Assembly: GCA_017412585.1 (NCBI GenBank) | Contig: JAFPXK010000004.1 | Coordinates: 1 to 58,229, forward strand | DNA: 58,229 nt | Direction: 5' to 3' | From: Oscillospiraceae bacterium | GTDB taxonomy: Bacteria; Bacillota; Clostridia; Oscillospirales; Oscillospiraceae | Shown: in pieces, positions 1-58,229 of the stretch | Numbering within the stretch: position 1 is the stretch's first letter | Layout: each line of letters starts with the position of its first letter | Program-made: the position numbers and the translations under genes | Notes under the pieces: model-generated | What the model saw: only the letters and a program-made list of their open reading frames with translations | Databases searched by the model: none | What the model was told of the DNA's origin: nothing

Positions 1-131
1 AAGGGGGACGGGAGTCCCCCTTCACGTAAAACCCATGCAAATGCAGGAGCATCTTGGATGCTCCTGCATTTGCGCTTCAAGCTGTCGACACTTTGTCGAT
101 AGCTTGAAGCGGGCTACGGCCCGCTTTCTTT
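1..131. repeat. Array of four consecutive hairpins upstream of the barnase gene
   Basis: Four stem-loops follow one another with almost no gap. They are 1-22 (9-bp perfect stem, 4-nt loop), 37-73 (17-bp perfect stem, 3-nt loop), 74-110 (17-bp stem with one G:T pair, 3-nt loop) and 107-126 (8-bp GC-rich stem followed by TTTCTTTATT). The last looks like a rho-independent terminator reading rightward. The first three have different sequences and lack clean T-tracts, so they may be remnants of palindromic repeat elements or processed RNA ends. No gene is visible here. The array ends just before the -35 of the barnase promoter. Confidence 0.7.
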
Positions 132-132
132 A

Positions 133-161
133 TTGCCTGCGGCGGCAATTTGTGGTAAAAT
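133..161 (+). promoter_or_regulatory. Sigma-A-type promoter for barnase-barstar
   Basis: TTGCCT at 133-138 and TAAAAT at 156-161 are separated by 17 bp, about 24 bp ahead of the chosen start codon. It is the only good sigma-A match between the hairpin array and the gene. Confidence 0.5.
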
Positions 162-185
162 CCCTTTTTGAAATGAGGGATGCTT

Positions 186-707
186 ATGCGTAAAATCCTT
201 GCCCTGCTGCTGGCGGCGGTTTTGCTGCTGTCTCTGGCGGCCTGCGGCGGCACATCTTTTCCGGCAGGGGAGGATGCCCCTGTTGCCGACCTGCCACTGG
301 TGGATACGGCGGAGGACACGGCGACGGAATCGCCAACCGAGGATACGCCCCAGCTAGACGAAAACGGCGTCTACGACAGCCGGGACGACGTGGCGCTGTA
401 TCTCCATCTGTACGGCGCCCTGCCTCATAACTACATTAGCAAGCGCCAGGCCCGGGACCTGGGCTGGAGCGGCGGCTCCGTGGAGGCATACGCCCCCGGC
501 TGCTGCATCGGCGGCGACCGCTTCGGCAACTACGAGGGGCTGCTGCCGGAGGCGCCGGGCCGCGCCTATTACGAATGCGACATCGACACCCTGGGGGCCT
601 CATCCCGCGGCGCCAAGCGCATCGTCTATTCCAGCGACGGCCTGATTTACTACACCGAGGATCATTACGCCAGCTTTACGCTGCTGTACGGGGAGGTATC
701 GCCATGA
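186..707 (+). CDS. Barnase-like ribonuclease with lipoprotein signal peptide
   Basis: Extracellular-type guanyl-preferring RNase of the barnase (microbial N1/T1) family, 173 aa. Residues 1-20 are a lipoprotein signal ending in the lipobox LAAC (Cys20). Residues about 25-60 are an acidic Ser/Thr/Glu-rich linker, and about 62-172 are the RNase fold. By alignment to barnase, the catalytic set is intact: Lys86 (barnase K27), Glu130 (E73), Arg141 (R83), Arg145 (R87) and His160 (H102), with the IVYSSDGLIYYTEDHY block strongly conserved. An ATG at 180 is in frame, but ATG 186 sits 6 nt after GAGGG and gives the cleaner signal peptide. The stop overlaps the start of the barstar gene by 4 nt. Inferred: an RNase tethered to or released from the outer membrane leaflet, acting on competitors or on external RNA. 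Confidence 0.9.
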   Translation: MRKILALLLAAVLLLSLAACGGTSFPAGEDAPVADLPLVDTAEDTATESPTEDTPQLDENGVYDSRDDVALYLHLYGALPHNYISKRQARDLGWSGGSVEAYAPGCCIGGDRFGNYEGLLPEAPGRAYYECDIDTLGASSRGAKRIVYSSDGLIYYTEDHYASFTLLYGEVSP

Positions 708-1033
708 CGCTGATACTGCGGGGCGACCAATTCGGCAACGCCAGTCAACTCCACAATTATCTCTGCAACCAGCTCCGGTTCCCCGCCTGGTACGGACGGA
801 ATCTGGACGCCCTTTACGACTGCCTCACCTCCCGGGGCGAGGATGTGACCCTCTGCCTGGAAAACTGGCCGGATACCGGCTTCGCCGCAGGCTTTTTGCG
901 TGTCTTTGAGGACGCAGCGCAGGAGAACCCCCACATCCAGGTGGTCAGTCTTCCCCTTGGGGGGAAGGTGTCGGCGCAGCCGACGGATGAGGGGGCGTCA
1001 GCCTGCAGCAGGCAGGATTCTCATTCGGTTTAG
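704..1033 (+). CDS. Barstar-like ribonuclease inhibitor with repeat-derived C-terminus
   Basis: Cytoplasmic inhibitor of the preceding RNase. The first about 81 residues match barstar, including the helix-2 motif GRNLDALYDCLT at 31-42; Asp35 and Asp39, which plug the barnase active site, are at the same residue numbers. ATG 704 overlaps the RNase stop and follows GGGAGG at 691-696, so the two are translationally coupled, as expected for a toxin and its immunity protein. Barstar is about 90 aa; this protein is 109 aa. The last about 28 residues, beginning SLPLGGKVSAQPTDEG, are encoded by a palindromic repeat and replace the normal last strand/tail, so the C-terminus may not be native. Confidence 0.88.
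   Translation: MTLILRGDQFGNASQLHNYLCNQLRFPAWYGRNLDALYDCLTSRGEDVTLCLENWPDTGFAAGFLRVFEDAAQENPHIQVVSLPLGGKVSAQPTDEGASACSRQDSHSV
950..1016. repeat. Palindromic repeat element inserted in the barstar 3' end
   Basis: Three small inverted repeats lie in a row: 950-956/961-967 (CTTCCCC/GGGGAAG), 970-975/979-984 (GTCGGC/GCCGAC) and 1001-1006/1012-1016 (GCCTGC/GCAGG). I recognise the CTTCCCC..GGGGAAGGTGTCGGC..CCGACGGATGAGG arrangement as an interspersed repeat frequent in Oscillospiraceae genomes. Only one copy is present in this window, so its repetitive nature cannot be shown here. Confidence 0.6.
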
Positions 1034-1043
1034 GTAACGCATT

Positions 1044-2165
1044 ATGGAAAAAGAAGAGAAAAAAGTAGAGTATTTAGAGCTGATATATGACCTGATTTTC
1101 GTCTATATCATCGGCCGCAACAACTCCCTGCTCCACCATGTGGAGGGGGGCTTTGTCAGCACCACCACCTTTTTGGCCTACATCCTGTGCAGCCTGGCTA
1201 TCATCCAGATCTGGAACTTCTCCACCTTTTACATCAATATGCACGGCCGCAACGGCCTTCGGGATCATATCGCCCTGGTGCTGAATATGTACCTCCTGTA
1301 CTACATCGGCGAGGGCACCCGCCTCCACTGGGAGACCTTCCACACACAGTATCACTTAGCCTGGGCGCTGATTCTGCTGAATATCGGCGTGCAGTACGCC
1401 ATCGAGCTGCGGCACCACCAAGGCGCGGCCCACGAGGTACGCTCCATCCGCAACATGATGATCGTCCTCTTCGGCCAGGCGGTGCTGGTGCTGCTGGTGA
1501 TTCCGGTGTATCACCGCACGGGCCTGGCCCTGTCCGCCGTGCCCATCGTGTTCGGCGTGGTGCTCACCCGCCTCCTGGCAGACGAGAGCCGGGCGGAGCT
1601 TATCGACTTTGCCCATCTCTCCGAGCGGGCCATGCTGTACGTGGTGTTCACCTTCGGTGAGATGATCATCGCCATTGCCTCCTATTTCGAGGGGGATTTC
1701 ACCTGGCGCTCCGTCTATTTCTCCGGCATGAGCTTCCTCATCGTGGTGGGGCTGTTCCTGTGCTACGAGCTGCTCTATGATAAGATCATCGACCGTGAGC
1801 TGCGCACCACCGGCATCCGCTATATGTTCGTCCACATTTTTCTGATTTTTGCCCTGAATCTGATGACCACGGCCCTGGAATTCATGCGGGATGAGGCGGT
1901 GGCGCTGCTGCCAAAGACGCTGTTTCTCATTGCGGCCTTTGCGCTGTATTTCGGCTGCCTGCTGGCGCTGCAGCGGTTCGCCAAGCCCCGCATGAAAATC
2001 ACACCCCGGTATATGCGGTTCTTTTTGACCATGACGGCGGTGTTCGTAGCGCTTATGGTGGTGCTGCGGGGGATGATGGTGCCCAATATCCTGCTGTCGG
2101 TGGCGTACGTGTTTGCGGTGTATTTCATGCTGTGGCGCTTCAGCCGCCAGGAGGAAGAAAAATGA
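1044..2165 (+). CDS. LtrA-like (low temperature requirement A) membrane protein
   Basis: Polytopic inner-membrane protein of 373 aa with about ten hydrophobic segments. The N-terminal motif VEYLELIYDLIFVYII (residues 8-23) is the typical opening of the LtrA family. A later His/Glu-containing segment (VVFTFGEMIIAI) matches the second conserved LtrA block. The biochemical role of this family is not known; it was named after a Listeria gene needed for growth in the cold. The ribosome-binding site is weak and the gene starts 10 nt after the barstar stop, so it may depend on upstream transcription. Its stop overlaps the next start (ATGA). Confidence 0.8.
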   Translation: MEKEEKKVEYLELIYDLIFVYIIGRNNSLLHHVEGGFVSTTTFLAYILCSLAIIQIWNFSTFYINMHGRNGLRDHIALVLNMYLLYYIGEGTRLHWETFHTQYHLAWALILLNIGVQYAIELRHHQGAAHEVRSIRNMMIVLFGQAVLVLLVIPVYHRTGLALSAVPIVFGVVLTRLLADESRAELIDFAHLSERAMLYVVFTFGEMIIAIASYFEGDFTWRSVYFSGMSFLIVVGLFLCYELLYDKIIDRELRTTGIRYMFVHIFLIFALNLMTTALEFMRDEAVALLPKTLFLIAAFALYFGCLLALQRFAKPRMKITPRYMRFFLTMTAVFVALMVVLRGMMVPNILLSVAYVFAVYFMLWRFSRQEEEK

Positions 2166-2491
2166 TTGTCATTCATCTGTTCTATACCGGAAAAGGGGAC
2201 GGCGCCCGCCGCTTCGCGGAGGAAATGGAGTCCTCCGGCCTGGCAAACGCCATCCGCAGCCGGGAGGGCAACATGGGCTACGACTACTACTATCCCGCCA
2301 CCCGGCCCGACACAGTGCTGCTCATTGACCGCTGGCGGGACCATGCTGCCCTGGACGCCCATCACGCCTCGCCCGTCATGGGCCAAATCGCCGCGCTGCG
2401 GGAGAAATACGACCTCCACATGCAGGTAGAGCGCTTTATTGCCCGGGAAAATGAGGGCGAGGACCCGGACCGGCAGTTTATCCGGAAATGA
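2162..2491 (+). CDS. Antibiotic biosynthesis monooxygenase (ABM)-domain protein
   Basis: Small protein of 109 aa with the dimeric ferredoxin-like fold of the ABM/YgiN family. It opens with a beta-strand (MIVIHLFYTGKG), followed by an amphipathic helix, the YDYYYPATRPDTVLLIDRW strand pair, and the HHASPVMGQ segment typical of the family. Members include quinol monooxygenases and heme-degrading enzymes, but many are uncharacterised, so no substrate is assigned. The start at 2162 follows GAGGAA at 2151-2156 and overlaps the LtrA stop. A strong terminator follows directly, making this the last gene of the barnase-side cluster. Confidence 0.75.
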   Translation: MIVIHLFYTGKGDGARRFAEEMESSGLANAIRSREGNMGYDYYYPATRPDTVLLIDRWRDHAALDAHHASPVMGQIAALREKYDLHMQVERFIARENEGEDPDRQFIRK

Positions 2492-2495
2492 AAAC

Positions 2496-2530
2496 GCACC
2501 CGGCAGCCATCACTGCCGGGTGCCGCTGTT
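2496..2530 (+). terminator. Rho-independent terminator
   Basis: An 11-bp perfect GC-rich stem (2496-2506/2513-2523) with a 6-nt loop, followed shortly by GTTTTATT. It closes the plus-strand cluster and lies just beyond the convergent minus-strand pseudouridine synthase. Confidence 0.85.
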
Positions 2531-3169
2531 TTATTCTGCCTGCAAAAGCGCCATAGCGTCGGAAAACAGGCCCCACGGCGTCCCCTGGGGCAGGGCGGAA
2601 ACCGCGATTCGCTCCCCGCTTTGGGGATGGGCGAAGGCCATGCGGCGGCACCATAAGGCGATGGTGCCCTCGGGCCTTGCCGTGCCGTATTTGCCGTCGC
2701 CCCATACCGGCCAGCCCCGGGAGGCGAACTGTACCCGAATCTGATGGGTGCGGCCCGTCTCCAGGGAAATGCTGACAAGGGAAAACCCATTACACCGCGC
2801 CAAAACGAAGTAGGTCAGCGCCGCCTCCCGCACGTCCTTGCCGGGGGTGGGGGAGACGTAGGTGACGCGCCGGGCGCTGTCCCGGCCCAGCAGGTCGGTG
2901 AGACGGCCCTCGGCGGGCGGCTCGCCCTCCACCACCGCCAAATATTCCTTTTCCACGGCTCTGCGGCGTATCTGTTCCCCCAGCAGCGAGGCGGCCTTTG
3001 CGCTGCGTGCCAGCACCATCACGCCGCCCACCTGGCCGTCCAGCCGGTGCACGGTGCGAAAGCAGTCCGTGCCCGTCTGCTGCCGCAGCAGCGCCGGCAC
3101 CTGGTCGGACAGTACCCCCGCCGGCTTCACCACGGCGATGACCCGCCCGTCCTCGTAGAGAATCTCCAT
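2531..3169 (-). CDS. RluA-family RNA pseudouridine synthase
   Basis: Converts a uridine in rRNA or tRNA to pseudouridine. The protein is 212 aa; the signature HRLDGQVGGVMVLARS gives the catalytic aspartate at residue 44. The later LETGRTHQIRVQFASRG block is the conserved RluA motif. It lacks an N-terminal S4 RNA-binding domain and is shorter than RluC/RluD (about 300 aa), so it resembles the catalytic-domain-only members. The target site cannot be told from sequence. ATG at 3167-3169 is chosen because a full AAAGGAGG lies just upstream (complement of 3179-3186). It is divergent from pyrH and convergent with the ABM gene. Confidence 0.88.
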   Translation of the reverse strand: MEILYEDGRVIAVVKPAGVLSDQVPALLRQQTGTDCFRTVHRLDGQVGGVMVLARSAKAASLLGEQIRRRAVEKEYLAVVEGEPPAEGRLTDLLGRDSARRVTYVSPTPGKDVREAALTYFVLARCNGFSLVSISLETGRTHQIRVQFASRGWPVWGDGKYGTARPEGTIALWCRRMAFAHPQSGERIAVSALPQGTPWGLFSDAMALLQAE

Positions 3170-3311
3170 CCGCGCCGCCTCCTTTCTTTTGGACAGTATA
3201 CCACAGATGGTGTCCCCAGGCAAAAATAATTCTGGGATTTTGTGATTTTGGGCTATACAAAGGGGGAGAATTATTGTAGAATAGGGTAGACAACGAGGGG
3301 GTAATTTTGCC

Positions 3312-4031
3312 ATGGACAAACCGAAATACAAGCGTGTACTTTTGAAAATCAGCGGCGAGGCGCTGGCCGGCGACAAGCACTTCGGCCTGGACTTCCAGGT
3401 GATGGGCCGTGTGGCCGACGTGATAAAAGAGTGCGTCAACATGGGCGTGCAGGTGGGCATCGTCATCGGCGGCGGCAACTTCTGGCGCGGCGTCAAGAAC
3501 GGCGAGGGCTACATGGAGCGCACCCGTGCCGACCATATGGGCATGCTGGCCACCGCCATGAACTGCATGGCCATGGCCGACGTGCTGGAGCAGAAGGGCG
3601 TGGACGTCCGGGTTCAGACCGCTCTGGAGATTCGCGCCGTGGCGGAGCCCTATGTCCGTGCCCGCGCCATCCGCCACCTGGAAAAGGGCCGGGTGGTCAT
3701 CTTCGGCTGCGGCATCGGCAGCCCCTTCTTCTCCACGGATACGGCGGCTGTCCTCCGTGCGGCGGAGATCGGAGCCGACGTGATTCTGCTGGCCAAGAAT
3801 ATCGACGGCGTCTACGACAGCGACCCGGCCAAGAACGCCGCTGCCGTCAAGTTTGACAGCATTACCTATGAGGACGTATTGGCCCGTCACCTGCAGGTGA
3901 TGGACACCACCGCCACCAGCCTTTCCATGGACAATCATATTCCCGTTCTGGTCTTTGCGCTGAAGGACCCGGAGAACATTCTCCGTGTGCTGCGGGGCGA
4001 GAAGATCGGCACCATCGTAGGCGAACATTGA
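3312..4031 (+). CDS. pyrH: UMP kinase
   Basis: Phosphorylates UMP to UDP with ATP, in pyrimidine nucleotide synthesis. The protein is 239 aa, full length. It shows the amino-acid-kinase fold motifs: KISGEAL at the N-terminus, GGGNFWRG (residues 55-62), the [13 protein letters not shown] helix and the [11 protein letters not shown] nucleotide-binding segment. It is the first gene of the pyrH-frr-uppS-cdsA-dxr run that is conserved in Firmicutes; rpsB and tsf, often just upstream, are not here. GAGGGGG precedes the start by about 10 nt. No convincing sigma-A -35/-10 pair could be fixed in the 140-bp divergent gap, though TAGAAT near 3280 is a possible -10. Confidence 0.97.
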
Positions 4032-4067
4032 GAGAAACACACCACCGAATAAAAGGAGATGTCAGTT

Positions 4068-4625
4068 ATGTTGAAGGACGAGTACAAAGTATTTGAAGAG
4101 AAGATGAAGAAGAGCATCGAGTCCGTGGCCAGCGACTTCGCCGCCGTGCGCGCCGGTCGGGCCAACGCCTCCGTGCTCAACCGCATCAGCGTGGACTACT
4201 ACGGCACCCCCACCCCCATCAACCAGTTGGCCTCCATCGCCTCCCCCGACCCCCGCACCCTGGTGATTACCCCCTGGGACGGCGGCGCCCTCAAGGGCAT
4301 TGAGAAGGCCATCCAGGAGTCCGACCTGGGCATCAACCCCCAGAATGACGGCAAGAGCATCCGCCTGGGCTTCCCCCAACTGACGGAGGAGCGCCGCAAG
4401 GAGCTGGTCAAGCAGATTCACAAGTATGCCGAGAACGGCAAGGTGGCCGTGCGCAACATCCGCCGCGACGCCATCGACACCTTCAAGAAGCAGCAGAAGA
4501 ACGCCGAGATCACCGAGGACGAGATGAAGATGGTGGAAAAGGACATGCAGAAGCTGACCGACGACAGCTGCAAGGAGCTGGATAAGCTGCTGGAGAACAA
4601 GGAAAAGGAGCTGCTGAGCGTCTGA
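4068..4625 (+). CDS. frr: Ribosome recycling factor
   Basis: Splits the post-termination ribosome together with EF-G. The protein is 185 aa, the normal size, with the expected three-helix bundle. Recognisable blocks are VRAGRANASVLNRISVDYYG, TPINQLASIASPDPRTLVI and the C-terminal helix ending in ENKEKELLSV. An in-frame ATG at 4059 touches the Shine-Dalgarno (AAAGGAG, 4052-4058), so ATG 4068, 9 nt downstream, is taken as the start. Its TGA overlaps the uppS ATG by one base. Confidence 0.97.
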   Translation: MLKDEYKVFEEKMKKSIESVASDFAAVRAGRANASVLNRISVDYYGTPTPINQLASIASPDPRTLVITPWDGGALKGIEKAIQESDLGINPQNDGKSIRLGFPQLTEERRKELVKQIHKYAENGKVAVRNIRRDAIDTFKKQQKNAEITEDEMKMVEKDMQKLTDDSCKELDKLLENKEKELLSV

Positions 4626-5356
4626 TGGCCCAGCGCGAGCAACCATATCAAACGGCGGGGCAGGTGGACATGAGCCGCCTTCCCCGCCATATCGCTATCA
4701 TTATGGACGGCAACGGTCGTTGGGCGAAGAAGCGCGGTCTTCCTCGTACTGCCGGCCATAAGGTAGGCGCGGAGACCTTCCGCAAGGTGGCCAAATACTG
4801 CAAGCGCCTGGGCGTGCCGTATCTGACGGTCTATGCCTTCTCCACGGAGAACTGGCGCCGCCCCAAGGAGGAAGTGGACACCATCATGGGCCTTCTGGAG
4901 CGCTATCTCCACGAGGCCATCGACTCCATGGCCCGGGAGAATATCAAGCTGTGCTTCCTGGGTGACCTCTCCGCCATCCCCGCCCCGCTGCGGGCGCTGA
5001 TTGACAAGGCGGAGGCCATCTCCCGGGAGCTGGACAGCCCCTACCAGGCCAATATCTGCCTCAATTACGGCGGGCGGGATGAGATTCTCCACGCCGCCCG
5101 GGCCATTGCCGAGGCAGGGGAGGGCTTCACCGAGGAGAATTTGCAGCGCCACCTGTACAGCGCCGCCATCCCCGATCCGGATTTGCTGATCCGGCCCGGC
5201 GGCGAGCAGCGCATCAGCAACTTCCTGCTGTGGCAGGCGGCGTACAGCGAGTTTTATTTCTGCGACACGCTGTGGCCCGATTTCGACGAGGCCGCATTGG
5301 ATAAGGCCATCATTGCCTATCAATCCCGCGACCGCCGGTTCGGCGGCGTGAAGTAA
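4625..5356 (+). CDS. uppS: Isoprenyl transferase (undecaprenyl diphosphate synthase)
   Basis: Builds C55 undecaprenyl diphosphate, the lipid carrier for peptidoglycan precursors, by cis-adding isopentenyl units to farnesyl diphosphate. The protein is 243 aa. The family hallmark IIMDGNGRWAKKRGLPR gives catalytic Asp28; AFSTENWRRPKEEV and the C-terminal RPGGEQRISNFLLWQAAYSE / WPDF motifs are all present. It works in the same route as dxr and ispG further along the cluster, which supply the isoprenoid units. Confidence 0.96.
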   Translation: MAQREQPYQTAGQVDMSRLPRHIAIIMDGNGRWAKKRGLPRTAGHKVGAETFRKVAKYCKRLGVPYLTVYAFSTENWRRPKEEVDTIMGLLERYLHEAIDSMARENIKLCFLGDLSAIPAPLRALIDKAEAISRELDSPYQANICLNYGGRDEILHAARAIAEAGEGFTEENLQRHLYSAAIPDPDLLIRPGGEQRISNFLLWQAAYSEFYFCDTLWPDFDEAALDKAIIAYQSRDRRFGGVK

Positions 5357-5369
5357 GGGGAGAGTAACG

Positions 5370-6203
5370 ATGTTACAGAGAATACTTGTGGCGGTGGTGG
5401 GCATCCCCGCGCTGCTGTTTATCCTGTGCTGGCTGCCCCACTGGGCCACCGGCGCCCTGCTCTGTGCGCTGTGCGTGATAGCGGCCCATGAGTTGCTCTC
5501 CGCCGCCTGCGCCAAGCCCATCGCCTCCCGCTGGTTCGGCATCGCCGCTATTTTGGGCGTTTTGGTCACCTTTTCGCCTTATTGGTCCACCCATAGCGAC
5601 ACCGCCATGGTGCTGATGCCCTGGCTGTTCGCCGCCTTTCTGGTGCTGCTGTTTGCGGCGCTGGTGGTGGAGCACGGCAAAAAGGACGCCCTGCGCTTCT
5701 TTGACGTGTGCGTCGTTCTGATGGCCGGCGTGGCCATCCCCCTGGCCCTGGGCTGCCTGCTGCGGCTGCGGCTGCTGGACTACGGCGCCGGCATGGTGCT
5801 GATTCCCCTGGTGGCCGCCTTCTCCTCCGACACCATGGCCCTCTTCACCGGCATGGCCATGGGCAAGCACAAGCTGGCCCCCCGCGTCAGCCCCAACAAG
5901 ACCCGCGAGGGCGCTCTCGGCGGCATCGTGGGCGGCATGGTGGGCATGGTGCTGTTCCGCATCGTGTTCTTCCTGGTGACGGAGGTGCAGCTTCATATCC
6001 TGTGGTGCATCCTGCTGGGCCTGGTGGGCGCCGTCATGGGCCAACTGGGCGACCTGGTGTTCTCCTGCATCAAGCGGGAGTACGGCATCAAGGACTACGG
6101 CCGCCTGCTGCCGGGCCACGGCGGCGTGCTGGACCGGTTTGACAGCGTGATTTTCGCCGCGCCGGCGATCTGGATGCTGCTGCGCTATATCCCCCTCTAT
6201 TAA
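5370..6203 (+). CDS. cdsA: Phosphatidate cytidylyltransferase (CDP-diglyceride synthase)
   Basis: Makes CDP-diacylglycerol from phosphatidic acid and CTP for phospholipid synthesis; integral membrane enzyme of 277 aa with about seven hydrophobic segments. The CdsA signature is in the C-terminal third: SDTMALFTGMAMGKHKLAPR, SPNKTREGALGG and CIKREYGIKDYGRLLPGHGG followed by VLDRFDS, where the acidic metal-binding residues lie. It starts 13 nt after uppS. Confidence 0.94.
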   Translation: MLQRILVAVVGIPALLFILCWLPHWATGALLCALCVIAAHELLSAACAKPIASRWFGIAAILGVLVTFSPYWSTHSDTAMVLMPWLFAAFLVLLFAALVVEHGKKDALRFFDVCVVLMAGVAIPLALGCLLRLRLLDYGAGMVLIPLVAAFSSDTMALFTGMAMGKHKLAPRVSPNKTREGALGGIVGGMVGMVLFRIVFFLVTEVQLHILWCILLGLVGAVMGQLGDLVFSCIKREYGIKDYGRLLPGHGGVLDRFDSVIFAAPAIWMLLRYIPLY

Positions 6204-6213
6204 GGAGCAAATC

Positions 6214-7356
6214 ATGACGAAAACCATCTCCCTGCTGGGCGCCACCGGCTCCATCGGCCGGCAGACGCTGCAGGTGGCCCGGGAATTGGGCCTGCAGGTG
6301 GCCGCCCTGACGGCCAATGAAAACGTGGACTTACTGGAGCAGCAGGTGCGGCAGTTTCAGCCGCGCCTTGCTGTGCTTTATCGGGAAGAGGCGGCCAGGG
6401 AGCTGGGCCGTCGTCTCTCCGGCCTGGACGTGGAGATCGCCTGGGGCATGGAGGGTCTGGTGAAGGCCGCCTCTCTGGAGGAAGCCGACACGGTGGTGAC
6501 AGCGGTGGTGGGCAGCGTGGGCTTGCAGCCCACCCTGGCGGCCATTGCCAAAGGCAAGCGCATCGCCCTGGCCAACAAGGAGACGCTGGTGTGCGCCGGC
6601 GAGCTGGTGATGGACGAGGCAGACCGCTGCGGCGCGGAGATCATCCCCGTGGACAGCGAGCATTCCGCCATCTTCCAAAGCCTCCGGGGCTGCCAAAGCA
6701 AAAAGGAGATTCGCCGCCTCATCCTCACCTGCAGCGGCGGCCCCTTCTTTGGCAAAACCTATGAGGAACTGGAGGCCATGAGGCCCCAGGATGCCCTGAA
6801 GCACCCCAACTGGTCCATGGGCGCCAAAATCACCATCGACAGCGCCACCTTGATGAATAAGGGCCTGGAGATTATCGAGGCCATGCGGCTCTACCGCCTG
6901 CCTTTGGCGCAGGTGGACGCGGTGATTCACCGCCAGAGCATTGTCCACTCCCTGGTGGAGTACGTGGACGGGGCCATGATTGCCCAGCTGGGTACGCCGG
7001 ATATGAAGCTGCCCATCCGCTACGCCTTCACCTATCCCCACCGGGCCCCCACGCCGGAGCCGCCCCTGGACCTGCTGCGATGCGGCAGCCTGACGTTTCA
7101 AAAGCCGGACGAGGAGGCCTTCCGCTGCCTGAAAATCGCCCGGCAGTGCGCTGTGGAGGGCGGCACCGCCACCACCATAATGAACAGCGCCAACGAGGAG
7201 GCGGTGATGCAGTTCCTCCGGGGCGAAATCGGCTTCAACGATATCCACCGCCGGGTGGAGTCGGCTCTTGACGCCGTGGCGGTGAAATATCAGCCAAGCC
7301 TGGCGGATATACTGGAAGCAGACCGTCTTGCCCGGCAAGCGGTACTCCATTCTTAA
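6214..7356 (+). CDS. dxr: 1-deoxy-D-xylulose 5-phosphate reductoisomerase
   Basis: Second enzyme of the MEP isoprenoid pathway, converting DXP to 2-C-methyl-D-erythritol 4-phosphate with NADPH. The protein is 380 aa. GATGSIGRQTL at the N-terminus is the NADPH-binding loop; ANKETLV, PVDSEHSAIFQ and the flexible loop HPNWSMGAKITIDSATLMNK contain the metal and substrate residues. With ispG two genes later, it shows that isoprenoids are made by the MEP route here. Confidence 0.97.
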   Translation: MTKTISLLGATGSIGRQTLQVARELGLQVAALTANENVDLLEQQVRQFQPRLAVLYREEAARELGRRLSGLDVEIAWGMEGLVKAASLEEADTVVTAVVGSVGLQPTLAAIAKGKRIALANKETLVCAGELVMDEADRCGAEIIPVDSEHSAIFQSLRGCQSKKEIRRLILTCSGGPFFGKTYEELEAMRPQDALKHPNWSMGAKITIDSATLMNKGLEIIEAMRLYRLPLAQVDAVIHRQSIVHSLVEYVDGAMIAQLGTPDMKLPIRYAFTYPHRAPTPEPPLDLLRCGSLTFQKPDEEAFRCLKIARQCAVEGGTATTIMNSANEEAVMQFLRGEIGFNDIHRRVESALDAVAVKYQPSLADILEADRLARQAVLHS

Positions 7357-7371
7357 ATAAGGACGGAAGCT

Positions 7372-8442
7372 ATGACTATCGTATATATTCTGGCCGCCAT
7401 TTTTCTTTTCGGCTTTCTGGTGGCCATCCATGAGTTGGGCCACTTTACGGCGGCCAAGGCCTGCGGCGTGCGGGTCAATGAGTATTCCATCGGTATGGGA
7501 CCCGCTATTTTTCAAAAGCAGAAAGGGGAGACGCTGTACTCCCTGCGCCTCATTCCCGCCGGCGGCTACTGCGCCATGGAAGGGGAGGAGGAGAATTCCG
7601 ACGATCCCCGGGCGCTGAATAATAAGGGCTTCTGGGCCAAGCTGCTGGTGTTCGTGGCGGGCTCCGCCACCAACTTCATCGCCGGCTTTTTGATGATTCT
7701 GCTGCTCTACGCCGGGGCCCAGGGTTTTTACACCTCCCGCATCGTGGCCTTTGCCCCCGGCTGCCCCCTGGAGCAGGCGGGGGGCCTCCAGGTGGGCGAC
7801 CGCATCCTGGCCATCGACGGCGAGCGGGTCTACGTGTACAGCGACGTGAGCCTGTTGCTGGGCATGAATACCGACGGCACCTTTGACCTGGTGCTGGACC
7901 GGGACGGCCGGCGCATCACCCTCCGGGACTTCCCCATGGAGCGCCGGGAGTATCTGGATCAGAACGGCAACCCCTATACCGGCTTCGGCCTCCATTTCGG
8001 CGCCGAGCCCGCCAACTTCGGCGCCCGGGTGGCCTACAGCTGGCATAATGCCATCGACTTTGCCCGCATGGTGCGGCTTTCGCTGAAGATGATGGTCACC
8101 GGCCAGGCCAGCGTCCGGGACATGAGCGGCCCCGTGGGCATCGTCAACACTATGACCGAGGTGGGCAAGCAGTCCGCCTCCACCGCCGAGGCCATGCAAA
8201 ACATCGTCTATATCGGCGCGCTGCTGGCGGTGAACCTGGCAGTGATGAACATGCTGCCCATCCCCGGCCTGGACGGCGGCAAGGTGCTGTTTTTGGTGAT
8301 AAATGCCGTTTCCATGGCCCTTTTCCGCCGCCAGGTGCCGGAAAAGTTCGAGAATTATATTCACCTGGGCGGCCTGGCGCTGATGCTTTTGCTGATGGCG
8401 CTGGTGACGTTCAGCGACGTGTGGAAGCTGTTTCAGAGGTAA
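7372..8442 (+). CDS. rseP: RIP metalloprotease RseP (site-2 protease)
   Basis: Intramembrane zinc protease of family M50 that cleaves membrane-bound anti-sigma factors and remnant signal peptides. The protein is 356 aa. HELGH at residues 20-24 in the first membrane segment and NMLPIPGLDGGKVLF near the C-terminus supply the zinc ligands. A PDZ domain lies between them (about 120-190, around EQAGGLQVGDRILAIDGERV). This conserved position between dxr and polC is typical of Firmicutes. The partner anti-sigma factor is not in the window. Confidence 0.95.
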   Translation: MTIVYILAAIFLFGFLVAIHELGHFTAAKACGVRVNEYSIGMGPAIFQKQKGETLYSLRLIPAGGYCAMEGEEENSDDPRALNNKGFWAKLLVFVAGSATNFIAGFLMILLLYAGAQGFYTSRIVAFAPGCPLEQAGGLQVGDRILAIDGERVYVYSDVSLLLGMNTDGTFDLVLDRDGRRITLRDFPMERREYLDQNGNPYTGFGLHFGAEPANFGARVAYSWHNAIDFARMVRLSLKMMVTGQASVRDMSGPVGIVNTMTEVGKQSASTAEAMQNIVYIGALLAVNLAVMNMLPIPGLDGGKVLFLVINAVSMALFRRQVPEKFENYIHLGGLALMLLLMALVTFSDVWKLFQR

Positions 8443-8448
8443 AAGGAT

Positions 8449-9486
8449 ATGAGCAAGCAAATTCTGGTGGGCGGTGTGCCCGTGGGCGGCGGCGCCCCGG
8501 TGGCCATCCAGTCCATGTGCAATACCAAGACGGAGGACGTGGCCGCCACCGTGACCCAGATCCACGCCCTGGAGGACGCGGGCTGCGAGATCATCCGTGT
8601 GGCGGTGCCCACCATGGAGGCCGCCCGGTCCATCGGCGCCATCCGCCGGGAGATCCATATTCCCCTGGTGGCCGACATCCATTTCGACTATCGCCTGGCT
8701 CTGGAATGTGCCCGGCAGGGAGTGGATAAAATCCGCATCAACCCCGGCAACATCGGCGGGCAGGACCGGGTCCGCGCCGTGGCGGATGCGTGCCGTCAGC
8801 GCCATATCCCCATCCGCATCGGCGTCAACGGCGGCTCGCTGGAAAAGGATTTGCTGCAAAAGTACGGCGGTGTCACCGCCCAGGCGCTGGTGGACAGCGC
8901 CCTGCACCATGTACAGCTCTTGAACGACGCCGATTTTGACGATATCTGTATCTCCGTCAAGTGCAGCAACGTGGCGGTGAACATGGCGGCCTATACCATG
9001 CTTGCCAACCAGACGGACTATCCCCTCCACCTGGGCGTCACCGAGGCAGGCACCCCCTCCATGGGCGTCATCAAGTCCGCCATCGGCATCGGGGGCCTGC
9101 TGTGCCGGGGCATCGGCGACACCATCCGCGTCAGCCTTACCGCCGACCCGGTGGAGGAGGTCTATGCCGCCAAGCGTATCCTCTCCGCCGCCGGCGTGCG
9201 GCAGATGGGCCCCAACCTTATCGCCTGTCCCACCTGCGGCCGCACCAAGTATGATATGATACCCATTGCCAACGAGGTGGAGCGGCGGCTGCAAAACTGC
9301 CGCAAGAATATCACCGTAGCCGTCATGGGCTGCGTGGTCAACGGCCCCGGCGAGGCCCGGGGCGCCGACGTGGGCATCGCCGGCGGCGACGGCGAGGGCC
9401 TGGTATTCCGTAAAGGCGAAATCCTTTACAAAGTGCCGCAGGACAAGCTTGTAGACGCCCTCATGGAGGAGATTGACAAGCTGTAA
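8449..9486 (+). CDS. ispG: 4-hydroxy-3-methylbut-2-enyl diphosphate synthase
   Basis: Iron-sulfur enzyme of the MEP pathway that converts MEcPP to HMBPP. The protein is 345 aa, the short bacterial form. An N-terminal TIM barrel (VPVGGGAPVAIQSMCNTKTED) is followed by a C-terminal [4Fe-4S] domain with CPTCGRTKYD and CVVNGPGEARGADVGIAGG, which carry the three cluster cysteines and the conserved glutamate. It is inserted between rseP and polC, where Bacillus subtilis has proS; no proS is seen here. Confidence 0.96.
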   Translation: MSKQILVGGVPVGGGAPVAIQSMCNTKTEDVAATVTQIHALEDAGCEIIRVAVPTMEAARSIGAIRREIHIPLVADIHFDYRLALECARQGVDKIRINPGNIGGQDRVRAVADACRQRHIPIRIGVNGGSLEKDLLQKYGGVTAQALVDSALHHVQLLNDADFDDICISVKCSNVAVNMAAYTMLANQTDYPLHLGVTEAGTPSMGVIKSAIGIGGLLCRGIGDTIRVSLTADPVEEVYAAKRILSAAGVRQMGPNLIACPTCGRTKYDMIPIANEVERRLQNCRKNITVAVMGCVVNGPGEARGADVGIAGGDGEGLVFRKGEILYKVPQDKLVDALMEEIDKL

Positions 9487-9509
9487 ACCACAGAAAGACG
9501 GAAAGAAAT

Positions 9510-12500
9510 ATGTGCGATAGTAAACCGTTTTTTACATTCTTCGAGAGCTTTGTGCCGCCCCGGGAGGTGCGGCTTCTGCTCCACGACGCCCGGGTGACAG
9601 GCGGCGTCATTGACGCCGAGAGCCGCACCATGGAGCTGGAGATTGCCGCCGGAGAGGATATCCCCGAGGCCGCCCAGTCCACCATCCGCCACCTGCTGAT
9701 GGACCACTACCAGATAAAGCAGCTTCGCCTGAATTTCCGCACCGCCGCCCAGGAGAAGGCCGCCAAGGGCGGCGATATCATCATGGGCAAGGAGATCAAG
9801 GCCAAGGCGGTGCCCATGGAGGGCGATAATCTGAAGGTGGGCGGCATCGTGGTGGAGGGCAAGGTCTTCGCCGTGGAGAGCTATGAAACCCGCCGCCCCG
9901 GGCTGTGGTGCCTCACCTTCGACATGACCGACTACCACGGCTCTGTCTCCGCCCGGCTCTATACCCAGGAGAAGGAGGCCCAGGCCCTGGGCAGCGCCCT
10001 TTCCGTGGGCATGTGGATTCGCGTACAGGGCTATCTGGAGCTGAGCCGTGACGGCAAGGACGTGCAGCTACGTCCCCAGAATATCATGAAAATCACCCAC
10101 GAGGCCCGGAAGGACGACTATCCGGAGAAACGGGTAGAGCTGCATCTCCACACCCATATGAGCAATATGGACGCCCTCACCAACACCGCCAGCGTCATCA
10201 AGCAGGCCATTTCCTGGGGCCATCCCGCCATCGCCATCACCGACCACGGCGTGTGCCAATCCTTCCCGGATGCCTGGCATACCGCCAAGGGTAAAATAAA
10301 AATACTTTACGGCATCGAGGGCTACTTCGTCAACAATCTGGACGACAGAATCGTGGTCCACGGCACCCAGGACCAGCCTTTTGAGGATGAAATCGTCTGC
10401 TTCGACATTGAGACCACCGGCCTGGACGTGACCACCGAGGCCATCACCGAGATCGGCGCCGTGGTGCTGAAAAACGGGGAGATCACCGACCGCTTCCAGA
10501 CCTTTGTGAATCCCGGCCGCCGCCTGACGCCGGAGATCATCGGCCTTACCGGCATCACCGACGCCATGCTCTCCGACGCCCCTCAGCCCGCCGAGGCTCT
10601 CCGCAGCTTCCTGGACTTCGTGGCGGGCCGTCCTCTGGCGGCCCACAACGCGGAGTTCGACATCGGCTTCATCCGGGCCGGCTGCCGCGAGGCGGGGCTC
10701 GAGTTCCACCCCACCTATGTGGACTCCCTCATTCTGGCCCAGAATCTGCTGCCGGAGCTGAGCAAGTACAAGCTGGACATTGTGGCGGAGCATCTGGACC
10801 TGCCCGCCTTCAACCACCATCGGGCCAGCGATGACGCCGGCATGGTGGGCTATATGCTGATACCCTTTTTCCAGCGGATGCGTGACGAGCTGGGCATCGA
10901 CCATCTGCAGCAGATCAACGAAAAGATGCTGGCCCTGCGTCCCCAGGGCAGCAAGACCCACCGTTTCCCCAAGCACATCATCATCCTGGCCAAGAACAAG
11001 CTGGGCCTCAAGCATCTCTATCAGCTTGTCACCGCCTCCAACCTGAAGTACTTCCGCCGTGTGCCCATCATCCCCAAGACGGAGCTGATCGCCCACCGGG
11101 AGGGCCTTATCATCGGTTCTGCCTGTGAAGCGGGAGAGCTTTACAGGGCTATTGCCGACCATAAGGACTGGGATGAGCTCAAGCGCATCGCCTCCTTCTA
11201 CGACTATCTTGAGATTCAGCCGGTGTGCAACAATATGTTCATGGTGCGCCACGGCGACGTGCCCGACGTGGAGGCCCTGCGGGAGAATAACCGCCTCATC
11301 GTCCGCCTGGGCGAGGAGCTGGGCAAGCCCGTCTGCGCCACCGGCGACGTCCATTTCCAGGAGCCGGAGGACGAGATCTACCGTCATATCCTGCTGGCCA
11401 GCAAGAAGTTCGACGACGCCGACGAGAGCCTGCCCATCTATTTCAAGACCACCGCCGAAATGATGGAGGAATTTTCCTACCTGGGCGAGCAAAAGGCCCA
11501 TGAAGTGGTCATCGACAACCCCCGGAACATCGCCGACCAGATAGAGGAGATAGAGCTGCTGCCCGCCGGCACCCTGTTCCCGCCCCGGCTGGAAAACTCC
11601 GAGCAGGAGCTGAACCAGCGTGTGTGGGACAAGTGCCACGAGCTGTACGGCGAAAACCCGCCCCAGCTCATTATCGACCGGCTTAACGTGGAGCTGAAAA
11701 GCATCCTGGGCAAATACGACGTGGTGTACATGTCCGCCCAGAAGCTGGTGCAGCGCAGCCTGGAAAACGGCTATCTGGTGGGCTCCCGAGGCAGCGTGGG
11801 CTCGTCGCTGGTGGCCTATATGTCGGGCATCACGGAGGTCAACTCCCTGCCTGCCCACTACCGCTGCCCCCAGTGCCGCTACGTTGAGTTCAACCACGAC
11901 CCCCAGTACGGCTGCGGCGCCGACATGCCGGACAAGAACTGCCCCCAGTGCGGCACCAAGCTGGTGAAGGACGGCTTTGACATCCCCTTTGAAACCTTCC
12001 TGGGCTACGGCGGCGGCAAGGTGCCGGATATCGACCTGAATTTCTCCGGCGAATACCAGTCCCGGGCCCACCGCCACGCCATCGAGATGTTCGGCGAGAC
12101 CCAGGTGTTTCGCGCCGGCACCATCGGCACCCTGGCGGATAAAACCGCCATCGGCTACGTGCTGAAGTATAAGGAGGAGCGGGGTCTGGAATTCGGCAAC
12201 GCGGAGCTGAAGCGGCTGGCCACCGGCTGCGTGGGCGTCCGCCGTACCACGGGCCAGCACCCCGGCGGCCTGGTGGTAGTCCCCGACGATATGGACGTGG
12301 AGGATTTCACCGCCGTGCAGCACCCTGCCGACGACCCCAAGTCCGACCAGTGTACCACCCATTTTGAATACCACTGCATGGAGGACAACCTCCTAAAGCT
12401 GGACATGCTGGGCCACGATGACCCCACCATGATCAAGTATCTGGAGGAGTACACCGGCGTCAACGCCCGCACCATCCCTCTGGACGATGCGGACACCATG

Positions 12501-13457
12501 AGCATCTTCACCTCCTCCAAGGTCCTGGGCTATGAGCATGACGAGATTTTGGGGGAGACCGGCGCAGTGGCCATCCCGGAGTTCAACACCCGCTTCACCC
12601 GCGGCATGCTGATGGACACCAAGCCCACCAATTTCAATACCCTTGTCCGCCTGTCCGGCTTCAGCCACGGCACCGACGTGTGGATGGGCAACGCCCGGGA
12701 GCTGATCGTCAGCGGCACCGCCTCCGTTCTGGAGACGGTGGGCTGCCGTGACGACATTATGCTCTATCTTATCTCCATGGGCCTTGACCCCAAGATGTCC
12801 TTCAAAATCATGGAGGCCGTCCGCAAGGGCAAGGTGAAAAAGGGCGGCTTCCAGGACGGCTGGGAGGAGGCCATGCGGGAGCACAACGTGCCCGACTGGT
12901 ACATCGGCTCCCTGGCCAAAATCGGCTACCTGTTCCCCAAGGCCCACGCCGTGGCCTACGTGATGATGGCTTTCCGCATCGCCTGGTTCAAGGTCCATCG
13001 CCCCCTGGCGTTCTACGCCGTGTTCTTCTCCATCCGCGCCAAGGCCTTCGACGCCGAATATTGCTGCGCAGGTCTCGACGCGGTGAAGCGGAAAATCAAG
13101 GAGATCGAGAACAACAAGGACGCCACCGACGTGGAGCAGAACCTGATGGTGACGCTGGAGGTGTGCTACGAGTTCTATCTCCGGGGCTTCCACTTTGACA
13201 CCATCGACATCATGCACTCCGACGCCACCATGTTCAAAATCACCGAAAACGGCCTCCTGCCGCCCTTCGTCACCGTCCACGGTCTGGGCGAGGCGGCGGC
13301 GCTGGACACGGTGGCCAAGCGGGAAGGGAAGACCTTCATCTCCATCGAGGAGTTCTCCACCTGCTGCAACAAGCTGTCCAAGACCCATATCGAGCAGTTG
13401 AAAAATCTGGGCGCCTTCGCCGGTATGGCGGACACCTCCCAGGTCAGCCTGTTCTAA
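9510..13457 (+). CDS. polC: DNA polymerase III alpha subunit, PolC type
   Basis: Main replicative polymerase of low-GC-type Gram-positive bacteria, with built-in proofreading. The protein is 1315 aa. In order: an OB domain (about 105-200); a PHP domain starting near residue 210 with HLHTHMSNMDA; the DEDD 3'-5' exonuclease inserted in PHP (FDIETTGL near 298); a four-cysteine zinc site (CPQC, CGAD, CPQC; about 789-820); and the palm core with PDIDLNFSGEYQ near 840. B. subtilis PolC has about 1440 aa. The shortfall is mostly at the N-terminus, and only 23 nt separate this ATG from ispG, so no longer start is available. It is the last gene of the plus-strand run. Confidence 0.96.
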   Translation: MCDSKPFFTFFESFVPPREVRLLLHDARVTGGVIDAESRTMELEIAAGEDIPEAAQSTIRHLLMDHYQIKQLRLNFRTAAQEKAAKGGDIIMGKEIKAKAVPMEGDNLKVGGIVVEGKVFAVESYETRRPGLWCLTFDMTDYHGSVSARLYTQEKEAQALGSALSVGMWIRVQGYLELSRDGKDVQLRPQNIMKITHEARKDDYPEKRVELHLHTHMSNMDALTNTASVIKQAISWGHPAIAITDHGVCQSFPDAWHTAKGKIKILYGIEGYFVNNLDDRIVVHGTQDQPFEDEIVCFDIETTGLDVTTEAITEIGAVVLKNGEITDRFQTFVNPGRRLTPEIIGLTGITDAMLSDAPQPAEALRSFLDFVAGRPLAAHNAEFDIGFIRAGCREAGLEFHPTYVDSLILAQNLLPELSKYKLDIVAEHLDLPAFNHHRASDDAGMVGYMLIPFFQRMRDELGIDHLQQINEKMLALRPQGSKTHRFPKHIIILAKNKLGLKHLYQLVTASNLKYFRRVPIIPKTELIAHREGLIIGSACEAGELYRAIADHKDWDELKRIASFYDYLEIQPVCNNMFMVRHGDVPDVEALRENNRLIVRLGEELGKPVCATGDVHFQEPEDEIYRHILLASKKFDDADESLPIYFKTTAEMMEEFSYLGEQKAHEVVIDNPRNIADQIEEIELLPAGTLFPPRLENSEQELNQRVWDKCHELYGENPPQLIIDRLNVELKSILGKYDVVYMSAQKLVQRSLENGYLVGSRGSVGSSLVAYMSGITEVNSLPAHYRCPQCRYVEFNHDPQYGCGADMPDKNCPQCGTKLVKDGFDIPFETFLGYGGGKVPDIDLNFSGEYQSRAHRHAIEMFGETQVFRAGTIGTLADKTAIGYVLKYKEERGLEFGNAELKRLATGCVGVRRTTGQHPGGLVVVPDDMDVEDFTAVQHPADDPKSDQCTTHFEYHCMEDNLLKLDMLGHDDPTMIKYLEEYTGVNARTIPLDDADTMSIFTSSKVLGYEHDEILGETGAVAIPEFNTRFTRGMLMDTKPTNFNTLVRLSGFSHGTDVWMGNARELIVSGTASVLETVGCRDDIMLYLISMGLDPKMSFKIMEAVRKGKVKKGGFQDGWEEAMREHNVPDWYIGSLAKIGYLFPKAHAVAYVMMAFRIAWFKVHRPLAFYAVFFSIRAKAFDAEYCCAGLDAVKRKIKEIENNKDATDVEQNLMVTLEVCYEFYLRGFHFDTIDIMHSDATMFKITENGLLPPFVTVHGLGEAAALDTVAKREGKTFISIEEFSTCCNKLSKTHIEQLKNLGAFAGMADTSQVSLF

Positions 13458-13664
13458 GGCTTCGCCTGTCAAAAAACGGCTATGCCGTTTTTTGACAATG
13501 GGATTGCAGTCTACTGCGCGCGCGAATAGTACGCCTCCGGCGCACTATTCGCACACTTCGTAGCCTGAGAAGTGAAAAAACTGACGTACACGCCGTCAGT
13601 TTTTTCGGATTTCAATGGTTCGCGCCTGCGGGCGCGAAATCTGCGATGTTTTTTTGACAATCTG
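13457..13664. repeat. Gene-free block of consecutive hairpins
   Basis: No gene is visible. Perfect or nearly perfect stem-loops stand in a row: 13467-13480/13484-13497 (14-bp stem with A6/T6, TAT loop), 13522-13535/13539-13552 (14 positions, one mismatch, TCC loop), 13574-13586/13594-13606 (13 bp, A6/T6) and 13619-13626/13631-13638 (8 bp). The A-tract/T-tract form of the first and third could terminate transcription in both directions. TTTTTTGACAAT occurs twice (near 13488 and 13651), suggesting duplication of a repeat unit. Confidence 0.7.
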
Positions 13665-13691
13665 AAAAACCGGCCCGTCGGGCCGGTTTTT
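13665..13691. terminator. Bidirectional terminator between polC and the EamA operon
   Basis: A 12-bp perfect stem (13665-13676/13680-13691) with AAAAA on one side and TTTTT on the other, and a 3-nt loop. It can end transcription from polC and from the convergent minus-strand operon, whose last stop codon is 11 bp away. Confidence 0.85.
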
Positions 13692-13702
13692 CTATGCAAA
13701 AA

Positions 13703-14629
13703 TCACACATTTTCCGCGTTTTTCTTCTTAATGGGGAACTCCAACTGGGCCAGAATCACCGCGATGAACATGATGACGCATCCCAGATATTCCCGGGCCG
13801 TCATCCGTTGGTGGAGGATCAGCGCCCCGGCAATCACGGCGACCACGCTTTCCAGGCTCAGCAGAATGGTGATCACCGTGGGATTGGCGTCCTTCTGGGC
13901 CAGTATTTGCAGGGAGTAGGCCACGCCGCTGGAGAAAATGCCCACGTAGAGAATGGGCAGGGCGCTTTCCCAAATGGCGCCCCAGTCGGGATGGCTGAAA
14001 AACACCATGCCGATGGCGGACAGCACGCCGCACACAAAGAACTGGGCGCAGCAGAGCTTGACGCCGTCCACCGTGGCGGTGAAGTGGTCGATGATGAGAA
14101 TGTGGGCGGCAAACACCACCGCGCAGCAGAGGATCAGCAGGTCGCCCGGGGCCAGGGTAAAGTCACCCTTGATACACAGCAGATACAGCGCCAGCACCGA
14201 CAGTCCCACCGCGATCCACACCGGCAGGCTTACCTTCCGCTTGAAGAACAGCCCGAAAACCGGCACCAGCACCACGTACAGCGCCGTGATAAACCCGGCC
14301 TTGCCCGCGTCGGTACCGGCGCCGATGCCCGCCTGCTGGAAGTTGGAGGCGACGCACAGCGCCAGACCGCACCACAGGCCGCCCCACAAAAGCTGCCTGC
14401 GGTCGTATTTCTTTTCCGCCTCGGTGCGCTGGGGCTTGTCCTTGCTGAAGCGGTCAAAAATCCGGATGATGACCAGCAGCACCGCCACCGCCACCGCGCT
14501 GCGCAGGGCGTTGAAGGTGAAGGCGTCCATCTTGTCGGCCACCACGTCCTGGGCTACAAAGGCCGTGCCCCAGATCAGGGCGGACAGCACCGGGAACACC
14601 ACCTGCCGTACCTGACTCATTTTTTTCAT
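13703..14629 (-). CDS. EamA/DMT-superfamily transporter
   Basis: Membrane transporter of the drug/metabolite superfamily, 308 aa, with about ten hydrophobic segments in two EamA repeats. The N-terminal SALIWGTAFVAQDVV and the repeat-two opening ILYVGIFSSGVAYSLQILAQK are family-typical. The substrate cannot be inferred. It is the last gene of the minus-strand operon DUF512-der-plsY-eamA, starting 3 nt after the plsY stop with GAGG about 8 nt upstream of ATG 14629. Confidence 0.85.
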   Translation of the reverse strand: MKKMSQVRQVVFPVLSALIWGTAFVAQDVVADKMDAFTFNALRSAVAVAVLLVIIRIFDRFSKDKPQRTEAEKKYDRRQLLWGGLWCGLALCVASNFQQAGIGAGTDAGKAGFITALYVVLVPVFGLFFKRKVSLPVWIAVGLSVLALYLLCIKGDFTLAPGDLLILCCAVVFAAHILIIDHFTATVDGVKLCCAQFFVCGVLSAIGMVFFSHPDWGAIWESALPILYVGIFSSGVAYSLQILAQKDANPTVITILLSLESVVAVIAGALILHQRMTAREYLGCVIMFIAVILAQLEFPIKKKNAENV

Positions 14630-14632
14630 AGC

Positions 14633-15289
14633 TTATGCCTCGTCTTTCTTCTCCTCCGGTGTGATGGGGTTGACGTGCCACTTGAACTTATTTTCCGTGC
14701 CGTGGAGCAGCCGCACGATGTTCTCCCGGTGGCAGTATACCACCAGCGCCGCCATAAACAGCGCCAGACCCGTATACACCCAGTTGTGCCCCAGGAAGAA
14801 ATACACCGTAATGGGCAGGCTCACCGCCGCTGCCAGAGAGCCCAAAGACACGTACCGTGTCAGCCCCCACAGCAGTATGAACACGCCCCAGGCCACCAGG
14901 GCCACCTTCCAGCCCAGCAGGATGGCCAGCATACTGCCGGACAAAATGCCCTTGCCGCCCTTGAAGCCGAAAAACACCGGGAACACGTGGCCCAGCTCGC
15001 AGCCCAGGCCACCCAGCAGCACCCCCAGCGTCCAGTCCCCAAAGAGATGGGAGAACATGAAGCCGCCGATGAGGCAGGCCACCACCGTCTTGCCCATGTC
15101 CAGGCCGATGACCATCAGCGCGTATTTGGCGCCGTAGGTGTGGTAAAAGTTGGTAAGGCCGGCGTTTCCGCTGCCGTGCTTGCGCACGTCATCCTTGATG
15201 ATAAAGTGAGAGGTCATCACAGAGCCGTTGATGCAGCCCAGCAGATAGGACACCAGCACGATCACACAGGTGACGAATACCCGAAACAT
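14633..15289 (-). CDS. plsY: Acyl-phosphate:glycerol-3-phosphate acyltransferase
   Basis: Transfers an acyl group from acyl-phosphate to glycerol-3-phosphate, the first committed step of phospholipid synthesis. The protein is 218 aa with five to six membrane segments. The PlsY motifs GSVMTS, KHGSGNAGLTNFYHTYG (phosphate-binding loop) and FGFKGGKG are present. It lies 3 nt from der with GAGGAGG inside the der 3' end as ribosome-binding site. The der-plsY neighbourhood is common in Firmicutes. Confidence 0.95.
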   Translation of the reverse strand: MFRVFVTCVIVLVSYLLGCINGSVMTSHFIIKDDVRKHGSGNAGLTNFYHTYGAKYALMVIGLDMGKTVVACLIGGFMFSHLFGDWTLGVLLGGLGCELGHVFPVFFGFKGGKGILSGSMLAILLGWKVALVAWGVFILLWGLTRYVSLGSLAAAVSLPITVYFFLGHNWVYTGLALFMAALVVYCHRENIVRLLHGTENKFKWHVNPITPEEKKDEA

Positions 15290-15292
15290 GGT

Positions 15293-16618
15293 TTATTCCT
15301 CCTCGCCCTTTTGACGGATGCTCATAATGATGGGCGTACCCTCCAGGCCGAATACGCCGCGGATCTGGTTTTCCAGATAGCGCTTGTAGGAGAAGTGGAA
15401 AAGCTGCTTGTCGTTGCAGAACACCACAAAGTGAGGCGGCTTCACGCCCACCTGGGTCATGTAGTAGATTTTCAGCCGCCTGCCCTTGTCGGTAGGGGGC
15501 TGCACCCGTGTCTGGGCGTCCGCCAGCACGGAGTTGAGCATGCCGGTGGTGATGCGGGTGGCGGACTGGTCGTTGACGTAGTTGATCAGCTCAAACAGCC
15601 GGTTCACCCGCTGGCCCGTGGCGGCGGAGATGAAGAGGATGGGGGCGTAGGTCATAAAGCTCAAATCCCGGCGGATATCCTCCCGCATGCGGTCCATGGT
15701 CTTGTCGTCCTTTTCCACCAGGTCCCACTTGTTCACCACGATGATGCAGGCCTTGCCCGCCTCGTGGGCCAGCCCCGCCACCTTGGTGTCCTGCTCCGTC
15801 ACGCCCTCCTGGGCGTCGATGAGGATAAGGCACACGTCGCTGCGCTCGATGGCCATGGTGGCCCGCAGCACGGAGTATTTCTCGATGTTGTCCTCCACCC
15901 GTGACTTTTTCCGCATACCGGCGGTGTCGATGAAGTTGTATTTGCCGAAATTGTTCTCGAAATAGCTGTCGATGGCGTCCCGGGTGGTGCCCGCCACGTT
16001 GCTGACGATCACCCGCTCCTGCCCCAAAATCCGGTTGGTCAGGCTGGACTTGCCCACGTTGGGCTTGCCGATGATGGCCACCTGTATCACGTCGGACTCG
16101 TCCTCTCCCTCGTCCTCGGGAGGGAAGTATTGCAAACAGGCGTCCAGCAGATCGCCGGTGCCGTGGCCGTGAACGGCAGACACGGCAATGGGGTCACCCA
16201 GGCCCAGGTTGTAAAACTCGTAGATCTCCGGGTCCACGGTGCCGGTGCCGTCCACCTTGTTCACCGCCAGTACGATGGGTTTGCCGGAGCGCTGCAGCAT
16301 ATTGGCCACCTCCTGGTCGGAGGCGGTCATGCCGGTTTTGATGTCGGTGACGAACACGATCACCGTGGCGTTGTCGATGGCGATTTGTGCCTGCTCCCGC
16401 ATAAAGGCCAGAATCTGGTTGTCGGTGTTGGGCTCGATGCCGCCGGTGTCCACCAGCGTGAATTTCCGGCCGCACCACTCGCTCTCGCCGTAGATACGGT
16501 CCCGGGTCACGCCGGGGGTGTCCTCCACGATGCTGAGCCGCTGGCCGATCAGCTTGTTGAACAGCATGGACTTGCCCACGTTGGGCCGGCCCACAATGGC
16601 AATCATAGGTTTTGACAT
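15293..16618 (-). CDS. der: Ribosome-associated GTPase Der (EngA)
   Basis: Double GTPase needed for 50S ribosomal subunit maturation. The first G domain begins with VGRPNVGKSMLFNKLIGQRL and continues with DTGGIEP and NKVDG; the second has GKPNVGKSSLTNR, DTAGMRKKSR and NKWDLVEK; a C-terminal KH-like domain follows. An in-frame GTG at 16630 would add four residues, but ATG 16618 gives the usual SKPMIAIVGRPNVGKS opening, so it is preferred. The gene follows the DUF512 stop by 4 nt. Confidence 0.96.
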   Translation of the reverse strand: MSKPMIAIVGRPNVGKSMLFNKLIGQRLSIVEDTPGVTRDRIYGESEWCGRKFTLVDTGGIEPNTDNQILAFMREQAQIAIDNATVIVFVTDIKTGMTASDQEVANMLQRSGKPIVLAVNKVDGTGTVDPEIYEFYNLGLGDPIAVSAVHGHGTGDLLDACLQYFPPEDEGEDESDVIQVAIIGKPNVGKSSLTNRILGQERVIVSNVAGTTRDAIDSYFENNFGKYNFIDTAGMRKKSRVEDNIEKYSVLRATMAIERSDVCLILIDAQEGVTEQDTKVAGLAHEAGKACIIVVNKWDLVEKDDKTMDRMREDIRRDLSFMTYAPILFISAATGQRVNRLFELINYVNDQSATRITTGMLNSVLADAQTRVQPPTDKGRRLKIYYMTQVGVKPPHFVVFCNDKQLFHFSYKRYLENQIRGVFGLEGTPIIMSIRQKGEEE

Positions 16619-16622
16619 GGTA

Positions 16623-17921
16623 TCACTCACTTTCTGTCATGGCGTCCAGCAGATCTCCGCCGTCCAGCCCCACCACCTGCACCGTGGCATCCAATTCTCG
16701 CCCCAAACGCTCGGTGGTGTAATCATCCAAAAATACGGTCTCGCCGTGGCGCAGCATGTGCAGCGGGATCAGCAGCCGCCGCCCCAGCATGTTGCCCTTT
16801 AGCTGCGCGGCGATATCCTGCCCCGTCAGCAGCCCCGCCACGTCGATGGTGTGGCCGAAGAAATCGTTCTCCACCGCCACCACCTTGCCCTGAATGGCGG
16901 GGAACCGCGCCTGGGCCCGCTGCAGCAGCGCCGCCAGAAACGGCGCCGCCGCCACGCCGGTGGCAATGGTAAAGGGGGCAGGGGAGGCCGGCGCGTCGGC
17001 AAACCGCAGCGCCGCCATAAACTCCTGCTCCAGCGACCGCAGCAGCCCCACACCGTTTTCCAGCTGCCGGTACTCCTCGTAGTAGTCGTCCTCCGGCAGG
17101 GGCAGCTCCCCCTTGAGATACAGCTCGTCGGCGCAGAAGAACATCCGTGTGCCTTTTTCCTGCAGGCACTTTGCGCCAAACTCGTCGGCGATGGCGATGA
17201 TTTCCCGGGCGGTGTCCCTTGTCACAGGGGACAGCTTGGCAAGTCCATGGCGATGCTTCGTGATGCCCACCGGCACCACCGAGCAGCTGTAAAAGCCAAT
17301 TTCCATCAGGTCGGCCATGGTGCGCCGCAGCTCGTCGCCGTCGTTCCACCCCGGACAGACCACGATCTGGCCGTTCATCTGTATGCCCGCCGCGCCGAAG
17401 CGCCGCATGTAGTCCAGCGACACGTGGGCCTGCTTGTTGCCCAGCATGGTACAGCGAAGCCGGGGGTTGGTGGTGTGTACCGACACGTTGATGGGGGAGA
17501 TGTGCAGGTCGATGATCCGCTGGGCCTCCCGCTCACTTAAATTGGTCAGCGTGGTGTAGTTCCCCAGCAGGAAGGACAGCCGCTCGTCGTCGTCCTTCAC
17601 GTACAGGCTCTCCCGCATCCCGGGGGGCATCTGGTCCACGAAGCAGAACACGCAGTGGTTGGCGCACCGGTGCATGGTGTCCATGAGATACGTCTCGAAG
17701 TTCAGCCCCAGGTCGCGCCCCTCCGCCTTGCGAATATGTACTTGTCGTGTCTGGCCCTTCTCCTCCAAAACCACGTCGCATTCCGCGTCGTAGCCGTAGA
17801 ATCGGTAATCCAGCACGTCTACCACCGTATGACCGTTGATAGACGTGAGCCGTTCGCCGACCCGGATGCCGGCGCGCTCCGCCGGGGAGTGGGGATCGAT
17901 GGCAGTAATGATGGTGGACAA
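16623..17921 (-). CDS. DUF512 (PDZ-radical SAM) family protein
   Basis: Predicted radical SAM enzyme of 432 aa. Residues about 1-60 form a PDZ-like domain (SPAERAGIRVGERLTSINGH). The cluster motif CANHCVFC lies at Cys86, Cys90 and Cys93, followed by FVDQMPPGMRESLYVKDDD, then the C-terminal DUF512 domain. This family almost always lies next to der in Clostridia; its reaction is unknown. The start is TTG 17919-17921, supported by GGAGG 9 nt upstream and the absence of an ATG that keeps the PDZ domain. It is the first gene of the operon with its own promoter. Confidence 0.9.
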   Translation of the reverse strand: MSTIITAIDPHSPAERAGIRVGERLTSINGHTVVDVLDYRFYGYDAECDVVLEEKGQTRQVHIRKAEGRDLGLNFETYLMDTMHRCANHCVFCFVDQMPPGMRESLYVKDDDERLSFLLGNYTTLTNLSEREAQRIIDLHISPINVSVHTTNPRLRCTMLGNKQAHVSLDYMRRFGAAGIQMNGQIVVCPGWNDGDELRRTMADLMEIGFYSCSVVPVGITKHRHGLAKLSPVTRDTAREIIAIADEFGAKCLQEKGTRMFFCADELYLKGELPLPEDDYYEEYRQLENGVGLLRSLEQEFMAALRFADAPASPAPFTIATGVAAAPFLAALLQRAQARFPAIQGKVVAVENDFFGHTIDVAGLLTGQDIAAQLKGNMLGRRLLIPLHMLRHGETVFLDDYTTERLGRELDATVQVVGLDGGDLLDAMTESE

Positions 17922-17968
17922 AGCGGTTTTCCTCCGTCTGCGCCATAGCGCGCATATAAAATCAATTT

Positions 17969-17997
17969 AGTATATCGGAATTTGCACCAAAATGCAA
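17969..17997 (-). promoter_or_regulatory. Sigma-A promoter of the DUF512-der-plsY-eamA operon
   Basis: On the minus strand, TTGCAT (complement of 17992-17997) and TATACT (complement of 17969-17974) are spaced by exactly 17 bp, about 50 bp before the TTG start. Confidence 0.7.
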
Positions 17998-18009
17998 GGC
18001 GTTTTCGTC

Positions 18010-18033
18010 ATTCCCCAAAGGATTCCCCAAAGG
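18010..18033. repeat. Tandem direct repeat, 2 x 12 bp
   Basis: ATTCCCCAAAGG occurs twice head-to-tail at 18010-18021 and 18022-18033. It sits in the short gap between the operon promoter and the GH13 gene end; no function is evident. Confidence 0.6.
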
Positions 18034-18059
18034 AAAACGGCGCAGCCGTCGCCGCGCCG
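18034..18059 (-). terminator. Probable terminator of the GH13 gene
   Basis: On the minus strand a CGGCGC/GCGCCG stem (18054-18059 with 18038-18043) is followed by TTTT (18034-18037). It begins 8 nt after the gene's stop codon; the 10-nt loop makes it only moderately strong. Confidence 0.5.
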
Positions 18060-18066
18060 CCATACC

Positions 18067-19368
18067 TTATGGTTTTGCCAGTATCATGGGCTCGCCCCGG
18101 CAGGAGACGTACCCCAGTACCACGTCCGCCGTCTCGCCGGAGAGCAGCTCCCGGTAGCAGCCGTCGGCCACGCCCAGGCTACCCACATCCACGGCGCCCG
18201 CCTGGCCCCGCAGGCTGAAAACGCCCGCTATTTCCGCCGTCGAGCCGCCCTCCCGGGTGTAGGTACACACCATGAAATCCCGTGGCCGGGCCGCGGCGTG
18301 ATACCGCCCCGTGGCGAAGATATCACGCTGCTTCAGGGCGTAAAGCTGCCGCATCAGCGGCGCAAGGTCATATTCTCCCTGCCACGCCACGGTGTCCCTG
18401 TCAAACAGGGAGGGGAGATGGCGGCAGCCCGCCTCCTGTCCGGCGTACACCAGGGCCGCCCCTTTCTGAAAGTATTGCAGCGCCGTCCAGTTCCGCAGCA
18501 GCCGCCCCTCCGGCAGCAAAAAGGCCGCCCTTGGCTTGTCGTGGTTTTCCAGAAACCGGGCCTTTACATAGTTGGCAGGGTACAAAGCCTCCTGCCGGTT
18601 GATGGCCCGGGCGTAATCCTCCTCCGTCCCCGGCCCGGTGACGCAGTCCCGGTATACCGGGTAAATGTCATAGTCATAGCACAGGTCAAAAGCGGTGTAC
18701 AGCGCCGTGTCGTCGGCAAATTCCACCCCCACGCTGCGGCAGTATCGCTCAAATTCCGGGTCGCCGGACTCGGCAAGCCACAGGCACCCGGGCCGCACCT
18801 GGGCCACCTCAGCCCTGGCCCGCTGCCAGAAGGCGATGGGCAGCAGCGGCGCCACGTCGCAGCGAAAGCCGTCCACATACTGGGCCCAGTACCGCAGCGT
18901 CTCGATCTGATAGTCCCACAGCGCCGCCTGGCGGTAATCCAGGTCGATCACGTCCCACCAGTCGCCGATGCGGTTGCCGAAGCTGCCGTCCGGACGGTGG
19001 AAAAACCACGCCGGGTGGGTCTCCCGAAGCACCGAATCGTGGGCGGTGTGGTTGTACACCACGTCAATGATGCACTGCATGCCCCTTTGGTGAATGGCGT
19101 CCACCAGGGCGATAAAGTCCTCCATGGTGCCGTACTCCGGGTTTACGGCCCGATAGTCGGCGATGGCGTAGGGGGACCCCAGGCTGCCCTTGCGGTGTAC
19201 CTTGCCGATGGGGTGAATGGGCATCAGCCACACGATGTCCACCCCCAGGTCCCGAATGCGGTCCAAATCCCGCCGCACCCCGTCAAAGGTGCCGCTTTCA
19301 CTGTAATTCCGCACAAATACGGAATAAATCACCTTATTTCGCAGCGTAACAGGCGTATCCAGTGCCAT
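18067..19368 (-). CDS. Glycoside hydrolase family 13 (alpha-amylase type) enzyme
   Basis: Cytoplasmic alpha-glucan-acting enzyme of 433 aa without signal peptide. The four GH13 regions are present: DVVYNHT (region I), VDGFRCDVAPLL (region II, nucleophile Asp171), LWLAESG (region III, acid/base Glu200) and FLENHDKPR (region IV, transition-state Asp277). A short C-terminal beta domain follows. The length and missing secretion signal suggest action on imported maltodextrins or glycogen; exact specificity is not readable. ATG 19374 touches the AGGAGG, so ATG 19368, 7 nt from it, is chosen. It is a single-gene unit. Confidence 0.88.
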   Translation of the reverse strand: MALDTPVTLRNKVIYSVFVRNYSESGTFDGVRRDLDRIRDLGVDIVWLMPIHPIGKVHRKGSLGSPYAIADYRAVNPEYGTMEDFIALVDAIHQRGMQCIIDVVYNHTAHDSVLRETHPAWFFHRPDGSFGNRIGDWWDVIDLDYRQAALWDYQIETLRYWAQYVDGFRCDVAPLLPIAFWQRARAEVAQVRPGCLWLAESGDPEFERYCRSVGVEFADDTALYTAFDLCYDYDIYPVYRDCVTGPGTEEDYARAINRQEALYPANYVKARFLENHDKPRAAFLLPEGRLLRNWTALQYFQKGAALVYAGQEAGCRHLPSLFDRDTVAWQGEYDLAPLMRQLYALKQRDIFATGRYHAAARPRDFMVCTYTREGGSTAEIAGVFSLRGQAGAVDVGSLGVADGCYRELLSGETADVVLGYVSCRGEPMILAKP

Positions 19369-19462
19369 GCCCATGCCTCCTAAGATTAAAATAGCAGTGC
19401 CGCCTACAGCGCCGCCACATTGAAAAATCGCAGTACCGCCCCGCGTTTGTCATTACTATCAC

Positions 19463-19491
19463 ACTATACCATATACTTCCTGCGTATACAA
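19463..19491 (-). promoter_or_regulatory. Sigma-A promoter of the GH13 gene
   Basis: TTGTAT (complement of 19486-19491) and TATAGT (complement of 19463-19468) are spaced by 17 bp on the minus strand, in an AT-rich stretch between the GH13 gene and the tfoX-like gene. Confidence 0.55.
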
Positions 19492-19530
19492 TGAAAACAG
19501 GATTGCCGCTTTTCAAAAGACAGCAATCCT

Positions 19531-19845
19531 TCACTTGGCTTTTTTGGGTTTCCTTTCAGGCAGCTCTGCGTACATGCCCGAGAGCAATTCTACAATCAAG
19601 CCCGCATCCTCAAATCGGTCAAATACGCGCATCAGCGTCTTTGAGCCCTCGTAAGGATAGCGCAGTTCTGCGTCGGAAAGAAGCCTGTCCGACGTGGGCG
19701 TTCTCTTTAAAAACAGCTCTTTGTCGCCAATGTCTCCGATCAGCTTGCCGTTAAGGTACACAAGATAGCCACCCATCATGGGTTTTATGGCAATATGGCC
19801 GCCCGGGGATAAACACTCGCGTACATATTCGTTAAAATCATTCAC
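19531..19845 (-). CDS. TfoX/Sxy N-terminal domain protein
   Basis: Small protein of 104 aa. The pattern KPMMGGYLVYLNGKLIGDIGDKELFLKR matches the TfoX/Sxy N-terminal domain (MFGGYGLYxxGxxFxxixxxxLYxK); there is no C-terminal helix-hairpin-helix half, as in many stand-alone members. In gammaproteobacteria Sxy co-activates competence genes, but that role should not be carried over here. GTG 19845 is preferred over the upstream GTG 19860 because GGAGG lies 8 nt before it. Its GC content is lower than that of the neighbours, like the next gene. Confidence 0.75.
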   Translation of the reverse strand: MNDFNEYVRECLSPGGHIAIKPMMGGYLVYLNGKLIGDIGDKELFLKRTPTSDRLLSDAELRYPYEGSKTLMRVFDRFEDAGLIVELLSGMYAELPERKPKKAK

Positions 19846-19941
19846 CGTGCTTTCCTCCACAACGCTCGTCTGATCGGTACATTTTTCCCGTTCCCGGGGT
19901 GCAACTTTGTAAAGTGGGGTGCATCTACAAACGGGAATTTA

Positions 19942-20583
19942 TCACGCAGTCCGTTTCTTTATTTCATCCTTGACTTTATCCAATTCGCTACAGGTCAGAA
20001 ATGGGATCAATTCGTTTATCTCGTCTACGCTCTTGTCCCACCATTTGAAACGGAGCAAGAGTTCGATCAGCTCAGCATCAAAGCGTTTCCTTAAAGGTTT
20101 TGCCGGATTTCCAACAACGATGGTATAAGGATCAACATCACTGCCGACGATGCTGTTTGCGCCAATAATCGCGCCGTCACCGATGTGAACGCCCGGAAGG
20201 ATTACTGCATTTTGCCCAATCCACACATCATTGCCGATTACGGTGTCGCCCTTGAACGGCATATCCGTTGCATCAGGCACATCCATCTCCCAGCCCTCAA
20301 GTGTATAGAACGGGAAGGTAGATACGGCGTTCATCTGGTGATTGGCGTCGTTCATCACAAATTCAACGCCGCTTGCTATCTGACAGAATTTTCCGATAAT
20401 CAGCTTGTCTCTGCTCCAGGGATAAAAGTGCGTGACATGACTCTCAAACTCTAAATCTGCGATATAGGTAAAATCACCCACAATGATATTGGGATTCGTA
20501 ACCGTCGGCTTAACATAGATTTCTTTCTCATATCCCGCAATCGGATGGATCACGTTCGGGTCAGGGGCCTTTCTGTTTTTCAT
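19942..20583 (-). CDS. Vat-family hexapeptide-repeat O-acetyltransferase
   Basis: Xenobiotic acetyltransferase of 213 aa with a left-handed beta-helix. The hexapeptide repeats are visible (IGKFCQIASGVEFVM, then VIGNDVWIGQNAVILPGVHI and IIGANSIVGSDV). The loop DANHQM holds the likely catalytic histidine, and the C-terminal FKWWDKSVDEINELIP helix is typical of streptogramin A acetyltransferases (Vat) and their relatives. Whether it confers resistance cannot be told from sequence. ATG 20583 follows GAGGTG by 6 nt. Lower GC and different codon use from flanking genes suggest acquisition by transfer, next to tRNA-Pro. Confidence 0.82.
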   Translation of the reverse strand: MKNRKAPDPNVIHPIAGYEKEIYVKPTVTNPNIIVGDFTYIADLEFESHVTHFYPWSRDKLIIGKFCQIASGVEFVMNDANHQMNAVSTFPFYTLEGWEMDVPDATDMPFKGDTVIGNDVWIGQNAVILPGVHIGDGAIIGANSIVGSDVDPYTIVVGNPAKPLRKRFDAELIELLLRFKWWDKSVDEINELIPFLTCSELDKVKDEIKKRTA

Positions 20584-20619
20584 GTCCGTCACCTCTATGG
20601 ATGCTGTTTTACCGAGTTG

Positions 20620-20648
20620 ATTGTATCATACAGTTCTGGACTTTTAAA
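20620..20648 (-). promoter_or_regulatory. Possible promoter of the vat-like gene
   Basis: TTTAAA (complement of 20643-20648) and TACAAT (complement of 20620-20625) with 17-bp spacing on the minus strand. The -35 is weak. It lies just beyond the tRNA-Pro terminator. Confidence 0.4.
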
Positions 20649-20650
20649 GC

Positions 20651-20689
20651 AAAAAATGACTCTGATTTTGTATCAAAATCAGAGTCATT
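20651..20689 (-). terminator. Terminator of tRNA-Pro
   Basis: A 16-bp perfect stem (20674-20689 with 20655-20670), 3-nt loop, followed on the minus strand by TTTTTT. It starts within the encoded CCA end of the tRNA. Confidence 0.9.
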
Positions 20690-20764
20690 GGTCGGAGTGG
20701 CGGGACTTGAACCCGCGGCCTCTTGGTCCCGAACCAAGCGCGCTACCAGCTGCGCTACACCCCG
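20689..20764 (-). tRNA. tRNA-Pro (anticodon CGG)
   Basis: A 76-nt gene including an encoded CCA. The acceptor stem CGGGGTG/CACTCCG, D-arm GTAGCGCAGCTGGTAGCGC, anticodon stem CTTGG/CCAAG with loop TTCGGGA (CGG) and T-arm GCGGGTTCAAGTCCCGC all fold normally. Confidence 0.95.
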
Positions 20765-20775
20765 TCAGCCGTTCC

Positions 20776-20804
20776 ATTATAGTGACTTTATCCCGCGCTG
20801 TCAA
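20776..20804 (-). promoter_or_regulatory. Consensus promoter of tRNA-Pro
   Basis: Exact TTGACA (complement of 20799-20804) and exact TATAAT (complement of 20776-20781) with 17-bp spacing, 11 bp upstream of the mature 5' end. Confidence 0.9.
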
Positions 20805-20869
20805 GTGGTAATTCCCCCTTCTAAATGCTCTGCCGCCGGCATACCCTGTGTGACAAAGGAGGAATCGCC

Positions 20870-21706
20870 ATGTCCGATTATCACACCGCCGGCCGCCGGG
20901 TGGAGCGTGACCACGTCACCTTTCGCCAGCAGTTCGAGGCCAGCCGCCATTCCCAGGGCAAGCGGGAGGAAGAGCCCCGGCAGAATAGCCGCTGGATGCG
21001 CCAGCTATTGGCCAGTGCCCTGCTGTTCGCCGTGTTGGTAGGCGTCAAGGTGGCCTTTCCCGATGTGGCGGAGCAATACAGCCGCCGCGCCCGGGCGCTT
21101 CTCAGCAATGAGACCGACTTCGCCGCCGCCTTCTCCGCCGTGGGACGGGCTGTGGGCGGGGAGGAGATGGGCCAGGCCATCAACGACGCCTACGTGGCGG
21201 TGTTCGGCCCCGCCGAGGAGACAGCCGCCGTTCCCGTCATGGCAACCGACCGCACCGCCACGGCCTACACCGAGGAAAACATTCCGCCCCGTGCGGAGCT
21301 TCTCCAGTCCGTCCTGGGCTTCGACTACGCCGACCCGGTGGAGGGCACCCTGTCCTCCGCCTTCGGCTACCGTGACCACCCCATCGGCGGTGAGGAGCGG
21401 TTCCATTACGGCCTGGACGTCGCCGCCGAGACCGGCGCCATCATCCGCAGCTTTGCCGACGGCACCGTGCTGGCGGTAGGGGAGAGCAGCGACCTGGGCA
21501 AATACGTGGAGGTGGCCCACGCCAACGGCTACGCCACCCTCTACGCCCACTGCAGCAAGGTCACCGCCTCCTCCGGCCAGAGCGTTCGCCTGGGCGACCC
21601 CATTGCGGAGGTGGGCGAGTCCGGCGAGGCCACCGGCCCCCATCTCCATTTTGAGCTCCACCGTGACACACAGTATCTCAATCCCATCTACTATGTCACC
21701 TATTGA
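20870..21706 (+). CDS. spoIVFA: SpoIVFA-like M23 (LytM) family membrane protein
   Basis: Membrane-anchored protein of 278 aa: basic cytoplasmic N-terminus, one transmembrane segment at about 45-63 (QLLASALLFAVLVGVKVAF), then an external linker and a LytM/M23 domain (about 160-275). The zinc-site motifs HYGLDVA and GPHLHFEL are intact. The next gene, overlapping by 14 nt, is an M50 protease, the SpoIVFA-SpoIVFB arrangement that controls pro-sigma-K processing in sporulating cells; this context gives the name. ATG 20870 follows AAAGGAGG. A CATACCCT at 20840-20847 resembles a sigma-E -10, but no good -35 is seen. Confidence 0.75.
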   Translation: MSDYHTAGRRVERDHVTFRQQFEASRHSQGKREEEPRQNSRWMRQLLASALLFAVLVGVKVAFPDVAEQYSRRARALLSNETDFAAAFSAVGRAVGGEEMGQAINDAYVAVFGPAEETAAVPVMATDRTATAYTEENIPPRAELLQSVLGFDYADPVEGTLSSAFGYRDHPIGGEERFHYGLDVAAETGAIIRSFADGTVLAVGESSDLGKYVEVAHANGYATLYAHCSKVTASSGQSVRLGDPIAEVGESGEATGPHLHFELHRDTQYLNPIYYVTY

Positions 21707-22295
21707 CCTTCGCGCCACGCCGCTGACCTGGCTGTTCGTCCTGGCCGTTGCCGTCCTTGCCCAGCCCCGCCTTACGGCGGCGCTGCTTTGCGCCGCCGCC
21801 CTTCATGAGCTGGGCCACATTGCCGTTCTGCGTTTATATAAAGGAACATTAAAGGGATTATCCTTTACACCGTTTGGCGCGGAAATCCGCTTTTCTCGGA
21901 TAGGCAGCTACGGCGCGGAGGCCGCCGTCACCGCCGCAGGACCGGCGGTGAATCTGCTGTGCGCCGCCGCCTTTGCCGCCCTGGGCCGCCGCTGGGACGG
22001 GGCCTATCTTCACGCCGGCGTTCACACGGTGCTGGGCCTGTATAACCTTCTTCCCGTGCGCCCGCTGGATGGCGAGCGGCTTATGTGGATTGCCCTGGCC
22101 TGGTCCCTGGGCCCTTACGCCGCGGACCGGATCTGCGCCGCGATGTCCCTGGCCGTTTCGGCGGCGCTGACGGCGCTGGCGGGATGGCTCCTGTACCGCT
22201 TCGGCGGCACGCCATTCTTCCTTCTGGCCGCCGGGGCTCTTTTCTGGCGCTCTTTGCGTGAAATAGGACTTGTCAAAACAGCGGAAATTCGGTAA
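21693..22295 (+). CDS. spoIVFB: SpoIVFB-like M50 intramembrane metalloprotease
   Basis: Polytopic zinc protease of 200 aa. HELGH (near residue 31) in an early membrane segment and NLLPVRPLDGERL near residue 110 are the two halves of the M50 site-2 protease active site. It is far shorter than RseP and lacks a PDZ domain, as in SpoIVFB, which releases mature sigma-K in the mother cell. Its start overlaps the end of the M23 protein gene, implying a complex. It differs from the RseP at 7372-8442, so the organism has at least two M50 proteases. Confidence 0.78.
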   Translation: MSPIDLRATPLTWLFVLAVAVLAQPRLTAALLCAAALHELGHIAVLRLYKGTLKGLSFTPFGAEIRFSRIGSYGAEAAVTAAGPAVNLLCAAAFAALGRRWDGAYLHAGVHTVLGLYNLLPVRPLDGERLMWIALAWSLGPYAADRICAAMSLAVSAALTALAGWLLYRFGGTPFFLLAAGALFWRSLREIGLVKTAEIR

Positions 22296-22335
22296 AATAA
22301 TGTGTCAAGTCTGCACATTGCAAAGGAGAACCACC

Positions 22336-24168
22336 GTGGATCAGCGATTGGAACGGATTTTACCCCGCGTGCAAAAGCCCGCCCGCTACGTGGGCGGCGA
22401 GTATAACGCGGTCATCAAGGATAAAAAAGACGTGGACACCCGCATCGCCTTCTGCTTCCCCGACACCTACGAGATCGGCATGTCCAACCTGGGCATGCGC
22501 ATTCTCTACGGCGTTATGAACGCCATGGACGGCGTGTGGTGTGAGCGGGTGTTTGCCCCCTGGGGCGACATGGAGGAGGAGATGCGCCGGGCGCAAATGC
22601 CCCTCTTCGCCCTGGAGTCCGGCGACCCCATCACCGATTTTGACATAGTGGCCTTTTCCGTGGGCTATGAGATGGCCTTTACTGCCATTCTCAATATGCT
22701 GGATCTGGCGGGCATCCCCCTCCACAGCGCCGATCGGCCCGATCTGACACCCCTGGTCATCGCCGGCGGCACCGCCATGTATAACGCCGAGCCCGTGGCG
22801 GACTTTATCGACATTGTCTCCCTGGGGGAGGGCGAAGACGTGACGCCGGAGCTGATTAACCTCCACCGCAGGGCCCGCCGTGAGGGGTGGGACAAGCACC
22901 GCTTCCTGGTGGCCGCCGCCCAGCTGGACGGCATCTACGTGCCCTCTTTATATGATGTGTCCTACCACGACGACGGCACCGTGGCCGCCATCACCCCCCG
23001 TGACGGCGCGCCGGAGCGGGTGGTGAAGCGCATCGTCCGCGATCTGGACAAGTCCTTTTTCCCCACTCGCACCATCGTCCCCAGCACGGAGATCGTCCAG
23101 GACCGGGTGATGCTGGAGCTGTTCCGGGGCTGCATCCGGGGCTGCCGCTTCTGCCAGGCGGGGTACGTCTATCGCCCTGTCCGCAACCGCAGCCGGGACC
23201 TGTGCGCCCAATACTGCCTGGAGGCCTGCAACGATTCCGGCTACCAGGAGGTCACTCTCTCGTCCCTCTCCACCAGCGACTACCCGCCCTTGACGGCGCT
23301 GTGCGACAGTTTGGAGGACTTTTGCCAGCAGCGTCACGTGAACCTGTCCCTGCCCAGCTTGCGGGCGGACAACTTCTCCATGTCGCTGATGCAGCGCCTG
23401 GCCAAGGGCCGCAAAACCGGCCTCACCTTCGCCCCCGAGGCGGGCACCCAGCGGCTGCGTGACGTTATCAATAAAAACGTGACCCTGGACGAGCTGCTGC
23501 AAAGCTGCCGCACCGCCTTTGCCGGGGGATACAGCGCCGTGAAGCTGTACTTCATGCTGGGCCTTCCCACAGAGACCGACGAGGACGTGCTGGGCATTGC
23601 CGACGTGGCCGCCCGGGTGATGCACGCCTGGCGGGAGTCCGCCGCCAATAAGCAGCGCGGCGTCCGCATCACCGTGTCCACCTCTTACTTTGTCCCCAAG
23701 CCCCACACCGCCTTCCAGTGGGAGCCCCAGATCACCCGTGAGGAATACGAGCGCCGGGTGAAGCTGCTGCGTGAGGCCATCAACACCAAGACCGTCACCT
23801 ATAACTGGCATGACGGCGACACCAGCTTTTTGGAGGCGGTGCTGGCCCGGGGCGACCGCCGCCTGGGCAAGGTGCTGGAATGTGCCTGGCGCAAGGGCGC
23901 CAAGTTGGACGCCTGGGAGGACTATTTCTCCCTGGCGCGGTGGCAGGAGGCCTTTGCAGAGTGCGGCGTGGACCCCGCTTTCTACGCCTACCGCCGCCGG
24001 GAAAAGGACGAGATCATGCCCTGGAACATGATTTCCAGCGGCGTCACCGAGAACTATCTCTGGCGGGAGTATGAAAACGCCAAAGCCGGCGTCACCACGC
24101 CGGACTGCCGCACCCACTGCAACGGCTGCGGCGCCAATCGTCTGGTAGGGGGGAAGTGCGATGTCTAA
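22336..24168 (+). CDS. TIGR03960-type B12-binding-like radical SAM protein
   Basis: Radical SAM protein of 610 aa. The N-terminal half has a cobalamin-binding-like Rossmann region (FCFPDTYEIGMSNLGMRILY); the cluster motif is CIRGCRFCQAGYVYRPVRNRS, followed by SLSTSDYP and the FAPEAGTQRLRDVINK block. A C-terminal Cys cluster (CRTHCNGCGANR) may bind metal. GTG 22336 is chosen because AAGGAG lies about 7 nt upstream; a TTG at 22270 would add 22 unlikely residues. Family members pair with the DUF2344 protein that follows (8-nt overlap); the reaction is unknown, although an RNA-modification role has been suggested from gene context. Confidence 0.88.
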   Translation: MDQRLERILPRVQKPARYVGGEYNAVIKDKKDVDTRIAFCFPDTYEIGMSNLGMRILYGVMNAMDGVWCERVFAPWGDMEEEMRRAQMPLFALESGDPITDFDIVAFSVGYEMAFTAILNMLDLAGIPLHSADRPDLTPLVIAGGTAMYNAEPVADFIDIVSLGEGEDVTPELINLHRRARREGWDKHRFLVAAAQLDGIYVPSLYDVSYHDDGTVAAITPRDGAPERVVKRIVRDLDKSFFPTRTIVPSTEIVQDRVMLELFRGCIRGCRFCQAGYVYRPVRNRSRDLCAQYCLEACNDSGYQEVTLSSLSTSDYPPLTALCDSLEDFCQQRHVNLSLPSLRADNFSMSLMQRLAKGRKTGLTFAPEAGTQRLRDVINKNVTLDELLQSCRTAFAGGYSAVKLYFMLGLPTETDEDVLGIADVAARVMHAWRESAANKQRGVRITVSTSYFVPKPHTAFQWEPQITREEYERRVKLLREAINTKTVTYNWHDGDTSFLEAVLARGDRRLGKVLECAWRKGAKLDAWEDYFSLARWQEAFAECGVDPAFYAYRRREKDEIMPWNMISSGVTENYLWREYENAKAGVTTPDCRTHCNGCGANRLVGGKCDV

Positions 24169-24823
24169 GCTGCGGCTGCTGTTTGTCAAGGAGGCCCAGG
24201 CGTCCTATATCTCCCATCTGGACCTGATGCGCACCTTCCAGCGGGTGTTCCCCCGCACGGAGCTGGCAATCAAGCACACCCAGGGCTATCACCCCCATCC
24301 CATCCTGTCCATCGTCCTGCCCCTTCCCGTGGGCCAGCAGAGCGACTGCGAGCTGCTGGACTTCGAGGTGACCCAAGAGAGCGACGGCCGCGGCATTGCC
24401 GAGAAGTTGAATACCGGCATGCCCACCGGCATCCGGGTGCTGGATTGCTACGAGGCCACGCGCCCCATCCGGGAGCTGGCACTGCTGCAGGCGGACATGG
24501 AGCTGCTCTATGACGGCGGCGTACCCCAGGACGCGGCGGAGGCGCTGCAGGCCCTGTTTGCCCGGGAGGAGCTTATCATTGAAAAGCGCACCAAGCGCAA
24601 GGAGCTGGCCCAGGTGGACGTCGCCCCCATGCTCCGCTCTGTGGAGCTGCGGGCAGGGGAGAAGGCCGTCTATGCCACCGTGGTGGTGCAGGCCCAGAAC
24701 CCCGGCCTCAATCCCCAACTGCTGGAGAAGGCCATCGCCGCCCATCTCCCGGCCCTGACGCCCGACTTCGTCCGCGTCCGCCGCCGCCGCATTATGGATG
24801 AAAACGGCGAGGATTTTCGATAA
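24161..24823 (+). CDS. TIGR03936/DUF2344 family protein, radical SAM partner
   Basis: A protein of 220 aa whose N-terminus KLRLLFVKEAQASYISHLDL and HTQGYHPHP segment are the signature of DUF2344. The family is encoded next to, or fused with, the TIGR03960 radical SAM protein, and here overlaps it by 8 nt. In many Clostridia rng, rplU and rpmA follow; here rplS follows instead, about 160 bp away with its own promoter. Function unknown. Confidence 0.87.
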   Translation: MSKLRLLFVKEAQASYISHLDLMRTFQRVFPRTELAIKHTQGYHPHPILSIVLPLPVGQQSDCELLDFEVTQESDGRGIAEKLNTGMPTGIRVLDCYEATRPIRELALLQADMELLYDGGVPQDAAEALQALFAREELIIEKRTKRKELAQVDVAPMLRSVELRAGEKAVYATVVVQAQNPGLNPQLLEKAIAAHLPALTPDFVRVRRRRIMDENGEDFR

Positions 24824-24848
24824 TTCCCCCATTTTTTCAAAAAAACAC

Positions 24849-24877
24849 TTGCATTTCTCTTTGCCTTATGGTATTCT
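24849..24877 (+). promoter_or_regulatory. Sigma-A promoter of rplS
   Basis: TTGCAT (24849-24854) and TATTCT (24872-24877), 17-bp spacer, in an AT-rich gap. It gives a leader of about 95 nt. Confidence 0.7.
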
Positions 24878-24884
24878 ATCATGG

Positions 24885-24975
24885 CGTTAAAAGGGTGGTC
24901 CTCTGCTGTAGGCGCTCCGCAATGGGAGAGCGCCGCTGAAATGGCAGCATGAACGCCTATAATATAGGAGGATAA
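24885..24975 (+). ncRNA. Possible ribosomal protein L19 leader RNA
   Basis: The rplS transcript leader contains a 7-8 bp GC-rich hairpin (GGCGCTC about 24918-24924 with GAGCGCC about 24934-24940) and a second, weaker pairing between GCTG and CAGC around 24941-24955, just before the Shine-Dalgarno. Autoregulatory L19 leaders are known in Firmicutes, and the position fits. The primary sequence could not be matched to that motif by eye, so this is a tentative call. Confidence 0.35.
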
Positions 24976-24980
24976 TATCC

Positions 24981-25322
24981 ATGGATCTCATGAAGGCATT
25001 CAACGAAAAGCAGCTGACCAAAGAGGCTCCCGCAGTGGAGGTGGGCGATACCGTCCGCGTGCACGTCAAGGTCAAGGAAGGCTCCCGCGAGCGTATCCAG
25101 GTCTTTGAGGGCATCGTCATTGCCAAGAAGCACGGCGGCATCGAGGAGACCATCACCGTCCGTCGTATCTCCTACGGCGTGGGTGTGGAGAAGGTTTTCC
25201 CCCTGCACTCTCCCTCTATCGATCATATTGAGGCTGTGCGTCACGGTTACGTGCGCCGCGCCAAGCTGTACTATCTCCGCGATCGCGTCGGCAAGGCCGC
25301 CAAGATCCGCGAGAAGCTGTAA
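24981..25322 (+). CDS. rplS: 50S ribosomal protein L19
   Basis: Large-subunit protein at the 30S-50S interface, 113 aa, normal length. Diagnostic segments are [33 protein letters not shown] and [20 protein letters not shown], ending in [23 protein letters not shown] precedes the start. It is transcribed alone between its promoter and a terminator. Confidence 0.98.
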
Positions 25323-25340
25323 GCCTGCCAAACAAAGAGA

Positions 25341-25376
25341 AACCGCCTGCCTTCACCGGCAGACGGTTTTTTCTTT
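25341..25376 (+). terminator. Terminator of rplS
   Basis: An 11-position stem with one mismatch (25341-25351/25357-25367), 5-nt loop, and a TTTTTTCTTT tail. Confidence 0.8.
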
Positions 25377-25430
25377 CCTTTTTAATGGAAGTATGGTATA
25401 CTGAACTGTAATTTTTCTGGAGGTGATCTT

Positions 25431-26297
25431 TTGCAGATCGACAGCCTGAGCTGGTTCCCCGGCCACATGACAAAAACAAAGCGGATGATCACCGCCGAAA
25501 TCGGCAACATGGACGCCGTGTGCGAGATTGTGGACGCCCGCATCCCCCTGTCCTCCCGCAACCCCGACGTGGACGACATGGTGGGGGCCAAGCCCCGCAT
25601 GATCGTTCTCAACCGGGTGGACCAGGCCGACCCCCGTGAGACGAAGCGCTGGGCCGCTTACTTCCGGGAGAAGGGCTATGCCGTGTTGGAGGCCAACGCC
25701 AAGGGCGGCGGCGGCACGAGCCAGTTTCCCGCCGCCGTGCGCTCGCTGCTGCAGGATAAAATCGCCGCCTGGGAGGCCAAGGGCCAGGTGGGCCGCACCG
25801 TCCGGGTCATGGTGCTGGGCATCCCCAACGTGGGCAAATCCACCTTTATCAATAAGGTAGCCCACCGCAAGACCGCCAGGGCGGAGGACCGCCCCGGCGT
25901 CACCCGCACCAAGCAGTGGGTGCCGGTGGATCAGACCCTGGAGCTGCTGGACACCCCCGGCATCCTGTGGCCCAAGTTCGACGATAAAAACGTGGGATTG
26001 CGCCTGGCCTTCACCGGGGCCATCAAGGACGACGTCATGGACATCGAGGAGCTGGCCTGCGCCCTGATGGCGTACCTGGCCGCCCACTATGCCGCCACCG
26101 TCCAGGAGCGGTATAAAATCACCATTGAAGAAGGCGACAGCGGCTATGACCTGCTCATCAAGGCAGGCCGCAAGCGGGGCTTCCTCATGCGGGGCGCCGA
26201 GGTGGACACCGAGCGGATGGCCCGGATTCTGCTGGATGAATTCCGGGGTGGCAAGTTAGGTACCTTTACATTGGAAACGGTGGAGGACGCGCAATGA
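25431..26297 (+). CDS. rbgA: Ribosome biogenesis GTPase RbgA (YlqF)
   Basis: Circularly permuted GTPase needed for late 50S assembly, 288 aa. In order: the WFPGHMTKTKR N-terminus, the G4 motif LNRVDQAD, G1 GIPNVGKSTFINK and G3 LLDTPGILWP, then the C-terminal RNA-binding helical domain. G4 reads NRxD rather than the usual NKxD. The start is TTG 25431, supported by GGAGGTGAT directly upstream and by the normal N-terminus. TATACT at 25397-25402 is the likely -10; the -35 is poor. It heads the unit rbgA-rnhB-yraN-M19-phosphoesterase, and the rbgA-rnhB pairing is typical of Firmicutes. Confidence 0.95.
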   Translation: MQIDSLSWFPGHMTKTKRMITAEIGNMDAVCEIVDARIPLSSRNPDVDDMVGAKPRMIVLNRVDQADPRETKRWAAYFREKGYAVLEANAKGGGGTSQFPAAVRSLLQDKIAAWEAKGQVGRTVRVMVLGIPNVGKSTFINKVAHRKTARAEDRPGVTRTKQWVPVDQTLELLDTPGILWPKFDDKNVGLRLAFTGAIKDDVMDIEELACALMAYLAAHYAATVQERYKITIEEGDSGYDLLIKAGRKRGFLMRGAEVDTERMARILLDEFRGGKLGTFTLETVEDAQ

Positions 26298-26932
26298 GTG
26301 AGATGACACACCCCTGGGCCATAGAGGACGAGTGCTTTGCCCAAGGCGCAACGTGGGTCTGCGGCTGCGATGAAGCCGGCGCCGGCCCCCTGATGGGCCC
26401 CGTGTACGCCGCGGCGGTGATCCTGCCCCGTGGCTGGACGGTCCCCGGCCTCAACGACTCCAAGAAGCTGACGGAAAAGCGCCGGGAGCAGCTCTATGCC
26501 GAGATCACCGCCCACGCCGTGGCCTGGTCGGTGGCCCGGGTGGAGGCCGCCGAGATCGACGCCACCGATATTTTAAGCGCCCGGATGAAGGCCATGCAGA
26601 TGGCCATAGATGGCCTTTCCCAGCCGGTGGATATGGCCCTCATCGACGGCAACCGGGACAGGGGCAAGTCCGCCGCCGTCACCACGCCCCACAGCCTTGT
26701 GGTAGGCGGCGACGGCAAGAGCGCCAGCATCGCCGCGGCCTCCATTCTGGCCAAGGTCAGCCGTGACCGCTACGTCAGCGACGTGCTGGATAAAAAATAT
26801 CCCCAGTACCAGTTTGCAAAGCATAAGGGCTACGGCACCAAGCTCCACTACGCCATGCTGGCTGAGTTTGGCCCCTGCCCGGAACACCGCCTGTCGTTTC
26901 TGAAAAAATGGGAGGCGCCCCATGGCCAATAA
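26294..26932 (+). CDS. rnhB: Ribonuclease HII
   Basis: Removes ribonucleotides from DNA and RNA of RNA-DNA hybrids. The protein is 212 aa. CDEAGAGPLMGPVYAAAVIL carries the first two acidic residues and GxG loop; NDSKKLTEKRRE, LIDGN and the KVSRDRYV block complete the active site. It overlaps the rbgA stop (ATGA) and is overlapped by yraN. Confidence 0.96.
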   Translation: MSEMTHPWAIEDECFAQGATWVCGCDEAGAGPLMGPVYAAAVILPRGWTVPGLNDSKKLTEKRREQLYAEITAHAVAWSVARVEAAEIDATDILSARMKAMQMAIDGLSQPVDMALIDGNRDRGKSAAVTTPHSLVVGGDGKSASIAAASILAKVSRDRYVSDVLDKKYPQYQFAKHKGYGTKLHYAMLAEFGPCPEHRLSFLKKWEAPHGQ

Positions 26933-27272
26933 CGGACGCTGGGGCGAGGCCCAGGTGGCCGATTACCTGCGGAATAAGGGCTACCGTCTGGAGGCCTCCG
27001 GCTATCACTGCCGCTTCGGTGAGCTTGATATCATCGCCTGGGACGGCCCCATGCTGTGCTTCGTGGAGGTCAAAACCCGCACCAACGTGGATATGGCCCT
27101 GCCCCGGGAATACGTGACGAAGAAAAAGCAGGCCAAGCTGAAAAAGACGGCCCTTTTCTTCCTGGCGGACAACGATCTGGACTGCCCCTGCCGCTTCGAC
27201 GTGGCGGAGGTCTACGCCGAGAATCCCGACGTGCCGCCCCGCATCGTCTATCTGGAGGACGCATTTCAGTAA
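26922..27272 (+). CDS. UPF0102 (YraN) family endonuclease-like protein
   Basis: A protein of 116 aa with a restriction-endonuclease-like fold. GRWGEAQVADYLRNKGY, FGELDIIAWDG and FVEVKTRTN supply the E-(x)n-D-(x)n-ExK pattern. It commonly follows rnhB in bacterial genomes; the physiological substrate is not established. It overlaps rnhB by 11 nt. Confidence 0.92.
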   Translation: MANNGRWGEAQVADYLRNKGYRLEASGYHCRFGELDIIAWDGPMLCFVEVKTRTNVDMALPREYVTKKKQAKLKKTALFFLADNDLDCPCRFDVAEVYAENPDVPPRIVYLEDAFQ

Positions 27273-27291
27273 ATTGTATTGAGGTGAGCGG

Positions 27292-28242
27292 ATGATTCCC
27301 TATTTTGACGCCCATTGCGACACCATATACCGCCTCGATGACCTGTTCCGCCGGGGCAGGGAAGAGACCCTGCGGGAGAATTCCGGCCACGTGGATTTAC
27401 AGCGCAATGCCGCCTTCTCTCCCCGGGCCCAGTTTTTCGCCCTCTACGGCGACGCCGCCCAAATCCCCGCCGGACAGCGTTGGCGCTTTTGCCAAAGACT
27501 TCATAATCGCTATTGCAGTGAAATCGCCGCCAATCCCGATTTGGTGTCCCATTGTACCACCGGCGCGGAGGTGGACGAAGCGGTGGCGGCGGGCAAGTCC
27601 GCCGCGCTGCTGTCCATCGAGGGGGCGGATTTGCTGGACTGTGACGCCCGCCGCATTCCCGACGTGGCCGCCTGGGGCGTGCGCCTTCTCAACCCGGTGT
27701 GGAACCGGGCCAACCTGTTGAGCGGCACCAACTGTGAGGACCCGGGCCGTGGCCTGTCGGCCCAGGGCCGGGACTTCATCCGTGTGCTGGAGGAGTACCG
27801 CATCTATCCCGACGTGTCCCACCTGTCCGACCCCGGCTTCTGGGACTTGATGAAGATAGCCCGCCGCCCTGTGGTGGCCAGCCACTCCAACAGCCGCAGC
27901 CTCTGCGCCCATCGCCGCAACCTCACCGACGATATGTTCAAGGCCATCCGCGACAGCGGCGGCGTGGTGGGCATCAACCTCTATGCCGACTTCGTGGGCC
28001 CGGGGGAGACCGGGCAAACCGAAAATACGGATCAGATTTTGGGGCACATAGATCATTTTCTGGCGCTGGACGGGCAGAAAACCATCTGTTTTGGCGGCGA
28101 TTTGGACGGCTGTGAAAGCCTTGCCGGAGGCCTGAACGGTGTGCAGGACATCCCGGAACTCTACGCCGCCATGGCCCGCCGGGGGTATGACGAGGGCCTT
28201 TTATACGACATTTTCTGGGGGAATCTCCGCCGCATTCTGTAA
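27292..28242 (+). CDS. Membrane dipeptidase (peptidase M19) family protein
   Basis: Zinc-dependent dipeptidase of the renal dipeptidase family, 316 aa. FDAHCDTIY provides the first metal ligands; LLSIEGADLL, DVSHLSDPGFWDL and VASHSNSRSLCAHRRNL are the further conserved blocks. There is no signal peptide, so it is probably cytoplasmic. The gene starts 19 nt after yraN with GAGGTG upstream. Confidence 0.92.
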   Translation: MIPYFDAHCDTIYRLDDLFRRGREETLRENSGHVDLQRNAAFSPRAQFFALYGDAAQIPAGQRWRFCQRLHNRYCSEIAANPDLVSHCTTGAEVDEAVAAGKSAALLSIEGADLLDCDARRIPDVAAWGVRLLNPVWNRANLLSGTNCEDPGRGLSAQGRDFIRVLEEYRIYPDVSHLSDPGFWDLMKIARRPVVASHSNSRSLCAHRRNLTDDMFKAIRDSGGVVGINLYADFVGPGETGQTENTDQILGHIDHFLALDGQKTICFGGDLDGCESLAGGLNGVQDIPELYAAMARRGYDEGLLYDIFWGNLRRIL

Positions 28243-28259
28243 AGAAAAGGGGTAAAGGA

Positions 28260-28949
28260 ATGGCACTTTACACCATAGGTGATCTGCACCTTTCGCTGAA
28301 TTCCGATAAGTCCATGGACGTGTTCGGCCCCGGCTGGGCCGACTACGTGGCGCGCATCCGGGAGGGCTTTGCGCCTCTGACGGAGGAGGATACCACCGTC
28401 CTGTGCGGCGACCTGAGCTGGGGCATGAGTCTGGAGGAGTCCCTGGAGGACCTGAAGTTCATCAACGCCCTCCCCGGACGGAAGATTCTGCTGAAGGGCA
28501 ACCACGATTACTGGTGGAACACCGCCCGGAAAATGGAGAACTTTTTCAAGGAAAACGGGCTGGATTCTCTGGAAATACTGCATAATAACTGCCGTTTTTA
28601 CGGCGATATCGCTCTGTGCGGCACCCGGGGCTGGTTCTATGAATTGGACAGCGAGGGCACCCACAACGGCAAGATGATGGCCCGGGAGGTGGGCCGTCTG
28701 GAGGCGTCGCTGCAGGCCGCCGGGGAGGCGGAAAAGCTGTGTTTTCTCCACTATCCGCCCCTGTACACCGGCTACCGCTGCCCGGAAATATTGGCTTTAT
28801 TGCAGAAATACGGCGTAAAACGGTGCTTTTACGGTCATCTTCACGGCGCCAGCCACAGGCGGCGTATCGAGGGGGACTGCGGCGGAACGGATTTCGCCCT
28901 GGTGGCGGCGGATTATTTGGGTTTCAAACCGCTGAAAATTTGTGATTAA
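28260..28949 (+). CDS. Calcineurin-like metallophosphoesterase
   Basis: Two-metal phosphoesterase of 229 aa. The motifs GDLHL, CGDLSWG, GNHDYWW, LHYPP and GHLHG are all present and in order. This small single-domain class is common in Clostridia; its substrate is unknown. It is the last gene of the rbgA operon, followed by an AT-rich promoter region. Confidence 0.9.
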   Translation: MALYTIGDLHLSLNSDKSMDVFGPGWADYVARIREGFAPLTEEDTTVLCGDLSWGMSLEESLEDLKFINALPGRKILLKGNHDYWWNTARKMENFFKENGLDSLEILHNNCRFYGDIALCGTRGWFYELDSEGTHNGKMMAREVGRLEASLQAAGEAEKLCFLHYPPLYTGYRCPEILALLQKYGVKRCFYGHLHGASHRRRIEGDCGGTDFALVAADYLGFKPLKICD

Positions 28950-28972
28950 GCCAAAAAGTGATGAAATAACGA

Positions 28973-29001
28973 TTGAAATTTTCATTTCAATATGGTATCA
29001 T
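28973..29001 (+). promoter_or_regulatory. Sigma-A promoter of the trigger factor gene
   Basis: TTGAAA (28973-28978) and TATCAT (28996-29001), 17-bp spacer, about 70 bp before the start codon. Confidence 0.7.
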
Positions 29002-29071
29002 ATCAAACTGCATTATGGAAAATTATGACCGCATTCCCATTCGGTCACATGAAACTGGAGGAACATCAACC

Positions 29072-30472
29072 ATGAATGTCAAGAGCTGCGAGAAGGTAGA
29101 GAAGAGCAGAGTGGCACTGACCATTTCCGTCGGCGCCGAGGCGTTTGAGGCCGCTGTCAATAAGGCGTATCTGAAGATGCGCGGCAAGATCAACGTGCCC
29201 GGCTTCCGCACCGGCAAGGCCCCCCGCAAGATTATCGAGAAGATGTACGGCGCCGAGGTCTTTTATGAGGAGGCCGTGAATATCGTACTGCCCGACGCCT
29301 ATGAGGCGGCCGTGGCGGAGCAGAAGCTGGACGTGGTGGGCTATCCCGAGGTGGAGCTGGAGGGCGTGAACGCCGAGGGCTGCACCTTCAAGTGCACCGT
29401 GCCCGTGTACCCCGAGGTGAAGCTGGGCCAGTACAAGGGCCTGGAGGCCCCCAAGGCGGAGGTCAAGGTGATGGCCGCCGACGTGAACGCCCGCCTCAAC
29501 GAGATGGCCGACCGCAACAGCCGCCTCGTCAGCGTGGACCGGGCCGCCAAGAAGGGCGACACCGCCAACATCGACTTCGAGGGCTTTGACAATGGTGTGC
29601 CCTTTGACGGTGGCAAGGGCGAGAGTCACGATCTGGAGCTGGGCTCCGGCAGCTTCGTGCCCGGCTTTGAGGATCAGGTCATCGGCATGAAGGCCGGCGA
29701 GGAGAAGGATATCGACATTACCTTCCCCCAGGACTACACCCCCGAGCTGGCCGGCAAGGCCGTTGTCTTCCACGTGAAGGTAAACGAGGTGAAGGTGAAG
29801 GAAGTGCCCGCGCTGGACGACGAGTTCGCCAAGGACGTGTCCGAGTTCGACACCCTGAAGGATCTGAAGGCCGACATCAAGAAGAAGCTGACCGAGGAGC
29901 GCAACACCGCTGCCCAGCGGGCCTTTGAGGACGTGCTGATGCAGAAGGTGGCTGACGGCATCGAGGCCGATATCCCCGACGCCATGGTGGACGCCCAGGC
30001 CGAGCAGATGCTGAACAACTTCAAGCAGCAGATGGCCGCCCAGGGCATCCCCTTCGACCAGTATCTGAAGATGACCAACACCTCCGAGGCCGACTTCAAG
30101 GCCCAGGCCCAGGCTCCCGCTCTGGGTCAGGTGCGGATGGATCTGGCCCTGGCCGCCATCGTGAAGGAAGAGAAGCTGGAGGCCTCCGACGCCGAGGTGG
30201 ACGCCGAGATGGAGAAGGTGGCGCAGCAGTACGGCATGGATCTGGAGACCGTGAAGAAGTATCTCCGCGCCGACGAGGTGAAGGAGCAGGTGCTGCGGGA
30301 GAAGGCCATCCGCGTAGTGGCCGACAGTGCCAAGGCCGTGGCCCCGGAGGCTGCCGAGGAGGAGAAGAGCACCAAGAAGACCGCCAAGAAGGCGGAGGAC
30401 GGCGAGGAGAAGCCCGCCAAGAAGCCCGCTGCCAAGAAGAGCACCAAGAAGGCCGAGGACAAGGCGGAGTAA
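29072..30472 (+). CDS. tig: Trigger factor, with lysine-rich C-terminal tail
   Basis: Ribosome-bound chaperone and peptidyl-prolyl isomerase, 466 aa. The ribosome-binding loop FRTGKAPRKIIEKMYG lies near residues 44-59, the FKBP-type PPIase domain around 160-245 (GDTANIDFEGFDNG), then the helical chaperone domain. The last about 35 residues are a low-complexity Lys/Ala/Glu tail (KKTAKKAEDGEEKPAKKPAA) absent from E. coli or B. subtilis trigger factor. ATG 29072 follows GGAGG by 10 nt. It leads the tig-clpP-clpX-lon-engB block. Confidence 0.95.
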   Translation: MNVKSCEKVEKSRVALTISVGAEAFEAAVNKAYLKMRGKINVPGFRTGKAPRKIIEKMYGAEVFYEEAVNIVLPDAYEAAVAEQKLDVVGYPEVELEGVNAEGCTFKCTVPVYPEVKLGQYKGLEAPKAEVKVMAADVNARLNEMADRNSRLVSVDRAAKKGDTANIDFEGFDNGVPFDGGKGESHDLELGSGSFVPGFEDQVIGMKAGEEKDIDITFPQDYTPELAGKAVVFHVKVNEVKVKEVPALDDEFAKDVSEFDTLKDLKADIKKKLTEERNTAAQRAFEDVLMQKVADGIEADIPDAMVDAQAEQMLNNFKQQMAAQGIPFDQYLKMTNTSEADFKAQAQAPALGQVRMDLALAAIVKEEKLEASDAEVDAEMEKVAQQYGMDLETVKKYLRADEVKEQVLREKAIRVVADSAKAVAPEAAEEEKSTKKTAKKAEDGEEKPAKKPAAKKSTKKAEDKAE

Positions 30473-30499
30473 GAGAGATTAAATCACATAAGGGCGGGG

Positions 30500-30505
30500 T
30501 ATAAT
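30500..30505 (+). promoter_or_regulatory. Possible -10 element of clpP
   Basis: Exact TATAAT in the 60-bp tig-clpP gap, but no matching -35 at the right distance. It may allow clpP-clpX expression apart from tig. Confidence 0.4.
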
Positions 30506-30532
30506 TCAACTGTCTTTACAGGAGGTATCGTT

Positions 30533-31114
30533 ATGAGTTTGGTTCCCTATGTTGTCGAGCAGACCAACCGGGGCGAGCGTTCCTACGACATTTTTTCCCG
30601 GCTGCTGAACGACCGCATCATCATCCTGGGCGAAGAGGTGAATGATACTACTGCCAGCCTGGTGGTGGCACAGATGCTGTATCTGGAATCCGTTGACCCG
30701 GACAAGGACATTCAGCTCTACATCAACAGCCCCGGCGGCTCTGTCACCGCCGGTATGGCCATCTACGACACCATGCAGTATATCAAGTGCGACGTGTCCA
30801 CCATCTGCGTGGGCATGGCCGCCAGCATGGGCGCATTCCTGCTCTCCAGCGGCGCCAAGGGCAAGCGCATCGCCCTGCCCAACGCCGAGATCATGATCCA
30901 TCAGCCCTCTGCCGGTACCCAGGGCAAGGTGACGGATATGGAGATCGACGTGGAGCATTTCCTGAAGATCAAGGATCGCCTGAATAAAATCCTGGCCGAG
31001 AATACGGGCAAGACCCCCGAGCAGGTGAAGGCGGATTCCGAGCGGGATCACTGGCTCACCGCCGAGGAGGCCAAGGACTACGGCCTGGTGGATAAGGTTA
31101 TTTACAAGAGGTAA
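30533..31114 (+). CDS. clpP: ATP-dependent Clp protease proteolytic subunit
   Basis: Serine protease forming the double heptameric ring that degrades substrates unfolded by ClpX. The protein is 193 aa, canonical length. Catalytic Ser98 (GMAASMGAF), His123 (MIHQP) and Asp172 (SERDHW) are all in place, as is the [17 protein letters not shown] segment. clpX follows after 6 nt. Confidence 0.98.
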
Positions 31115-31120
31115 CATCCC

Positions 31121-32407
31121 ATGGCAGACGAGAAGAAAACGCTGCGCTGCTCCTTCTGCGGCAAGCCGGAGCGGCAGGTACACCGGATGATCCAGGGCCC
31201 CGGCGTGCGGATCTGCGACGAGTGCGTGAATCTGTGCATGTCCATCCTGGACGACGGGTACAACGCCGCAGAATCCGTGGCCCGGACCGCGCTGGACGAG
31301 CTGCCCACGCCCCGGGAAATCAAGGACGTGCTGGACCAGTACGTCATCGGCCAGGAGAGCGCCAAGGTGGCGCTGAGCGTGTCGGTGTATAACCACTACA
31401 AGCGCATCATGTTCGGCGACGACCAGGACGTGGAGCTGCAAAAGAGCAACATTCTGATGATCGGTCCCACCGGCAGCGGCAAGACGCTGTTTGCCCAGAC
31501 GCTGGCCAAGACGCTGAAGGTACCCTTTGCCATCGCTGACGCCACCACACTGACCGAGGCCGGCTACGTAGGCGACGACGTGGAGAATATTCTGCTGCGG
31601 CTTTTGCAGGCGGCGGACTTCGACGTGGAGCTGGCGGAGCGGGGCATCATCTACGTGGATGAGATCGACAAAATCGCCCGCAAGAGCGAGAACACGTCCA
31701 TTACCCGGGACGTCAGCGGCGAGGGCGTGCAGCAGGCGCTGCTGAAAATCCTGGAGGGCACCGTGGCCAACGTGCCGCCCCAGGGCGGACGCAAGCACCC
31801 CCAGCAGGAGTTCATCCAGGTGGACACCCACAACATTCTGTTTATCTGCGGCGGCGCCTTCGACGGCCTGGAAAAGATCATCGAGCGGCGCACCGACCGC
31901 AAGGGCATCGGCTTTGACGCGGTGGTGGAGAGCAAGGCACAGCGACGCAGCGGCGAGCTGCTGAAAGAGGTGCAGCCCCATGACCTGCTGAAGTTCGGCA
32001 TCATCCCCGAGCTGGTGGGCCGGCTGCCGGTGATCGCGCCTTTGGACGGCTTGAGCCGTGATGATTTGGTACGCATCCTCACCGAGCCGAAGAACGCTCT
32101 GGTGAAGCAGTATTGCAAGCTGCTGGACTACGATAAGGTAGATTTGCAGTTCACCCCGGAGGCATTGGCGGCGGTGGCGGACAAGGCCATTGAGCGCAAC
32201 ATCGGCGCCCGTGGCCTGCGGGCCGTCATGGAGGGCGTATTGATGCCCATCATGTACGAGATTCCCTCCGACCCCACCATCTCCAGAGTGACGGTGACAG
32301 AGGCGTGCATCCGCGACGGCGCTGCGCCGGAGGTGGAGCACGACGGCTCCCGTACCCGGGAGCTGCCGGGAAGCCCTGTGAAGACGCTGGATTCCCCAGC
32401 ATCGTAA
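31121..32407 (+). CDS. clpX: ATP-dependent Clp protease ATPase subunit ClpX
   Basis: AAA+ unfoldase that feeds ClpP, 428 aa. The N-terminal zinc domain has Cys10, Cys13, Cys32 and Cys35. Walker A is [15 protein letters not shown], Walker [14 protein letters not shown], and the sensor and RIGF-like loop regions are present. It follows clpP closely, as in most bacteria. Confidence 0.98.
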
Positions 32408-32412
32408 CATGC

Positions 32413-32447
32413 AAGAGAGGAGCGACGGAATCGCCGCTCCTCTTTCC
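32413..32447 (+). terminator. Terminator between clpX and lon
   Basis: GAGAGGAGCG (32415-32424) pairs with CGCTCCTCTT (32435-32444), then TTTCCCC. The T-tract is short, so partial read-through into lon is likely. Confidence 0.6.
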
Positions 32448-32478
32448 CCATTTACTATCCTTGTATAAGGAGAATCCT

Positions 32479-34875
32479 ATGGAAGACAATACGAGAATGA
32501 ACATACCGGTGGTCGCCCTGCGGGGCCTCACCGTTTTTCCCAACCAGACGCTGAGCTTTGACGTGGAGCGGGATATCAGCATTTTTGCCCTGGACCACGC
32601 TATGGAGTCGGACCGCCGTGTGTTTTTGGTGACCCAGCGGGAGATTTCCACCGCCAAGCCCACGGAGAGCGATTTGTATGCCATCGGCACCATCTGCCAC
32701 ATTTTACAGATCATCAAGACCTCCGAGACCACCCTGCGGGTGGTGGTGGAAGGGGAGACCCGGGCCAGAATGCGGCGGATGTGGCAGTCCAAGCCCTTTT
32801 TGCAGGCCAACGTGGAGCTGCTGGAGGAGGAATTTCCCGGCAGAGTCACCGCCCGGATGGAGGCGCTTTTGCGGCAGACGTACACCCTCATCGGAGAGTA
32901 TAAGGAAGTGGTCAGCAACCTGGACGACGATTTCTTTGCCGCTGTGCTGGATATGCGTGACCCTGGCGCACTGGCGGACTTTATCGCCCAGAACGTGACG
33001 CTGCGCCACGATGACCGCCAGCGGATTCTGGAGGAGCTGCATCCCACGAAGCGGCTGAATAAGGTCAACGATATTCTGGCCCATGAGCTGGAGGTGCTGA
33101 CCCTGGAGATGGAACTGGACCAGAAGGTGCGCCAGCGGGTGGGCCAGGTGCAGAAGGACATGATTCTGCGGGAGCAGATGAAGGTGCTGCAGCATGAGCT
33201 GGGGGACGACAAGGACGAGGAAATTGAGGAATATGAGGCCAAAATCCGGCAGATGAAGCTGCCGGAGGAGGTGCAGCAGCGGCTGATGAAAGAGGTGGAC
33301 CGCCTCAGCAAGCAGCCCTTCGGCAGCGCCGAGTCCTCGGTAATCCGCAATTATCTGGACGTGTGCCTGGATATGCCCTGGAATAAGAAAACCAGGGACC
33401 GGGCGGACGTGGCAAAGACCCGGGATATTCTGGACCGGGATCACTACGGCCTGGACAAGATGAAGGAGCGGATTCTGGAATACGTGGCGGTGCGGCAGAT
33501 CCACCCGGAAACCAAGGGGCAGATCATCTGCCTGGTGGGTCCTCCGGGAGTGGGCAAGACCTCCATCGCCATCTCTGTGGCCAAGGCCATGAACCGCAAG
33601 CTGGCCCGGCTGAGCCTGGGCGGCGTACGGGACGAGGCGGACATCCGGGGGCATCGGAAAACGTACATCGGCGCCATGCCCGGCCGCATCATCGACGCGC
33701 TGATCCACAGCGGGACCATGAATCCGCTGATGGTGCTGGACGAAATCGACAAGCTGGCCAGCGATATGCGGGGAGACCCCGCCAGCGCGCTGCTGGAGGT
33801 GCTGGACAGCGAGCAGAACTACGCTTTCCGGGACCATTTCCTGGAAATCCCCGTGGATTTGAGCAACGTGATGTTCATTACCACTGCCAACACCACGTCG
33901 ACCATTCCCCGTCCGCTGCTGGACCGCATGGAGGTCATTGAGCTCACCAGCTACACCGATGAGGAGAAGGTGCAGATCGCCAAGCGCCACCTGATCCCCA
34001 AGCAGCTCAAGGCCCACGGCCTTACGTCCCAGAAGCTGCGCATCAGCGACGGCGCGCTGCGGCTGATGATCAGCGGCTACACCCGGGAATCCGGCGTGCG
34101 CCTGCTGGAGCGGGAGATTCAGAAGCTGTGTCGAAAGGCGGCAATGCGGCTTGTAACAGGCGATGTAAAGTCTGTTGGCATTACAGAGAAAAACCTGAAG
34201 GATTACCTGGGCGTGGTGAAGTTCACTGACTCCGTCCACAGCACCAGGGATCAGGTGGGCGTGGTGAACGGCCTGGCCTGGACCGAGGTGGGCGGCGAGA
34301 TCCTGGAGGTGGAGGTCAACGTGATGGAGGGCGCCGGCAAGCTGGAGCTTACCGGCAACCTGGGGAACGTGATGCAGGAGAGCGCCAAGGCGGCCCTGTC
34401 CTGCCTGCGGAGCCGCTGGGAGGCCCTGGGCATCGAGAAGGATTTTTACAAGACGAAGGACATCCACATTCATTTCCCCGAGGGGGCTGTGCCCAAGGAC
34501 GGGCCCAGCGCCGGTATCGCCATCACCACCGCCATGCTGTCGGCGCTGACCGGCAGGCAGGTGCGGGGCACGGTGGCCATGACCGGCGAGGTGACGCTGC
34601 GGGGCCGGGTGCTGCCCATCGGCGGATTGAAGGAAAAGACTATGGCCGCACTGCGCAACGGTATGCGGACGGTAATCATCCCCAAGGACAACGAAAAGGA
34701 CCTGGAGGAGATCGACCAGACGGTGCGCAAGGCGCTGCGCTTCGTGCCGGTGGAGACGGTGGAGCAGGTGTTTGCCGCCGCGCTGGTGCCCCAGAGTAAG
34801 GCCGACGCCGTGGACCATCTGACCATTTTGGCCAAAGATGGGGAGAAGGGAGTGCGCCGTGGTCATCAACTTTAG
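32479..34875 (+). CDS. lon: ATP-dependent protease Lon (LonA type)
   Basis: Soluble AAA+ protease of 798 aa that degrades misfolded and regulatory proteins. The N-terminal substrate-binding domain opens with IPVVALRGLTVFPNQTLSF. Walker A is GPPGVGKTSIAI (around 357), and the C-terminal protease has catalytic Ser677 in PKDGPSAGIAI and Lys718 in GGLKEKTMAA. ATG 32479 follows AAGGAGA; longer in-frame extensions run back over the terminator and are unlikely. The stop lies 17 nt inside engB. Confidence 0.97.
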   Translation: MEDNTRMNIPVVALRGLTVFPNQTLSFDVERDISIFALDHAMESDRRVFLVTQREISTAKPTESDLYAIGTICHILQIIKTSETTLRVVVEGETRARMRRMWQSKPFLQANVELLEEEFPGRVTARMEALLRQTYTLIGEYKEVVSNLDDDFFAAVLDMRDPGALADFIAQNVTLRHDDRQRILEELHPTKRLNKVNDILAHELEVLTLEMELDQKVRQRVGQVQKDMILREQMKVLQHELGDDKDEEIEEYEAKIRQMKLPEEVQQRLMKEVDRLSKQPFGSAESSVIRNYLDVCLDMPWNKKTRDRADVAKTRDILDRDHYGLDKMKERILEYVAVRQIHPETKGQIICLVGPPGVGKTSIAISVAKAMNRKLARLSLGGVRDEADIRGHRKTYIGAMPGRIIDALIHSGTMNPLMVLDEIDKLASDMRGDPASALLEVLDSEQNYAFRDHFLEIPVDLSNVMFITTANTTSTIPRPLLDRMEVIELTSYTDEEKVQIAKRHLIPKQLKAHGLTSQKLRISDGALRLMISGYTRESGVRLLEREIQKLCRKAAMRLVTGDVKSVGITEKNLKDYLGVVKFTDSVHSTRDQVGVVNGLAWTEVGGEILEVEVNVMEGAGKLELTGNLGNVMQESAKAALSCLRSRWEALGIEKDFYKTKDIHIHFPEGAVPKDGPSAGIAITTAMLSALTGRQVRGTVAMTGEVTLRGRVLPIGGLKEKTMAALRNGMRTVIIPKDNEKDLEEIDQTVRKALRFVPVETVEQVFAAALVPQSKADAVDHLTILAKDGEKGVRRGHQL

Positions 34876-35446
34876 CCAGGCGGAGTTTCGCCTGTCCGCC
34901 GTGAAGCCCCAGAGCTTTGTGCGGGACGGACGGCCACAGGTCACCTTCGCGGGCCGATCCAATGTGGGCAAATCCTCGGTGATCAACCGCCTTCTGAACC
35001 GGAAAAATTTCGCCCGGGTGGGGGCTACCCCCGGCAAAACCAGCCAGATCAACTACTTCCTCATTGACAGGAAGATTTACTTTACAGACCTGCCGGGATA
35101 TGGCTACGCTAAGGTTTCCCAAGCGGAAAAGGACCGTTGGGGCAAGCTGATGGAGGCGTATTTTGCCGAGGAGGGACTCATCACCCTGGGGGTGCTGATC
35201 GTGGACGCCCGGCACAAGCCCACCGCCGACGACGTGACCATGCGGGAGTGGTTCCGGGGGGCGGCGTGCCCGTTGATCGTGGTGGCCAACAAGCTGGACA
35301 AGCTGAAAAAGAGCGAGGTGGAGCCCAACCTGGCGGTGATTCGCCAGACGCTGGACCTGGGAGAGTCGGACTTGCTGATTCCCTTCTCCGCCGAGAAGGG
35401 CACGGGGAAAACCGAGCTTTTAAGCGCCATTTCGCAGCTTTGCTGA
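34859..35446 (+). CDS. engB: Ribosome biogenesis GTP-binding protein EngB (YsxC)
   Basis: Small essential GTPase for 50S assembly, 195 aa. G1 is GRSNVGKSSVINRLL, G2 TPGKTSQ, G3 DLPGYGYAKVS and G4 NKLDKLKKSE. GTG 34859 is preferred (GGGAG 6 nt upstream; gives the usual VINFSQAEF start); an ATG at 34838 would add seven residues. It overlaps lon by 17 nt, the same lon-engB order as in B. subtilis. Confidence 0.95.
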   Translation: MVINFSQAEFRLSAVKPQSFVRDGRPQVTFAGRSNVGKSSVINRLLNRKNFARVGATPGKTSQINYFLIDRKIYFTDLPGYGYAKVSQAEKDRWGKLMEAYFAEEGLITLGVLIVDARHKPTADDVTMREWFRGAACPLIVVANKLDKLKKSEVEPNLAVIRQTLDLGESDLLIPFSAEKGTGKTELLSAISQLC

Positions 35447-35456
35447 ATAGCATACG

Positions 35457-35487
35457 GCCTTCCGTCTTTGCGGGCGGAAGGCTTTTT
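35457..35487 (+). terminator. Terminator after engB
   Basis: An 8-bp GCCTTCCG/CGGAAGGC stem (35457-35464/35475-35482) followed by TTTTT, ending the tig-engB block. Confidence 0.8.
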
Positions 35488-35528
35488 CTATTTTATTGAA
35501 AATAGTAGTAGCTTTTTGAAATGGAGTA

Positions 35529-35537
35529 TGATATAAT
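35529..35537 (+). promoter_or_regulatory. Extended -10 promoter of pckA
   Basis: TGATATAAT (TGN-TATAAT) at 35529-35537 with no good -35, a typical extended -10. The leader then forms a 7-bp hairpin (35555-35561/35568-35574) before the AGGAGG of pckA. Confidence 0.6.
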
Positions 35538-35600
35538 TCTAACAATCTCATATAAGGGAAGTTTCGGCTTCCCTAAGATAGTATCATAGGAGGTATTCCC

Positions 35601-37166
<1,566 letters not shown>

Positions 37167-37202
37167 GGGCTTTTGGGATTGCGGACAGTATCTGCTGAAT
37201 TG

Positions 37203-37235
37203 AAAATGCCGCAGGCGAAAGCCTGCGGCATTTTT
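37203..37235. terminator. Bidirectional terminator between pckA and the aldolase gene
   Basis: A 14-bp perfect stem (37203-37216/37221-37234) with a GAAA tetraloop and A/T tracts on both sides; it serves pckA and, less directly, the convergent aldolase gene. Confidence 0.9.
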
Positions 37236-37300
37236 GCGCACATTTTGGGAACAGGCGGAACAATTTGAAACGGGATTCCGTCTATTGTTAGGAAATCGCT

Positions 37301-38344
37301 TCAGCGGTTATGCAGGGCATTGACTGCCTGGCGGAGGGCGTCTACCTGTTCCTGGGTGGTGGCCCAGCTGGCGCAGAAGCGGACGCCGCTGTGGGTCTCA
37401 TCCACCCGCTGCCAATACTCGTAGCCGAAGTCCTTGCCCAGGATGGCCAATTCTGCATCGGGAAGGATGGGGTACTGCTGGTTGGTGGGGGAGTCGAACA
37501 GCAGAGGATAGCCGTTGGACGTGAATATGTCACGGATCTGGTGGGCCATGACGATGGCGTTGCGGGCGATTTTGGTATATAAATCGTCGGTGAAGAGGGC
37601 GTCGAACTGGACGCCCAGCAGGCGGCCCTTGGCGATCATGGCACCCCGCTGCTTCATAATGGGTCGGAAGCCTTTTTTCAAGGCATCGTTGAAGATGACC
37701 ACTGCTTCACCGAACAGCAGGCCCACCTTGGTGCCGCCGATATACATGACGTCGCACAGGCTGGGCAGGTCGGTGAGGGTCAGGTCGCACTCGTCCGAGG
37801 CCAGGGCGTAGCCCAGGCGGGCGCCGTCGATGAACAGGTACAGGCCGCAGCGGCGGCAGGTGTCATAAATCTCCTGCAGCTCCGACTTGGAATACAGTGT
37901 GCCGCCCTCGGTGGGATAGGAGATATACACCATGCCGGGGTAGACGATGTGCTCCACGCTCTCGTCGTTGTGATGCCAGACCACATAGTCCGCAATCTGG
38001 CGGGCGGTGATTTTACCGTCGGAGGTGGGCAGGGTGATGACCTTATGGCCGGTGGACTCGATGGCGCCGGTCTCGTGGCAGTTGATGTGGCCGGAGACGG
38101 CGGAGAGAACGCCCTGATAGGGACGCAGCACGGAGGCGATAACGGTGGTGTTGGTCTGGGTGCCGCCCACCAGGAAGTGGACGTGGGCCTGGGGGGCCTG
38201 CAGGGCGGCTTTGATTTTCTCACGGGCCCGGGCGCAGTATGCATCTTCGCCGTAGCCGATGGTCTGCACCATATTGGTGTCGATTAGCGCCTGCAGGACT
38301 TTGGGATGGGCGCCTTCCAGATAGTCGCTGTTGAAATGGATCAT
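37301..38344 (-). CDS. Low-specificity threonine aldolase-like PLP enzyme
   Basis: PLP-dependent fold-type I enzyme of the beta-eliminating lyase/threonine aldolase family, 347 aa; expected to split L-threonine or allo-threonine into glycine and acetaldehyde. FNSDYLEGAHPKVLQAL, GYGEDAYCARAREKI, FLVGGTQTNTTVIAS and FIDGARLGYAL are characteristic; the PLP lysine is in YIGGTKVGLLFGEA. It is a single-gene unit, divergent from the sortase gene with about 130 bp between starts. Confidence 0.9.
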   Translation of the reverse strand: MIHFNSDYLEGAHPKVLQALIDTNMVQTIGYGEDAYCARAREKIKAALQAPQAHVHFLVGGTQTNTTVIASVLRPYQGVLSAVSGHINCHETGAIESTGHKVITLPTSDGKITARQIADYVVWHHNDESVEHIVYPGMVYISYPTEGGTLYSKSELQEIYDTCRRCGLYLFIDGARLGYALASDECDLTLTDLPSLCDVMYIGGTKVGLLFGEAVVIFNDALKKGFRPIMKQRGAMIAKGRLLGVQFDALFTDDLYTKIARNAIVMAHQIRDIFTSNGYPLLFDSPTNQQYPILPDAELAILGKDFGYEYWQRVDETHSGVRFCASWATTQEQVDALRQAVNALHNR

Positions 38345-38376
38345 CGTGTGACACTCCCTTTCCGTTTGATAGCAAT

Positions 38377-38405
38377 AGTTTACAGCACGTTCATGAAATA
38401 GTCAA
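38377..38405 (-). promoter_or_regulatory. Sigma-A promoter of the threonine aldolase-like gene
   Basis: TTGACT (complement of 38400-38405) and TAAACT (complement of 38377-38382) with 17-bp spacing on the minus strand. Confidence 0.65.
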
Positions 38406-38424
38406 AGAGTTTTGGCTCTTTGGC

Positions 38425-38453
38425 TTGCATTATAGGAAAAAATCTGATAGAAT
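38425..38453 (+). promoter_or_regulatory. Sigma-A promoter of the sortase gene
   Basis: TTGCAT (38425-38430) and TAGAAT (38448-38453), 17-bp spacer. It lies back to back with the aldolase promoter, 20 bp apart. Confidence 0.65.
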
Positions 38454-38476
38454 AACTCGGTCAAGGAGGCGACTAC

Positions 38477-39373
38477 ATGAGTAGAGAAATGGATCGTGAG
38501 CAGGAGGCACCTCGCCGCCGCTCCCACAGAAGAAAGAGAAACAGCAGCAGGCTGCTGTATTATATTGTTCTGATTGTTTTACTGGCTGTTCTGGTGTTTT
38601 CCGCCGGGAAGATCGTCAGCTATCTGAGCCAGCAGAGGGCCAGCGAGAATGAGCAGCAGAACCTGATTGATGAGTTCGTTACCCCCGGCAACACGGAGAG
38701 CCAGCAGGGCGAGCAGACGGGGGAGGACACCCAGGGTGAGGGGGACAATACCGCCTCTGAGGGTGACAGCCAGAGCGACACGGAAAAGACGCCTGAGCCT
38801 GTTTATGTGCCGGAGCCGGATACCATTACCGTGGATATTGCCGGGCTGAAGGCCAAATATCCCGATGTGAAGGGCTACATCTACTGCGCCAACACCGGCA
38901 TCAGCTATGCCATCGTCAAGGGCAGCGACAACAGCTTCTATCTGGATCACGGCATCGACGGCAGCAGCAACAACAACGGCGCCATCTTCATTGAGACCCT
39001 GTGCGACGCCAACTTCGGCAGCCAGAACACCATTATTTACGGCCACCACATGAAGTCCGGCCGGATGTTCGCGCCGCTGGAGAAGTACAAGAGCCAGAGC
39101 TATTACGACGCACACCCCTATATGTATATCTACACCGAGAGCCAGAACTACCGTATCGATCTGTTCGCCGGCTGCGTGGTGGAGGGGGATGCGGATATCT
39201 ACGCCACCTCTGTCAGCGCTGACGTTCTGGCTAACTACGTGGCCAAGTCCACCTTTAAGTCCAAGATCGGCACGCCCACAGGTAAAATTGTGACGCTGTC
39301 CACCTGCGACTATACCTCCGGGTACAGCGATCCCCGGTACGTGGTGCTGGGCCAGTTGGTGCCTATTGACTGA
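38477..39373 (+). CDS. Class B sortase
   Basis: Cell-wall transpeptidase that anchors surface proteins, 298 aa. A very basic cytoplasmic start (residues 11-25) precedes one transmembrane segment (about 26-50), an acidic Gln/Glu/Ser-rich linker (55-115) and the sortase domain. The active site is visible: His190 in IIYGHHMKSGRMF, Cys277 in TLSTCDYTSG and Arg287 in DPRYVV. The extra N-terminal helix and TLSTCDY form are class B features. No substrate with a sorting signal is encoded in the window. Confidence 0.92.
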   Translation: MSREMDREQEAPRRRSHRRKRNSSRLLYYIVLIVLLAVLVFSAGKIVSYLSQQRASENEQQNLIDEFVTPGNTESQQGEQTGEDTQGEGDNTASEGDSQSDTEKTPEPVYVPEPDTITVDIAGLKAKYPDVKGYIYCANTGISYAIVKGSDNSFYLDHGIDGSSNNNGAIFIETLCDANFGSQNTIIYGHHMKSGRMFAPLEKYKSQSYYDAHPYMYIYTESQNYRIDLFAGCVVEGDADIYATSVSADVLANYVAKSTFKSKIGTPTGKIVTLSTCDYTSGYSDPRYVVLGQLVPID

Positions 39374-39388
39374 TGCTATTGCAAACAG

Positions 39389-39419
39389 GAGAGACCGCCC
39401 GCAGGGCGGTCTCTCTTTT
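39389..39419 (+). terminator. Terminator of the sortase gene
   Basis: A 12-bp perfect stem (39389-39400/39404-39415), GCA loop, TTTT tail. Confidence 0.9.
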
Positions 39420-39476
39420 GCCCTGGCAGGGCGGAAAGGTGAGAGGAAATATTTTTGAAAAAATGAAAAAAATATC

Positions 39477-39505
39477 TTGCTTTTTCGTTAACAGCATGGT
39501 ATTAT
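39477..39505 (+). promoter_or_regulatory. Sigma-A promoter of tRNA-Arg
   Basis: TTGCTT (39477-39482) and TATTAT (39500-39505), 17-bp spacer, 24 bp before the mature tRNA. Confidence 0.75.
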
Positions 39506-39529
39506 GTTTAAGCTGTCTGAGAGAGACAT

Positions 39530-39606
39530 GCGCCGTTAGCTCAGCTGGATAGAGCGTCTGGCTACGGACCAGAAGGCCGGGGGTTCGAATCCCTCACGGC
39601 GTGCCA
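39530..39606 (+). tRNA. tRNA-Arg (anticodon ACG)
   Basis: A 77-nt gene with encoded CCA. The acceptor stem GCGCCGT/ACGGCGT starts with a G:T pair; the anticodon stem CTGG/CCAG frames the loop with ACG; the T-arm has GGTTCGAATCC. ACG would be modified to ICG and read CGU, CGC and CGA. Confidence 0.95.
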
Positions 39607-39637
39607 AAAACCGACGTGTGCAAACACGTCGGTTTTT
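39606..39637 (+). terminator. Terminator of tRNA-Arg
   Basis: A 14-bp perfect stem (39606-39619/39624-39637) with GCAA loop and T5 tail, directly at the tRNA 3' end. Confidence 0.92.
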
Positions 39638-39663
39638 GTTTATGTGCTATGGCGAGGTGTGCT

Positions 39664-40800
39664 ATGTTCAACGTACATGATATTTCGAGAGACGCGTTTA
39701 TGCTCCACGGGCCCCTGGCCCACCACGGCTACGACTGGTGGTGGCACTCCTTTACGGCCCAGGATGCGGAAACCGGCGAGGACAAGCCGTTCTTTATTGA
39801 GTTTTTTATCTGTAATCCCGCTCTGGCAGAGGCGGCGCCTGTGCTGGGCCAGCTGCCGGAGAACAGAGAGGCCGGGAAGCGGCCATCGTATCTGATGGTG
39901 AAGGTGGGCACCTGGGGACAGGGGAAATGCCAGCTGCATCGGTTCTTTTCGCTGCAGCAAACCCGCATACACGGCAGCGCGCCCTACGAGGTGGAGGCTG
40001 CTGACTGCTACGCCTCAGAGACAGCGCTGCGGGGCAGTGTGACCGTGACGCCCCAGGAGGCGGCAGCCCACCCGGAGTGGATGTGCGACGCCGGTGAAAT
40101 GCAGTGGGATTTGCGCCTTGACAAGCAGGTGGCGTTTAACGTGGGATACGGCGCCAGCCGACCGCTGCGGGACGCGGAGGCCTTTGCCATGTACTGGCAC
40201 GCCGAGGGCATGAAAACGGTGTTCAGCGGCACGGTGACGTGCAACGGACGGCGCTATCTCGTAACGCCGGAGAAGAGCTTCGGCTACGCCGACAAGAACT
40301 GGGGCCGAGACTTTACATCCCCCTGGGTATGGCTGTCCTCCAACTGCCTGAAAAGCAAAAAAACGGGGAAGCTGCTGACCAACAGCGTCTTTGACATCGG
40401 CGGCGGCCGACCCAAAATCTATTTCGTGCCGCTGGATCGGCGACTGCTGGGCGTGTTCTACTATGAGGGAAGGGAATATGATTTTAACTTCTCCCACGTA
40501 TGGCTGAACGTAAAGACGGCATTCTCCTTTGACGAGCAGGAGGAGCTGGTACACTGGCACGTGCGCCAGGAGAACCGGGAGGCTGCCATGGAGACGGACG
40601 TGTTCTGCCGGAAGGAGGACATGTTGCTGGTGAACTATGAGGCGCCGGACGGCGCGAAGAAGCACAACCGCCTTTGGAACGGCGGCAACGGCTGGGGCAC
40701 GGTGAAGCTCTACCACAGGGGAGAGGGCCAGTGGCAGCTTGCGGACGAGGTGGAGGCTACCCATATCGGTTGCGAATACGGAGAATACGATGAAGTATAA
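39664..40800 (+). CDS. Tocopherol cyclase-like (CrtC/lipocalin-like) protein
   Basis: A protein of 378 aa, rich in Trp, His and aromatic residues, without signal peptide. The segments HGPLAHHGYDWWWHSFTAQD, SFGYADKNWGRDFTSPWVWL and KLLTNSVFDIGGGRPK resemble the repeated beta-barrel motifs of the tocopherol cyclase/hydroxyneurosporene dehydratase-like superfamily. There are no other tocopherol or carotenoid genes nearby and the organism type does not make tocopherol, so the substrate is unknown. GAGGTG stands 4 nt before ATG 39664. It overlaps the next gene by 11 nt, suggesting joint work with that membrane protein. Confidence 0.65.
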   Translation: MFNVHDISRDAFMLHGPLAHHGYDWWWHSFTAQDAETGEDKPFFIEFFICNPALAEAAPVLGQLPENREAGKRPSYLMVKVGTWGQGKCQLHRFFSLQQTRIHGSAPYEVEAADCYASETALRGSVTVTPQEAAAHPEWMCDAGEMQWDLRLDKQVAFNVGYGASRPLRDAEAFAMYWHAEGMKTVFSGTVTCNGRRYLVTPEKSFGYADKNWGRDFTSPWVWLSSNCLKSKKTGKLLTNSVFDIGGGRPKIYFVPLDRRLLGVFYYEGREYDFNFSHVWLNVKTAFSFDEQEELVHWHVRQENREAAMETDVFCRKEDMLLVNYEAPDGAKKHNRLWNGGNGWGTVKLYHRGEGQWQLADEVEATHIGCEYGEYDEV

Positions 40801-41194
40801 ACACACCAACCGACTGGGATTCTGGCTGGGCTTTGTGGATTTCTTTACAGCGGGTCTTTTCTTCCTGCTCTACATGCCCCTGGGCGGCTTGCAGCGGGAG
40901 CTGGAAGAGGTGCTGGGACACAGAATCATGCCCTACTGGCAGGCGTACCTGCTGGGCATTCCTACGCTGTTCATTTACCCGCTGGTGTGGATGGCGAAGA
41001 TCGCAGAGGAGTTGAAGTGTAAAGCAATAGCACTTCACATTGAAGGTCCCTACACGTCCTGGCGTCACATGTTCTGGTGGAATATACTGGGCTGCCTGTG
41101 CTTTGGGCCCATGATCGCCACCAGCCGTTTTTTTGACACGCTGAACCGTGTGGAGCGGGATCTGAACCGCGAAGGAGTCATTTTCAGCGATTAG
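40790..41194 (+). CDS. Small membrane protein, DUF4234-like
   Basis: A protein of 134 aa with three to four hydrophobic segments (about 10-30, 48-70, 95-115). LGFWLGFVDFFTAGLFFLLY and the following charged LQRELEEVLG helix recall DUF4234 proteins, which have a WFY-rich membrane start followed by a charged helix; the match is by eye and weak. ATG 40790 lies inside the end of the tocopherol-cyclase-like gene, so translation is coupled. Function unknown. Confidence 0.55.
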   Translation: MKYKHTNRLGFWLGFVDFFTAGLFFLLYMPLGGLQRELEEVLGHRIMPYWQAYLLGIPTLFIYPLVWMAKIAEELKCKAIALHIEGPYTSWRHMFWWNILGCLCFGPMIATSRFFDTLNRVERDLNREGVIFSD

Positions 41195-41239
41195 CGGCTG
41201 AAAAGGAGACGTTTTTTCGGGTAACGTGTAAAAATATAG

Positions 41240-41268
41240 TTGTCAGAGGTCGAAATCTGTGGTATTTT
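41240..41268 (+). promoter_or_regulatory. Sigma-A promoter of the DivIVA-like gene
   Basis: TTGTCA (41240-41245) and TATTTT (41263-41268), 17-bp spacer, about 38 bp before the start codon. Confidence 0.6.
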
Positions 41269-41305
41269 ATGGGGTAGAGAATCGTTTGCCGGGAGGGTAT
41301 GGGCT

Positions 41306-41881
41306 ATGAGTCAAAATTTTAAGACCTGTGTGTTCGGCGGTTTCGACAAGCAGGACGTGGTGTCCTATCTGGAGGAGCAGGCCAAGCAGCACGCCGACGA
41401 GGTGGCCGCGCTGCAGCAGGATAAGTCTGACCTCCGGGACAAGCTGAAGGAGCTGGCTTCTGCCTGTGAGATGCTGCGGGAGCGGGCTGACCGGCTGGAG
41501 CGGGCCGAGAACGAGGTGCTGACGCTGCGGGGCCAGGTGGCGGCGCTGACGGAACAGTGCAGCGACCTGCAGGCGGCCTATAATCGCTGCAAGGGCCCTG
41601 CGGAGGAGTATGAGAAGCTGCGGGACCACATCGCGGAGATCGAAATCAGCGCCCACAAGCGGACGGAGGAGTTCCGGGCCAAGGCCATTGACCAGCTGCG
41701 CTCCATGGTAGCCCAGCAGCGGGATTGGTGCGGCCGGGAGCGTCAGCGCTACGACATCGTGCAGCAGGACGTGCTGCAGAAGCTGCAGCAGGCCCAGAAC
41801 ATGGTGGAGAGTGAAAGCGGCTCCGCCTTTGACCAGATGCTGGCGGGCCTCCAGGCGTTTGAGGACGGGCTGGAGAAATAA
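41306..41881 (+). CDS. DivIVA-like coiled-coil protein
   Basis: A protein of 191 aa. The N-terminus FKTCVFGGFDKQDVVSYLEE matches the DivIVA membrane-binding start (F..GGFDxxxVxxYL), and residues about 25-110 are an almost unbroken coiled coil with regular Leu/Ala heptads. Such proteins sit at curved membrane and organise division or polar growth. ATG 41306 follows GGGAGG by 9 nt; upstream in-frame TTG starts have no ribosome-binding site. It is a single-gene unit with its own promoter and terminator. Confidence 0.75.
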   Translation: MSQNFKTCVFGGFDKQDVVSYLEEQAKQHADEVAALQQDKSDLRDKLKELASACEMLRERADRLERAENEVLTLRGQVAALTEQCSDLQAAYNRCKGPAEEYEKLRDHIAEIEISAHKRTEEFRAKAIDQLRSMVAQQRDWCGRERQRYDIVQQDVLQKLQQAQNMVESESGSAFDQMLAGLQAFEDGLEK

Positions 41882-41905
41882 TTGTCCGGTTTGATGCACA
41901 TAAGG

Positions 41906-41935
41906 AAAACCCCACTTCTGAGGAAGTGGGGTTTT
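41906..41935. terminator. Bidirectional terminator between the DivIVA-like gene and sdaAA
   Basis: A 13-bp perfect stem (41906-41918/41923-41935) with A4 and T4 flanks and a TGAG loop; both convergent genes end within 25 bp of it. Confidence 0.9.
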
Positions 41936-41951
41936 GGTTTTGCCATAAGCA

Positions 41952-42824
41952 TTACAGGCGGCGCATGCTGTCCTTGACGGCACGGCCGGTGGGGGTGTTG
42001 GCCAGGCCGCCCAGGGCGGTCTCCCGGTACTCCACCGGCATGTGGCGGCCCACCTCGCCCATGGCCTCGATGACCTCATCCACGGGGACAAAGCTCTCGA
42101 TGCCGGCCATGGCCATATCGGCGGCGCTGACGGCGTTGACGGCGCCGATGACGTTGCGTTTGACGCAGGGTACCTCCACAAGGCCGGCAATGGGGTCACA
42201 GACCAGGCCCATCAGATTGGCCAGAGCCATGGCCACCGCGTGGGCGGCGGTTTCATCGCTGCCGCCCCGGAGCTTCACCAGGGCGGCTGCCGCCATACCG
42301 GAGGCGGTGCCGATCTCCGCCTGGCAGCCGCCGGAGGCGCCGGCGATGCAGGCTTTTTTGGCGATGACGATGCCCACGCCGCTGGCTACGTACAAGGCCT
42401 CCAAAATCTGGCGCTGCGTGATGTCGTAATTCTTCACCAGGGGGAGCATGACGGCGGGCATAACGCCGCAGGCGCCGGCGGTGGGACAGGCCACGATGCG
42501 GCGCATACAGGCGTTGGACTCGGCCATGGACAGAGCTTCGGCAATCACCTCGCTGACATAGCCGCCGCTGAGGGCTTCGCCCCGGAAATTATACTGGCGC
42601 ATTTTCATGCCGTCACCGCCCACCAGGCCGCTGACGCTCTTGCGGGTGCCGGTATAGGCGTCCGCCGCATCCTGCATGGCCATCCAGGTGGTCAGCATCT
42701 TGGCCATGGAGGCCTCGCGGGTGACCTGCCGCTCCTCCATGTCCGCCTGCAGCACCACCTCCCAGAAGGAGGTGCCGGAGGCGTTGGCCTCATCCAGGAT
42801 TTCACGAATGGAATCAAGTGCCAT
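41952..42824 (-). CDS. sdaAA: L-serine dehydratase, alpha subunit (iron-sulfur type)
   Basis: Catalytic [4Fe-4S] subunit turning L-serine into pyruvate and ammonia, 290 aa. Cysteines in CMRRIVACPTAGACG and CIAGASGGCQAEIG are the cluster and substrate region of the family. The start MALDSIREILDEA (ATG at 42822-42824) follows GGAGG; the frame runs further upstream only as shadow. The gene overlaps the end of sdaAB by 11 nt, and both form one minus-strand unit. Confidence 0.95.
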   Translation of the reverse strand: MALDSIREILDEANASGTSFWEVVLQADMEERQVTREASMAKMLTTWMAMQDAADAYTGTRKSVSGLVGGDGMKMRQYNFRGEALSGGYVSEVIAEALSMAESNACMRRIVACPTAGACGVMPAVMLPLVKNYDITQRQILEALYVASGVGIVIAKKACIAGASGGCQAEIGTASGMAAAALVKLRGGSDETAAHAVAMALANLMGLVCDPIAGLVEVPCVKRNVIGAVNAVSAADMAMAGIESFVPVDEVIEAMGEVGRHMPVEYRETALGGLANTPTGRAVKDSMRRL

Positions 42825-43491
42825 AGGTCTCAACCTCCTTGTCGAAATAGGTGATGGAGATGACGCCGGGCAGCTCACGGAGGAACTGGACCTGGCTGGG
42901 CTTGAGATGCTGGTCGGTCTCCAGTACCATAAGGGCGTCGCCGCCACGGCGGTCACGGTGGACGCTCATGTTGCCCACGTTGATGTGAAGCTGGTTCAGG
43001 ATGGTGGTAACGGCGGCCAGGGTGCCAAACTCGTCCTGGTTGCGGATGACAAGGGTGTTGTGGTCACCGGTGAAGAACACCTCGATGCCGTCCAGCATGT
43101 GTACCTCGATGGCGCCGCCGCCGATGCTGCACGCCTGCACCTCCAGATGGGCGTCGCCGTCGCCCCACAGCTCGATGAGTGCGGTGTTGGGGTGGGCGTC
43201 CCGGAGATCCACGGCGTCCAGGGTGTATTCCAGCCCCTCCTTCTCCGCCTCCTCAAGGGCGAAGGGGATGCGCAGATCGTCGGGCTTCATGCCCAGCAGG
43301 CCGCCGATGATGGCCAGATCCGTTCCATGGCCCAGGCCCGTTTCGGCAAAGGAGCCGTGGAGATGAATGGCGGCGCGGCGAGGCCGGGTGCCCAGCAGGG
43401 TGCGGGCCATGTAGCCGATGCGGGCGGCGCCGGCTGTATGGGAGCTGGAGGGCCCCACCATGATGGGACCCAAAATGTCAAACAGATCCAT
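42814..43491 (-). CDS. sdaAB: L-serine dehydratase, beta subunit
   Basis: Partner of sdaAA, 225 aa. The N-terminal domain opens with MDLFDILGPIMVGPSSSHTA, a family hallmark; the C-terminal part (about 148-225) is an ACT domain (TLVIRNQDEFGTLAAVTTIL), which usually senses an amino acid. The two-subunit form is the Firmicutes type. Confidence 0.95.
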   Translation of the reverse strand: MDLFDILGPIMVGPSSSHTAGAARIGYMARTLLGTRPRRAAIHLHGSFAETGLGHGTDLAIIGGLLGMKPDDLRIPFALEEAEKEGLEYTLDAVDLRDAHPNTALIELWGDGDAHLEVQACSIGGGAIEVHMLDGIEVFFTGDHNTLVIRNQDEFGTLAAVTTILNQLHINVGNMSVHRDRRGGDALMVLETDQHLKPSQVQFLRELPGVISITYFDKEVETYGT

Positions 43492-43603
43492 ACCCTTTCC
43501 TCTCTTTCCTCCGGCAGGAATGGGAAACCTGCCATATTACGTCACATTATAGCTTATCGCGGCGCAAATGAAAAGGGGCGGAGGACGATATTTTGGCAAT
43601 TAC

Positions 43604-43632
43604 TTGACTTTTTGGCACCTTTCCTTTATACT
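43604..43632 (+). promoter_or_regulatory. Sigma-A promoter of the valS T-box transcript
   Basis: TTGACT (43604-43609) and TATACT (43627-43632) with 17-bp spacing; the transcript would start near 43640, giving a leader of about 280 nt. Confidence 0.85.
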
Positions 43633-43889
43633 ACGGTGAGAAATGCGATGAGGGAAAGGCATGCGGTTGCGGATGCGCAGAGAGGGAGCGGATGGTGCAA
43701 GCTCCCGTGAGGCGCCGTATGTGTCGTTCCGGAGCTGTCGGCTGAAGTGGCAGTAGGCCGTATCGGAGGCCCACCGTTATCGGGGCGGGATGCGTGAGCA
43801 TCCGTGAGTGCGGGAGCAATCCCGAAGACAGGTGGTACCGCGGACAACCGTTCGCCCTGTTTTGCTATGACGGCAAAACGGGGCTTTTT
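43633..43889 (+). promoter_or_regulatory. T-box riboswitch of valS
   Basis: Leader RNA that binds uncharged tRNA-Val and switches valS on. The T-box sequence AGGTGGTACCGCGG is at 43830-43843. Stem I carries the distal AGAGAGGGAGC..GGTGCAAGCTCC hairpin (43681-43706), and an 8-bp stem (GCATGCGG with 43715-43722) ends directly before GTC at 43723-43725, the likely valine specifier codon. The intrinsic terminator at 43853-43889 (stem CGCCCTGTTTTGC with GCAAAACGGGGC, T5 tail) lies just before the valS ribosome-binding site. The antiterminator would pair the T-box with the 5' part of that stem. Confidence 0.93.
43853..43889 (+). terminator. Regulated terminator of the valS T-box
   Basis: GCCCTGTTTTGC (from 43854) pairs with GCAAAACGGGGC (to 43884, one G:T pair), 6-7 nt loop, then TTTTT. 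Confidence 0.9.
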
Positions 43890-43921
43890 GTTTTGCCGAT
43901 TTCCGAAAAAGGAGAGATTTT

Positions 43922-46555
<2,634 letters not shown>

Positions 46556-46599
46556 GCGCTGGCGGCTTTCGACGGAAAGAGACCTGCAAAATAGCATAT

Positions 46600-46639
46600 A
46601 ATCACCGCAGAAGTGGATTCTGCGGTGATTATTTTTTTT
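46600..46639 (+). terminator. Terminator of valS
   Basis: A 13-bp perfect stem (46600-46612/46618-46630), 5-nt loop and T8 tail. It ends 2 bp before the Shine-Dalgarno of spoIIAA; an exact TATAAT at 46597-46602 overlaps its left arm and could be a -10 for the spoIIA operon, but no -35 fits. Confidence 0.88.
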
Positions 46640-46658
46640 ACGAAGGAGTGAGGTCGAG

Positions 46659-46994
46659 ATGGAATTATCCATCATCGGAAAGGACAGAACCCTGGAAATC
46701 CAACTGAAAGGTGAGCTGGATCACCACGGGGCCAAGGGGCTGCTGACACAGATGGATATGGCCATTGAACGGTATGTTCCTCGGGTGCTGACCATGGATT
46801 TCGGCGGGGTGACGTTTATGGACAGCTCCGGCATCGCCGTGGTGCTACGGGGCTGGCAGCGGATGCGGGAGTTGGGGGGACAGATGCATCTGACCCATGT
46901 GGCAGCCCAGCCGCGAAAGGTATTTGAGGCAGCCGGCGTGGGCCGGATGATGACTATTAACGCAGGGGAGGAGACGGACTATGCAGCGCATTGA
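46659..46994 (+). CDS. spoIIAA: Anti-sigma F factor antagonist
   Basis: STAS-domain protein of 111 aa that frees sigma-F from SpoIIAB in the forespore. The phosphorylated serine is in TFMDSSGIAVVLRGW (Ser57, matching Ser58 of B. subtilis). AAGGAGTG precedes the start; the stop overlaps spoIIAB by 14 nt. It is the first gene of the conserved spoIIAA-AB-AC operon. Confidence 0.95.
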   Translation: MELSIIGKDRTLEIQLKGELDHHGAKGLLTQMDMAIERYVPRVLTMDFGGVTFMDSSGIAVVLRGWQRMRELGGQMHLTHVAAQPRKVFEAAGVGRMMTINAGEETDYAAH

Positions 46995-47421
46995 AAACTA
47001 TGTGACACTGGAATTTTTGAGCCGAAGTAACAATGAGGGCTTCATGCGAGTGGCGGCGGCGGGGTTTGCCGCCCAGCTGGACCCCACGCTGGACGAGCTG
47101 GGGGACATCAAAACGGCGGTGAGCGAGGCGGTGACCAACGCCATCGTTCACGCTTACCCCGACAGGATCGGACGGATCCAGGTGAAAATGAAGCTGCTGG
47201 AGAGCAACACGCTGGAAATCGTGGTGCGTGACTGGGGCAGAGGCATCGACAATATCGAGCAGGCACGGCAGCCCCTGTTTACCACCGGGGGCGAGGAGCG
47301 CAGCGGCATGGGTTTCACCATTATGGAGAGCTTTATGGATACGCTGCGCATCAAATCCACGCCGGATAAGGGCACCACGGTGGTGATGCGTAAACGCATT
47401 TCCCGCCGCACAAAGCGATGA
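46981..47421 (+). CDS. spoIIAB: Anti-sigma F factor / serine kinase
   Basis: GHKL-fold protein kinase of 146 aa that holds sigma-F inactive and phosphorylates SpoIIAA. The N box EAVTNAIVHAYP, G1 VRDWGRGI and G2 RSGMGFTIMESFMD motifs of the ATP site are intact. It overlaps the genes on both sides. Confidence 0.96.
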   Translation: MQRIENYVTLEFLSRSNNEGFMRVAAAGFAAQLDPTLDELGDIKTAVSEAVTNAIVHAYPDRIGRIQVKMKLLESNTLEIVVRDWGRGIDNIEQARQPLFTTGGEERSGMGFTIMESFMDTLRIKSTPDKGTTVVMRKRISRRTKR

Positions 47422-48119
47422 GCGTCACGCTGTCGCTGCTGGAAAAAGCCCGCAGCGGTGACGAGGCAGCCTGCGGCACCATGCTGGAGGAGAACAGCGG
47501 ACTCATCTGGGCGGTGGTGCGGCGGTACAGTGGCTGCGGCGTGGAAACGGAGGACCTGTATCAGCTGGGATGCATTGGATTTATCAAGGCTGTGAAGGGA
47601 TTTGACCTTACATACGGAACGCAGTTTTCCACCTATGCCGTGCCTAAAATCGCGGGAGAGATACGGCGGTTTATCCGGGATGACGGGGCGGTGAAGGTGG
47701 GGCGCACCATGCGGGAGAAGGGCTATACCGTCTGGACGGCCCGGGAGCGGCTGACTACGCAGTTAGGGCGGGAGCCCACCGTGTCGGAGCTGGCGGAGGA
47801 GCTGGGCATGACGGCGGAGGAGATCGCGGCGGTAGAGCTGGCTAACGTGGCACCGGAGTCGCTGCAGCAGGAGACCGGGGATGGCTTGACGCTGGAGAGC
47901 AGCATCGGAACCGACGCGCCGGAGGACGCTCTGGTGGAAAAAATCGCGCTCCGGGAGGCCATTGCGGCACTGCCGGAGCGGGAAAAAACGGTGATTCTTC
48001 TTCGGTTTTTCAAGCACCTGACACAGCAGCAGGTGGCACGGGTGCTGGGTGTGTCCCAGGTGCAGGTGTCCCGGCTGGAGCGGCGGAGCCTGGCAACGCT
48101 GCGTCAGCTTTTGGCGTGA
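47418..48119 (+). CDS. sigF: Forespore RNA polymerase sigma-F factor
   Basis: First compartment-specific sporulation sigma factor, 233 aa. Region 2 (YQLGCIGFIKAVKGFDLTYG, FSTYAVPKIAGEIRRFIRDD), region 3 (GREPTVSELAEELGMTAEE) and region 4 with helix-turn-helix (LTQQQVARVLGVSQVQVSRL) are complete. The ATG overlaps the spoIIAB stop. The last 110 bp, coding for region 4.2 and the tail, overlap the 3' end of a gene on the opposite strand. Confidence 0.95.
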   Translation: MSVTLSLLEKARSGDEAACGTMLEENSGLIWAVVRRYSGCGVETEDLYQLGCIGFIKAVKGFDLTYGTQFSTYAVPKIAGEIRRFIRDDGAVKVGRTMREKGYTVWTARERLTTQLGREPTVSELAEELGMTAEEIAAVELANVAPESLQQETGDGLTLESSIGTDAPEDALVEKIALREAIAALPEREKTVILLRFFKHLTQQQVARVLGVSQVQVSRLERRSLATLRQLLA

Positions 48120-48873
48120 CGCCGTAGTCGGCAGGGAGAAACTCCGTCATGGTGCCGCGATAGCGCTTGGGGAGGAAGCTGTTCTGACAGCGGGGATTCT
48201 CCCGCTGGGCGATAGCCACGGTGTCAAAAAAGCGCTTCCAAAGGGTGCGGTACTGCACCTCCTGTTCGTCAGGGGGATTCAGCGTCAGGTTATCCACCGG
48301 CAGCAAACGGGAGCTGCCGCCGGAATAGACCAGAAGCTCCCGGTGGGTGCGGTCATAGATGAAAAAGGACTCGTTGGCGTAGCGGTCGCAGAAGTGGCGG
48401 CGCAGCAGGGGGAGGACACGGTTTTTCGGCTCGATCTCGCTGCCCAGCACGCCATCATAGTCGGAAAAGCGGATGAAGCCCCGCAGCTTTTCCAACTCGC
48501 CATTCAAGTGGCGGACGGCCTTGGCGATGGGGTAATAGGTCTCGTCGGCCCGGTTGCGGAGAAAGGTGGGGCCGTCATCATACAGCTTGCGGATGAAGGC
48601 GTACAGGTGTATTTCCTTGTCCTCCAAACAGGTGAGGAAGGCCCGGCGCAGCAGATCCGCCGCATTCTGGGACAGGCGCACGATGCTGCGGTAGACGCGG
48701 CGGGCGTGGGCAATGTTTGTGGGCACGTAGCGCACAGAATACAGCGACCAGCAATCCTCATCGCCGCAAAAGGCGATGGGGAATTCTTTATGCACATAGC
48801 TCTCATACACACAGCAGAGAAAGCCGTCGAAGGTTTCGTCGTACTGAAATACCACTTCCGGCCAGTTCATCAT
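48010..48873 (-). CDS. TIGR03915-type putative DNA repair protein, partner of radical SAM
   Basis: A protein of 287 aa. It opens with VVFQYDETFDGFLCCVYESY and contains RRAFLTCLEDKEIHLYAFIR, DRYANESFFIYDRTHRELLVY and the closing block SFLPKRYRGTMTEF, as in the TIGR03915 family. That family always accompanies the TIGR03916 radical SAM protein and is sometimes fused to a uracil-DNA glycosylase-like domain, which suggests DNA repair or modification; the activity is unproven and the glycosylase domain is absent here. Members normally end near TEF. This one adds about 42 residues rich in Pro and Ala (PAGTPAPGTHPAPVPPAAV), read antisense through the end of sigF; the extension is probably non-functional. 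Confidence 0.85.
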   Translation of the reverse strand: MMNWPEVVFQYDETFDGFLCCVYESYVHKEFPIAFCGDEDCWSLYSVRYVPTNIAHARRVYRSIVRLSQNAADLLRRAFLTCLEDKEIHLYAFIRKLYDDGPTFLRNRADETYYPIAKAVRHLNGELEKLRGFIRFSDYDGVLGSEIEPKNRVLPLLRRHFCDRYANESFFIYDRTHRELLVYSGGSSRLLPVDNLTLNPPDEQEVQYRTLWKRFFDTVAIAQRENPRCQNSFLPKRYRGTMTEFLPADYGVTPKADAALPGSAAPAGTPAPGTHPAPVPPAAVSGA

Positions 48874-48874
48874 A

Positions 48875-50146
48875 TCACCCCGTGGCATCAAATAAGGAAA
48901 GCTGCTCCATGGCGGCATGGGGCAGAAGGCCCCGCTCGATGGTTTCCAACTGGCGCACCATGGTGGCGGGGGAGAAGCGCAGGCCGTCGCGCATGCGGCC
49001 GGCGCAGGTGATGAAATATTGCGCCCGCTTGACCACCACACCCAGGCGGGACAGATCCTCCCAGCGGATGGTGCCTACACGGCGGGCGGCCAGGATGCGC
49101 TGAGCGCCGACCTGCCCGATACCCGGGACACGGAGAAGCTGCTCATAGTCGCAGGTCATGATCTCCACCGGGAAAAGCTCCAGATGGCGCACGGCCCAGT
49201 CGCATTTTGGGTCAAGATAGGGATTGAAATTGGGACGGCTGTCGTCCAGCAGCTCCCGGGCCTGAAAGCCGTAAAACCGCAGCAGCCAGTCGGCCTGGTA
49301 GAGCCGATGCTCCCGCAGCAGGGGCGGCTTGGTGTCCAGGGAGGGGAGGAGGGTATTCTCCACCACGGGAACGTAGGCGGAGTAAAACACCCGCTTGAGA
49401 CGGTAGGTTTGATAAAGGGACTCGGTGAGATGGAGGATATGGCGGTCGGTGTCGCCGGTGGCGCCTACAATGAGCTGAGTGCTCTGGCCTGCCGGCGAAA
49501 AAGCGGGAGCATGGCGATACTTTACCAACTCCCGTTTGTTCTCCCGCACGGTGTCCCGAATCTGGGCCATGGGACGAAAAATGGCGCTGCGGGATTTGTC
49601 CGGCGCCAACGTGCGAAGCCCCTGCTCGGAGGGCAGCTCAATATTGATGCTGAGGCGGTCCGCCAGCAGGCCCAGGGTGTTCACCAGCTCCGGCGCGGCG
49701 CCGGGGATGGCCTTGGCGTGGATATAGCCGTTAAAGCGATATTCCTCACGCAAAATCCGTAGGCAGGTGATCATCTGCTCGGTGGTATAGTCGGGATTGC
49801 GCAGTACGCCGGAGGACAGAAAAAGGCCTTCGATGTAGTTGCGGCGGTAGAACTGAATTGTCAGCTCCGCCAGCTCCCGGGGCGTAAAGGCGGCACGGCG
49901 GGTGTCGTTGGACCGGCGATTGACACAATACTTGCAGTCGTAGACACAGCTATTGGTCATCAGCACCTTCAGCAGGGTGATGCACCGTCCGTCGGCGGAA
50001 AAGCTGTGGCAGCATCCGGCGATGGAGGAGGACGTGTTGCCGATCTTCCCGGCCTGGTAACCACGACGCACGCCGCTGGAGGTGCAGGCGGCGTCATATT
50101 TGGCGGCGTCGGCCAGTATGGTCAGCTTTTCCAGCGTGTCCATCAT
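48875..50146 (-). CDS. TIGR03916-type putative DNA modification/repair radical SAM protein
   Basis: Radical SAM protein of 423 aa. The cluster cysteines are Cys67, Cys71 and Cys74 (NSCVYDCKYCVNRR); a second cysteine group lies earlier (CCHSF, GRC). The C-terminal part contains a helix-hairpin-helix DNA-binding motif (LLRVPGIGQVGAQRILAARR). The family is known only from context and is linked to uracil-DNA glycosylase-like domains; the chemistry is unknown. It starts 3 nt after the small upstream ORF and ends 1 nt before its TIGR03915 partner, so all three genes form one operon, here apparently driven by an SOS-controlled promoter. Confidence 0.9.
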   Translation of the reverse strand: MMDTLEKLTILADAAKYDAACTSSGVRRGYQAGKIGNTSSSIAGCCHSFSADGRCITLLKVLMTNSCVYDCKYCVNRRSNDTRRAAFTPRELAELTIQFYRRNYIEGLFLSSGVLRNPDYTTEQMITCLRILREEYRFNGYIHAKAIPGAAPELVNTLGLLADRLSINIELPSEQGLRTLAPDKSRSAIFRPMAQIRDTVRENKRELVKYRHAPAFSPAGQSTQLIVGATGDTDRHILHLTESLYQTYRLKRVFYSAYVPVVENTLLPSLDTKPPLLREHRLYQADWLLRFYGFQARELLDDSRPNFNPYLDPKCDWAVRHLELFPVEIMTCDYEQLLRVPGIGQVGAQRILAARRVGTIRWEDLSRLGVVVKRAQYFITCAGRMRDGLRFSPATMVRQLETIERGLLPHAAMEQLSLFDATG

Positions 50147-50149
50147 CCA

Positions 50150-50269
50150 TTACGCAGCGCGGCGGCGACGGCGGGGCTGCCCATGCTCCAGCTTGTCAAT
50201 CAGCCGCATAAACTCGATGGACAGGGAAGCGGCGCCGATAAAAATGAAGATCATACCGATAGTCGTCAT
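50150..50269 (-). CDS. 39-aa single-pass membrane protein, first gene of SOS-controlled operon
   Basis: I do not recognise this protein. The 39 codons from ATG 50269 to TAA 50150 begin MTTIGMIFIFIGAASLSIEF: one hydrophobic helix (about 3-20), then an amphipathic charged stretch (RLIDKLEHG) and a tail of five consecutive arginines. GGAGGG is 7 nt before the ATG (complement of 50277-50282), an excellent ribosome-binding site, and the ORF fills the space between the promoter and the radical SAM gene exactly. The topology would put the basic tail in the cytoplasm. Known SOS-induced small membrane proteins include division inhibitors (YneA, SidA) and the TisB toxin; any such role here is inference. 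Confidence 0.7.
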   Translation of the reverse strand: MTTIGMIFIFIGAASLSIEFMRLIDKLEHGQPRRRRRAA

Positions 50270-50304
50270 GATAAATCCCTCCGTAAAACATCTGTTCTAT
50301 TGGT

Positions 50305-50333
50305 ATTATAAGTCGAACATACGTTTCTGTCAA
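50305..50333 (-). promoter_or_regulatory. Consensus sigma-A promoter of the SOS operon
   Basis: Exact TTGACA (complement of 50328-50333) and exact TATAAT (complement of 50305-50310), 17-bp spacer, giving a leader of about 29 nt before the small ORF. A promoter this strong would need repression, which the SOS box in its spacer would provide. Confidence 0.92.
50314..50327. promoter_or_regulatory. LexA (DinR) SOS box
   Basis: CGAACATACGTTTC matches the Gram-positive SOS box CGAACRNRYGTTYC at every position. It lies entirely between the -35 and -10 of the minus-strand promoter, the usual place for LexA repression. Confidence 0.88.
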
Positions 50334-50341
50334 GCAAAAAT

Positions 50342-50356
50342 CGAACAAAATTTCGA
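50342..50356. promoter_or_regulatory. Possible second, degenerate SOS box upstream of pcrA
   Basis: CGAACAAAATTTCGA keeps the CGAAC half-site and an imperfect right half (T instead of G at the first base). It is 16 bp upstream of the pcrA -35 and 14 bp from the perfect box. Confidence 0.3.
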
Positions 50357-50372
50357 TTTTCTCGGCTGGCTG

Positions 50373-50401
50373 TTGACCGGCGCAGGATTTTGTATTACAA
50401 T
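50373..50401 (+). promoter_or_regulatory. Sigma-A promoter of pcrA
   Basis: TTGACC (50373-50378) and TACAAT (50396-50401), 17-bp spacer, 37 bp before the start codon. Confidence 0.8.
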
Positions 50402-50438
50402 GGAAACAACATACACAACTGCTTGAGGGTATAGAGAT

Positions 50439-52874
50439 ATGACCGAACTGGAGAAGAGATTTATTGCGGCGCGGCGGCAGGCCATCGCCATGGAATTCGG
50501 CAAGCTGAACGACAGGCAGCGCCAGGGCGTGCTGACCACAGAGGGCCCGCTGCTGCTGCTGGCAGGCGCCGGCAGCGGCAAGACCACGGTGCTGATCAAC
50601 CGGGTGGCCAACCTATTAAAATATGGACGGGGCAGCGACACGGAGGAAATCCCCATGCCCATCACCGGGGATGAGGTGGAGTTTCTGGAGGGGTATATCC
50701 GGAACCCAGACCCGGCCCAGAAGCCGCTGATGGAGTATCTCTGCGCCGTGGAGCCCGCAAGGCCCTGGGAGGTGCTGGCCATCACGTTCACCAACAAGGC
50801 CGCCACGGAGCTGAAGGAGCGTCTGGAGCGGATGCTGGGGGAGGAGGCCCGGGACGTGTGGGCCTCCACGTTCCACAGCGCCTGTGTCCGCATTTTGCGG
50901 CGGGACATTGAGCATGTGGGCTTTTCCCGGGACTTTACCATCTATGACACCGACGACAGCAAGCGGGTAGTGAAGGACTGCTTGAAATCTCTTGACCTGG
51001 ACGAGAAGACTTTTCCCGTCCGGGAGGTGCTGGCGGTGATGTCCGACGCCAAGGACCGGATGCAGACGCCGGAACAGTTCTGCAAGCAGTGGGAAAGCGC
51101 CGGAGAATGGCGTAAAATAAGGATAGGTAAAGTGTATAGGCTTTACACGCAAAAGCTGTTTGAGGCCAACGCTTTGGACTTTGACGACATCATTTTGCAC
51201 ACGGTGCGGCTGCTGCGGGACCACCGGGAGGTGCGGGAATACTACCAGAGGAAGTTCCGCTACGTGCTCATCGACGAGTACCAGGACACCAACAATCTGC
51301 AGTACCAGTTGGCCAGTCTGCTGGCGGGCGGGCATCGGAACATCTGCGTGGTGGGCGACGACGACCAGAGTATTTATCGCTTCCGTGGCGCCAACATCGA
51401 GAACATCCTCAACTTTGAGAGCGAATACAAGGGCGCCCGCACCATTCGTCTGGAGCAGAATTACCGCTCCACCCAGCACATTCTGGACGCGGCCAACGGG
51501 GTGATTCGCAACAATTTAGGGCGCAAGGGCAAGACGCTGTGGACCAACAACGGCGCCGGCGACACGGTGACGGTGAAAACCACCTTCAACGAGAGCGACG
51601 AGGCCAACTACGTGCTGGGGCAGATCATGATGGCCTACCGCCGGGGGGCCAACTGGAAGGACAATGCCATTCTCTACCGGATGAACGCCCAGTCCAACGC
51701 GCTGGAATATGCCTGCAAGCGCAACGGCGTGCCCTATAAAATCATCGGCGGCACCAAGTTCTTCGACCGGGCCGAGGTGAAGGACATGCTGGCGTATCTC
51801 TGCGTCATCAACAACCCTGCCGACGACCTGCGGCTGCGGCGCATTGTCAACGTGCCCTCCCGGAAAATCGGCGCCACTACCGTGGACAAGGCTCAACTGC
51901 TGGCCACCCGGGACGGAAGAACGCTGTACGAGGTGTTTGCCCACGCGGACGAGTACCCGGAGCTGAAGAATACTGCTGCAAAGCTAAAAGCCTTTACAGA
52001 GCAGATAGAGACAATGCGGAGAGCGTTGGACGGCGCGGAATTGGTGGACTATTACGGCTATGTGTGCCAAACCACCGGCTATGTGGCCATGCTGCAGGAG
52101 AAGAACGACCCGGAGAGCCTGGCCCGGCTGGAAAACGTGGAGGAGCTGAGCTCCAGCATCCACGCCTTTTTGGATCACGAGCCGGACAATCCCACCCTGG
52201 CGGGCTTTTTGGATGAGGTGGCGCTGTACACCGATCTGGACGACACCACCGACGGGGACAACTGCGTGCTGATGATGACCATGCACAGCGCCAAGGGACT
52301 GGAGTTCCCCTATGTGTACGTGGTGGGCATGGAGGAGGGCATTTTCCCGGGGAACCGGGCGTTGTCCGACGCGGAGGAATTGGAGGAGGAGCGGCGGCTT
52401 TGCTACGTGGCCATGACCCGGGCCAAGGAGCACCTGACGCTGACCAACGCCCGGCAGCGCTTGCTGTTCGGCCGCACGGCTGCCAGCATGCCGTCACGGT
52501 TTTTGAATGAGATTCCCGAAAACGACATGGAGTGGCTGTCCAAGCCGGAGCCCCGGCAGGAGCGGCCGGCGTTTGACGATTTTGACGACTACGGCGCTTC
52601 CGGCGGCGTGGCCTACCGGGTGGACGCGGATATTGCCCACCACCGTCAGCAGGTGAAAAAGACGCTGGACAGCGTGCGAAAGGCGCCTACGCCTTCCGCC
52701 GCGCTGCCGGACATCAAGGCGGGGGAGACGGTGCATCACAGCGCCTTCGGCAAGGGCATGGTGCTCAGCGTGCGGCCTATGGGCGGCGACGCGCTGCTGG
52801 AGGTGGCCTTCGACAACGTGGGCACCAAGAAGCTGATGCTGAAAACCGCCATGAGCCACCTGACCAGGGGCTGA
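50439..52874 (+). CDS. pcrA: ATP-dependent DNA helicase PcrA/UvrD
   Basis: Superfamily 1A 3'-5' helicase in nucleotide excision repair and replication-conflict resolution, 811 aa. Walker A LAGAGSGKTTVLINRV (42-49 core), motif Ia ITFTNKAATELKERL, motif II LIDEYQDTNNLQY, motif III VVGDDDQSIYRFRGA, motif IV LEQNYRST, motif V MTMHSAKGLEFPYVYVVG and motif VI RRLCYVAMTRAK are present; a Tudor-like C-terminal domain (HHSAFGKGMVLSV) binds RNA polymerase in homologues. An insertion of about 40 residues (62-104) separates motifs I and Ia. It is divergent from the SOS operon, sharing its control region. Confidence 0.96.
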   Translation: MTELEKRFIAARRQAIAMEFGKLNDRQRQGVLTTEGPLLLLAGAGSGKTTVLINRVANLLKYGRGSDTEEIPMPITGDEVEFLEGYIRNPDPAQKPLMEYLCAVEPARPWEVLAITFTNKAATELKERLERMLGEEARDVWASTFHSACVRILRRDIEHVGFSRDFTIYDTDDSKRVVKDCLKSLDLDEKTFPVREVLAVMSDAKDRMQTPEQFCKQWESAGEWRKIRIGKVYRLYTQKLFEANALDFDDIILHTVRLLRDHREVREYYQRKFRYVLIDEYQDTNNLQYQLASLLAGGHRNICVVGDDDQSIYRFRGANIENILNFESEYKGARTIRLEQNYRSTQHILDAANGVIRNNLGRKGKTLWTNNGAGDTVTVKTTFNESDEANYVLGQIMMAYRRGANWKDNAILYRMNAQSNALEYACKRNGVPYKIIGGTKFFDRAEVKDMLAYLCVINNPADDLRLRRIVNVPSRKIGATTVDKAQLLATRDGRTLYEVFAHADEYPELKNTAAKLKAFTEQIETMRRALDGAELVDYYGYVCQTTGYVAMLQEKNDPESLARLENVEELSSSIHAFLDHEPDNPTLAGFLDEVALYTDLDDTTDGDNCVLMMTMHSAKGLEFPYVYVVGMEEGIFPGNRALSDAEELEEERRLCYVAMTRAKEHLTLTNARQRLLFGRTAASMPSRFLNEIPENDMEWLSKPEPRQERPAFDDFDDYGASGGVAYRVDADIAHHRQQVKKTLDSVRKAPTPSAALPDIKAGETVHHSAFGKGMVLSVRPMGGDALLEVAFDNVGTKKLMLKTAMSHLTRG

Positions 52875-52903
52875 GGCGAGGAGATATGACGGGAGGCGCA
52901 GGA

Positions 52904-53629
52904 ATGGAACGGCTGGTGCCGGAGGAAAAACGAATTTTCAGCGGCAGCGTATTGAAGACCGTGGCGGTGGTCAGCATGATCGTTGACCATGTGGGCTTTG
53001 TGCTGGTGCAGCGGATGGCCGCTGGATACTGGCAGATTATGGGGACAAAGCTGACGCTGTATTCGCTGATGCGCTGCATTGGGCGGCTTGCCTTTCCCAT
53101 CTACTGCTTTTTGCTGGTGGAGGGTTTTGTACACACCCACGACAGGCGGCGGTACGGGCTGCGGCTGCTGAGCTTCGCGGCCATTTCCGAGATCCCCTGG
53201 AACCTGGTACACACGGGGCGGCTGCTGTATGAGCGGCAAAACGTGTTCTTCACGCTGTTCCTGGGGTTTATCGCGCTGTGTCTGGCGGAGGGCTTGGAAA
53301 AGGATGCAGAACGCCGGGGGCTGTACGCCCTGGGGCTGGCGGCGGTGGTCGCTGCGGGGCTGCTGGGCCGAATGGACTACGGCGCCGTGGGCGTGGGCAT
53401 CATACTGATGATGTACCTGCTGCGGGAGCGGGCTGTGCTCCGGGCCGCCGTGGGGGTGTGCCTGCTGCCCAACACCTGGATCGCCGGGCTGGCCTTCGTG
53501 CCCATTGCGCTGTATAACGGGAAGCGGGGATTTATCCGGGGCAAGGCGGCGCAGATCGCCTTTTACGCCATCTACCCGGTGCATCTTTTGATCCTTTACT
53601 TTTTTCGGCGGCACTATTTCGGGTACTAA
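52904..53629 (+). CDS. TraX family membrane protein
   Basis: Polytopic membrane protein of 241 aa with about seven hydrophobic segments. SGSVLKTVAVVSMIVDHVGFVL, CIGRLAFPIYCFLLVEGFVHT and RRRYGLRLLSFAAISEIPWNL are typical of the TraX family, named from F-pilin acetylation, but widespread on Firmicute chromosomes, where a role as acyltransferase-like protein is only presumed. ATG 52904 has GGAGG 7 nt upstream; ATG 52886 has its motif only 2 nt away and is less likely. It follows pcrA by about 30 bp. Confidence 0.82.
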   Translation: MERLVPEEKRIFSGSVLKTVAVVSMIVDHVGFVLVQRMAAGYWQIMGTKLTLYSLMRCIGRLAFPIYCFLLVEGFVHTHDRRRYGLRLLSFAAISEIPWNLVHTGRLLYERQNVFFTLFLGFIALCLAEGLEKDAERRGLYALGLAAVVAAGLLGRMDYGAVGVGIILMMYLLRERAVLRAAVGVCLLPNTWIAGLAFVPIALYNGKRGFIRGKAAQIAFYAIYPVHLLILYFFRRHYFGY

Positions 53630-53648
53630 ATAAAAAAAGACAGAAAAA

Positions 53649-53673
53649 AACCCCTGCCCGATGGGCAGGGGTT
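53649..53673. terminator. Bidirectional terminator between the TraX-like gene and rpmB
   Basis: An 11-bp perfect AACCCCTGCCC stem (53649-53659/53663-53673), 3-nt loop. On the minus strand it is followed by T7, the strong direction, ending rpmB. Confidence 0.88.
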
Positions 53674-53690
53674 CGTTATGCTGTAACCAA

Positions 53691-53879
53691 TCAGATTGCG
53701 CGGGTAACTTTACCGGAACGCAGGCACCGGGTACAAACATATACATGGCGAGGCGTACCATTGATCATAGCCTTAACACGCTTGACATTGGGCTTCCAGG
53801 GGCGATTGGAACGCCGATGGGAGTGAGAAACCTTAATGCCGAAGGTCACGCCCTTGTCGCAAAACTCGCACTTAGCCAT
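53691..53879 (-). CDS. rpmB: 50S ribosomal protein L28
   Basis: Large-subunit protein of 62 aa. MAKCEFCDKGVTFGIKVSHS and SNRPWKPNVKRVKA are characteristic; the cysteine pairs CEFC and CTRC make this the zinc-binding (C+) form. ATG 53879 follows AAGGAGG. It is a single gene between promoter and terminator on the minus strand. Confidence 0.97.
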   Translation of the reverse strand: MAKCEFCDKGVTFGIKVSHSHRRSNRPWKPNVKRVKAMINGTPRHVYVCTRCLRSGKVTRAI

Positions 53880-53911
53880 CCGTTGCACCTCCTTGCTGTC
53901 GTGACTTACAG

Positions 53912-53930
53912 GATGCTTGCATTGCAAGCA
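53912..53930 (-). other. Hairpin in the rpmB leader
   Basis: The leader contains the palindrome ATGCTTGC-AAT-GCAAGCAT (8-bp perfect stem), between the -10 and the Shine-Dalgarno. It could affect mRNA stability or autoregulation; nothing more can be read. Confidence 0.5.
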
Positions 53931-53936
53931 TGGAAT

Positions 53937-53965
53937 ATAGTAGCAGAAAAAATCAGAAAATGCAA
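53937..53965 (-). promoter_or_regulatory. Sigma-A promoter of rpmB
   Basis: TTGCAT (complement of 53960-53965) and TACTAT (complement of 53937-53942) with 17-bp spacing. Confidence 0.65.
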
Positions 53966-54008
53966 GAACTATTTCAGAAAAAATGAAAAAATTTGTTGCC
54001 GCTTTTCG

Positions 54009-54037
54009 TTGCGGAAAGAGGTGTTATCCGTTATAAT
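54009..54037 (+). promoter_or_regulatory. Sigma-A promoter of the hprK operon
   Basis: TTGCGG (54009-54014) and exact TATAAT (54032-54037), 17-bp spacer, about 60 bp before hprK. Confidence 0.65.
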
Positions 54038-54098
54038 ATAAAATGTATAAGTATATGACCCGGAAATGCGGGCATACGATATGAGGGGAGAATGCACA

Positions 54099-55055
54099 AT
54101 GGAGAAAGTGAAGAAGACGCCGGCCAGCCTGAAGGCGCTGGTCAATGAGTTCCGGCTGGAGATCCTGGTCAAGGGCGACAACTTTGACACGGAGCAGGTG
54201 ACGGTATACGACGTGAACCGGCCTGCGCTGCAGCTTGTGGGCTTTTTCGACTTCTTTGACGTGAAGCGGCTGCAGATCATGGGCCTGACGGAGATCAAGT
54301 ATCTGGAGCGGATGGAGCCTGCGCAGCGCAAGGCGGCGCTGGATCAGCTGATGTCCTATCCCTTCCCGGCGCTGATCATCTCCCGCAGCATGGAGGCATT
54401 TCCGGAGATGCTGGAGTCGGCCCGCCGCAACGGCCGCACCATTCTGCGCACGGAAATGGATACTGTGGACGCCACCAGCCGCATCATCGACTACCTCAAC
54501 CGCATGCTGGCGCCCCAGATCACCCGCCACGGCGTGCTGATGAACATCTACGGCCAGGGCGTGCTGATTTTCGGCGACAGCGGCATCGGTAAGAGCGAGA
54601 CCGCCATCGAGCTGCTCAAGCGCGGCCACCGTCTGGTGGCGGACGACGCGGTGGACATCAAGCGGGTGTCGGAGACCCTCCACGGCTCAGCGCCGGAGCT
54701 GATTCGCCACTACATGGAGATCCGCGGCGTGGGCATCATCGACGTGCAGCAGCTCTTCGGCATGGGGGCGGTACAGTTTGACACGGAGATCGACCTGGTG
54801 ATTCAGCTGGAGAAGTGGGAGGACGGCAAGTTCTACGACCGGCTGGGACTGGGGGACGAGACCATCAATATCCTGGGCGTGCGTCTGCCTATCTTTACCA
54901 TTCCCGTCAGTGCGGGCCGCAACCTGGCCGGCATCGTGGAGCTGGCCACCATGAAGAACCGCCAGCTCTCCTACGGCGGCAACAGCTCCGACGATTTCGT
55001 GACCCAGTTTGACAAGAAGATCGACCAACTGATGGAAGAGGGAGCGAAGAAGTGA
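54099..55055 (+). CDS. hprK: HPr kinase/phosphorylase
   Basis: Phosphorylates and dephosphorylates Ser46 of HPr, the switch for carbon catabolite control in Firmicutes. The protein is 318 aa: N-terminal domain to about 130, then RHGVLMNIYGQGVLIFGDSG with the catalytic His144 and the P-loop GDSGIGKSE (159-167). VADDAVDIKRVSETLHG and the HPrK signature EIRGVGIIDVQQLFG follow. ATG 54099 follows AGGGGAG by 8 nt. It heads the unit hprK-ROK-murB-rapZ-whiA. Confidence 0.96.
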   Translation: MEKVKKTPASLKALVNEFRLEILVKGDNFDTEQVTVYDVNRPALQLVGFFDFFDVKRLQIMGLTEIKYLERMEPAQRKAALDQLMSYPFPALIISRSMEAFPEMLESARRNGRTILRTEMDTVDATSRIIDYLNRMLAPQITRHGVLMNIYGQGVLIFGDSGIGKSETAIELLKRGHRLVADDAVDIKRVSETLHGSAPELIRHYMEIRGVGIIDVQQLFGMGAVQFDTEIDLVIQLEKWEDGKFYDRLGLGDETINILGVRLPIFTIPVSAGRNLAGIVELATMKNRQLSYGGNSSDDFVTQFDKKIDQLMEEGAKK

Positions 55056-56014
55056 ATTACATCGGCATCGACATCGGCGGCACCAATCTGAAGGCGGGGC
55101 TGGTGGACGACTTCGGCAACCTGCTGGGCACCAAGAAAATCAAGGTGAACCAGATCAGCGACAACGACTCGCTGGTGTGGACGCTGGTGTCGCTGATACA
55201 GGACCTGTGCCAGGCCACCGACGTGCCCATCGGGCAGATCGCCTCGGTGGGCGTGGGCGTGCCGGGCACGGTGGAGATCCACTCCGGCTCCATCCTCTAC
55301 ACCTGCAACCTGCCACTGCAGAACGTTCCGCTGCGAAAGCTGTTTCACCGGTATCTGCCCATGCCGCTGCTGATTGAGAACGACGCCAACTGTGCGGCCC
55401 TGGCGGAATACCACGTGGGCGCCGGGCGGGAGTCCAAGCGGTTCATCACAGTCACCCTGGGCACAGGCATCGGCGGCGGCATCATCCACAACGGGAAAAT
55501 CTACCACGGGGCCAACGGCATGGCCGGCGAGGTGGGGCACATGTCCATTGAGATGGGCGGCGAGCCCTGCCCCTGCGGGCGGCGGGGCTGCTGGGAGCGG
55601 TATGCCTCGGCCACGGCGCTGAAGCGGCTGACCTCCCGGGTGCTGGCGGAGAACCCCGACAGCATCCTGCGCACGGTGGTGGATGAAAACGCAGGTCACG
55701 TCTCCGGTCAGTCCGCCTTTATTGCGGCGCGGCGGGGGGACCCGGTGGGCCAGTCCGTCTGTGACACGTACATCACCTATCTTGCCGACGGCATCGCCAA
55801 CCTCATCAATCTCTTCCAGCCTGACACCCTGGCCATCGGCGGCGGCGTCAGCAACGAGGAGGACAGGTCGCTGCTGCTGCCCCTGCGCCGTGAGGTGGAA
55901 CGGCTGACCATTCCCTGCAGCGAGGACAAGCGCACCAAAATCGTGAAGGTGGAGCTGGGCAATCAGGCGGGCATCATCGGCGCCGCCCTGCTGGGGAAAA
56001 AGAAACGGGTATAA
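55052..56014 (+). CDS. ROK family glucokinase-like sugar kinase
   Basis: Sugar kinase of 320 aa, probably glucokinase. IGIDIGGTNLKAGLVD is the ATP phosphate-binding loop, ENDANCAALAE holds the catalytic Asp, TLGTGIGGGIIHNGKIYHG is the second phosphate motif, and GHMSIEMGGEPCPCGRRGCW is the ROK zinc site (His plus three Cys). It starts at GTG 55052 overlapping the hprK stop (GTGA). Its pairing with hprK fits a role in glucose use. Confidence 0.92.
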   Translation: MNYIGIDIGGTNLKAGLVDDFGNLLGTKKIKVNQISDNDSLVWTLVSLIQDLCQATDVPIGQIASVGVGVPGTVEIHSGSILYTCNLPLQNVPLRKLFHRYLPMPLLIENDANCAALAEYHVGAGRESKRFITVTLGTGIGGGIIHNGKIYHGANGMAGEVGHMSIEMGGEPCPCGRRGCWERYASATALKRLTSRVLAENPDSILRTVVDENAGHVSGQSAFIAARRGDPVGQSVCDTYITYLADGIANLINLFQPDTLAIGGGVSNEEDRSLLLPLRREVERLTIPCSEDKRTKIVKVELGNQAGIIGAALLGKKKRV

Positions 56015-56033
56015 AAACCTTTTAGGAGGAACT

Positions 56034-56945
56034 ATGGCCTGGTATCAAGACCTGGATAAGCAAATCAAAAAACAACTGCCCGGGCTGGACTACCGTGCAG
56101 AGGAGCCCATGGCGGGACACATCTCCTTTCGGGTAGGGGGTCCGGCGAAGCGGATGGCCTTTCCCCGGAGCGGGGAAGAACTGACGGCGCTGCTGGCGCT
56201 GGCGGAGGCGTGCCGCGCCCGCACCATCGTGCTGGGCAACGGCACCAACGTGCTTTTCACCGACGAGGGCATAGACGCGCTGGTGATTTCCACAGGAAAA
56301 ATGTGTGATATGGCGCTGCGTGAAGGAAATCACCTTTACGCGGAGGCGGGCCTTTCTCTGGCCCGTGTGGCGGTGTTTGCCCAGCAAAACGGCCTGGACG
56401 GCCTGGCCTTTGCCCACGGCATTCCCGGCAGCGTGGGCGGCGCGGTGTGCATGAACGCCGGGGCCTACGGCGGCGAGATGAAGGACGTGCTGGCGGGGGC
56501 CTGGGTTTTGGAAAACGGCGAGACGCGGTATATGACCGTGGAGGCCCTTTCCCTCAGCTATCGCCGCAGCTACCTGACCGACCACCCGGAGGCGGTGGTG
56601 ATGGGGGCGTTGTTCGCCCTGCGCCAGGGAGACAAAGCCGCCATACGCCGGGAGATGGATGAGCTGATGGCGAAGCGCAAGGCCAGCCAGCCGCTGGAGT
56701 ATCCCAGCGCGGGCAGCACCTTCAAACGGCCCCAGGGGTATTTTGCCGGGGCGCTGATCCAGGAGGCGGGGCTCAAGGGCCTTGCCGTGGGCGGGGCCCA
56801 GGTGTCGGAGAAGCACGCCGGCTTCGTCATCAACCGGGGCGGCGCCTCTGCGGCGGACATTCTGACCCTGATGGAGCAGGTGCAGCAGGCGGTGTACCGC
56901 AGCAGCGGCGTCATGCTGGAGCCGGAGGTGCGGATTTACCGCTAA
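56034..56945 (+). CDS. murB: UDP-N-acetylenolpyruvoylglucosamine reductase
   Basis: Flavoenzyme making UDP-MurNAc for peptidoglycan, 303 aa, type II (short, Gram-positive form). MAGHISFRVGGPAKRMAFP, VLGNGTNVLFTDEGIDALVI, GIPGSVGGAVCMNAGAYGGE and YPSAGSTFKRPQGYFAGALI are the FAD- and substrate-binding blocks. AGGAGG precedes the start. The murB-rapZ-whiA order is common in Clostridia. Confidence 0.96.
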   Translation: MAWYQDLDKQIKKQLPGLDYRAEEPMAGHISFRVGGPAKRMAFPRSGEELTALLALAEACRARTIVLGNGTNVLFTDEGIDALVISTGKMCDMALREGNHLYAEAGLSLARVAVFAQQNGLDGLAFAHGIPGSVGGAVCMNAGAYGGEMKDVLAGAWVLENGETRYMTVEALSLSYRRSYLTDHPEAVVMGALFALRQGDKAAIRREMDELMAKRKASQPLEYPSAGSTFKRPQGYFAGALIQEAGLKGLAVGGAQVSEKHAGFVINRGGASAADILTLMEQVQQAVYRSSGVMLEPEVRIYR

Positions 56946-56980
56946 AGAGAAACAACAGAGGATAACGGAGAGAGACAGAA

Positions 56981-57838
56981 ATGGAAATCCTGCTGATTTC
57001 GGGGCTCAGCGGCAGCGGTAAGCGGACGGCTGCGGCAATCCTGGAGGATATTGGCTTTTATATTGTGGAAAATCTGCCCGCCAAGATGATGGTGGCCTTT
57101 GCCCAATTCTGCGTGGCCTCCCAGGGGAAATACGACCGGGTGGCCTTTGTGTACGACGTGCGCTCCGGCGAGTCGGCGGAGGAGTACGGCGAGGCGCTGC
57201 AAAAGCTGCGGGAGATGAACGTCCTGTGCCGGGTGCTGTATTTGGACACGGACACCGCCACCATCATCCACCGCTACAAGGAGACCCGGCGCAAGCATCC
57301 CCTTGCCAAGGAGGGGATGACCATCGAAAGCGCGGTGGCCCAGGAAGAAAAGCTGATGCGCCCCGTCCGGGAGAGCGCCGACATGGTGATCGACACCTCC
57401 AGCTACTCCACCGCCAAGCTGCGCAGCGAGCTGCGGGAGCTGTTCGGCGGGGGAAACAATAAGGAGCCGCTGCAGGTGAACGTCATGTCCTTTGGCTTCA
57501 AGTACGGCTTGCCCATGGAGGCGGACCTGGTGCTGGACGTGCGGTTTATGCCCAACCCCTACTACGTGGACGAGCTGAAGCATCACACCGGGCTGGAAGA
57601 TAGCGTGAAGCGCTACGTGCTGTCCTTCGCCCAGACCCAGGAATTTATCACCAAGGCCAAGGATCTGCTGGCCTTTTTGCTGCCCCAGTACAGCCAGGAG
57701 GGCAAGTCCATGGTGACGGTGGCCTTCGGCTGCACCGGCGGGCGCCATCGCAGCGTGGCCATTGCCCATGAGATGGCGGCGGCCATCTCTGCCGCAGGCT
57801 ACACCACCGCGGAGAGCCACAGGGATATTTCCAGATAA
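56981..57838 (+). CDS. rapZ: RapZ/YvcJ family nucleotide-binding protein
   Basis: P-loop protein of 285 aa; homologues are the GlmZ sRNA adapter in E. coli and the competence-linked YvcJ in B. subtilis. The C-terminal half (MSFGFKYGLPMEADLVLDVR, FGCTGGRHRSVAIA) is well conserved. The Walker A reads GLSGSGKRTAA, with Arg15 where Ser or Thr normally follows the lysine; a Thr follows at 16. yvcK, often between rapZ and whiA, is missing. Confidence 0.93.
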   Translation: MEILLISGLSGSGKRTAAAILEDIGFYIVENLPAKMMVAFAQFCVASQGKYDRVAFVYDVRSGESAEEYGEALQKLREMNVLCRVLYLDTDTATIIHRYKETRRKHPLAKEGMTIESAVAQEEKLMRPVRESADMVIDTSSYSTAKLRSELRELFGGGNNKEPLQVNVMSFGFKYGLPMEADLVLDVRFMPNPYYVDELKHHTGLEDSVKRYVLSFAQTQEFITKAKDLLAFLLPQYSQEGKSMVTVAFGCTGGRHRSVAIAHEMAAAISAAGYTTAESHRDISR

Positions 57839-57856
57839 CGAAACGGAGGCGGGAAG

Positions 57857-58229
57857 ATGGTTTCCTTTGCCGCGAGAGTGAAAAACGAAATGTGCCGCGC
57901 CGCCATTCAGCGCACCGGCGCGGCCAGGGCGGAGTGCTACGGCGTGCTGCTGTACTGCAACACCTTCTCCACCCGGGAGGTGCGGATCGTAACGGAAAAC
58001 GGCGACTTTGCCGGGCGGCTGCCCAGGCTGTTCCAAAAGGCCTTCGGCGTCCATTTTGACCGCCAGCCGGAGGAGGACGCCGCCGGGAAATTGATTTTTC
58101 AGATCACCGATGGGGAAAAGCTGGGTCGCATCATCGACGCCCTGGGCTTTGACGCCCGGCAGATGCTGGTGCAGCACGTGAACTTCGGCATTTTGGAGGA
58201 GGAGACAGACCGCTGTGCCTTTCTGCGGG
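57857..58229 (+). CDS. whiA: DNA-binding protein WhiA (partial, cut by window end)
   Basis: The first 124 codons of WhiA, a LAGLIDADG-like plus helix-turn-helix protein tied to sporulation septation in Streptomyces and to division or chromosome segregation in Firmicutes. MVSFAARVKNEMCRAAIQ and RAECYGVLLYCNTFS are the typical N-terminus. GGAGG precedes the start by about 10 nt. The C-terminal DNA-binding half lies outside the window. Confidence 0.9.
   Translation, partial: MVSFAARVKNEMCRAAIQRTGAARAECYGVLLYCNTFSTREVRIVTENGDFAGRLPRLFQKAFGVHFDRQPEEDAAGKLIFQITDGEKLGRIIDALGFDARQMLVQHVNFGILEEETDRCAFLR

Follow-up and report, generated by a model that had tools for sequence, protein, structure and literature searches.

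Convergent operons that meet without a spacer raise the question of where each transcript ends. The case analyzed here lies in a 58,229-nucleotide stretch of an Oscillospiraceae genome (the window), where a predicted LexA-controlled repair operon, formed by a micropeptide gene, a TIGR03916 gene, and a TIGR03915 gene (chp), converges on the spoIIAA-spoIIAB-sigF operon with no spacer between them. A sequence-only reading of this region had reported that chp and sigF overlap in antisense, which is confirmed by the coordinates (Table 1) and by recurrence in relatives, and had proposed that damage-induced transcription might interfere with sigF and hold back sporulation. To judge from our comparative analysis, the overlap looks like packing that has evolved within set bounds, and not just like a run-on of damage transcription that delays sporulation. 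The two operons are probably ended by reciprocal intrinsic terminators written into codons, each lying inside the coding sequence of the other operon.

Table 1. Features of the convergent locus, in window positions.
Feature	Position	Strand	Remarks
T1, predicted intrinsic terminator of the SOS operon	47938..47982	-	Stem-loop CCGCTCCGG...CCGGAGCG then TTTTTT; inside sigF
sigF, third gene of spoIIAA-spoIIAB-sigF	47418..48119	+	Hosts T1 on the opposite strand
Tail-to-tail protein-coding overlap	48010..48119	both	110 bp; recurs at 80-128 bp in relatives
Pro/Ala-rich C-terminal tail of chp	48013..48138	-	42 residues beyond the TIGR03915 core
chp, TIGR03915 / DUF4130 putative DNA-repair gene	48010..48873	-	Last SOS-operon gene; hosts T2 on the opposite strand
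T2, predicted intrinsic terminator of the spoIIA-sigF operon	48755..48792	+	TCCTCATCGCC GCAAAA GGCGATGGGGA then ATTCTTTATG; inside chp
TIGR03916 radical-SAM putative DNA modification/repair gene	48875..50146	-	647.6 bits vs cut-off 343.5; same operon as chp
Micropeptide gene, first in the SOS operon	50150..50269	-	39 codons; hydrophobic segment then basic Arg-rich tail
SOS-operon promoter	50305..50333	-	TTGACA-17-TATAAT; 12/12 consensus match
Three LexA-type boxes	50354-50343, 50326-50315, 50297-50286 (span 50286..50354)	-	Spacing 28-29 bp

The Overlapping Genes and Their Relatives

Read from its ATG (minus strand, 48873..48010), chp encodes 287 residues and matched NCBIfam TIGR03915 at full length in a profile search (195.8 bits, cut-off 112.25), as well as Pfam DUF4130, which has been described as a predicted enzyme related to mutagenesis and found in association with SplB-like radical-SAM enzymes and uracil DNA glycosylases (PMC3765255). 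The TIGR03915 and TIGR03916 genes are adjacent, and both score above their profile cut-offs. Both families of the pair described earlier (PMC3765255) are therefore matched here by profile search; what differs is that this pair is accompanied by three LexA-type boxes and a leading micropeptide, and is convergent with spoIIA. On the opposite strand, the sigF product finds its best profile matches in SigF/SigG models, and the gene order is spoIIAA/spoIIAB/sigF. With a score of 254.5 bits, below the TIGR02885 SigF equivalog cut-off of 321.45, and a clear spoIIA context, the window's sigF product looks like a divergent SigF.

In the 287-residue chp product, the TIGR03915 profile stops at residue 245, at GTMTEF, which leaves the last 42 residues outside the family core, most of them in the overlap. 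These residues had been taken for a read-through extension, a view borne out by the profile boundary and by the lack of visible selection on the tail, whose length and sequence vary among relatives. Synonymous sites of sigF vary as much within the overlap as outside it (median p 0.32 vs 0.31), and selection on the overlapping Pro/Ala tail was rejected because these sites are unconstrained and the tail length is variable.

The same-genus sample comprised 27 loci with both genes side by side, the window counted, and was drawn largely from uncultured, metagenome-derived assemblies. The comparison with relatives that the sequence-only reading had suggested upholds the overlap in 23 of these 27 gene pairs (80-113 bp), but, in partial accord with what that reading had named as its refutation, some relatives are separated: within the genus by 3 bp (L044), 5 bp (L052), 20 bp (L041, with an intergenic terminator of its own), and 169 bp (L057), and outside it by 621 bp (L078). 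In what follows, adjacent refers to the 26 genus pairs within 20 bp, L057 being classed as non-adjacent. Overlaps of 86-128 bp were also found at six loci outside the genus (L058, L059, L061, L062, L079, and L080). By this recurrence in the genus and at the six outside loci, the 110-bp overlap is real, old, and beyond chance. All overlaps, within the genus and outside, lie in one common relative frame, and relatives with a changed frame or stop no longer overlap. As a sign of selection the constant frame is unconvincing, since composition largely accounts for its being open.

A 28th genus locus (L043, in genome G008) carries chp without an adjoining sigF, and a sigF ortholog was searched for and not found in this 100% complete genome. 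The losses are reciprocal: G008 kept the SOS operon with sigF undetected, and G016 (L176) kept spoIIA-sigF with the SOS operon absent beside sigF.

Control of the SOS Operon

The LexA-type boxes of the repair operon are GAACNNNNGTTC-like, with the middle one between the -35 and -10 elements, and the position of this three-box operator is conserved across the genus. Three regularly spaced boxes around one promoter constitute a heavy operator for a repair operon. The same LexA-type motif is found 64-119 nt upstream of lexA in 29 of 30 genus genomes, against a background of 0.04 per 200 nt. Both lexA and recA are present in the genome; no LexA box with up to one mismatch was found at recA, so the evidence for SOS control rests on the operon boxes and the lexA motif. 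A genome scan with the strict LexA pattern returned two sites only, the pattern being too strict for defining a regulon. LexA-type (SOS) control of the operon is well supported by these predicted sites, and the earlier designation as an SOS operon is sustained by the same two lines of evidence.

Micropeptide open reading frames of 35-43 aa occupy the equivalent place in the genus loci with available promoter sequence and in several other genera. No Pfam match was found for the micropeptide, which is possibly an SOS-induced membrane micropeptide. The genome also contains Spo0A and separate SigE, SigG, SigK, and SigH-like genes, from which it follows that a sporulation gene set exists.

A Predicted SOS-Operon Terminator inside sigF

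Scanning the SOS strand beyond the chp stop revealed a strong hairpin followed by T6 within sigF in most genus members. In the window, this element (T1; minus strand, 47982..47938) is a GC-rich hairpin of -23.6 kcal/mol followed by the six-U tract, and its pairing begins about 28 nt past the chp stop. It is encoded by sigF codons 174-189, where GAA AAA AT yields the T tract and GCG CTC CGG pairs with CCG GAG CGC/CGG. Against a null in which synonymous codons were shuffled within each gene, hairpin energies in most adjacent genus members reach -20 to -36 kcal/mol, compared with shuffle means of about -9 to -16, and the joint hairpin-plus-T probability is at most 0.004 in most of them. When the entire sigF antisense was searched, the whole-gene null still gave p 0.001-0.002 for the window and seven relatives.

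Synonymous conservation is concentrated in the stem and T-tract codons (GAA 20/20, GCG 20/20, CTC 17/20; Mann-Whitney p 7e-5) and does not extend to the loop or the protein overlap. Covariation is weak, with mostly invariant positions, and a strand bias of G-U over A-C cells is absent. As a predicted terminator, T1 is carried mainly by the shuffle nulls, the constraint on its codons, and the natural losses, with covariation contributing less.

None of the adjacent genus members has less than 27 nt between stop codon and hairpin. With a reporter in E. coli, termination was less than 10% when the terminator lay 5 bp past the stop and about 90% when it lay 28 bp past it, the low efficiency near the stop arising because the terminating ribosome masks the hairpin (PMC4824070). 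By analogy, the 28-nt spacing of T1 fits a working terminator, short of proof. What follows the T1 hairpin on the sigF strand is GGGAAAAAAC, and a single bidirectional terminator shared by both operons was rejected because the U tract is missing on that strand.

Dependence of T1 on the Neighboring Operon

When T1 was scored as present at an energy of -17 kcal/mol or lower with a T run of at least 4, it occurred in 21 of 26 adjacent genus loci and in none of 40 sigF genes that had no chp within 20 bp. The contrast is strong (Fisher p 7e-13) by a statistic that ignores shared ancestry, and it is partly confounded with phylogeny, independent losses being few. The best contrast lies inside the genus: in G016, where the SOS operon is absent beside sigF, the T1 site stands at the shuffle mean, while its sister G010 (L052; support 99/90) retains a strong T1; the predicted hairpin has decayed in G016.

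Other departures from the common arrangement are informative. T1 is absent from L057, with its 169-bp gap. L041, with a 20-bp gap, has a weakened T1 and a perfect intergenic inverted-repeat terminator (ACAGAACCCTCTG...CAGAGGGTTCTGT TTTATTC), which is a replacement for T1. In L035, a Lys codon stands in place of a stem-forming Arg codon and T1 is gone; another antisense hairpin-T site lies inside its sigF (p 0.007). The exceptions are L039/L040 and L056, adjacent loci without a convincing T1, of which L056 keeps the T6. Outside the genus, the adjacent loci L058, L061, L062, L079, and L080 have no T1, and L059 has a hairpin without a T tract. On the presence rule applied here, T1 tracks the presence of the SOS-operon neighbor.

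A Predicted spoIIA-sigF Terminator inside chp

No sigF terminator was found close behind the sigF stop in the window. A scan of the sigF strand showed that a hairpin recurs about 665-680 nt past this stop, inside chp. In the window, this element (T2) is a GC-rich hairpin at 48755..48782 on the plus strand (-20.4 kcal/mol) directly followed by the moderately U-rich tail ATTCTTTATG; at the level of the site, the hairpin alone gives p 0.083 and the joint test p 0.007.

Among 24 distinct sequences, 97% of the pair cells are paired and nine cells carry compensatory double changes, and none of 500 shuffles reached the observed paired fraction, double changes, or covariation score. Non-Watson-Crick cells on the sigF strand number 34 G-U versus 2 A-C; one near-constant pair accounts for 22 of the 34, and the remaining 12 still exceed A-C. 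Since G-U lies far above A-C on the sigF strand, the T2 signal is strand-specific. At T2, the chp codons show some of the strongest synonymous constraint in the whole gene (p 1e-6). Adjacent loci, with L058, L079, and L080 from outside the genus among them, gave p 0.003-0.013 under whole-gene nulls, and T2 is conserved across several genera where chp and sigF abut. The case for T2 as a predicted terminator is founded on covariation and constraint.

G008, without detectable sigF, still has the T2 hairpin, likely as a relic. A terminator-like hairpin near the T2 position was also seen in L069 (p 0.023) and, weakly, in L060 (p 0.073), where sigF does not adjoin chp.

Proposed Mechanism

The window's genome and the 31 congeners searched yielded no credible Rho. 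Weak partial matches in congeners look like ATP-synthase-type ATPases by score and coverage, and one genome of another family has a true Rho match. Rho-dependent termination is unsupported, as a true Rho was not found in the genome itself or in its congeners. With no spacer and no Rho found, each operon needs an intrinsic terminator, apparently inside the opposite gene. The sequence-only reading had stated that no terminator fits between the genes, which is true in the window; the conclusion drawn from it was incomplete, because terminator-like elements lie inside each gene. Both predicted elements are present, exceed the synonymous-shuffle nulls, and are conserved or covarying, and T1 follows its neighbor.

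RNA polymerase leaving the SOS operon would pass the chp stop and continue for 28 nt, so that the terminating ribosome clears the hairpin, and would then stop after the GC-rich hairpin and six U that form the antisense of sigF codons EKIALR...LPERE. Polymerase leaving sigF would cross most of chp in antisense and stop at the hairpin and U-rich tail formed by the antisense of chp codons HKEFPIAFCGDED. The SOS mRNA is predicted to end near 47938, over the last ~182 nt of sigF, and the spoIIA-sigF mRNA near 48790, over ~90% of chp; the two would share a stretch of ~850 nt. Overlapping mRNAs, which the sequence-only reading had deduced, are indeed expected from the gene overlap and the predicted positions of T1 and T2. 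Selection would hold the required synonymous codons in both genes, and the two elements, by terminating transcription, would mainly bound its antisense extension.

Alternative Explanations

That damage-induced transcription runs antisense through sigF and delays sporulation is quite unlikely. Such a course would agree with the LexA-type promoter, the lexA motif, the overlap of the genes, and the presence of spore sigma factors and Spo0A, and S. aureus lexA provides a known instance of a stress gene under the control of antisense read-through (PMC8745188). However, a strong conserved predicted terminator, 28 nt past the chp stop, should halt the SOS RNA ~180 nt into sigF, which leaves free entry into sigF unsupported; moreover, the arrangement is lost in L041, L057, and G016, and G008 has the SOS operon without detectable sigF. 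If antagonism exists, the anatomy would favor the reverse, with the longer antisense laid on the repair gene by the sporulation transcript. Transcription of spoIIA-sigF at sporulation would then cover ~90% of chp and silence the repair gene in an excludon-like manner, by polymerase collision or by RNase III cleavage of the ~850-nt duplex. This reverse or mutual antagonism is possible though doubtful, and would be an added consequence of the codon-encoded terminators rather than an exclusive alternative to them. It draws on the location of T2 far inside chp, conserved across several genera where the genes abut, and on the accepted status of convergent mRNAs overlapping at their 3' ends as an excludon layout (PMC7154746). 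That location may, however, merely reflect where a terminator could be encoded, and since chp is last in its operon, the radical-SAM gene and the micropeptide would escape. A further elaboration would make the codon-encoded terminators a reciprocal switch, tuned through their positions, that sets which operon's RNA silences the other and so chooses between DNA repair and sporulation. This appears unlikely; if true, silent codons of a sporulation sigma factor and of a repair gene would encode part of a cell-fate decision.

Neutral packing would make the overlap a by-product of deletion and the hairpins a coincidence of conserved protein motifs and GC-rich codon usage. In its favor, codons for LR and for PE complement each other by nature, shuffles of the sigma-factor motif already average near -9 to -16 kcal/mol, composition leaves antisense frames open, and the tail is unconstrained. 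This null is nevertheless exceeded in the tests of synonymous shuffling, codon conservation, and covariation, and the 40 sigF genes without the neighbor lack the hairpin and T run in combination, making such an origin very improbable. Hardly credible is the proposal that the hairpins are not antisense terminators but work in the sense mRNAs, by pausing translation, by causing frameshifts, or by affecting mRNA stability. The T1 stem does form in sigF mRNA too, where an A6 run precedes it, but the ~2 nt between this run and the stem leave too little room for programmed frameshifting. Furthermore, T1 is gone where the convergent neighbor is gone, and the G-U pairs of T2 on the sigF strand would turn into A-C on the strand of chp. 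The spacing of the A6 run in sigF and the dependence on the neighbor led to the rejection of programmed frameshifting there.

Relation to Known Systems

In the textbook excludon, the transcript end lies far downstream, is diffuse, or comes from read-through. The reciprocal codon-encoded terminators proposed here share with excludons the convergent operons, mRNAs predicted to overlap in antisense, and no terminator separating the genes (PMC7154746), as also described for convergent-gene transcripts in Rickettsia (PMC3027695); they differ in that two specific codon-encoded predicted terminators would bound the overlap. The E. coli mscL-arfA pair is likewise arranged tail to tail, with a 3' UTR over the other gene's 3' coding sequence, stem-loops in the stretch that the two share, and conservation across a bacterial group, but its arfA stem-loop is an RNase III site that yields an antisense RNA against mscL (PMC10070815), whereas at the present locus each strand has a separate terminator-type hairpin of its own, located within the opposite gene. 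Convergent neighbors, stress regulation, and a terminator whose quality sets the entry of antisense RNA into an SOS gene are also features of S. aureus sbrB/lexA (PMC8745188); there, sbrB's own terminator leaks into lexA, while here the predicted terminators lie inside the opposite coding sequences. As with bidirectional intrinsic terminators, intrinsic termination would serve two convergent genes, but T1 and T2 are separate elements ~800 bp apart, and T6 follows T1 on the SOS strand only.

The literature searched, whose coverage was partial, yielded no precedent for two convergent genes with reciprocal terminators encoded in their codons. The locus offers a clean comparative case in which one gene's synonymous codons appear to be held by selection as the predicted terminator of its convergent neighbor, in both directions, with natural loss experiments in G016, without the SOS operon, and G008, without detectable sigF. 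It also carries a warning that an absent terminator between convergent genes does not imply run-on antisense transcription, and it specifically predicts two RNA 3' ends in those Oscillospiraceae where no Rho was found.

Apart from the T1 codons, sigF contains a second genus-specific block of synonymous conservation, which no terminator explains, at codons 58-65 (47589-47612), reading GCT GTA AAG GGA TTT GAC nnn ACA.
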